Notes under the pieces: model-generated
Told to the model about the DNA's origin: nothing
Database searches by the model: none
The model's input: the letters and a program-made list of their open reading frames with translations, nothing else
Assembly: GCA_027002875.1 (NCBI GenBank)
Contig: JALWZC010000024.1
Coordinates: 1 to 37,183 of the forward strand
Direction: 5' to 3'
Source of the DNA: Desulfurococcales archaeon
GTDB taxonomy: Archaea; Thermoproteota; Thermoprotei_A; Sulfolobales; Desulfurococcaceae
DNA: 37,183 nucleotides
Program-made: the position numbers and the translations under genes
Shown here: piece after piece, positions 1 through 37,183 of the stretch
How the letters are laid out: each line of letters begins with the position of its first letter
Numbering within the stretch: position 1 is the stretch's first letter

Positions 1-547
1 CCCCTACACGCCCCTTAAGCCTCCTCTTAGCAATCTCAACATATTGGATCTTCACAGCAGTCCTAATCTCCCCATTAGCAATCTTCGATAAGTAATTCTG
101 GAGCTCAGTACCTCTAAAACTCCTAACAATCTCATCCCACTCCGGAGGATCCCTAACCCTTCCAAGGTTAGGCTTCAATAGTCCAGAAAGGATCTTTATA
201 CTAGTAGTCTTCCCAGAACCATTCCTCCCAATAATCCCCATAACCCCGCCAATCTTAGGTATCGGTAGATTGTATAGTTTGAAAGCGTTCTCACCATAGC
301 GGTGTACAACGTTTTTCTCGAGCTCGTCGGGCAGGTTCACGATCGATATAGCGTTGAAAGGACACTTCCTAACACAAATACCGCACCCGATACATATATC
401 CTCATATATTACAACAAACTTACCGCTCGGGTCAAGCTCTATTGCCTTTTTCCTACTAGTCCTATTAACTGGGCAGAAGCGTATACATTCGAGATTACAC
501 TTACTAGGCTTACAGTATTCTCTATCAACAACGGCAACCCTTACCAA
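1..547 (-). CDS. abce1: ABCE1 / RNase L inhibitor family ribosome-recycling ATPase, N-terminal part (runs off window edge)
   Basis: Reverse-strand translation from a TTG start: VRVAVVDREYCKPSKCNLECIRFCPVNRTSRKKAIELD..VVIYEDICIGCGICVRKCPFNAISIVNLP..., then GIIGRNGSGKTTSIKILSGLLKPN: two 4Fe-4S motifs plus Walker A typical of RLI/ABCE1. Not in the ORF track because it is truncated. Confidence 0.93.
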   Translation of the reverse strand, partial: MVRVAVVDREYCKPSKCNLECIRFCPVNRTSRKKAIELDPSGKFVVIYEDICIGCGICVRKCPFNAISIVNLPDELEKNVVHRYGENAFKLYNLPIPKIGGVMGIIGRNGSGKTTSIKILSGLLKPNLGRVRDPPEWDEIVRSFRGTELQNYLSKIANGEIRTAVKIQYVEIAKRRLKGRVG

Positions 548-646
548 AACAATCAATCCCCACAATACCTGTATCCACGGAATAACAGGCACTAATCACC
601 CACTGTATTTAAGGATTTAACCCGGTTTAATAAAGAATAGTATTAA

Positions 647-718
647 GGGATGATGTGTGGCGACGGCGAGAGCACTGGAGATAAGTGCAATGAAGATATT
701 CGGGTGAGGTACTGACCC
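647..718 (+). ncRNA. Candidate C/D box sRNA
   Basis: GGG + ATGATGT (C-like, 650-656) ... CTGG (D'-like, 675-678) ... ATGAAGA (C', 690-696) ... CTGA (D, 712-715) + CCC; GGG/CCC terminal stem; TATA-like TTTAATAA at about 626-633. C box deviates at the last base and spacers (18 and 15 nt) are longer than usual. Confidence 0.4.
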
Positions 719-870
719 ATATAAATCCTCAATTATTACTACTAAATACTGTAGTTACAAGTTTATACCGTGTCTATAGAAGGGAAGTTTTATAAAGACA
801 TTATGAATTAATCTCTAACCACATATGCACAGTAGTCCGTAGTGAAAAATAGAGGATACGGGGTAATGGT

Positions 871-1155
871 ATGGTAAAGTTTTGTCCCAGATGCGGAGGA
901 CCAATGATACCCGTAAAGAAGGGGGATGAGATCTATTTAAGGTGCACTAGGTGCGGATACGAGGTTAAAGCAGATAAGAAAACAGCTGAATCCTACCGTT
1001 TAAAATACCAGGTTGAAAAAGAGAAGAGAGTCATTACTTCAAAGGCTACAGTAGCAAAGAGAGCAGCATTATCCCCCGAAGAAAGGGAGATACTAAGAGA
1101 ATACTACGAAGTATTCCTTGAAACCTTTCAGGAGGAAGAAGGGGGTTCTGAGTAA
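871..1155 (+). CDS. TFS/RPB9-like N-terminal zinc-ribbon protein (short, no C-terminal TFIIS ribbon)
   Basis: MVKFCPRCGGPMIPVKKGDEIYLRCTRCGYEV: N-terminal CxxC..CxxC ribbon of RpoM/TFS type; only 94 aa. Confidence 0.75.
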   Translation: MVKFCPRCGGPMIPVKKGDEIYLRCTRCGYEVKADKKTAESYRLKYQVEKEKRVITSKATVAKRAALSPEEREILREYYEVFLETFQEEEGGSE

Positions 1156-1180
1156 TACTAGAACCCCCTGGATTATTTTT
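1141..1180 (+). terminator. Hairpin followed by T-rich tract, overlapping the stop codon of the zinc-ribbon gene
   Basis: GGGGGTTCT (1141-1149) / AGAACCCCC (1160-1168), perfect 9-bp stem with 10-nt loop, followed by ATTATTTTT. Confidence 0.55.
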
Positions 1181-1310
1181 GTATCTCCATACGGCTTTCT
1201 CAACACAGGGGAATACTTCAATCAATTAGAGTAATAGCTTTTAACCAATCCTCGTGGAATCTATACATGGATAGAACGAGTTAAGAAACAGTTAGGACGG
1301 GTGTCGAGCC

Positions 1311-1391
1311 ATGATCGAGGAGGAATGGTGGGAAGAAGAAGAGGAGTGGGAAGAGGAAGAAGAATGGTGGGAAGAAGAGGAAGAATGGTAG
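1311..1391 (+). CDS. Candidate microprotein MIEEEWWEEEEEWEEEEEWWEEEEEW (26 aa)
   Basis: ATG at 1311, TAG at 1389-1391; only Glu and Trp codons after Met-Ile; GGTG Shine-Dalgarno-like at about 1300-1303. Not in the ORF track because of length. Confidence 0.45.
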   Translation: MIEEEWWEEEEEWEEEEEWWEEEEEW

Positions 1392-1403
1392 ATCTCTTGC
1401 CCA

Positions 1404-1907
1404 CTAGGATATTATATCGAGTAAGTGTTTAAGATTTTTTACTGCTGGATGAATGGCTATGCCTAAATCTTCGATCCTTATAGCTTGACAACTACTAGGA
1501 GGTTTCCAGGAATAACTACATTTAATCTCTACAATGTAGTATATCTTATCACTTTCACTATACGAATCACTAGCTTCTAAAATGTAATCCTTCAACTGCC
1601 GCTTCCCCGTAATTAGGACTGCAAGCAGTAATCCCTTATTCCTTATCCTCAACCGGAGCTTTTCGGATCCTACGTAATACGCTAAACCCTGGATCAACTG
1701 ATAAGCGGAGGAAAGCATACTTAATGGGATAACTGCTACTGGGCAATTACTCGGAAGATCCAATCTATTTATTTCTTCTCCGAAACCGGCTTTCTCCCCA
1801 ATACACCTATAGATCTTGAAGCCAACTTTATATCCTAAATAGGATAACCAGTACCCTCCGTCTCCAGACGCTTCAAGACCAAGAATTATATTATCTCTGA
1901 GACTCAA
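1404..1907 (-). CDS. KEOPS subunit Cgi121-like protein
   Basis: 167 aa; segment LLLAVLITGKRQLKDYI resembles the conserved SGKRQI/L motif of Cgi121/TPRKB; next to rps17e. Confidence 0.6.
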   Translation of the reverse strand: MSLRDNIILGLEASGDGGYWLSYLGYKVGFKIYRCIGEKAGFGEEINRLDLPSNCPVAVIPLSMLSSAYQLIQGLAYYVGSEKLRLRIRNKGLLLAVLITGKRQLKDYILEASDSYSESDKIYYIVEIKCSYSWKPPSSCQAIRIEDLGIAIHPAVKNLKHLLDIIS

Positions 1908-1936
1908 AGCTTATAGCCTAAACCCGGGCTGAACTA

Positions 1937-2140
1937 TTATCTCTGTTGCCTCTTCAACTGTATCGCTACTAGATGAGTAATATACCCGGCTATCTGGTTC
2001 CTAACCCTCTTAGACTTAACATCGACTAGGCGCGAAACAACCCTCTTATTATGCTCAAAGTCCCATATAAACAAGTCCGGATACTTCTCGAGTAACTCCC
2101 TAGCAGTCCTCTTAATCATCTTCGTCCTAACCTTACCCAT
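1937..2140 (-). CDS. rps17e: 30S ribosomal protein S17e
   Basis: [35 protein letters not shown]... characteristic S17e. Confidence 0.92.
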
Positions 2141-2229
2141 CTCTATAATCCCCCGCAGATACTAGTCGTCTTCATGGATTATCTTGTTCGGGGCTTTTAA
2201 AACATATCCCCGCTCCAATTAGGGATAGG

Positions 2230-2237
2230 TTTATATA
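2230..2237 (+). promoter_or_regulatory. Probable TATA box of the thermosome gene
   Basis: ggataggTTTATATAgaag; about 95 bp upstream of the ATG at 2331. Confidence 0.5.
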
Positions 2238-2281
2238 GAAGTGGTTTCATGGATGATATCTGGAACCATAACCATGATACT

Positions 2282-2301
2282 CGCTTAGTTATTCCTAAGC
2301 G
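2282..2301 (+). promoter_or_regulatory. 5'-UTR hairpin upstream of the thermosome
   Basis: CGCTTAG (2282-2288) / CTAAGCG (2295-2301), 7-bp perfect stem with 6-nt loop, about 30 nt before the ATG. Confidence 0.5.
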
Positions 2302-2330
2302 GTAAAAGGAAACTTGATAGGTGATACTGG

Positions 2331-3968
2331 ATGGTAGTCGAACCGATGGGTATACCCGTACTAATACTTAAAGAAGGAACACAGAGAACGACAGGCAGAG
2401 ACGCCCTACGAACAAACATCATGGCTGCACGAGCAGTAGCAGAAATGCTGAGAACAACACTAGGACCGAAAGGAATGGATAAAATGTTAGTAGACGCTTT
2501 GGGAGACGTCACGATCACTAACGATGGAGCAACAATCCTAGACAAAGCAGAACTACAACACCCAGCAGCTAAAATGCTAGTACAAATTGCTAAGGGACAA
2601 GATGAAGAAGTAGGTGATGGAACAAAGACAACTGTTATCTTTGCTGGAGAACTACTAAGACACGCCGAGGAACTACTTGATAAAAACATACATCCAACAG
2701 TAATAGTCAGCGGATACAGGAAAGCCCTGACTGAAGCGTTAAAATACCTATACGAGATAGCCGTACCGATAAACATCGATGATGAAGAAACACTGAAGAA
2801 AATAGCAATGACAAGCCTAACAAGCAAAGCAGTACACGATGCAAGAGAATACTTTGCAGAACTAGCAGTCAAAGCAGTAAAACAAATAGCTGAGAAGCGC
2901 GGAGACAAATACTACATAGACTTAGACAACATCCAAATCATAAAGAAATACGGTGGAAGCCTCCTAGACAGCATGTTGGTCTATGGAGTAGTCCTTGATA
3001 AGGAAGTAGTGCATCCGGGAATGCCTCGCCGCGTCGAAAACGCCAAAATAGCATTAATAGACGCACCACTTGAAATCGAGAAGCCTGAGATCGATGCGGA
3101 GATAAGGATAACGGATCCATCACAAATGAGGGCCTTCCTAGAACAAGAAGAGGAAATACTGAAGAAAATGGTTGAGAAGATTGCTTCTACTGGTGCTAAT
3201 GTTGTTATTTGTCAGAAGGGTATTGATGAAGTAGCACAGCACTTCCTAGCAAAGAAAGGAATACTAGCAGTAAGAAGAGTAAAAAGATCAGACATGGAAA
3301 AACTAGAAAAAGCAACAGGCGGGAGGATTATAAGCAACATCGACGACCTAACACCCGAAGACCTCGGTGAAGCCGAGAAAGTTGAGGAGAAGAAAGTTGG
3401 AGAAGATAAGATGGTGTTCGTCGAGGGATGCAAGAACCCAAAGGCTGTAAGCATAGTGATCCGTGGAGGACTTGAGAGGCTAGTAGACGAAGCTGAGAGA
3501 AGCCTTAGGGACGCATTAGCAGCTGTAGCAGACGCGATAAAGGATGGAATGATCGTTGCAGGCGGTGGAGCCGTTGAAGTAGAACTAGCAAAACACCTCA
3601 GGAAATACGCTAAGACGATAGGCGGGAAGGAGCAATTAGCAGTTGAAGCCTTCGCTAAGAGCCTCGAAGGATTAGCAATGGCTCTAGCAGAAAATGCTGG
3701 ACTAGACCCGGTAGAGATCATTATGAAGCTCCGCGCCGCACACGAGAAGGAAGACGGTAAATGGTATGGTATCAACGTATTCACCGGAGATATAGAAGAC
3801 ATGATGAAGCTCGGAGTAATAGAGCCGGTAAGCATTAAAGCAAACGCGATAAAAGCAGGTGTAGAAGCTGCAACCATAATACTGAGAATAGACGATGTAA
3901 TCGCTGCTTCAAAGATTGAAAAACCAGAGGAAACAGGTAAAGGACCCGGCGGAGAAGAGGAAGAGTAA
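2331..3968 (+). CDS. Thermosome (group II chaperonin) subunit
   Basis: 545 aa; [44 protein letters not shown] motifs. Confidence 0.97.
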
Positions 3969-3991
3969 TATTAACTAGGATTATTTTACAC

Positions 3992-5047
3992 TTATATAAC
4001 CCTTATAACCACCGGTTTTTTATAAGTCTTAGACTGAAGAATTGCCTCCCCAACATCCATGTAGGGTATTATCTTCTGTATGCTTGGTGGTAAATATAGT
4101 ATTTTGTTTATTATTTCTAGGTCGAGCGATGATTTAAGTGTGTGTATTATTTTTGTATTAGTATTCTTCATAGCATCCTCTAAAAGACTTGAAGGAGACT
4201 GAGACACTAGTATGAGGCCTATGCCGAACTTCCTAATTTCAGCTAGCATCCTGGAAATAACTCCTACCGGATTATCCCTTCCCAGTAGGTTTTGCGCTTC
4301 CTCAATAACCACTAATACTTTCCTCTTAAACCCTTCATTAATACCATGCATGAAAATATTCTTTAACAATAGTACCGTGTAGAGCTTACGTATAAATGGA
4401 TCCCTGATAACTGATACATTAACTATCAACGGCTTCCTCACTTTATCAATTAAGCCCAACAAATCATTATCAACACCATTGAATAAACCCCGATACTTTT
4501 CTCGGACTAACGGGCTTAGTTTACGAATTAGCGATAACCTACTCTCCCTCATCCATGCCGATTCATCACTAAAAACTTCCAGCCTAGCCATGATTGAATC
4601 TATAGAGCCACTACTCTGGGTAAGGATTTTCTCAAGGATATACGCTTGCGGATGGGTCAACCCGATAGCATCTATTAGTACTTCTATAGTCTCAGGTAAA
4701 TCCCTGATGAAAGGGTTTATCGGGTAGTCGTAAGGATTTATTTCCACACCATCTATCAGATCACTATATTCTCCATGCCAGTCAACTACTATCCTAGAAT
4801 ATTCTCCTGCCCTCTCAACTATCCTTGAACAGGTAAATGTTTTACCTGATCCTGTCGCTCCAAGTATTATTGTGTGCTGCAGTAATTGCTTAGAAGGAAT
4901 AACTGCTTTCCTTGGAACCATAGTATTAACAATTTCTGCAATAATAATATACCCATCAACGCTAGTAATAAATACGTCCTGTCTTGGATACTTTACTATA
5001 GGCTGTAGAAACTCTGGAATTATTAATCCGACGCCGGGCTTTCTCAG
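3992..5047 (-). CDS. HerA/DUF87-like P-loop ATPase (possible CTG start at 5047; first ATG at 4921)
   Basis: ILGATGSGKTFTCSRIVERAG Walker A, VLVVIEEAQNLLG Walker B. Open frame continues upstream of ATG 4921 (LRKPGVGLIIPEFLQPIVKYPRQDVFITSVDGYIIIAEIVNT). Confidence 0.8.
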   Translation of the reverse strand: MRKPGVGLIIPEFLQPIVKYPRQDVFITSVDGYIIIAEIVNTMVPRKAVIPSKQLLQHTIILGATGSGKTFTCSRIVERAGEYSRIVVDWHGEYSDLIDGVEINPYDYPINPFIRDLPETIEVLIDAIGLTHPQAYILEKILTQSSGSIDSIMARLEVFSDESAWMRESRLSLIRKLSPLVREKYRGLFNGVDNDLLGLIDKVRKPLIVNVSVIRDPFIRKLYTVLLLKNIFMHGINEGFKRKVLVVIEEAQNLLGRDNPVGVISRMLAEIRKFGIGLILVSQSPSSLLEDAMKNTNTKIIHTLKSSLDLEIINKILYLPPSIQKIIPYMDVGEAILQSKTYKKPVVIRVI

Positions 5048-5385
5048 AAAAAACTCCTCTTAATGGGTATGAGTAGTTGTTCATAAGATTTAACTCTACC
5101 TATCTTCTCAGCTGCAACGGTTTCCAGCTGTGAATCTATATATCCTATTATTATCTCTATTTCCCGGTCAACCTTCTCTCTATCACCGCCTACAGCTATT
5201 ATACCATCTACACGTCCATTCTTAACCATTGTTATAACGATATAGGAAAGATCCTTGTTAATAGTCGCTCTAGACTTGATAAAAGACCCGAGCTTATTTA
5301 ACTCTTCTTTAATGATTTCCTCCGAGCTATCAATTATCCGGTAAAGTCTTAGATAGCTATACTCGGTATCCATAACTTTCCCCAT
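5044..5385 (-). CDS. Hypothetical protein, same operon as the HerA-like ATPase
   Basis: 113-aa ORF; stop overlaps the candidate CTG start of the downstream gene. Confidence 0.7.
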   Translation of the reverse strand: MGKVMDTEYSYLRLYRIIDSSEEIIKEELNKLGSFIKSRATINKDLSYIVITMVKNGRVDGIIAVGGDREKVDREIEIIIGYIDSQLETVAAEKIGRVKSYEQLLIPIKRSFF

Positions 5386-5449
5386 TATAGGAGAAGAAAG
5401 TTAAAACGTGAAGGGTAATTGTAGGGGGATAGTTTCGGGAAAGAGTGTG

Positions 5450-5845
5450 TTAAGTCCGCGAAATACCTATATAGACCTTGTTCATAGTTTTCAAGGGTGA
5501 TTTTGGCTTATTCTCGGTGTAGATTATAACTAATGGGCCATGAAGCGATATAACAGTCCTATATTTGTCTTCAAGCTTCGTAATTGATACAACATATCCC
5601 CAGCCACAAAACTCGTTTTCTAAGCATTCATCCCTATTAGTAGATACATTAATCTTTAACTTATCCCCGGCATTAAACCTCATTATTTTCTCACTAATCT
5701 CAAACTCTATACTAGTATCACCACACTTAGTCTTAACCCTATACATACCTGGAAGCCTTAGAGACTCAACCATTTCAACACTACATTCGTAAACAGGCAT
5801 ATCATGAAACACCCATGTACCATTAAACTTCCATAGTAGGCGCAA
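5450..5845 (-). CDS. Possible RNA polymerase subunit RpoG/Rpb8-like
   Basis: 131 aa; pattern GDKLKINVSTNRDECLENEFCGWGYVVSITKLEDKYRTVISLHGPLVII resembles archaeal Rpb8 (basic pattern only). Confidence 0.5.
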   Translation of the reverse strand: MRLLWKFNGTWVFHDMPVYECSVEMVESLRLPGMYRVKTKCGDTSIEFEISEKIMRFNAGDKLKINVSTNRDECLENEFCGWGYVVSITKLEDKYRTVISLHGPLVIIYTENKPKSPLKTMNKVYIGISRT

Positions 5846-5904
5846 TAACCATATATGTGTTAACTGATATTAGCTTTACTATTAGAAAATACTGAATGGT
5901 GTAA

Positions 5905-6357
5905 ATGATGGCTTTAATGGAGGCTTCAAGAAGGCTCATGGCTGGATTATCCAGTATGATTGATAAAAAGGTTAAAGTAATACTAGTCAATGGTAAATGG
6001 TATGAAGGATTACTAACAGGCTTCGATCATCCATCGTTGAACGTTATGCTTGAGGAAGCGATAGATAATAATGGAGCAAAATATCCACGAGTAATAATCC
6101 GCGGAGACAGTATTTCGGAGATACTAATGACTGAAATACCATTATTCGATCCAGAAGACTTCAAGCAATATCTACTCAGAGAACTAAAACTGCGCGAACA
6201 TCAGGTTAAAGTAATACCGGAAGCCGGAATAGTTGAAGTGCAGGGGCGATACAAGGTTTCAGAGAAAGGAGTCGAAGGTATAGGGCCTTTCGCAGAAATA
6301 CTACACGAATACTTCACTAAATACATAGAAGAGAGAAAGAAGCTACTACAGGGTTAA
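5905..6357 (+). CDS. Lsm/Sm-like archaeal protein with C-terminal extension (SmAP3-like)
   Basis: KKVKVILVNGKWYEGLLTGFDHPSLNVMLEEA..YPRVIIRGDSISEI Sm1/Sm2 motifs. Confidence 0.85.
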   Translation: MMALMEASRRLMAGLSSMIDKKVKVILVNGKWYEGLLTGFDHPSLNVMLEEAIDNNGAKYPRVIIRGDSISEILMTEIPLFDPEDFKQYLLRELKLREHQVKVIPEAGIVEVQGRYKVSEKGVEGIGPFAEILHEYFTKYIEERKKLLQG

Positions 6358-6364
6358 AAAGGAA

Positions 6365-7882
6365 TTGGAGTACTTTGATCCTCGAGAATACGACTTAGCC
6401 GGTAGAATAGCACGTTTAAGAACAAAGCACGGAGTAATAGAGACACCATATCTTTTTCCAGTAATAGATCCTACAAGACAACAACCCTCACTAGAAACAA
6501 TCGATAAACTCGGATTCAACGCAATAATTACAAATGCCTACCTATTCTATAAGAGGAATCGCGGCAGAATAAAGAGTATCCATGAATCATTAAACTGGAA
6601 ACACCCAGTAATGACTGATTCCGGCGGATACCAAGTCCTAGTATACGGCGGTGTAGAAATAGATAATAAGACGATCGTAAACTACGAGAAAAAGATCGGT
6701 GTGGATATAGGAGTAATACTAGACATACCAACAGGTACGAGGATGGAATTCGGAGAAGCATGGAAAGCTGTACAGACGACTTTTGATAGAGCAGTAGAAG
6801 CCCTACCAGTCATTATGGATTCGGATCAATTATGGGTACTCCCAATACAGGGGGCACCCTACAAGGAGCTAGTCAAGTATTCTAGTATAAGGGCTTGGAG
6901 ATACCCATACCACATACACGCATTCGGCTCACCCACAGTTTTTCTGGAAAGATACGATTATAGTAAGATCGTAGAACTAGTTGCTACGGCTAGACTATAT
7001 TTACCCCCCCACAAACCACTCCATGTATTTGGCGTAGGGCATCCAATGATATTACCCTTCCTAGTAGCGCTAGGAGGAGACTTATTCGATTCTGCAAGCT
7101 ACATACTATACGCTAGAGATGACAGATATATGACTGAAACAGGGACTAAAAGAATTGATGAATTGAGCTACCTACCTTGCAACTGCCCAGTCTGCAGCAA
7201 ATACACTGCTAGAGAAATACAAAAACTATCCAGAGAAGAAAGAGTAAAACTCTTATCTTTACACAATCTCTACATTCTAAGAAAGGAGCTATTAAATACT
7301 AAACAAGCAATTAAAGAAGGTAGGCTATGGGAGTACTTAGAATATAAGAGTAAAGCCCATCCAACGCTTCGGAAAGCTTTTGAAACCGTAAAGAAATACC
7401 TTGATCTAATAAACAAGTATAATCCCCTAACTAAGGGTTCACCCTACGCAATGTTCCTAATAGATGTCGATAGCCTGTATAATCCTAGACTAGTAAGCAT
7501 ACGACACAATACGCTGAGCAACATATTGACTAGTTACAAAGGAAAATATGTAGAACTATATCCCGCACTATACAAACCATATAATCAGCAGGAATGGATA
7601 AGCAATAAAATGAGTAAAGGAAACATCCTACTATACCATCCCTACCTTGGAATATTCCCGCCAGAACTATCAAACACTTATCCATACTTCCAACACGAGG
7701 AATCGATCAATATAGTATTTATGGAAAAATACTCAGAGAAAATCATAAGCGAAATAATGATCATTAAACCCAAAGCAATTACAATACATTATGTGAGAAA
7801 CACTTGGAGCGAACACATAGCTAAGATACTGGAAGAAAAACTTAAGAAAACAATAGATGTAAAAATAGTAGAGATTACCTAA
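6365..7882 (+). CDS. tgtA: Archaeosine tRNA-guanine transglycosylase, without a fused PUA domain
   Basis: TTG start; TDSGGYQVLVYG, VLDIPTGTRM, CNCPVCSKYT zinc site; 505 aa, ends before a PUA domain. Confidence 0.92.
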   Translation: MEYFDPREYDLAGRIARLRTKHGVIETPYLFPVIDPTRQQPSLETIDKLGFNAIITNAYLFYKRNRGRIKSIHESLNWKHPVMTDSGGYQVLVYGGVEIDNKTIVNYEKKIGVDIGVILDIPTGTRMEFGEAWKAVQTTFDRAVEALPVIMDSDQLWVLPIQGAPYKELVKYSSIRAWRYPYHIHAFGSPTVFLERYDYSKIVELVATARLYLPPHKPLHVFGVGHPMILPFLVALGGDLFDSASYILYARDDRYMTETGTKRIDELSYLPCNCPVCSKYTAREIQKLSREERVKLLSLHNLYILRKELLNTKQAIKEGRLWEYLEYKSKAHPTLRKAFETVKKYLDLINKYNPLTKGSPYAMFLIDVDSLYNPRLVSIRHNTLSNILTSYKGKYVELYPALYKPYNQQEWISNKMSKGNILLYHPYLGIFPPELSNTYPYFQHEESINIVFMEKYSEKIISEIMIIKPKAITIHYVRNTWSEHIAKILEEKLKKTIDVKIVEIT

Positions 7883-7896
7883 CAAGCATTATCATG

Positions 7897-8652
7897 CTAA
7901 ATATACATTTGATGCCCTGGTTTCTCAGATGAAACCTCTCCTTCCAAGGCTTTCATTATTTCCTCCCGCTTCTTTTCGACCTGCTCTATGATCTTTATCT
8001 CCTCGGCTAATTTATCAGTTTTAATCTTAACACCCAGCATTTCAGATATCACTTCAACAGCAACCATTGTAGCTTTAGGATCTGGACGGTATAGTTCTGC
8101 ATAGGAGAAAATAGCTACTCCCGGTATGCGGTAAGCGTTCATAAACATTATAGTTAAAGCCAGTGGGCCTATAACGTGTTTTTCCTCTAGAAGGGGTGCG
8201 TTTAGTTTCCTTTCTGTTTTTCCTATCGGTATCCACCTATATTTTTCATCCTCGCTCTCCTTTATAGCCGGGTCTAAGCCTCCAACAAGTATTGTCTCTA
8301 TTACTCCCAGCTCCGACGCTAGTTTACCGAGGAACTCCGCAAAATTCGTCCTCTCCCTTACGTGTGGTATTCCATGATTTACAAGCACTAATAGTTTCTT
8401 ACCATTAATTTCTCCATAGTAAAGCTCGAAGGGATAAATTATCCCTATACCTCGTTTGAAGAATGTTGCTTCAGGAAAGTACTGTGTACGTATAAACCCG
8501 ATCCTTTTAAGCCCTAACTCTATGGCTAAGTGACGGCTTGTCAGGTAACCAACCATTCCAAAGCCTTGATATCCCGTTATGAATGTTGAGCCTCTAAGTT
8601 CCTCCTTATTTATCTCGTCGAGTGTGAAGAGCCTAATCCTCCGAGTAACCAT
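7897..8652 (-). CDS. PAC2-family (proteasome assembly chaperone-like) protein
   Basis: FITGYQGFGMVGYLTSRHLAIELGLKRIGFIRTQYFPE..., GGLDP: PAC2 family pattern. Confidence 0.85.
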   Translation of the reverse strand: MVTRRIRLFTLDEINKEELRGSTFITGYQGFGMVGYLTSRHLAIELGLKRIGFIRTQYFPEATFFKRGIGIIYPFELYYGEINGKKLLVLVNHGIPHVRERTNFAEFLGKLASELGVIETILVGGLDPAIKESEDEKYRWIPIGKTERKLNAPLLEEKHVIGPLALTIMFMNAYRIPGVAIFSYAELYRPDPKATMVAVEVISEMLGVKIKTDKLAEEIKIIEQVEKKREEIMKALEGEVSSEKPGHQMYI

Positions 8653-8658
8653 GAGTTT

Positions 8659-9156
8659 TCAATCCTCAAGTACTCCTTCCCGTATTCTTAATGCTTCACC
8701 CCGTTTATAATATGTTACCACCCATCCAGGCTTCACCGCCTTCCCAACACCTAAGAGTTCACCAGTCTTACTGTTAACAGCTAATACTTCATCACCCGGC
8801 CGGATAGCCGGATCGGCATAGACTACGTGTTTTGAAAAAACATTACCCCCTTCCATAATATATGGAGCATACTTGGGGTTAACATAGATTCTTAGATAGG
8901 GGTGTGGGAGAAGCTTGTTTAATACATATCCACTAGCCTTGTGGAGAAGTAGCCGATAATCACTAGCTCTAATAGACAGGTATATTGCACCATTACGTTC
9001 AAGATACCTTATCTTCCCGGTAGAAGGACTAATAGCAACAAGTACATCCTCCGGTATAAATTCCTCCCCAACACCCCTAAACTGGAAGCGAGCTAGGACT
9101 CGTAGCTCCACTAGTTCATGTGGGAGAGGAGGGCGTTTAATCAAAAATGACACCAT
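8659..9156 (-). CDS. PUA-domain protein (possible split TGT C-terminal module)
   Basis: C-terminal PUA pattern: VFSKHVVYADPAIRPGDEVLAVNSKTGELLGVGKAV. Confidence 0.8.
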   Translation of the reverse strand: MVSFLIKRPPLPHELVELRVLARFQFRGVGEEFIPEDVLVAISPSTGKIRYLERNGAIYLSIRASDYRLLLHKASGYVLNKLLPHPYLRIYVNPKYAPYIMEGGNVFSKHVVYADPAIRPGDEVLAVNSKTGELLGVGKAVKPGWVVTYYKRGEALRIREGVLED

Positions 9157-9163
9157 GTATTAA

Positions 9164-10384
9164 CTACTGGAATATACTGGATCTATGCTTAGGCCTCCTA
9201 CTCGATAATACGGATAAGTTGCTATCACGTATTTCCTTCTTCGACATAATCTTCTTAACAGCTTGCAGGAAATCATCCATTAACACTATCCTCCTACCAT
9301 TCCTTAACGCGTAGTAGCCAGCCTCGGTAACGATAGCCTTAATCTCAGCACCTGTTGCACCATCAGTTAAACGCGCCAGTTCCTCAATGTCAACATCGTC
9401 AGCTAGCTTCATCCTACGAGTATGTACGTGGAATATTTCTATGCGAGACTCCAGATCTGGTAGCGGTACTTCGATTAAACGATCAAATCTGCCGGGCCTC
9501 AGAATAGCTGGGTCGAGGATATCGATCCGATTCGTAGCCGCAATAATCTTTACATTATCAAGGGGTTTAAAACCATCTATCTCCGCTAACAATTGCATAA
9601 GGGTTCTCTGAACCTCTCTCTCACCACTAGTACCAATATCCAGCCTCCTAGCAGCTATAGCATCGATCTCGTCAATGAATACTATCGATGGGGCCTTCTT
9701 CCTAGCCAGACGAAACACTTCCCTAACAATCCTCGCACCCTCACCAATGAATTTCTGAACTAACTCGCTTCCAACAATACTTATAAAAGTAGCACCCGCT
9801 TCATGGGCAACAGCTTTTGCAAGCAGCGTTTTACCACAACCAGGCGGGCCATAGAGCAAGACCCCCTTAGGTGGTTCAATACCTATCTCTTCAAACATTT
9901 CAGGATGCTTTAACGGTAGCTCTACAACTTCTTTAAGCTCCATAATTTGCTCCTTCAAACCACCAATATCGCTAAAGGATACATTCGGCCTCTCAATAAC
10001 CTCCATAGTCTTTACGTAGGGGTCTTCATACTCCGGCAATACTTCAACAATTGCTGAGCCCTTAGTATTTAGTAGGACGTGTTGACCTATACGTATCAAG
10101 TCGCGTGGGACTCTATCTAATACATCTACAACTAGGTTGGGCCCAGTACTACTCTTAACTAACACCCTCCCATCTCTTAGCACATCTATAATAGTAGCCT
10201 CAATTAATGGTGGAGATATTAGTTTTTCAACCTGCGACTTATAATATTGTAGTTGAACCATTAACTTACGGTTCTCATCTTCAAGTCTACGTATACGGTG
10301 CTTTAAGTACTCGATGTGATGCCTATAATTTATATCAACATCGAAGGGCTCATCTACATCGCTACTCATATCTCTACCCCTCAC
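9164..10384 (-). CDS. pan: Proteasome-activating nucleotidase (PAN)
   Basis: N-terminal coiled coil, [69 protein letters not shown]. Start may be the internal ATG (MSSDVDEP). Confidence 0.95.
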
Positions 10385-10462
10385 CTAGAATATAATTGAA
10401 TATAACAACCCCTAAAAACCATAGTATATCATAACACATACAACCCGGCGAGGAGGAGCTTA

Positions 10463-10978
10463 ATGAAATCAGAGGTATGCTACTGTGAAATCTGTGGAAG
10501 ACCAGTATACGATCCAAGGATGTGTAGGACAGTAGTTGTTGAAGGGGTAGAGTTAAGAGTATGCCCAGACTGTTACCGTAGACTAGTAAAACAAGGAAAG
10601 GTTAAAGAAACACAAATCACTAGAATCCATAGAAAAACAACACAAACTAAGAAATGGACAAAGACGAGGATAAGCCGCAGAATACTGGAAGAAGAATATG
10701 AGATCGTAGAAGACTATGCAGAACGTATCAGAAGGGCAAGGCAGAGAATGGGATGGAGCCAAGCCATCTTAGCACAAAAAGTAAGGGAAAAGGAAAATGT
10801 TATAAAGAGGATAGAAGCAGGCAGATTAAAGCCAAGCATAGAGCTAGCTAGACGATTAGAGAGAGTATTAGGAATCACGCTACTAGAACCCATCGTGGAG
10901 GAATCATCGACAAAAATAGAAGGAGGAGAAGAAGACTATTACACAATTGGCGACTTCGTGCGTTTCAAGAAGAAATAA
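10463..10978 (+). CDS. Archaeal multiprotein bridging factor 1 homologue (aMBF1)
   Basis: N-terminal zinc ribbon CEICGRPVYDP..CPDCYRRL plus HTH IRRARQRMGWSQAILAQKVREKENVIKRIEAG. Confidence 0.92.
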   Translation: MKSEVCYCEICGRPVYDPRMCRTVVVEGVELRVCPDCYRRLVKQGKVKETQITRIHRKTTQTKKWTKTRISRRILEEEYEIVEDYAERIRRARQRMGWSQAILAQKVREKENVIKRIEAGRLKPSIELARRLERVLGITLLEPIVEESSTKIEGGEEDYYTIGDFVRFKKK

Positions 10979-11004
10979 TACTTATAATAGGGTATGATCT
11001 AGAA

Positions 11005-12117
11005 ATGCATAGTAATATTAGGGTTGTAGTAATACTACCACATAAATATATCAACTATATGGACGAAGAATTAAGCCTAGTCAAAACTTTATACAAAGAA
11101 ATAGTAGAGGTCTATACTATCAGAAGACCCAACCCTAAATACTATATCACGATACCAGTTCTAGACGAGATCAAGCTACTCGAAGATATAGATAAGATAA
11201 TAATAATGGATAGATTAAAGCCTAGACAGATAATCAACCTCTATCGAGAACTCAGTATCGAAGTATTAGACCGGATACTACTAATACTGGAGATATTTGC
11301 TGAACATGCTGGAAGCAGAGAGGCCAAGCTACAAATAGAATTAGCCCGGCTAAAACATCAATACCCACTAGTAAAAGAAGCAATAAGGGTTATGAAATTA
11401 GGAGAATTACACGGATTCCTAGGAGCAGGCAGGTATGGTTACGAGAGATACTATCTAATGCTAAAGGAAAGAGAAGCGAGGATTAGGAGGGGAATAGAAA
11501 AACTACGGAAAATACGAAGCGTACGTAGACAAAGAAGGAGAAGAGAGGAAGCTATACACGTATCCCTCGTAGGATATACTTGTGCCGGTAAGACTACACT
11601 ATTCAATAAGATCACCGGGCTAGGTAAACCCGTAGGACCAGAACCATTTACAACACTCCAACCAAAAACTAGTGCAATAATGTATAGAGGAGTCAAAATA
11701 TATTTTACAGATACGGTAGGCTTTATAAGGGATCTTCCACCGGAGATCATTGAAGCCTTCTATGCAACCCTCGAAGAAATAAAGTACTCGGATATAATCG
11801 TAGACGTTATAGATGCATCTAAGCCTGTACGAGATGTACTAGTTGAATTATCCGAGGCATTAAATGTTTTCAGCGAGATAGGGGTTCATGGTAAAAAAAT
11901 AATAATAGCGTTAAATAAAATAGACTTAGTAAACAATGATCATTTGATCACAGTTATTAACAATATAAACAGGTCGATCAATCTCAATGAAATAGTACCT
12001 ATATCAGCAGTTAATGGACTAAACATTGATAAACTTCTAGACTACATAGCCGCGGTGTACAAGAGTGGCGGAGAAAATATACGTTTTAAGGTATGGGCAC
12101 AGGCCACAGAGGGATAA
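11005..12117 (+). CDS. hflX: HflX-family GTPase
   Basis: GYTCAGKTTLFNKITG, TDTVGFIRDLPPEIIEAFYATLEE, ALNKIDL. Confidence 0.94.
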   Translation: MHSNIRVVVILPHKYINYMDEELSLVKTLYKEIVEVYTIRRPNPKYYITIPVLDEIKLLEDIDKIIIMDRLKPRQIINLYRELSIEVLDRILLILEIFAEHAGSREAKLQIELARLKHQYPLVKEAIRVMKLGELHGFLGAGRYGYERYYLMLKEREARIRRGIEKLRKIRSVRRQRRRREEAIHVSLVGYTCAGKTTLFNKITGLGKPVGPEPFTTLQPKTSAIMYRGVKIYFTDTVGFIRDLPPEIIEAFYATLEEIKYSDIIVDVIDASKPVRDVLVELSEALNVFSEIGVHGKKIIIALNKIDLVNNDHLITVINNINRSINLNEIVPISAVNGLNIDKLLDYIAAVYKSGGENIRFKVWAQATEG

Positions 12118-12640
12118 GAGGATAACGAGTCACGTAGCCCTGGTAGCTAGGGCTTTTGGTGCAAACGGCTTCATACTCGGAGATATAATCGATGAAAAAA
12201 TCCTCAAAACTATTAGGAAAGTAGAAGAAAGATGGGGTGGGCATCTGCATGTTGAAATGGGGGTCAACTCGGAGAAATACGTGCTAAACTGGAAGAAGAA
12301 TGGTGGACTGGTTATTCACTTAACAATGTATGGACTCCACATCGACAATGTGATCGATGAGATAAGGGAACAAGGTAGAAACAAAGACCTACTTATAATT
12401 GTTGGAGCTGAAAAAGTACCCCCATTCTTCTATGAAGAAGCAGACTATAATGTAGCTATCGGACACCAGCCACACTCCGAAGTAGCAGCGCTCGCTGTAT
12501 TCCTCGATAGATACTATAATGGTAGAGAACTACATATAACATTCCCAGATGCAAAGATTATAATAGTACCATCTAGAAAAGGGAAGAAGGTGAAAGTAAT
12601 TGCCGAGAAGAAAGAAGTCGGAGAAGAAGGAAAAGCCTAA
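12065..12640 (+). CDS. trm56: tRNA (cytidine-56-2'-O)-methyltransferase
   Basis: YVLRYGHRPQRDKRITSHVALVARAFGA..., AIGHQPHSEVAALAVFLDR: aTrm56 SPOUT family. Confidence 0.92.
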   Translation: MAEKIYVLRYGHRPQRDKRITSHVALVARAFGANGFILGDIIDEKILKTIRKVEERWGGHLHVEMGVNSEKYVLNWKKNGGLVIHLTMYGLHIDNVIDEIREQGRNKDLLIIVGAEKVPPFFYEEADYNVAIGHQPHSEVAALAVFLDRYYNGRELHITFPDAKIIIVPSRKGKKVKVIAEKKEVGEEGKA

Positions 12641-13160
12641 AGTAAAGATTGAAGGCAACGTTAAAGTACTTGTAGACCTCGTAGGCAAGATGTACGGCGA
12701 TAAAGCCAGGAAGCTACTCGAGATAATAATAACGTCCCCCGAGCCTATAGGGGAAGATGCTATTGGTAAATTAATAGGTATAAAGACAAATGAAGCACGG
12801 CGCATTATTCAGAAATTAGCTGATGAATCAATAATAAGATTCAAAAGGATAAAACGTGGAGATAAAGGTATACATGCATGGTTCCTAAACGAAGACCAGG
12901 TTGAAGGCATATTATTAACTAGGCTGAAAAAGACTAGGGAAAAACTATTGACACGCTTAAACTTCTTGAAGGAACACACAATAATGGTTTGCCCACGGTG
13001 TGGTAGGAGATATACTTTTGAGGAAGCAATGAATAACGACTTTAGATGTATTGATGATGGTGAGCTCCTCGAAGAATATGATCCTAGTGATGAGATCAGA
13101 TTCCTCGAGGAAAAGATCAAGGAGATCGACGAGGATCTGAGAAAGTTCGGTGTATTATAA
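12600..13160 (+). CDS. tfe: Transcription factor E alpha (TFE/TFIIE-alpha)
   Basis: Winged helix plus zinc ribbon CPRCGRRYTFEEAMNNDFRC; TTG start. Confidence 0.93.
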   Translation: MPRRKKSEKKEKPKVKIEGNVKVLVDLVGKMYGDKARKLLEIIITSPEPIGEDAIGKLIGIKTNEARRIIQKLADESIIRFKRIKRGDKGIHAWFLNEDQVEGILLTRLKKTREKLLTRLNFLKEHTIMVCPRCGRRYTFEEAMNNDFRCIDDGELLEEYDPSDEIRFLEEKIKEIDEDLRKFGVL

Positions 13161-13162
13161 TC

Positions 13163-14140
13163 TTGAAACAGATATATAGATTTATAGATTTATTCTCCGG
13201 TGCAGGCGGATTCGCCGAAGGCTTTACACTAACTGGGAGATTTAAACCCCTTCTGGGAATCGATAATTTCCGCCCAGCCGCTCTTAGCTATATAGCGAAT
13301 TTCCCCTATTCTCACTACCTAATGGAGGATATTAAACACGTTAGTGTCGATGATATACTGGGCGTTATCGGGAGGGACTCATACGACATTGTTATTGGAA
13401 GCCCGCCATGCGAACCATTTACCGGCGCGAATCCTAGGAGAAGGAAAAACCCTATCGATCGATTATATAATGATCCTATGGGACAGTTAACCCTACACTT
13501 TATAAGGATAATTTCTGGGCTAAAACCCCGTATATTTGTAATGGAAAACGTACCAGCTATTATGGATAACGGATTAAAAAATGCATTGATAACTGAGTTT
13601 AAACGAGCCGGTTACCAGAAAATATATTTCAATAAGCTTCGAGCTGAAGACTATGGTACACCAAGCCATAGATTAAGAGTATTTATCTCAAACGTTAAAA
13701 TTAACCCAAAACCCTATAAGCACAAGCTAAGAGTAAGGGACGCCCTCAAAAACCTGCCCCCACCTGGGGATTTCCCTCCAAATCATGAATCTCCGCCGCC
13801 TCTACCACTACGTAAATTGAAAAGGGCGTCTAGGCTAAGATGGGGTGAGGCGATGATATATTATGAGGGGGCTCGTGGTAGGAGGCTTCCAAACCTTATA
13901 AGGCTTAACCCTGACAAGATCGCGCCGACCGTCCTGGGAAGCTCGAGATTCATTCATCCGTGGGAGAATAGGTTTCTAACTGTCCGCGAACAGGCTAGGC
14001 TCATGGGTTTCCCAGATCAATTCGTATTTTACGGCGGTAGGGATGAACAATACAATCAAGTCGGCGAAGCAGTCCCCGTCCCCCTAGCTAGGGCTATAGC
14101 TTTATTCCTAGTAGATAAAATGGATAGTGGAGAGGTGTGA
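13163..14140 (+). CDS. C5-cytosine methyltransferase
   Basis: FIDLFSGAGGFAEGF (motif I), GSPPCEPFTGAN (motif IV), FVMENVP (motif VI), GTPSHRLRVF (VIII), QVGEAVPVPLA (X); TTG start. Confidence 0.92.
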   Translation: MKQIYRFIDLFSGAGGFAEGFTLTGRFKPLLGIDNFRPAALSYIANFPYSHYLMEDIKHVSVDDILGVIGRDSYDIVIGSPPCEPFTGANPRRRKNPIDRLYNDPMGQLTLHFIRIISGLKPRIFVMENVPAIMDNGLKNALITEFKRAGYQKIYFNKLRAEDYGTPSHRLRVFISNVKINPKPYKHKLRVRDALKNLPPPGDFPPNHESPPPLPLRKLKRASRLRWGEAMIYYEGARGRRLPNLIRLNPDKIAPTVLGSSRFIHPWENRFLTVREQARLMGFPDQFVFYGGRDEQYNQVGEAVPVPLARAIALFLVDKMDSGEV

Positions 14141-14574
14141 GCGGAATGTATATCGGTCTCTATGGATCCTCGAGTGTTCAAAGAATTATGGATTTTGTGA
14201 AAACAGTTTATAACTTTGGAAAAGCAACGCCAGTCATAATTAAGCCCGTCGGTGCCGCGGCACAGATCGGTGTTCCCGAAGCCTATAAGCTATCATATAA
14301 GCTTGGAAAACCACTAATAGTACTACCGAGTATCAACGACCTAGTAGAGATCTTTAAACCTTCTAAAACCTACTATATTAGCGGTAAAGGCGTACCTCTA
14401 GACCCGGCTGAGCTAAGCACTGATACAGCAATAGTACTGCCCGGCGGTGAAATGGAGCCTGGTAAGGATGAAATGGTTAATGTGGAAAAAGCATCTATAA
14501 TAGGGGTTCCACCCGGATTACCGGGCAGTGTCTTAGCCGGGATAATACTTTATCGTAGATGTAGTAAAGCCTAG
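14137..14574 (+). CDS. SPOUT-like/COG4080-type predicted RNA methylase-related protein
   Basis: 145 aa; YGSSSVQRIMDFVKTVYNFG..., IIGVPPGLPGSVLAGIILYRR; start overlaps the preceding stop. Confidence 0.55.
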   Translation: MSGMYIGLYGSSSVQRIMDFVKTVYNFGKATPVIIKPVGAAAQIGVPEAYKLSYKLGKPLIVLPSINDLVEIFKPSKTYYISGKGVPLDPAELSTDTAIVLPGGEMEPGKDEMVNVEKASIIGVPPGLPGSVLAGIILYRRCSKA

Positions 14575-14580
14575 TTTATT

Positions 14581-15543
14581 TTAGCTGTACACGTACCAAG
14601 TAGAATACTCGATAACGATATTCCTAGATACCTCGTCGATCCTACGCCAATCCTCATAGTTCATCCTCCAACCGACACTACCAGCATTATCCCTAACTTG
14701 TTCGGGCTTCTTAGCACCCGGTATAGGCACTATCCGGCTACTATACATAACCATCCAGTTCAATGCTACCTGAGCAGGAGTCTTACCATACTTTTCACCA
14801 ACCTCCTTCAATACTTTAACAACTCTCCAAACCTTCTCGAAGTTCACTGGATGAAACACCGGGTCGCCACGCCTAACATCCTGGAACTCGGGCAGGTTGT
14901 CCAGTGTATATTTACCAGTAACCGCACCTTTAGCTAGGGGGCTCCATGGGAGGAAAGTGAAGCCGTTCTTCTCCGCATAGGGTATCAGCTCCTCCTCAGC
15001 CTGCCTCTCAACAATATTATACCTATACTGCATACTAGCGAAGTCTATAGTTGAGAGACAGGACCTGGCCTCCTCGATCAAGGCTATAGGGTAGTTACTA
15101 ACCCCTAAATAACGCACTTTACCCAGATGCACTAGTCTCTCCAAAGCCCTCATATACTTACACGTAACATGGTTGTGCCAGCAGGGCGGCCAGTGTAGTT
15201 GTAGGAGGTCGATATAGTCTACGCCAAGCCTCTTCAATGATCGATCAACACTCTTAAAAACATCATGTGGTGAAAGGAAGTCGCCGGGGATCTTCGTAGC
15301 AATAACTACCTCCTCCCTCTTAACGCCAAGCTCCCTTAGAGCCCTTCCAAGAAACTCTTCACTCATACCCCTACCATAAACCATAGCAGTATCAAAGAAG
15401 TTCATCCCGTTACTGAGCGCTTCCCTAATAATCTCCTTAGCCTTATTATACTCTACTAAACCCCATGCCTCGCTATATTGCCATGTTCCAAGCCCTATTC
15501 TAGATATGCGGGGGCCGTCTCTGCCTAAGCGTGTATACTCCAT
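14581..15543 (-). CDS. Aldo/keto reductase
   Basis: MEYTRLGRDGPRISRIGLGTWQY, FDTAMVYGRGMSEEFLGRAL, DYIDLLQLHWP, GVSNYP. Confidence 0.93.
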   Translation of the reverse strand: MEYTRLGRDGPRISRIGLGTWQYSEAWGLVEYNKAKEIIREALSNGMNFFDTAMVYGRGMSEEFLGRALRELGVKREEVVIATKIPGDFLSPHDVFKSVDRSLKRLGVDYIDLLQLHWPPCWHNHVTCKYMRALERLVHLGKVRYLGVSNYPIALIEEARSCLSTIDFASMQYRYNIVERQAEEELIPYAEKNGFTFLPWSPLAKGAVTGKYTLDNLPEFQDVRRGDPVFHPVNFEKVWRVVKVLKEVGEKYGKTPAQVALNWMVMYSSRIVPIPGAKKPEQVRDNAGSVGWRMNYEDWRRIDEVSRNIVIEYSTWYVYS

Positions 15544-15632
15544 AGGCTTCCCCTCAACGGTTAAGAGTACGAGGTATTCATAGCCCTATTATCTTAGTGT
15601 TATTTAAGTATAAGTAATAAACCCGTAATATA

Positions 15633-15650
15633 ATCCATCCATGGATGGAT
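15633..15650. promoter_or_regulatory. 18-bp perfect palindrome at the trxB start
   Basis: ATCCATCCATGGATGGAT. Confidence 0.5.
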
Positions 15651-16682
15651 AGAATTATTGATGGAAGTGATAATGGAATGGCGTTGAAAGCAGGCCTTGG
15701 CGGTAGTTTTAGGCTTACCCAGATACAGCACATAGTTCCTAAGAAGAAAGAGTATGATGTAGTGATTATCGGTGGTGGACCAGCTGGTTTAACAGCTGGA
15801 TTATACGCTGCTCGATACCAGTTGAACCCGGTTATTATAACTAAACTTGTAGGAGGACTCGTAACAGAGGCTCCAATAGTAGACGACTATCCGGGGCTAC
15901 CGGAAATACCGGGTAATGAACTAGTAGACAGGTTCGTTAAACACGTCCGGAAATATAACGTCCCAATAATCATTGATGAAGCAATAGATGTTAAGAAGAG
16001 CGGTGATAAATGGTGTGTTAAGACTAGAGTACATGGAGACTTCTGCGGCTATACAGTAATCATAGCTACTGGTAGCGAAAAGAGACGCTTAAACGTGCCC
16101 GGAGAGGAACGATTAGCTGGTAAAGGAGTATCATACTGTGCAACATGCGACGGCCCATTATTCCGAGGGAAGAAAGTAGTTGTTGTAGGAGGAGGAAACT
16201 CAGCCCTAACATCAGCACTCTACCTAGCAACACTCGCATCAAAAGTCATAATAATCCATCGAAGAGACCAGTTCCGCGCTTTCAAAGTATATGTTGATAG
16301 GGCTAGGAAAACGCCGAATATAGAGTTTGTATTGAATAGTATAATAACCGAGATCATAGGCGATAACAGGGTTGAAGCAGTTAGGGTGAAAAACAGGGTT
16401 ACAGGTGAAGAAAAGATCATACCAGTAGACGGAGTATTCGTAGAAATAGGGCTTGTCCCGCCAAGAGAATTCCTCGAGAAGATCGGTGTAGAACTCGATG
16501 AGAGGGGGTACGCTAAAGTAGGACCAGACCAATCAACAAATCTACCCGGAATATACGTAGCAGGAGACGCCGCCGGAGGACCATGCAAGTACAGGTTCGA
16601 ACAAATCATAACAGCCGCTGCTGAAGGCGCAAAAGCTGCCGATGCAGCCTTTAAATACATACTACAAGTTACGAGTAAATAA
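15645..16682 (+). CDS. trxB: Thioredoxin-disulfide reductase
   Basis: VVIIGGGPAGLTAGLYAARY, CATCDGPLFRGKKVVVVGGGNSA. Start may lie further downstream. Confidence 0.93.
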   Translation: MDRIIDGSDNGMALKAGLGGSFRLTQIQHIVPKKKEYDVVIIGGGPAGLTAGLYAARYQLNPVIITKLVGGLVTEAPIVDDYPGLPEIPGNELVDRFVKHVRKYNVPIIIDEAIDVKKSGDKWCVKTRVHGDFCGYTVIIATGSEKRRLNVPGEERLAGKGVSYCATCDGPLFRGKKVVVVGGGNSALTSALYLATLASKVIIIHRRDQFRAFKVYVDRARKTPNIEFVLNSIITEIIGDNRVEAVRVKNRVTGEEKIIPVDGVFVEIGLVPPREFLEKIGVELDERGYAKVGPDQSTNLPGIYVAGDAAGGPCKYRFEQIITAAAEGAKAADAAFKYILQVTSK

Positions 16683-16686
16683 ATTC

Positions 16687-17517
16687 CTAGAAAGCGGTTT
16701 TCTTAACACCAACCAGATAACTTATACGTAAACTATTAATAACAATATCCCTACCCGGCGTAGACATGGGTTCTAAAAAAGCAACCCGTATAATATCCTC
16801 AACCCCAATCTTCATCTTAACAGCAATTACCCCGCGAACAGGAATACCTAGATGCTCCGAAATAGTCTGCATAGAGAAGCCTATTTGAAACTTAAAAACT
16901 CCATCATCGCGCCTATACAACTTCTTAGCCTCAACAACAAATGAATTATTACTACCACTAAATACTACAGAATCAACCTCAACTTGGCCCGAATACTCGT
17001 AAGACGTAGAATGCGGGGATACTTTGAATCGGAATATGCTGTTAGCGCTTCTATACTGGGGAATTACATAATTTGCATTATAAATTAGATTAATGGTTCT
17101 TAAAGCTGCAGATGCAGCTAGAGATTCCCCACTTATCCTTGATAATAAATCCCAAATATTGGGGTTAAAAGGAAGTATAATATCAGGCTCCCGATCAAGA
17201 AGCTCTGAAGCTGTAAAGACTTCATCGCGATAACCGCTAGAAGCCCGACATATAACGAATCGAGCTCCTCTACTTCTACCTTGTCCAAGCCTTACTGGAT
17301 AGAGATTATTGTTTTTAAGCGGTAAGGGTAGTTTTAATAATGAAGTAATTGATATATAGTCCGGAGCCTTCCCGATTCGAACCCCCAACTCTCTAACAAT
17401 ATCCGATAATAAGTAGGAAGGAGTACACTCATAAGTCTTCAAATTACCTATAGCATTGCGATATCGATTAAGGAAAAGAGCCCAGAATTGTGTTGGGGAA
17501 ACTCTTCGAGAATGCAA
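16687..17517 (-). CDS. Putative PD-(D/E)XK nuclease-fold protein
   Basis: 276 aa; GQVEVDSVVFSGSNNSFVVEAKKLY gives a D-x(n)-ExK arrangement. Confidence 0.55.
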   Translation of the reverse strand: MHSRRVSPTQFWALFLNRYRNAIGNLKTYECTPSYLLSDIVRELGVRIGKAPDYISITSLLKLPLPLKNNNLYPVRLGQGRSRGARFVICRASSGYRDEVFTASELLDREPDIILPFNPNIWDLLSRISGESLAASAALRTINLIYNANYVIPQYRSANSIFRFKVSPHSTSYEYSGQVEVDSVVFSGSNNSFVVEAKKLYRRDDGVFKFQIGFSMQTISEHLGIPVRGVIAVKMKIGVEDIIRVAFLEPMSTPGRDIVINSLRISYLVGVKKTAF

Positions 17518-17551
17518 AGACTTTCATCCCTACACGTTGGTTAAGAATTCA

Positions 17552-17625
17552 TGGGCCCGGGGGGATTCGAACCCCCGACCACCGGGTTATGAGCCCGGCG
17601 CTCTACCTGGCTGAGCTACGGGCCC
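17552..17625 (-). tRNA. tRNA with CAT anticodon (elongator tRNA-Met or tRNA-Ile2)
   Basis: GGGCCCG-TA-GCTC-..-GAGC-G-CCGGG-CTCATAA-CCCGG-TGGTC-GGGGG-TTCGAAT-CCCCC-CGGGCCC-A; all stems pair, no intron. Confidence 0.95.
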
Positions 17626-17716
17626 CTAATATTTATCTCCATATCTTTATGAATTCTTATTGGGGGGTTATAAGTAGTTTTCCGTATCAAAAAGATTCTA
17701 GTCGGTTTTCTAGTAG

Positions 17717-18976
17717 TTACGTTCCTAGGCTCCATGATTCTAGGTATTTCTTCTGCTCGGGTGTTAGTTTGTCTATTTTTATTCCCATTGTTTCAAGTTT
17801 TAGCTCTGCGATGCGGCGGTCGATTTCTATCGGTGGATTGAATACTTTAGGGGGTAGCTTACCACGGTTGTCGTAGAGGTACTTAACAGCCATGAATTGG
17901 TTTGCAAAACTCATATCCATTACCTCGCTGGGATGACCCTCAGCTGCTACAAGGTTTACAAGCCTACCCTCTGCGAGTAAGTATAGCCTTCTACCATCCT
18001 TCAACCTATACTCGGTAACGTTAGGTCTTATAACCCTCTTGGAAACCGATAGAGCCTCCAAGTCAGGTATCCAAACCTCAACGTTGAAATGCCCTGCATT
18101 AGCGAGTAATGCTCCATCCTTCATTCTCTCCATGTGCTCCCTCCTGATAACAGCCTTATTCCCAGTAGCTGTAACAAATATGTCTCCAACCTCTGCGGCT
18201 TCAATCATAGGCATTACCTCGAACCCGTCAAAGACAGCTTCTAAAGCCCTAATAGGGTCGACTTCCGTAACGATAACCCGGCGAGCGCCAAGCCCTCGAG
18301 CCCTCAAAGCTATTCCTCGGCCAACCCATCCATAACCAGCTACTACGACGACTTTACCAGCGATAAGTATGTTTGTCGCACGAAGTATTCCGTCGAAAGT
18401 GCTCTGACCCGTACCATACCTATTATCGAATAAGTGCTTGGTAAACGCGTTATTCACAGCTATAACCGGGTACTTTAATAATCCATCCTTCTCCAAAGCT
18501 TTAAGCCTAATAACACCAGTTGTAGTCTCCTCAGTACCCCCGATAAGCCTAGAAGCAGTTTCAGGATAGTCTTTATGCAGCGTAGCATGGAGATCTGCAC
18601 CGTCATCGAGTACTATATCCGGCTTAGCTTCAGCCACCCGCCTAATACACCAATAATACTCGTCACTACTCTGCCCACGCCAAGCAAACACGTTAATACC
18701 ATACTTTACAAGAGCAGCCGCTACATCATCCTGGGTAGATAAGGGGTTACTAGCCGACAAATACACCTCAGCACCAGCATCCTTTAAAGCTTTAACAAGA
18801 ACAGCTGTCTCCTTAGTAACGTGTAGCGTAGCCCCGATCACTAAGTCTTTAAACGGCTTTGATTCACTGTATTTTCTACGAAAATACATCAGCACGGGCA
18901 TGTGGTGCTCGGCCCACTCAATCTTAAGCCTCCCCTGATCAGCCAGCGATAAATCCTTAACCCTATACTCAACCAT
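17717..18976 (-). CDS. ahcY: Adenosylhomocysteinase
   Basis: [51 protein letters not shown]-type motif, GHFNVE. The ATG at 18976 is preferred over the longer ORF start at 19039. Confidence 0.95.
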
Positions 18977-19071
18977 AACATACCGCCTCAACACATAACT
19001 ATAACACATACACGAAATAAACATAGCCGCTAAAAACAATAATTATCAGGGAACAAGGAGCGTGTAGTGAT

Positions 19072-19584
19072 TTGAGTGAGAGAATAGGTTTAAAGCCTAG
19101 GGAGAAATTAGTGTTCGTTGCTACTCGTAAGCCATGGCTCATACCAATTCTATACTATATATACAGCTACTCCGGGCTTGGAATAGATGAGTTAAAAGAA
19201 ATCCTTGGCTTGAAGAAACAGGTTCTACGAAGAGCAATATGGTGGCTTAAAAAATACGGATTAGTAATGGATAGCGGGGAGAAGATAATAGTTATACCAG
19301 ATTATACCAAGATACTCGAGGAATTCTTCCAAGACTACTGCACTACCCCAAATAAACACTTATACCGGGTAGGCGGGACCTACTACGTAGTAAATATTCG
19401 CAGGACAAGGATAACCAGCTACACAGTACCAGCAGAATACATCGATAAACTATTAGCATACGAGAAAAACATCCAAACAGAATTCAGCCCATTAGACCTA
19501 GCACAAACCCTCAACATACCAATAAATCTCGCGAGGAAAATAATTAATGCGAAAAGAATACTGGAGAAGTGTAGAGAGAAGTAA
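19072..19584 (+). CDS. Winged-helix DNA-binding protein
   Basis: 170 aa; LGIDELKEILGLKKQVLRRAIWWLKKYGLV wHTH pattern; TTG start. Confidence 0.65.
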   Translation: MSERIGLKPREKLVFVATRKPWLIPILYYIYSYSGLGIDELKEILGLKKQVLRRAIWWLKKYGLVMDSGEKIIVIPDYTKILEEFFQDYCTTPNKHLYRVGGTYYVVNIRRTRITSYTVPAEYIDKLLAYEKNIQTEFSPLDLAQTLNIPINLARKIINAKRILEKCREK

Positions 19585-19687
19585 TCAGTGCTCCGCCGTC
19601 TTCATCACAAACCTCAGGCCCAAAGAGTCCTCTTCATCAAGTAAACTAATAATAATTAAACCGGGAAATAAATATACATTAGAATTA

Positions 19688-19749
19688 TAGATGATGAAAA
19701 CCACCGACTCGGACTATTAAACCATGAAGAAGTCCGGCGATACTGACTA
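19688..19749 (+). ncRNA. C/D box sRNA
   Basis: C box ATGATGA (19691-19697); 12-nt guide AAACCACCGACT; D' CGGA (19710-19713); C' ATGAAGA (19724-19730); 12-nt guide AGTCCGGCGATA; D CTGA (19743-19746); TAG/CTA terminal pairing; upstream TATA-like AAATAAATATAC. Confidence 0.72.
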
Positions 19750-20283
19750 AATAAAACCCCTCATTTTCAAATAATCAACTACGATCCTAACAGCCTCTCC
19801 GAGAGGAGTCTTCTCCGCATCAATAACTATATCAGGATTAACGGGTTCTTCGTAGGGAGGATTAATACCCGGCAGAACTCTTAGTTCACCATTAAAGAAC
19901 CGCTTATACAAGCCTTTATTATCCCTCTTACTACAAACCTCAACCCTACACTTCAAGTAAACAACGACCCTATCAATACCATCCAACAACTCATACAATC
20001 TCCGCCTAGACTCCATACTAGGAAAAACACCACTAACAATCACGACTACGCCATTACGGGCAAGCAAACGGGCAATCCAGCCAAGACACCCCAGAATCCT
20101 ACCAGTAACACCTGGCTCAAAATCAGTATCACTATAACTAAGAACCATTCTACGAATAAAGTATCCATCCAAAACCTCAACCCTAAAACCAGCATTACGA
20201 AGATAAACAGCCAACCGGCCGGCAAGCGTAGTCTTACCACTACTAGGAATACCGGTAATAACTACTACGAATCCATTAGTCAA
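19747..20283 (-). CDS. cysC: Adenylylsulfate (APS) kinase
   Basis: ITGIPSSGKTTLAGRLAVYLRNAGFRVEVLDG; YLKCRVEVCSKRDNKGLYKRFFNGEL; INPPYEEPVNPDIVID. Confidence 0.9.
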   Translation of the reverse strand: MTNGFVVVITGIPSSGKTTLAGRLAVYLRNAGFRVEVLDGYFIRRMVLSYSDTDFEPGVTGRILGCLGWIARLLARNGVVVIVSGVFPSMESRRRLYELLDGIDRVVVYLKCRVEVCSKRDNKGLYKRFFNGELRVLPGINPPYEEPVNPDIVIDAEKTPLGEAVRIVVDYLKMRGFI

Positions 20284-20331
20284 GAAACCCCACCATCGAG
20301 AAAATTTTGAAAATGACCCCGTAAAAATAAA

Positions 20332-20401
20332 CGGGCCCGCGGGGATTCGAACCCCGGATCTCCGGCTCCGCAGGCCGGCGCCCTATCGCAGCCACGGGCC
20401 A
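20332..20401 (-). pseudogene. tRNA-Arg (anticodon GCG) with degenerate 5' half; possible att-site remnant
   Basis: 3' part intact: CCGGC-CTGCGGA-GCCGG-AGATC-CGGGG-TTCGAAT-CCCCG-CGGGCCC-G. 5' side TGGCCCG-TG-GCTGCGATAGGGC has a position-1 mismatch and a shortened D-arm without a GG. Confidence 0.7.
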
Positions 20402-20438
20402 CCCAATAACTAATAAGTTAACTACACAACGGAATATA

Positions 20439-21224
20439 TTGCCTATGCCGGTTGTGGATAACTCCCTAGTCCAAGGATTCGGGGAATGGCTACTAGACAG
20501 GGTTACCCCGGAAACAGCCAGAGACTATACCAATATAATTAGTAAGAAGCAATGGCCACCGAGACGTAGGAGTCATATCCGGGCATGGAGAAACTATGTA
20601 AAGTATCTCTTCGGCATTGGGCAAATAACATGGGAACAGTTACAACACTATAACCTATTCCTAAAGACACCTACTAGTAAGAAGTCGGGAGAGAAGCGTG
20701 TCGAGGACAATATTATTATGGACTATGTTAAGAGTATGAGGGATGCCGGCTATACTGATATAGCGTTTCTACTTTTAGGCGGTGCTAGGCTTAAACACAT
20801 AGTGTTAATGCTTAACGATTATAAACCGGGTGAAATAGTTAAACACCCATATGGCTCATTCGAGCCGAGGCTCTACTGTAATAATATATTCTGCAGATAC
20901 TATCTAGGAGTAAGGCTTGGATCCAAATACTGTGACTACATATATTACCCATTTATCAAAATATCGGGAAAACATATAGAATATAAGAAGTTAAAGGATA
21001 TATTGAACAAGCAGCTAGGAATAAGCTTCAAACTATTCCGTAAATATACTAATCAACGCCTAGAAGAAATAGCCAGAGAAAACAACATCAGGCTAGACGC
21101 TGTCAATCTAATTCTCACCAGGGAACTATCAGTTACCGGCAGCCACTATCTCGATACCAGGAACTGGGCGGATAGACTCTTCTCGGTCTACGTTGAGTAC
21201 CTAAAGGAGCGTGGGCTAGTTTGA
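20439..21224 (+). CDS. Archaeal tyrosine recombinase/integrase
   Basis: LLLGGARLKHIVLML (Arg box) and LFRKYTNQRLEEIARENNIRLDAVNLILTRELSVTGSHYLDTRNWADRLFSVYVEYL, typical crenarchaeal integrase C-terminus with catalytic HY. Confidence 0.85.
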   Translation: MPMPVVDNSLVQGFGEWLLDRVTPETARDYTNIISKKQWPPRRRSHIRAWRNYVKYLFGIGQITWEQLQHYNLFLKTPTSKKSGEKRVEDNIIMDYVKSMRDAGYTDIAFLLLGGARLKHIVLMLNDYKPGEIVKHPYGSFEPRLYCNNIFCRYYLGVRLGSKYCDYIYYPFIKISGKHIEYKKLKDILNKQLGISFKLFRKYTNQRLEEIARENNIRLDAVNLILTRELSVTGSHYLDTRNWADRLFSVYVEYLKERGLV

Positions 21225-21952
21225 GTATTGCCCGTCATATATGGTATCTTCGGGAAGAACTGGGGCTAAGCTATCGACAGATAGCAAGGATAGTTTATGG
21301 TAGAACGGACAGCTTGACCATCCTCAAGGTTAATGGGATCTATAAGACGTATATGAGGCGTTATAATGCTTCCAAAATCAATGTTATAACGAAACACGGT
21401 GTTATAACGGGGGACAATATAGCGGACACGGTAAACTATTACTCCTTGGATAAGGTCCTCGAAGACCACAGTATATCCTTTATTGGAAACCTCGCTGAGG
21501 AAAGGAAGAGGCTGGCCAGACTGCTGAAACATGTTAAGGATCCTGGTAAGAGAAGAGAAGTATACAGGCGTATTAACCGGGTGAAACTCCTAGAACTAGT
21601 ATTCATAGTATATGATATAATAGGATTATCACAATATGACCCGGCAAGAATGTACCTCAGCGCCCTGTACTCGGTAGCAAAGAAACTAGTCGATAGAGTG
21701 GACCTAGACCGGGACGGCGTGAAAAGAATCAGTAATAGTATAAGATACCTAAACGGCGAAGCATCAGCATTCCTCTACATAGTCTACTTCACAGTCCTAC
21801 ACAACACACCATACAACCACCTACTCGACAAGATAAACGAAATAATCTATTCCCTCACCTCGGAAAAACACAGATCTAGGAAAATAGAAAAGATCAAGAA
21901 AATAATCACGGAAAAATACAGCGACATACTAGCATCCATAATTATTCACTAG
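21221..21952 (+). CDS. Hypothetical protein with N-terminal HTH-like segment
   Basis: IWYLREELGLSYRQIARIVYGRTDSLTILKV; TTG start overlapping the integrase stop. Confidence 0.65.
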   Translation: MSIARHIWYLREELGLSYRQIARIVYGRTDSLTILKVNGIYKTYMRRYNASKINVITKHGVITGDNIADTVNYYSLDKVLEDHSISFIGNLAEERKRLARLLKHVKDPGKRREVYRRINRVKLLELVFIVYDIIGLSQYDPARMYLSALYSVAKKLVDRVDLDRDGVKRISNSIRYLNGEASAFLYIVYFTVLHNTPYNHLLDKINEIIYSLTSEKHRSRKIEKIKKIITEKYSDILASIIIH

Positions 21953-22359
21953 ATCCAATGAGGAATTTCTTCCAGCATTCTAAGCATTATTCCAATAATC
22001 ATTACAATTATGGAGAACACTAGTATTACAAAACTAATCGGTGCTAACCGGATAAATATACCATATATTAAAGATAACGACACGAATTCCCCCATAACCA
22101 TGAAAAGCGTCCTGCCCGGTTTGCTATAACCAATATAGAGATTTCTTACCATGTCTAGAAACGACATTATGAGTAAACTATAATTTAATGCTTCAATGCC
22201 CAAGTTAATGAAGCCGAAACCATATTTTCCAATGCTATTGTTGATAGCATGCACCATTTCAAAGAATGCAGCAATAGTTACCGAAACAATAAGCTCTAGA
22301 ATAGGAGCTACCAATCCTTCCATGAAACTATTCATTTCCGATCGAATTCTCCAATACAT
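21949..22359 (-). CDS. Small multi-pass membrane protein
   Basis: 136 aa with several hydrophobic helices. Confidence 0.6.
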   Translation of the reverse strand: MYWRIRSEMNSFMEGLVAPILELIVSVTIAAFFEMVHAINNSIGKYGFGFINLGIEALNYSLLIMSFLDMVRNLYIGYSKPGRTLFMVMGEFVSLSLIYGIFIRLAPISFVILVFSIIVMIIGIMLRMLEEIPHWI

Positions 22360-22382
22360 AAATATCCCCCATACAAAATACT

Positions 22383-24593
22383 ATGCGTTCCCTCTTTAAA
22401 AACGGGTTACCAATGATAAGGTATACAATTATAATAATGATAATCTTGGTCTTAGCGTCAACTATCCCACTAGTACCCATAACAAAATCCGTAAACGATG
22501 CTACTTCTGTCTCGAGGAGCGTGTATGCATTGTTTCTTGTTCCTTCTGTTGATAGGGATGGTTATGGACGATACGTTATTCCTTTTGATACTGGTGTTGA
22601 GAAGTTTATTGTTGGTGTGCCTTGGCGGCTTCGGGGGTATCTTAGTGGTTCTACTGATATTGCTTCTCCTAGTGATTTTAATACATCTCTTATCGTTGCT
22701 CTGGGCAGGGCTGGTGCATACAGTATTGATCCCAGCGTTAGAAAGTATTTGCTGTGGGCGGTTGGTAATGGTAGTACGTTAATATGTAACAACTTCTTCG
22801 CTGTCACTATTGCTGATGTATTGAATATTACATATGAATTAGTCTATGAACCCACGGGAAACCATACTGTGAATACTGTTTTCGGCAATGAATGGATCTA
22901 TACTAACACGGTTTACCCAGACTACTTGATCAAGATTCGGGGGAACGTTACGAATACAACTGCATGGATTAACTTTACCGACGGAATACACCCACTACTA
23001 TTCACCATGAAATACTATAAGGGCAGGATCCTCGTGTATCCCCAGTATGGATTGAAGAGTCCTGGATTGGAGAAGATTGTTCTTGATTATTTCAAGGAGT
23101 ATGCGTGGAGCAGTCTCGATGTGTTTAGTTATCTGTGGATTGATGGAAGGGATATGGCTGTTTTGAGAATAGATGATCTTTTACCATATATGGGTCTTGG
23201 AGCCGAGTCTATGAGTATTCTCGAGTCATTAATTAATGATGTACTGGCTAGGTATAATGCTTCGATTATGCTTGGAGCAGTAGCACTTGGCCGTAGCCTC
23301 GCCTCATCGAGCCTAGCCTCGGGATTGCCGAGCGGCTACAACTTTACTGGGAACTACTCTTTACTATTAAACGGGTATATCTCGAAGATCAATACTACGT
23401 TTATAATATATGATAAGGATGAAGATGGAAAAGTTGATACTATCAGGTATGACTTAAACCGAAACGGAGACTTCGATGATGACCCAGAATATACGCTGGG
23501 AACCCTTGACTATGTAGTAATACAGTATAACGGGTACAAGTATGATGTTACTCCGACATCTATTAACAGTCTTACCTCGCCATCAACGATTAGCTTCGGA
23601 CTACAGAACAATATTACGGAACAATACGATCCCACAATAATCGATACTGTGAGCAACTGGATTAATCAGGGGTACGTTGAAATAGTGGAACACGGATGGA
23701 ACCACTGGGCCACAGGCCTCGGCTATGGTACTGAAATATACTGGCCATGCAGCTCAACCCCATACAATGCCTCATTGATCACCAAGTTTATAACCAAGTC
23801 AGTAAACCTACTCAACACTACATTCAACGAGATTGTACCTGGAGTAGAGATTAGGCCCTATGGTAAATATGGGTACTATAAGGGTGATGACGAGGAATTC
23901 TATGCAGCACTCAGAAAACTCGGAGTAATCTCCATGTCCACGGCTGGCCTAGGCGTAGTAGACTATTTTACAGAGGTAAGAATGGATGGAGCAGTCTACG
24001 TTGACACCCTCGGAGACAATACACATCAAATAAACGACTACATGGAGAGACTATACCAGAGAATGGAGCCAGTAAACATTTTCAGCCACCCCTTCGAAAC
24101 AATAAACATGGAGAGATTCAAGTACTACATATGGTACATCAACAACCACACGGATCAATACATCCTAGTAAAACCAGAAAAATTCATCAACGTATACAAG
24201 GCACGACTAAAACTCCTCAACAACACTATATGGAACATTACAGAAACACAGGGCACCGTAACGATTAGTCTTCCCTTTACTTATGATGGCTTAACATTAA
24301 TGATCCCTAAGAAATACAATTATTACACTATTAACGGCGGAACTGTGATAGGAGAGAAGACTCTTTACAATAAAACATATGTACTAGTAAAAGCACTGTC
24401 CAATAAGATAATAATACAGAGAATCAGCGATAACAATAACAGTACCAGTACGTCAACAACTACCACTATTGATTATCCGCCGCCTACTCCTGAATACGGC
24501 AGGATGAGGATTGCAATTGTACTACTCGTATTAGGCCTAGGTGTTCTCTTGATAGCATTAGCGGCTGGATCTAGGAGAACTAGGAGATTCTAA
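22383..24593 (+). CDS. Secreted/membrane-anchored protein with polysaccharide-deacetylase (NodB)-like motifs and Ca-binding loops
   Basis: N-terminal signal/TM, C-terminal TM (LVLGLGVLLIALAAGSRRTRRF); AVLRIDDLL, EHGWNHW (HxxxH) and FSHPFE motifs; DKDEDGKVD and DLNRNGDFDDD loops. Confidence 0.75.
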   Translation: MRSLFKNGLPMIRYTIIIMIILVLASTIPLVPITKSVNDATSVSRSVYALFLVPSVDRDGYGRYVIPFDTGVEKFIVGVPWRLRGYLSGSTDIASPSDFNTSLIVALGRAGAYSIDPSVRKYLLWAVGNGSTLICNNFFAVTIADVLNITYELVYEPTGNHTVNTVFGNEWIYTNTVYPDYLIKIRGNVTNTTAWINFTDGIHPLLFTMKYYKGRILVYPQYGLKSPGLEKIVLDYFKEYAWSSLDVFSYLWIDGRDMAVLRIDDLLPYMGLGAESMSILESLINDVLARYNASIMLGAVALGRSLASSSLASGLPSGYNFTGNYSLLLNGYISKINTTFIIYDKDEDGKVDTIRYDLNRNGDFDDDPEYTLGTLDYVVIQYNGYKYDVTPTSINSLTSPSTISFGLQNNITEQYDPTIIDTVSNWINQGYVEIVEHGWNHWATGLGYGTEIYWPCSSTPYNASLITKFITKSVNLLNTTFNEIVPGVEIRPYGKYGYYKGDDEEFYAALRKLGVISMSTAGLGVVDYFTEVRMDGAVYVDTLGDNTHQINDYMERLYQRMEPVNIFSHPFETINMERFKYYIWYINNHTDQYILVKPEKFINVYKARLKLLNNTIWNITETQGTVTISLPFTYDGLTLMIPKKYNYYTINGGTVIGEKTLYNKTYVLVKALSNKIIIQRISDNNNSTSTSTTTTIDYPPPTPEYGRMRIAIVLLVLGLGVLLIALAAGSRRTRRF

Positions 24594-24628
24594 CCATTTT
24601 TCGCCCCTTTTTCTAGTGGGGAGAATGT

Positions 24629-27367
24629 ATGAGTAGGGCCGTACTCGTAATTGTAATATTATTCCTCGTCCTAGCCCAGGTAATACCCCAGCTATACGCT
24701 GCTGGAACAGGCTATCTAGCGATAAAAGATTATCTCGGCACAGTATGGAGTATTGCCGATATCCAAAAAATCATTAATACAACCATAAACACGGATGAAG
24801 GCCCAAAAAGCCTAGCCGACTATTTCTGGATCGTGGTGGATAATAATACTGAAGAAAAGTATAATCTAAGAGACTTCATCAGAAGCCCGCTCGATAACGA
24901 GACTGCTGTCCTACCGCTCAGCCCTGGCGATCATACAATAGACATCTACTGGTTCGGCTATCACCAGCGACAACTAGTCCACATCGTCGAGGACCAGCAT
25001 TATGTGTTAAAACTCGAAACAGCACCAGTAGTACCATTTAAGACTGTAGGGGAGCCACCTAGTAGTGCTGAGTGGGATCTTGCTAGTAATCCCGAGGGTT
25101 TAACGATAGTTAGACGCGATGGTAAGGCATGGGTGAGGTTCGTTTATAATCAGAGCTATATCGAGGTTGCATGGTATGATGAGGATACTGGTTGGAACTA
25201 TCAGTCATTGGATATATACCTCGACACCAGCTACCAGTATAGATTCCATGTAAAGGACCCAGAGAATAACCAGTACTATGAGGAGAAGACTGGATCCTTC
25301 CTATGGCTTAGCTGGGACATATACAAGATCAAGGAAGAAGTGAAGTGGAACCGTACTGGGGAAATACTTCATGTATCATATATTGTGGGTATTGCTGAGA
25401 ATGAACAGTTGTTGAAGGGTGAAGAAGACTTCTGGAATTCTGTGGCGGGCACACTAACGGATCTTAGTAATTTCTGGAACTATGTGAGCCCAGTAACGTT
25501 CAGTATTACTAGTATAAAAGACTTCGTAGGCCTGGTGCAGGGAGCCTATGATTCATGGATGGGAAAAGTCTATGCTTCCAAATACCAGAAAACAGTATTA
25601 TTAGTATGGGATATATTCACAACACCACTACAAGTAATAATCCTAGCACACGCATACGATATAGATCAAAACGGTAATGTAACGCCTAAGCCGATCAGAA
25701 GTGCTAATGGGTTTACAATAAATAATAGACTAGTATATGTTAAACAACTCGGCGGCGGTTTAGAGTTACGTGTAGATTATTCGGATCCATATTCTTCTTC
25801 AGTGCAGGTGTCTAGTGGTAGTACAAGCCCAGATGTGAGGGTTTGGAGTATTTATTCAGGTGAGAAATTCGAGGTTACTGAAGGAACGGGAAAAGAGCTG
25901 TGGCTTCCTGGCGGAGACTATTATGTTTATCACGTTGATGATCTAAGCAAGTACAATTATTATCAGTGGCTGACGTTTACAGTAAAATATACTACAACAG
26001 ATTCCTCTAATACAATGCATTATAAACACTCTATAACTACAAGCTTGAAAATCGTATTTGATAATTCGAGTAAAGCAGATCAATTTGCGAATAATCTTGA
26101 CGCTAATGGTATAGTATATACTAGAAACGGAAACACTTTCGAGTTTACCACGAATATTTATGTATATAAAACGTATCAGTATAGTGGTCGAAAATACACT
26201 ATATTGTTTACAAATGAATACGATAATATAGAGAATCTCATACCACCCAGCAGTTCTGGCAAGGTAATGTTTTCAGTGTCGGGATACATACTAATGGGCT
26301 CTTCATCTGGTCCAGTAACCGTTACTGCTACAATATCAAACATACACTACATGACTGGAATACTCCCCAAGATGACTCCGCCGCAGATTTCATTGCTTAA
26401 GGATGGATACCAGGTTGTGAATAATGCTTTCGCAGTCCAGGTCTATACTGATCTCTACCGTGAGGATAAGGATGCCTATATTCTGGGCTACTATGTACTA
26501 GGTAATGAGCCCCCGCCGAGCTATATTATACGTGATGTCTACTACGATATAGAGCATGACATAATGCATTACGTGTATACTATTATTTCGGCGGACTGCT
26601 ACGGGCAGGATCTAGTAGATGAATATGCTGTATACAACTCTACAACCAATACACGCGAATACTATCTAAGCTACAAGAAAACTGTAAGACTATTCAACGA
26701 TGTAACACTAGCATTGTTCAGCTACTCAAGGATGTCTTTCCTCAACCTAGCACCAGAAGTAATAAAGTACCTACTAGCACTACCACCCTCGGAAGGGGGA
26801 TATGGAACCCCGATAATTGACTGGTCCACGGTTAGCACTATAACACTTAACTTCAGCAGACCCTACGAGCTATACTACTATAATAAACAAGAGGATCTAT
26901 GGATCAGGGTAAAACCAGTATACCATAACGATACAAGGAGTTACGACATAGTAGAATACACGGACAATATCCTGGTCGAAAACCTGAAGTCTGGAGACAT
27001 GTCACAATACTACTATAAACTGACCTACACGGATACTAACACCACATATAAGGGATGGCTATTTAACGACAATGGAACATTGAAAATGATAACTGGATCT
27101 GTTACCTGGAGTCTAACACAGGCAGAGTTAGATCAGCTAATGCAGCAACTACAGCTCCATGGAATATACGATAAGTGGGCAGAACAATGGAGAGAGATAG
27201 CAGAGAAACTAGGACTGCTAAACAGCTTCCTCAGCGGGTTAACCAATGCATGGAACTGGCTTGGAAACAACTGGAAATGGATCCTGCTGGGGCTGGCAGG
27301 ATTATTCCTTCTACTCGTGTTGGCAACACGCGGATCGAGTAAGGTGGTGTTAGGAAGATTTAAGTAA
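24629..27367 (+). CDS. Large (912 aa) secreted, C-terminally anchored surface/spike-like protein
   Basis: Signal peptide AVLVIVILFLVLAQVIPQLYAA; many N-glycosylation sequons; C-terminal WILLGLAGLFLLLVLATRGSSKVVLGRFK. Confidence 0.75.
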   Translation: MSRAVLVIVILFLVLAQVIPQLYAAGTGYLAIKDYLGTVWSIADIQKIINTTINTDEGPKSLADYFWIVVDNNTEEKYNLRDFIRSPLDNETAVLPLSPGDHTIDIYWFGYHQRQLVHIVEDQHYVLKLETAPVVPFKTVGEPPSSAEWDLASNPEGLTIVRRDGKAWVRFVYNQSYIEVAWYDEDTGWNYQSLDIYLDTSYQYRFHVKDPENNQYYEEKTGSFLWLSWDIYKIKEEVKWNRTGEILHVSYIVGIAENEQLLKGEEDFWNSVAGTLTDLSNFWNYVSPVTFSITSIKDFVGLVQGAYDSWMGKVYASKYQKTVLLVWDIFTTPLQVIILAHAYDIDQNGNVTPKPIRSANGFTINNRLVYVKQLGGGLELRVDYSDPYSSSVQVSSGSTSPDVRVWSIYSGEKFEVTEGTGKELWLPGGDYYVYHVDDLSKYNYYQWLTFTVKYTTTDSSNTMHYKHSITTSLKIVFDNSSKADQFANNLDANGIVYTRNGNTFEFTTNIYVYKTYQYSGRKYTILFTNEYDNIENLIPPSSSGKVMFSVSGYILMGSSSGPVTVTATISNIHYMTGILPKMTPPQISLLKDGYQVVNNAFAVQVYTDLYREDKDAYILGYYVLGNEPPPSYIIRDVYYDIEHDIMHYVYTIISADCYGQDLVDEYAVYNSTTNTREYYLSYKKTVRLFNDVTLALFSYSRMSFLNLAPEVIKYLLALPPSEGGYGTPIIDWSTVSTITLNFSRPYELYYYNKQEDLWIRVKPVYHNDTRSYDIVEYTDNILVENLKSGDMSQYYYKLTYTDTNTTYKGWLFNDNGTLKMITGSVTWSLTQAELDQLMQQLQLHGIYDKWAEQWREIAEKLGLLNSFLSGLTNAWNWLGNNWKWILLGLAGLFLLLVLATRGSSKVVLGRFK

Positions 27368-27481
27368 GTCATTTTTCAACTTATTCTACCTAGTTTCAGC
27401 TTATTGAAGCTCTTTTAAGCCTATGACAGCTTATTTCAGTTCTTCACCTTAACTACCCGGTTTCTGGACATATATATGTAG

Positions 27482-27721
27482 GTGGGAAAAGTGAATCTGG
27501 AAGAATTCACGGCTTGGCTACTTATAGTTGGCGTGGTGGTATCAGGTATAGTCATTGTTGGGCTAGTAGGTGGTACTGCTGATAGGGTTGCAGCGGATTT
27601 AAACATTACGATCTACTATAGGGTTAGAACAGAGATCATCGATATAGTGGTATTAATGGTGATAATCTTCACAGCCTCATTACCACAGGTTAAGCTCTCC
27701 GGGGAGAAAGGAGTAGAGTAA
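27482..27721 (+). CDS. Small two-TM membrane protein
   Basis: 79 aa; TAWLLIVGVVVSGIVIVGLVGG and IIDIVVLMVIIFTASL; GTG start. Confidence 0.65.
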   Translation: MGKVNLEEFTAWLLIVGVVVSGIVIVGLVGGTADRVAADLNITIYYRVRTEIIDIVVLMVIIFTASLPQVKLSGEKGVE

Positions 27722-27751
27722 TCTTCCCTATATATTACTGGGAGATTAACT

Positions 27752-28216
27752 ATGCGGCTGACATTAATACTGGTATTGATTACAATGATGCTTAGCATAG
27801 TTATTAGTGGTGCTACAGGATACGATCTAGTCATACATGTGTATGTTGACGGGGCTCCGGCCTCTGCCGGCGCTGTGGAAATATATAATGGGACGAGCCT
27901 AGTAGCTAATGCCTCAATAGTTAATGGGACAGCCAGCTTCACAAATATATCGGCCGGCTCATACCAGGTGAAGATCCTAGTCGGGAACAACACCTACACC
28001 TACAATATCACCGTCGACGCCAACCATACGAGCTATACGTTCAACATCACAACTACATCCACCGCTACATCCGCGGATACTGGCAACGATACTGTGAACA
28101 CCGGCGTACTCGGCAGGGTTAGGGGGTGGTGGAGTAGCCTAGACCTCAGACAGAAGGCTGCTATAGCCATAGCCGGATTACTAGCCCTATTCATATTGGC
28201 TAAGAAGGTGGTCTAG
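27752..28216 (+). CDS. Secreted protein with Ig/CarboxypepD-reg-like domain and C-terminal TM
   Basis: Signal peptide; VHVYVDGAPASAGAVEIYNGTSLVANASIVNGTASFTNISAGSYQVKI; C-terminal AIAIAGLLALFILAKKVV. Confidence 0.7.
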   Translation: MRLTLILVLITMMLSIVISGATGYDLVIHVYVDGAPASAGAVEIYNGTSLVANASIVNGTASFTNISAGSYQVKILVGNNTYTYNITVDANHTSYTFNITTTSTATSADTGNDTVNTGVLGRVRGWWSSLDLRQKAAIAIAGLLALFILAKKVV

Positions 28217-28217
28217 C

Positions 28218-28598
28218 ATGAATAGGCTCTCAGCCCTAAAGGATACTGGCTGGCTAACCATAATCATGATACTATTATTCGGAGCAATAGGATCAGTCAT
28301 AGCGGTACAGCTAGGCTACGTGTCGCCTGAAGCAATAGCTAGGTACGGCATGTGGATAGTACTAGCCCTAGTAGCATTAATACTCTTCAGCAGAGAGACA
28401 AAGACCCAGTGGGACAACATTATCAGCAGCTACCTATTACTAATGAGTATTGGCGGACTAGTAGCAACCCATATGATACAGCAGGGTATGAAGGCCGGCT
28501 ACATACTCATGGGATCACTATTCCTATTCTTCATAATACTACTCCTACTCTACAGCCGCCACGGATTCAAGAAAACAGCCCTAGCCAGATTCAAATAA
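28218..28598 (+). CDS. Four-TM membrane protein
   Basis: 126 aa, about 4 hydrophobic segments; C-terminal tail FKKTALARFK. Confidence 0.65.
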   Translation: MNRLSALKDTGWLTIIMILLFGAIGSVIAVQLGYVSPEAIARYGMWIVLALVALILFSRETKTQWDNIISSYLLLMSIGGLVATHMIQQGMKAGYILMGSLFLFFIILLLLYSRHGFKKTALARFK

Positions 28599-28639
28599 TT
28601 TTTTACACAAACCCATAAGGTTTTCCCTATTCTACTACG

Positions 28640-29026
28640 GTGAATAAAGTGAATTGGATATTACTAGCAATAATAATAGCAACGGGCTTCATATTTGCCT
28701 TCTTCATAGCCCCTATCCTAATAGTTTATCAAAAAGCGAAAAAGCTTAAAAGACCTATTGAAAAGAAAATTGGCCCCATAAAATATCGAGCAGTCGTGAA
28801 CATGTTAAGAGGTAAAGTCGAGACACGAGTAATTATTGGGACACGCCCATTACTTGGTATAAATAGGCATAGCCACAAGTTCGCTAAAGGGGAAAGTATT
28901 AGACACATACATATAGGGCCATTAACAATATGGAGAAAAGGGATAAGAATTGAAGCTAAAAAGACTGCTAGGAAGGCTCGTAGGAGAAAGAAAAGGAATC
29001 AACATAGACGAGCTAAGCCCAAGTGA
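28640..29026 (+). CDS. Membrane protein with highly basic C-terminal tail
   Basis: One TM then KKTARKARRRKKRNQHRRAKPK; GTG start. Confidence 0.6.
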   Translation: MNKVNWILLAIIIATGFIFAFFIAPILIVYQKAKKLKRPIEKKIGPIKYRAVVNMLRGKVETRVIIGTRPLLGINRHSHKFAKGESIRHIHIGPLTIWRKGIRIEAKKTARKARRRKKRNQHRRAKPK

Positions 29027-29261
29027 GAAAAAGAAGCTCTATGAGGAGATCCGGAGAAGATACTTAGAGCAGGGAATAACCCTTGAGGACCTGTTTAACT
29101 ACTTCGAATTCCTATGGCTACCCCGGGAGAAGAAGGAGAAGATTAAGCGGCTTATTAGGAAATACGGCATAGAAAGAGTCATGGACGACTACTGGTACTG
29201 GTGGAACCTAGCCGAGGAATACAATCCTGAAGAACTAAGTTTCCTCTACGAAAACCACTAG
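28950..29261 (+). CDS. Hypothetical charged helical protein
   Basis: 103 aa; TTG start; overlaps the preceding CDS by 77 nt. Confidence 0.55.
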   Translation: MKLKRLLGRLVGERKGINIDELSPSEKKKLYEEIRRRYLEQGITLEDLFNYFEFLWLPREKKEKIKRLIRKYGIERVMDDYWYWWNLAEEYNPEELSFLYENH

Positions 29262-29281
29262 TCGTTTCTCCCTTTCTATAA

Positions 29282-29788
29282 ATGGGGTTCTCTGTGAGGT
29301 TCAAGAGAAGTAAGAGAGCATTAATGCATATAGCGTTGCTCCTAGTGGCTGCTACGACTTTTCTGCAGAACCTGGTAGACTACTATCAGAGCCGGAGTCA
29401 GGGTGCTTATCAGCCAACGCTGCAGAGAATCCTCATACTCGGAGTCCTACTATTGAGTATGCTGGGACTAGTAGTATCCTACATGGCTACAGCCCCTACA
29501 CATAAACGGGAACAGGACATGGCTAGGAGAACACGTAAGAGTAAATGGATCCAGGAAGCAGTAAAGCACCCCGGAGCCCTCACTCAGTGGTTCAAAAGAC
29601 ACCGAAAAGAATTGAAGAGAAAGCTGGGATTCGATCCCATCACTAAAAAGGGAGATATCAATGACAGGGCTATACCGGCCACGATTAAGCTGGCGAAAGA
29701 AGGAAGGATAAAAATAACGGAGAAAACACTAAGAAGACTCTACCTTGCCAAAACTCTTCAGAAGCTTAGGAGAAGGAAGAGGAAGTAG
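29282..29788 (+). CDS. Two-TM membrane protein with basic C-terminus
   Basis: 168 aa; ends LRRLYLAKTLQKLRRRKRK. Confidence 0.6.
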   Translation: MGFSVRFKRSKRALMHIALLLVAATTFLQNLVDYYQSRSQGAYQPTLQRILILGVLLLSMLGLVVSYMATAPTHKREQDMARRTRKSKWIQEAVKHPGALTQWFKRHRKELKRKLGFDPITKKGDINDRAIPATIKLAKEGRIKITEKTLRRLYLAKTLQKLRRRKRK

Positions 29789-30053
29789 AGTATTGATAGA
29801 GATAAATATAGTAGTCCAAGGAGACAAGATCCATTATCGGTTCGATGCGAGGGATGCAAGCATAGAAGAAGCCTCACTAGCAATAGCACACGTGGAACTA
29901 TCAAAGAAATACCTGCTCGAACTCCTCGAGGAAGACGGTGAATGCGAAGCTGAGAAGCCCACAGCTACACAGGAGAAAAGACTATTTTTCTCCCCTCTAC
30001 TTCTACGGGTGAATAAATGGTTTTTCCGCCTGAAACACTTAGGGAGAAACTGA
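29745..30053 (+). CDS. Hypothetical protein (start uncertain)
   Basis: 102 aa, overlaps both neighbours; ..IEINIVVQGDKIHYRFDARDASIEEASLAIAHVELSKKYLLELLEEDGE looks protein-like. Confidence 0.5.
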   Translation: MPKLFRSLGEGRGSRVLIEINIVVQGDKIHYRFDARDASIEEASLAIAHVELSKKYLLELLEEDGECEAEKPTATQEKRLFFSPLLLRVNKWFFRLKHLGRN

Positions 30054-30871
30054 AATGGTACTTGTTCCCCTGGTTTCCGAGGCGTTACCTAGTATTATAT
30101 GATAAAACCGGCGACGTCTACGAGTTTATCGATGACGAGATAGAGAACATAGTTAGATCCAAGCATATTACCATGATAAAATGCAGGTACGGGACAATAT
30201 CAAAGACAGCCATAGTACCGGGCGAGGACCCATTCGTATACGCTACACTGTTAACCCCTGGGGAAATGTTCGGCCGGTTCACTATTAACTGGTCGACTAC
30301 CTGGCTCTTCATACTCTACACGGTCTTCATGATTATGGCTATGATGAACATATTCAACGAATACATGATCATGGCTCTCATCTCCCTCACGATATACGTT
30401 ATGAGTATCAGCAAGGTGAAATTCCATACACCCAGCATACAGTATATCAGTCTCCACGAGTACGGCATAGTATCGGGGTATCCCGCTTATGTTCCCGGGC
30501 CCGTGCCGGAGTCTAAGCTTAGCTTTAGCCAGGTAATGCGTTTCACCGGGAAACTCCACGATCCCAGCTATAAGGATAAGATGCTTAAGGATCTACTGAA
30601 GGAAGCAGAGGTCGCTAAAGAGATTATAAAGCGGCTCTATGGTGTAATTGTGCGTATTGAGAGGCAGAGCGACAAGATATATGACTCCACGTATAGGCTG
30701 GCCCAGCTCATGACTAGTGATGTACTCGAGGAGATACAGTCTAAGGCTGAGAGGATAATTGCCCGGCAGAAACGGTTCTGGACGGGAATAGCTATTGTAG
30801 CACTCATCATAGGCTTGATAATAGGCTACATGGCTGGTTCAAGCGTAGGCGTGGGTGTAGCTGCTCCATGA
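30017..30871 (+). CDS. Membrane protein, 284 aa
   Basis: Mid-protein TM pair and C-terminal TM (FWTGIAIVALIIGLIIGYMAGSSVGVGVAAP). Confidence 0.7.
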   Translation: MVFPPETLREKLKWYLFPWFPRRYLVLYDKTGDVYEFIDDEIENIVRSKHITMIKCRYGTISKTAIVPGEDPFVYATLLTPGEMFGRFTINWSTTWLFILYTVFMIMAMMNIFNEYMIMALISLTIYVMSISKVKFHTPSIQYISLHEYGIVSGYPAYVPGPVPESKLSFSQVMRFTGKLHDPSYKDKMLKDLLKEAEVAKEIIKRLYGVIVRIERQSDKIYDSTYRLAQLMTSDVLEEIQSKAERIIARQKRFWTGIAIVALIIGLIIGYMAGSSVGVGVAAP

Positions 30872-31233
30872 GCTCCCTGTACGTTATACTGGTTGAACTA
30901 GTTATCTGGATCTACTTGTTCCTGAGATTCTCCAAGGACATGAGCTATTACCGGGCAATGCTCTTCGCAGACTTCATCATTACAACGATAGACTTTATCC
31001 TCTTAGCCACACCATATAGGACAACACTGCTAAACATAGTATTATACAATAAGGCAACCAGTAAACCCATAGCAGCAATACCGGTAACATTTGGAGTCTT
31101 CCTACTCCTAAAATCAATACTATTCTACACGTTCCAGGAACTACTACCAGGATGGTTCTTCAAGAAACCAGTAGCTACTACCCCTACACTTGAACGGGGA
31201 GAGGATGAGCACGGTACAGCTGGATCCACGTGA
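30868..31233 (+). CDS. Small multi-pass membrane protein
   Basis: 121 aa, about 3 TM segments; ATG overlaps the preceding stop (ATGA). Confidence 0.65.
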   Translation: MSSLYVILVELVIWIYLFLRFSKDMSYYRAMLFADFIITTIDFILLATPYRTTLLNIVLYNKATSKPIAAIPVTFGVFLLLKSILFYTFQELLPGWFFKKPVATTPTLERGEDEHGTAGST

Positions 31234-31609
31234 AAGCATTATAGTGCAACTATACAATACATTGCTGAAAAGCATAGAGGCAGACATTAAGAAGTTCCAG
31301 GAAAGCGTGGAGAAAACATATAACAAGGTATTATCAACACTAGCAGCCTACACAGACTTCGACAAGCTAGACCCAGTGACTAGAAAGCTCCTCGAATCAA
31401 ACCTTATGAGCGACATAATACTCAGCCACCTAGAATACCTGGACGAAACCGAGGCAGGAGACAACAGTGGTATTAATGAGAACTGGCTAAAGCTCTCCGG
31501 CCGGACCAAGGCGTTAATCTACATAGCCTTAGCCAAGGCCGCTAGGAAAGACGTGCTACCAGTAGAGGGGCGTAGAGCGATGGTGTATGGCCGTGGGGAA
31601 CGCTTCTAA
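31205..31609 (+). CDS. Hypothetical helical protein (ATG 31205 preferred over TTG 31190)
   Basis: GGGGAGAGG Shine-Dalgarno-like before ATG; MSTVQLDPRESIIVQLYNTLLKSIEADIKKFQ. Confidence 0.6.
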   Translation: MSTVQLDPRESIIVQLYNTLLKSIEADIKKFQESVEKTYNKVLSTLAAYTDFDKLDPVTRKLLESNLMSDIILSHLEYLDETEAGDNSGINENWLKLSGRTKALIYIALAKAARKDVLPVEGRRAMVYGRGERF

Positions 31610-32624
31610 GGGTAGATTTTACAGGTACTTCATACCCGAGGAGATACCAGGCTACGTGGATCTACGTGTAGCGAACATATACGGCTACATGACTTCTGGC
31701 AAGACAACGCTTAGCAGGAAAATAGCTGCCAGGATCGAGGAAGAAGTCGGGGATAAATGGGGATTCATCTACATAGAGGCCCGGAGACAACTGGATGCAC
31801 TTGAATGGTGTAGGGAACACTACGATGAGATAAAGGATCTAAAATACATAGTAATAGTATATGATGACGCCGGGAGATACTATCTCAGCAGGGAGAGCAG
31901 TAGCGGCTCCAGGAGAGAGGATGTAAAGGACTTCATGGAGATAAGGCATTTCTTCGAGGATCTGGGCTTTACGAGGATGATGTTAACGGTTATCGCTAAT
32001 ATACAGTTCGACTTCCTGCTTGAGAAAACCCTTAGGAACTCCCCGCTGACAATATGGAAGAGCCTGGTAGCAATGGATAGTAGGCTACGCCGGGAAATGC
32101 TGCTACGCCTAGGAGCCTTCAATTATAGTTTCCTAAACATAGTTACCAAGGCAATGTTCATATCAAGGTTCAAGCCAACCCTCGACGACGTTGTTGGGCG
32201 TAGCCGGTTACAGAAGGAAGAGATCCTGGAAGGGATAATCGAGATCTTTAGGAGATATGGGGTAGACCCGTATAAGGGTATACCCAAGGACTTCGTGAAG
32301 AGATTCGCAGTAGTAGACTTGCTTGGAGACGTCTTCAGGCTAGACACGGGCAACGATGTAAAGATCCCTAGGAACTATGTAAAAGTCGATGCCAGGACAG
32401 ATGGGCTCTTTACGACTAGGGACACCAGGGAGAGAGACAACCTATTAGCAGCAGTATACCTAGGGTACAGGCTAGCACAGTTCTTCCCCGACATGAACAA
32501 GGATGAACTAGCCAGGTGGATTAGGAAGATAACGGGTCTCCGTTTCCGCCATCAGAGATACTATGATATAATACGGGAAGTGGAACAACTAGTAGAAGTA
32601 GCCTGGAACAGTAATGAATCATAG
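31587..32624 (+). CDS. P-loop ATPase, possible virion-packaging/morphogenesis NTPase
   Basis: Walker A GYMTSGKTT; Walker B YIVIVYDDAG. Confidence 0.75.
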   Translation: MAVGNASKGRFYRYFIPEEIPGYVDLRVANIYGYMTSGKTTLSRKIAARIEEEVGDKWGFIYIEARRQLDALEWCREHYDEIKDLKYIVIVYDDAGRYYLSRESSSGSRREDVKDFMEIRHFFEDLGFTRMMLTVIANIQFDFLLEKTLRNSPLTIWKSLVAMDSRLRREMLLRLGAFNYSFLNIVTKAMFISRFKPTLDDVVGRSRLQKEEILEGIIEIFRRYGVDPYKGIPKDFVKRFAVVDLLGDVFRLDTGNDVKIPRNYVKVDARTDGLFTTRDTRERDNLLAAVYLGYRLAQFFPDMNKDELARWIRKITGLRFRHQRYYDIIREVEQLVEVAWNSNES

Positions 32625-32700
32625 CACCATACATGTAAACACTATGCCGGGTAGACGGTAGACGGAAGATTCTATCCCTATTCTCGTATGGGGGAAAGAC

Positions 32701-33690
32701 GTGAAGCACCTAGGACTAATACTCGTCTTATCCATACTCCTATCCCTAGTTACACCAGGGATCCTTGTACGGGGAGAAGACCAGACCATACTCGTCGTCC
32801 GCAAAGAAATAAGATTCAACATAACAGTTATAGCGGGGCCCGACGACAACGGTACTGTGCGGACGGTTATCCTGGTCCTAGACTTCTACTTCATCAACGC
32901 CCAGCCAAGCAATAGTGATGTAAACATTAGTTTCCCAGTCATGATAAGAATCGGGGACAAAATAATCAATAAGACTGTGGTAGTCCCGCTTAGGATTCGC
33001 GGAGAGCTCGAGAAAATAGTTGTTGTAAGCGCAGGGGAAGCAACGCCTGAGCCTAGCAGTGGCGAAGAAAGTAGCGAGGAAATAATAGTCTACTATCCTG
33101 GAAGCACCGGTCCAACGGCAAACAATACTACTTCTCCCGGCCAGACGGAGAGCTCGGGTGGATCAAGCGGTGTAGCAGCTACCAGGACCGTGACCAAGAC
33201 CATAACCAAGACAAAGACCATAACAATGGGGGCTGTACCAGGACAGCAGGGAACCACTACACAGCCGACAACGAGTCCACGTGTTCCCGGTGCTCCCTCG
33301 AGGACCGAGAGCACGGGAACAGAATATGCCGATATTCTGTTTGGCGTATTACTGGGTGGACTTCTGGGAGCAGTACTGATTATAGTATTGATAATGGTAT
33401 TAATGAGGCGTAGACCGCCCAGCAAAACCAGACAAGTAGAGGCTCCGACAACCCCGCAGCAGACGCAACAAGTGGTCCAGCCAGAAACACCGGTTTCACA
33501 GGGAGAAAAGCGGCTGCAGATTCCTAGACTGAAGTGCCCGGTCTGCGGAGAAACTATAGAGCCGATAGTAACAGATGACAACAGACTAGTATGCCCGGCC
33601 TGCCACGCCGAAATAGGGAGAATAAGAGAAGACGGGACACTAGAACTAGCCACGCCTGAGGAGAAAACCATGGAAGAAACTGAGCAGTAA
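32701..33690 (+). CDS. Single-pass membrane protein: secreted domain, Thr/Ser-rich stalk, TM, cytoplasmic zinc ribbon
   Basis: Signal peptide; TRTVTKTITKTKTIT stalk; ILFGVLLGGLLGAVLIIVLIMVLMRRR; CPVCGETIEPIVTDDNRLVCPACHAEIG. Confidence 0.75.
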   Translation: MKHLGLILVLSILLSLVTPGILVRGEDQTILVVRKEIRFNITVIAGPDDNGTVRTVILVLDFYFINAQPSNSDVNISFPVMIRIGDKIINKTVVVPLRIRGELEKIVVVSAGEATPEPSSGEESSEEIIVYYPGSTGPTANNTTSPGQTESSGGSSGVAATRTVTKTITKTKTITMGAVPGQQGTTTQPTTSPRVPGAPSRTESTGTEYADILFGVLLGGLLGAVLIIVLIMVLMRRRPPSKTRQVEAPTTPQQTQQVVQPETPVSQGEKRLQIPRLKCPVCGETIEPIVTDDNRLVCPACHAEIGRIREDGTLELATPEEKTMEETEQ

Positions 33691-33797
33691 ACCAATGAAG
33701 AATAAAGCACTCCGTAGCGAAACTATTATTTTTACATTATCGAAACGCCCCTATACTACAGTACATCCTACTAAATAAATAACGGTGAAAGACAAAA

Positions 33798-33982
33798 ATG
33801 AACTGCACACAAGCCCAAATAGTACTACTTATAGAATACATCGAGAGATAAGTAGAACAAGAATTTAAAAACAAGGAATACCACGCGACAAAAGAACAAA
33901 GATCCTAGAAAAGATCGAACGCATCAAACATAACATACTGGAATACGGAATAACAGAAATAGAAAAACAACTAGGAATATAG
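33798..33982 (+). pseudogene. Decayed short ORF
   Basis: MNCTQAQIVLLIEYIER*VEQEFKNKEYHATKEQ, then in another frame RTKILEKIERIKHNILEYGITEIEKQLGI*: one in-frame stop and one frameshift. Confidence 0.4.
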
Positions 33983-34023
33983 TCTCAAAATAGACTTAAT
34001 TGTATGTAATTATTCAACATCGC

Positions 34024-34074
34024 ACGATTTTTAAAGAAATCGATGACAATTTTTAAAAGTGACAATTTTTAAAG
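34024..34074 (+). repeat. Iteron-like repeats ACRATTTTTAAA x3
   Basis: ACGATTTTTAAAG (34024), ACAATTTTTAAAAG (34046), ACAATTTTTAAAG (34062); the last two lie within exact TGACAATTTTTAAA copies 16 bp apart. Confidence 0.6.
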
Positions 34075-34080
34075 TAAATA

Positions 34081-34128
34081 ATAGCTATTCACTCTATTAT
34101 ATAGCTATGAACTAGGTAGTATAGCTAT
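34081..34128. promoter_or_regulatory. Three palindromic ATAGCTAT octamers at exact 20-bp spacing
   Basis: Starts at 34081, 34101, 34121; the last overlaps the ATG at 34127. Confidence 0.7.
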
Positions 34129-35065
34129 GAATGATATCATAACTCTAATGAAAAGGAGACTGAAAGAAGTTAAAAGAAGTGGCAAAAAGAACCCAACTGG
34201 CCGTATATACCTTCCTAAAGAGTTAGTTGGAACTTATGTATCCTATATCACATATCAAGAGCTTCAACAATTGGAGCGAGATATTCGTAGATATAGAACG
34301 ATAATGAACTTTATGAGACATTTGCTTGATTCTAAGAATCATACAAAAATGTTTAGCGTAATAAGTGAGACTTGGAATCCTATAACCGGATGTACACATT
34401 ATTGCATCTATTGTTGGGCACGTAGACTAGCCTTAACTAAACTGAAGAATAGTAAGAAATACAAGGACGGCTTTCTTCCTAAACTACATCCAGAAGAATT
34501 TAAGAAAAAATTTAAGGGCGGTATGGTTTTTGTAACAGACATGGGCGATCTATTCAGTAATGGTGTACCGGATGAATGGATAATCAGAGTTATAGAGCAT
34601 ATAAAGAAATTCCCTAATACATACTTTTTATTCCTAACAAAGAATCCCATACGATACCTTGACTTCATAGATAGATTCCCACCAAATGCAATACTCGGAG
34701 CAACAATAGAGACAAATAGAGATGAACTCTACTTAAACCACAGTCCACGTATATCGCTAGCCCCCCTACCTAGTTTAAGGTATAAGGTAATGAAAGAATT
34801 AAAATGGGACATGAAATTTGTATCCATAGAACCAATTCTTGACTTCGACTTAGAAGAATTCGTGGAATGGATTAGAGAGATCAATCCATTCCTAGTATAT
34901 GTTGGATACGATAATTATAATTGGAAGCTTCCCGAACCCCCGCTAAGCAAAACCTTGAAACTAATTAGAAAGATATCAGAGTTTACACTAGTAGTAAAGA
35001 AAACAATTAGGCCTGCATGGAATGAATCAATAATAAACTACAAGAATAAGTCGTCAAAAAGTTAA
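34127..35065 (+). CDS. Radical-SAM family protein, phage Gp37/Gp68 (DUF5131)-like
   Basis: SETWNPITGCTHYCIYCWARRLA (CX3CX2C), VFVTDMGDLFSNGVPDEWI, FLFLTKNPIRY, GATIETN, FVSIEPILDFD. Confidence 0.85.
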   Translation: MNDIITLMKRRLKEVKRSGKKNPTGRIYLPKELVGTYVSYITYQELQQLERDIRRYRTIMNFMRHLLDSKNHTKMFSVISETWNPITGCTHYCIYCWARRLALTKLKNSKKYKDGFLPKLHPEEFKKKFKGGMVFVTDMGDLFSNGVPDEWIIRVIEHIKKFPNTYFLFLTKNPIRYLDFIDRFPPNAILGATIETNRDELYLNHSPRISLAPLPSLRYKVMKELKWDMKFVSIEPILDFDLEEFVEWIREINPFLVYVGYDNYNWKLPEPPLSKTLKLIRKISEFTLVVKKTIRPAWNESIINYKNKSSKS

Positions 35066-36031
35066 GGGTTTCATACGGCCTCTAAACACTTCGATTAACT
35101 TATTAAACACAGTACTATCGGTTCTCTCGATACGTGGCTTAAGACTTTTAATTATAGGGCTTAACCAGGGATTACCTCTACTAGTACGTCTTACCGCTAG
35201 TAAAATATGATAGTAGAATGCATGAGAACCCATTACCTTTATAGGTATGACAATATCTCTCTTACTACGTAGCTTATCAATGTATATATTTAATAGATCT
35301 TCATCATTACTAGCTTTCTTCCATGAATCATCGCCGTAAAACTCATCTAAGGCGTTAACACTACTAAATCTTCCATTTCGCCAATTACCCCATATTCGCC
35401 GAATACCCGACGTCATAAAATTAAATAATAGATCAATATTAAGATCCAGCAATTTATTAATAGTACTCCACTTAGGCTCGGTTCCCTCTGGATCAACAAA
35501 CACAAGAGAATGCCTACAATTCCTCAAAAGATAGGAGTAATCTACATAATTCATATCTCCAGTAATAATTGTTACTTTCGTGGAATCGACAATTCCCCAT
35601 TCAGCTAGAGCATCAATGGCTTTCCGTAAAATAGCGGATTTTAGATAATCAAGCTCTATGAATACATACCTATCAAATTTTTTCTCTTGCCTTGGAACAA
35701 GAATGCTAAGCAGAGGAGAACCATAGAGTAGTAAGCTTTCGTTACCTTCATGTATTTTAACAATACCGGAACCAGCAAATGTATCAACGTAGCATATCTG
35801 GTTGAAGTATTTCTTAGCAATAATAGTATAAACATCCAGGTAATAAGCTAGAATAGACAATTTTATACCGGTCCACGGACCGCGAGAATATAGATAGTCA
35901 AATGCCTTAGGAATAGTTTTAGAAATAACGTTGAAGATCTTATTCGGCGAGGGATTTAAACCCGTTAATGTATTAATACGATCCATCCACCATTCATACA
36001 ATGACTTCTTTCGTCGCGGCATCATATCCAC
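35054..36031 (-). CDS. tcmP: Three-Cys-motif partner protein TcmP-like (Rossmann/methyltransferase-like)
   Basis: GPWTGIKLSILAYYLDVYTIIAKKYFNQICYVDTFAGSGIVKI, GSPLLSI, DRYVFIELD, LVFVDPEGTEPKWSTI. Confidence 0.8.
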   Translation of the reverse strand: MDMMPRRKKSLYEWWMDRINTLTGLNPSPNKIFNVISKTIPKAFDYLYSRGPWTGIKLSILAYYLDVYTIIAKKYFNQICYVDTFAGSGIVKIHEGNESLLLYGSPLLSILVPRQEKKFDRYVFIELDYLKSAILRKAIDALAEWGIVDSTKVTIITGDMNYVDYSYLLRNCRHSLVFVDPEGTEPKWSTINKLLDLNIDLLFNFMTSGIRRIWGNWRNGRFSSVNALDEFYGDDSWKKASNDEDLLNIYIDKLRSKRDIVIPIKVMGSHAFYYHILLAVRRTSRGNPWLSPIIKSLKPRIERTDSTVFNKLIEVFRGRMKPLTF

Positions 36032-36688
36032 CTAGCGAAACCAAGATGATGAGAAGCTGTTATTAATTATGCATTCCGGTAGTTTTAGTGGTAGTGTTAG
36101 GTTATAGGTTCCTTCCACTCCGGGTATAGTGTAGATTATAGTGATGTTTCCAATGGTTACTGTTTTACCGCATATTAGAAGCTCTGAGCCTGGGGCTGGT
36201 TTAATGCCTGTATTGATCCACACGCTAGACATAGAGGCTGCTAGGCCCGTGTCTCCACCGGCTATTCTGGTAACCTGGCTCCATGGATCTATTACCCTGG
36301 GACCCCGATACACTAGTGTATCATTAAGATAAATCCTCTCAATAATTACCTCGACAGGATAAGTATTCTTCAAAACAAGGCCAACCCTAATAGTACCACT
36401 CTCTACCCGAATATCATAAGAATCAACACGAAGACTACCCGGCGGCGGAGCAGTCAATAAAGTAGAAGTGGTAGATATAGTGGATGATACAGATGAACTA
36501 GTACCCGACGAAGCAGCAGGAGCCTGGGAAGCCGTGGATACGCTACCAGTACATGTCGATGAACAACTAGTAGAACCCCCACCACGCTCATAAACAGGCA
36601 AAAACATTGAAACAGCAACAAAACCAACAATCAAAACCAAAACCACTAATAAAACACTACCAACAAGATAATAACCATCCAAAAACAA
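36032..36688 (-). CDS. Membrane-anchored secreted protein with Ser/Thr-rich linker
   Basis: N-terminal TM, Ser/Thr-rich spacer, beta-rich C-terminal domain; stop abuts the tcmP start (36031). Confidence 0.65.
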   Translation of the reverse strand: MFLDGYYLVGSVLLVVLVLIVGFVAVSMFLPVYERGGGSTSCSSTCTGSVSTASQAPAASSGTSSSVSSTISTTSTLLTAPPPGSLRVDSYDIRVESGTIRVGLVLKNTYPVEVIIERIYLNDTLVYRGPRVIDPWSQVTRIAGGDTGLAASMSSVWINTGIKPAPGSELLICGKTVTIGNITIIYTIPGVEGTYNLTLPLKLPECIINNSFSSSWFR

Positions 36689-36829
36689 ACACCCGAAACA
36701 AAACCAGCTATCTAAAATATATTTAGCAATTCAACAAATAAAAAAGCTAACTTGTATTATTTAGCAAGATAAATTTTATATTTAATAAACTGCAAAATGT
36801 AGTATAGAGACTGTTAATTGTGGTGAAAA

Positions 36830-37183
36830 ATGCCCCGTCGAAAATATAGTTTCAGTAGCGAACTAACATATCTAATACTACTAATACTACGCCACTCCTT
36901 CACACCTACAAGATATATCTCTCTACTTACGGGAGAACCATCAAAGAAAATCTCTACTTACCTCTCAATTCTACGAAGAAAAGGCCTAGTAAACCATGAA
37001 AATGGCTTCTGGTATCTGACTCCTAAAGGAGAAAGGATAGCTGCTAATCTAGAATCTATATTTAAATTTTACTCCGAAATCTTTCATCAGTCTAATTTAA
37101 ATAATTATTTAAAAAATGAATATAGCAATGATAAAAAGACTAAATTTATCTTAAAAAATCTAAATTTATTTAAAAATATTTTT
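36830..37183 (+). CDS. Winged-helix DNA-binding protein (partial, runs off window)
   Basis: MPRRKYSFSSELTYLILLILRHSFTPTRYISLLTGEPSKKISTYLSILRRKGLVNHENGFWYLTPKGERIAANLESIF... Confidence 0.7.
   Translation, partial: MPRRKYSFSSELTYLILLILRHSFTPTRYISLLTGEPSKKISTYLSILRRKGLVNHENGFWYLTPKGERIAANLESIFKFYSEIFHQSNLNNYLKNEYSNDKKTKFILKNLNLFKNIF

Follow-up and report, generated by a model that had tools for sequence, protein, structure and literature searches.

A known but uncharacterized DUF5131-TcmP gene pair in an archaeal provirus, with evidence for fusion and exchange of partners

The two convergent genes described here form a known but uncharacterized kind of pair, found in this case in a provirus of a Desulfurococcales archaeon; what is new is the evidence that the two proteins occur fused in a single chain and that they exchange partners. 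We tentatively read the pair as a two-enzyme nucleic-acid-modifying conflict module with interchangeable radical-SAM halves, a reading whose probability we put at roughly 0.45, and for which we infer both the chemistry and the defence role. The features of the window (i.e., the whole stretch of 37,183 nucleotides that was analysed) are listed in Table 1. The first-pass annotation of this DNA contained neither partner exchange nor the fusion, and it also lacked two further points: that the overlapping convergent layout recurs elsewhere and that TcmP has an RlmJ-like fold.

Table 1. Positions of the gene pair, its surroundings, and the element features in the window
Feature	Coordinates	Strand	Details
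Left att copy (tRNA-Arg 3' fragment, 56 bp)	20332..20387		Perfect repeat at contig 40947-41002
Archaeal phage integrase of the element	20439..21224	+	PF16795, 49.5 bits (cut-off, 27); phrog_5127
912-aa element core protein	24629..27367	+	Related elements from the same archaeal family encode homologues
Fusellovirus VP2-like capsid protein	29282..29788	+	PF25632, 32.3 bits (cut-off, 27)
329-aa element protein, left edge of cargo slot	32701..33690	+	Partial homologue at the left edge of the L249 slot
AT-rich region (30.7% GC) upstream of DUF5131	33691..34126		Two exact tandem TGACAATTTTTAAA copies at 34044 and 34060
DUF5131 (Gp37/Gp68-like) radical-SAM-type gene	34127..35065	+	312 aa; CX3CX2C at aa 89-96
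Overlap of the convergent DUF5131 and TcmP 3' ends	35054..35065		12 bp, tail-to-tail
TcmP (three-Cys-motif partner) gene	35054..36031	-	325 aa; DTFAGSG, GSPL, and VDPEG motifs
Predicted surface/membrane protein (218 aa), right edge of cargo slot	36032..36688	-	Homologue at the right edge of the L249 slot

The two proteins and their predicted structures

The plus-strand gene product matches PF07505 with 75.6 bits (E=5.8e-21; gathering score, 28.9), and its cluster motif, C89-x3-C93-x2-C96 (CTHYCIYC), is formed by cysteines that are invariant in alignments A1 and A4. The protein belongs to an archaeal subfamily that combines the CX3CX2C motif with an N-terminal extension, here of approximately 75 residues (GRIYLPKELVG...) with a weak resemblance to DUF2080/AbrB-like proteins, whereas the bacterial DUF5131 proteins have a C-x6-C-x2-C motif, as read from an alignment consensus and not from biochemistry. 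The generic Radical_SAM model PF04055 scores the protein under its gathering threshold (21.3 versus 29.5 bits), and NF033496 is below its cut-off both for this protein and for the fusion protein described below. The score of 30.3 bits against TIGR04471 (radical SAM mobile pair protein A; cut-off, 355 bits) marks the two as related only, and PF20903, the spore photoproduct lyase (SPL) family, gave no match at E<=0.1.

The minus-strand gene product matches TIGR04474 with 88.3 bits (E=7.6e-25; cut-off, 53). Both open reading frames were thus placed above the cut-offs of the families to which the first-pass annotation had assigned them, the CX3CX2C motif was confirmed, and the described tail-to-tail arrangement with its 12-bp overlap is exact. 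Among the PADLOC profiles, PDC-M41A recognizes TcmP (73 bits) and PDC-M41B recognizes DUF5131 (74.3 bits), so that components A and B are both present and adjacent in the window, as judged by these profile matches rather than by PADLOC's own system thresholds. PADLOC lists this kind of pair as the candidate defence pair PDC-M41, where the PDC label denotes a candidate and not a validated system (PMC11514479). The likeness to the TcmP/three-Cys-motif pair (TIGR04474 with PF07505; PDC-M41 and PDC-M30) lies in the adjacency of the genes, the above-cut-off matches, and the mobile context; the window pair differs in its convergent, overlapping geometry and in the lack of the C-terminal GMT-wHTH domain of TcmP. 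Searches of PDB sequences with the single window proteins returned nothing meaningful, phage records held no close relative of the window TcmP, and its best matches in plasmid records are 23-27% identical. In the literature searched, we found no functional paper on the activity of any TcmP or DUF5131 family member, and two papers that mention TcmP only list it.

The AlphaFold model of TcmP (pLDDT, 83.4) is closest in a Foldseek search to RlmJ, the 23S rRNA A2030 N6-methyltransferase (E=3e-7), which the family profile of TcmP also finds (E=1.8e-4). In the profile alignment, DTHAGAG, YPGSPLIA, and IDPPYE of RlmJ correspond to D-x-FAG-x-G, the GS motif, and the VDP motif of TcmP, respectively. 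Ser100 and Asp164 of RlmJ contact AdoMet, and DPPY is its catalytic motif IV (PMC3814359). The window TcmP retains the GS and the Asp that match these two residues; on the other hand, the motif IV sequence DPP(Y/F) is absent and replaced by DPEG (VDPEG), and only the Asp of this motif is invariant in the TcmP alignment A3. TcmP is accordingly predicted, from its modelled fold and motifs, to have an RlmJ-like Rossmann methyltransferase fold and likely binds SAM, and the DPEG in place of DPPY suggests a target or chemistry different from that of RlmJ. The N-termini also differ, and the likeness is one of predicted fold and motifs.

The DUF5131 model has a lower pLDDT of 77.1, which is weaker over the first 75 residues (about 53-70), and its closest Foldseek matches are NifB and spore photoproduct lyase. 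The TM-scores of the Foldseek matches are moderate (0.38-0.47). The loci taken from genome searches were excluded from the modelling, so that the alignments behind both models are mostly bacterial and their accuracy is possibly lower, chiefly in the N-terminal extension of DUF5131. The predicted radical-SAM-domain fold and the CX3CX2C motif are common to DUF5131 and SPL. At other loci, the partners of TcmP include true members of PF20903, which score over the Pfam cut-off. The source of all TcmP partners therefore seems to be the SPL-like portion of the radical-SAM superfamily.

The integrated element and its cargo slot

A perfect 56-bp repeat of tRNA-Arg sequence occurs at 20332-20387 and, beyond the right end of the window, at contig positions 40947-41002, where it lies within an intact tRNA-Arg(gcg) gene (contig 40946-41021). 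The most plausible interpretation of the tRNA-Arg called by ARAGORN at 20332-20401 (70 bp) is that it represents the left att copy in truncated form, and the integrase gene sits just inside it. Among capsid genes of the element, the VP2-like gene matches over its cut-off, and other capsid genes were not identified. The pair is therefore located within an integrated, provirus- or virus-like element of approximately 20.6 kb (20332-41002), in agreement with the integrated element proposed in the first-pass annotation. The 736-aa (22383-24593) and 912-aa proteins of the element have no Pfam or PHROG match, and relatives of the latter were found in only two other genomes, both of the same family, when the genomes of the order were searched; the element may represent a group of archaeal viruses not yet described. 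The kin of the host are Desulfurococcales-like Thermoproteota, and the host is a presumed hyperthermophile, as labelled earlier.

A contig (L249) from a second genome in this family shares the backbone of this element, with at least 10 genes colinear at 40-89% identity. Between its homologues of the window genes 32701-33690 and 36032-36688, L249 carries four unrelated low-GC genes and lacks the pair, a contig comparison that is unaffected by the 7% contamination estimated for that genome. The pair has a GC content of 35.6%, below the minima of 37.2% for 298 equally sized windows in the rest of the element and 37.5% for 971 such windows in the host, although these windows overlap and are not independent. 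The unrelated genes held by L249 in the same slot indicate that the pair is exchangeable cargo of this element family, and the status of element cargo suggested earlier is borne out by the att repeats, the differing slot content, and the atypical GC. No convincing repeats that might mark a transposon were found flanking the pair.

The slot of L249 (11459-15327; genome G445, contig C50) itself contains a convergent pair, which overlaps by 64 bp. One of its products, of 226 aa, is a wHTH protein in which an EVKKK stretch resembles PD-(D/E)XK; the other, of 414 aa, has a CxCxxC site and, in a very small database, a phmmer match (E=6e-7) to an archaeosine-TGT-looking open reading frame. Judged by these motifs only, the L249 genes may constitute a further base-modification/nuclease cassette; a PADLOC search of this alternative cargo gave no strong match.

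Upstream of DUF5131, positions 34024-34077 hold three near-identical AT-rich blocks, two of which are the exact TGACAATTTTTAAA copies spaced 16 bp apart, and the AT-rich region with its blocks is a possible promoter or TATA-box/operator array. Joint transcription of TcmP and the co-oriented 218-aa gene is probable, because the stop codon of the latter abuts the GTG start of TcmP. Scans for sigma-70 promoters and terminators, with models that suit bacteria and not archaea, yielded no more than expected by chance.

Pairing, fusion, and exchange of partners

TcmP was found in 23 of the 398 genomes of the phylum and in 8 of the 214 genomes of the order, the latter spread over 7 genera. By our own count in the phylum survey, a three-Cys radical-SAM gene adjoins 22 of 25 TcmP loci, which bears out the pairing that the first-pass annotation had given for these families; of the three unpaired loci, two match the family model in part and score below its cut-off, and the third is located amid transposase genes. 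Since both window frames have homologues in multiple phyla and TcmP so regularly adjoins such a gene, neither is a chance open reading frame. Two decayed TcmP loci were also observed: one (L227, genome G528) contains a TGA within its frame and has transposase genes as neighbours, and the other (L023, genome G034) is truncated beside a TnpB-like frame, as expected for a mobile, dispensable module.

The strongest evidence that DUF5131 and TcmP would work together is a fusion in another archaeon (L016, genome G230), a 633-aa frame free of stops in which DUF5131 (aa 82-240) and TcmP (aa 355-581) each score over their own cut-offs. The window DUF5131 groups with this fusion and with the DUF5131 proteins of three co-directional DUF5131>TcmP pairs from the same order (L020, L225, and L226; SH-aLRT, 95), to which it is 55-62% identical and with which it shares the N-terminal extension. 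The TcmP proteins of these four loci, however, belong to other clades, and are only 29-36% identical to the window TcmP, and the geometry of the loci is different. The window TcmP instead groups with that of L017 (bootstrap, 100; SH-aLRT, 98), its closest relative at 46% identity, and L017, L018, and L021 are convergent Thermoproteota pairs with the same tail-to-tail overlap. Their radical-SAM partners are of a different, PA0069/Rv2578c/mob-pair-B-related family and are 29% identical to the window DUF5131 over a short stretch.

The radical-SAM tree thus gives the opposite grouping to the TcmP tree. An AU test rejects a grouping of the window TcmP with those of L020, L225, and L226 (p=0.006; p=7.8e-6 when L016 is added), with p-values that are somewhat optimistic because the group was picked from the DUF5131 relatives after a quick TcmP tree had been seen. 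Other pairs of loci behave likewise: DUF5131 is 94% and TcmP 27% identical between L004 and L012, TcmP is 60% and the radical-SAM protein 20% identical between L010 and L013, and the corresponding values for L018 and L019 are 41% and 23%, the latter over a short stretch. L003 and L004, with TcmPs 51% identical, have SPL and DUF5131 as their respective partners. On a 42-row TcmP tree, which is partly unresolved and for which partner types were assigned by hand, the partner type changes at least nine times. These comparisons indicate that TcmP and radical-SAM proteins swap partners and that the radical-SAM half is interchangeable. At L010/L026 (genome G124, contig C1), one radical-SAM gene stands between two different TcmP homologues, possibly an intermediate stage in the exchange of partners.

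Possible functions of the pair

In the preferred reading, that of a nucleic-acid-modifying conflict module, the element integrated in the tRNA-Arg gene would carry two proteins that probably act as one unit, presumably as a complex. TcmP, with its SAM-binding motifs, would recognize a base and probably methylate it, and DUF5131, as an SPL-like radical-SAM protein, would carry out a radical reaction at that base or at the methyl group just added. An interchangeable radical-SAM half would couple one TcmP lineage to different radical chemistries and thereby change the product. A role in conflicts among viruses, elements, and hosts appears most likely, i.e., a candidate defence module that the provirus carries for the host and itself. 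Several observations weigh against this reading. TcmP lacks the DPPY of the m6A enzymes and may serve only as a SAM- or nucleic-acid-binding scaffold; DUF5131 can work alone, because its stand-alone form is commoner in the phylum than the pair (68 of 398 genomes have DUF5131, often solitary, against the 23 with TcmP); and exchangeable partners disfavour a finely coevolved interface.

The first-pass annotation had offered defence, counter-defence, or modification as possible roles; the PDC-M41 candidate listing and the bacterial relatives among restriction-modification genes add to this suggestion, and the role itself we infer. The neighbours of the bacterial pairs matched 504 PADLOC models, with type IIG and type I restriction at the top, and those of DUF5131-only loci matched 127, a rough comparison in which models and not systems are counted and the sets differ in size (49.5k versus 32.3k aa), so that the difference is suggestive only. 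On a Rhizobium plasmid, two TcmPs are clustered with DUF5131, a DEAD/DEAH helicase, and an ISP restriction enzyme, and a Pseudomonas plasmid has the order integrase-DUF5131-TcmP. Sinorhizobium co-regulates tcmP with the defence gene hna through NolR (PMC12445080).

Viral counter-defence and DNA repair are the main rivals, and they overlap with the preferred reading in chemistry and differ in purpose. The former, in which the pair would modify the DNA or transcripts of the element so that they escape cutting by host restriction or CRISPR, suits a pair that resides in a virus-like element and agrees with the frequency of DUF5131 with TcmP in IMG/VR contigs and with a methanogen virus in which DUF5131 is close to a DNA methyltransferase. 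We nevertheless regard it as rather unlikely, given that bacterial pairs also occur in chromosomes and in ICE-like plasmids beside restriction systems and that the pair is an accessory component of the element family that carries it.

The second rival holds that the SPL-like protein reverses a lesion (a thymine or alkyl adduct) that TcmP finds or prepares, so that the genome of the element is protected. The resemblance of the DUF5131 fold to SPL and the PF20903 partners at other loci speak for such repair, as do two loci with solitary DUF5131: L232, in an archaeal plasmid, has PCNA and Orc/Cdc6 nearby, and L237, in the methanogen virus, has PCNA, a resolvase, and the above methyltransferase nearby. 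The position beside replication genes suggests DNA as the substrate and keeps both the repair and the self-modification readings alive. Repair is, even so, improbable in view of the missing PF20903 match of the window protein, the patchy, mobile distribution in the order, the bacterial pairs among restriction genes, and the exchange of the cargo slot between elements.

A bolder form of the modification idea, which we likewise regard as improbable, is that TcmP systems are modular mark-swapping machinery. Depending on the captured partner from the SPL superfamily (DUF5131, a mob-pair-B/PA0069-like protein, or SPL), the base marked by TcmP, whether methylated or recognized, would become a different hypermodified base. 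By exchanging partners, mobile elements could then change their mark in an arms race, and the element in the window would be a freshly re-partnered case.

The opposite possibility, that a solitary methyltransferase and a solitary radical-SAM enzyme became neighbours by recombination in the cargo slot, is very unlikely. The opposite strands and separate upstream regions, the often solitary occurrence of DUF5131, and the disagreement between the two gene trees would fit it; the fusion, the radical-SAM neighbour at 22 of 25 TcmP loci, and convergent overlapping layouts that recur at least four times in Thermoproteota argue against it. The majority (65) of 86 non-identical pairs are co-directional; 14 are convergent, 6 are divergent, and 1 is a fusion. 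An overlap of 4-129 bp is present in 12 of the 14 convergent cases, and these 12 come from Thermoproteota, Melainabacteria, Pseudomonadota, Bacteroidota, Chloroflexota, Campylobacterota, and a viral contig. The convergent, 3'-overlapping layout is hence a recurring alternative in bacteria and archaea and no peculiarity of the window locus. That the overlap itself is the point, with antisense transcripts coupling the expression of both genes in a toxin-antitoxin-like switch, could draw on these overlaps and on the approximately 10 changes of the convergent state on the TcmP tree, but it is hardly credible, as most relatives are co-directional or fused and do not need the layout, and compact genomes commonly contain small overlaps between convergent genes.

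Both TcmP and DUF5131 occur widely in phages, plasmids, and genomes. The fusion, the repeated partner swaps, and the RlmJ-like fold lead to a testable idea, namely, that a methyltransferase-like core acts on nucleic acid together with an exchangeable radical enzyme, and the versions from thermophiles, together with the fused single chain, offer attractive starting points for a first biochemical study. If this idea is true, radical chemistry would join the nucleic-acid modifications used in virus-host conflict.
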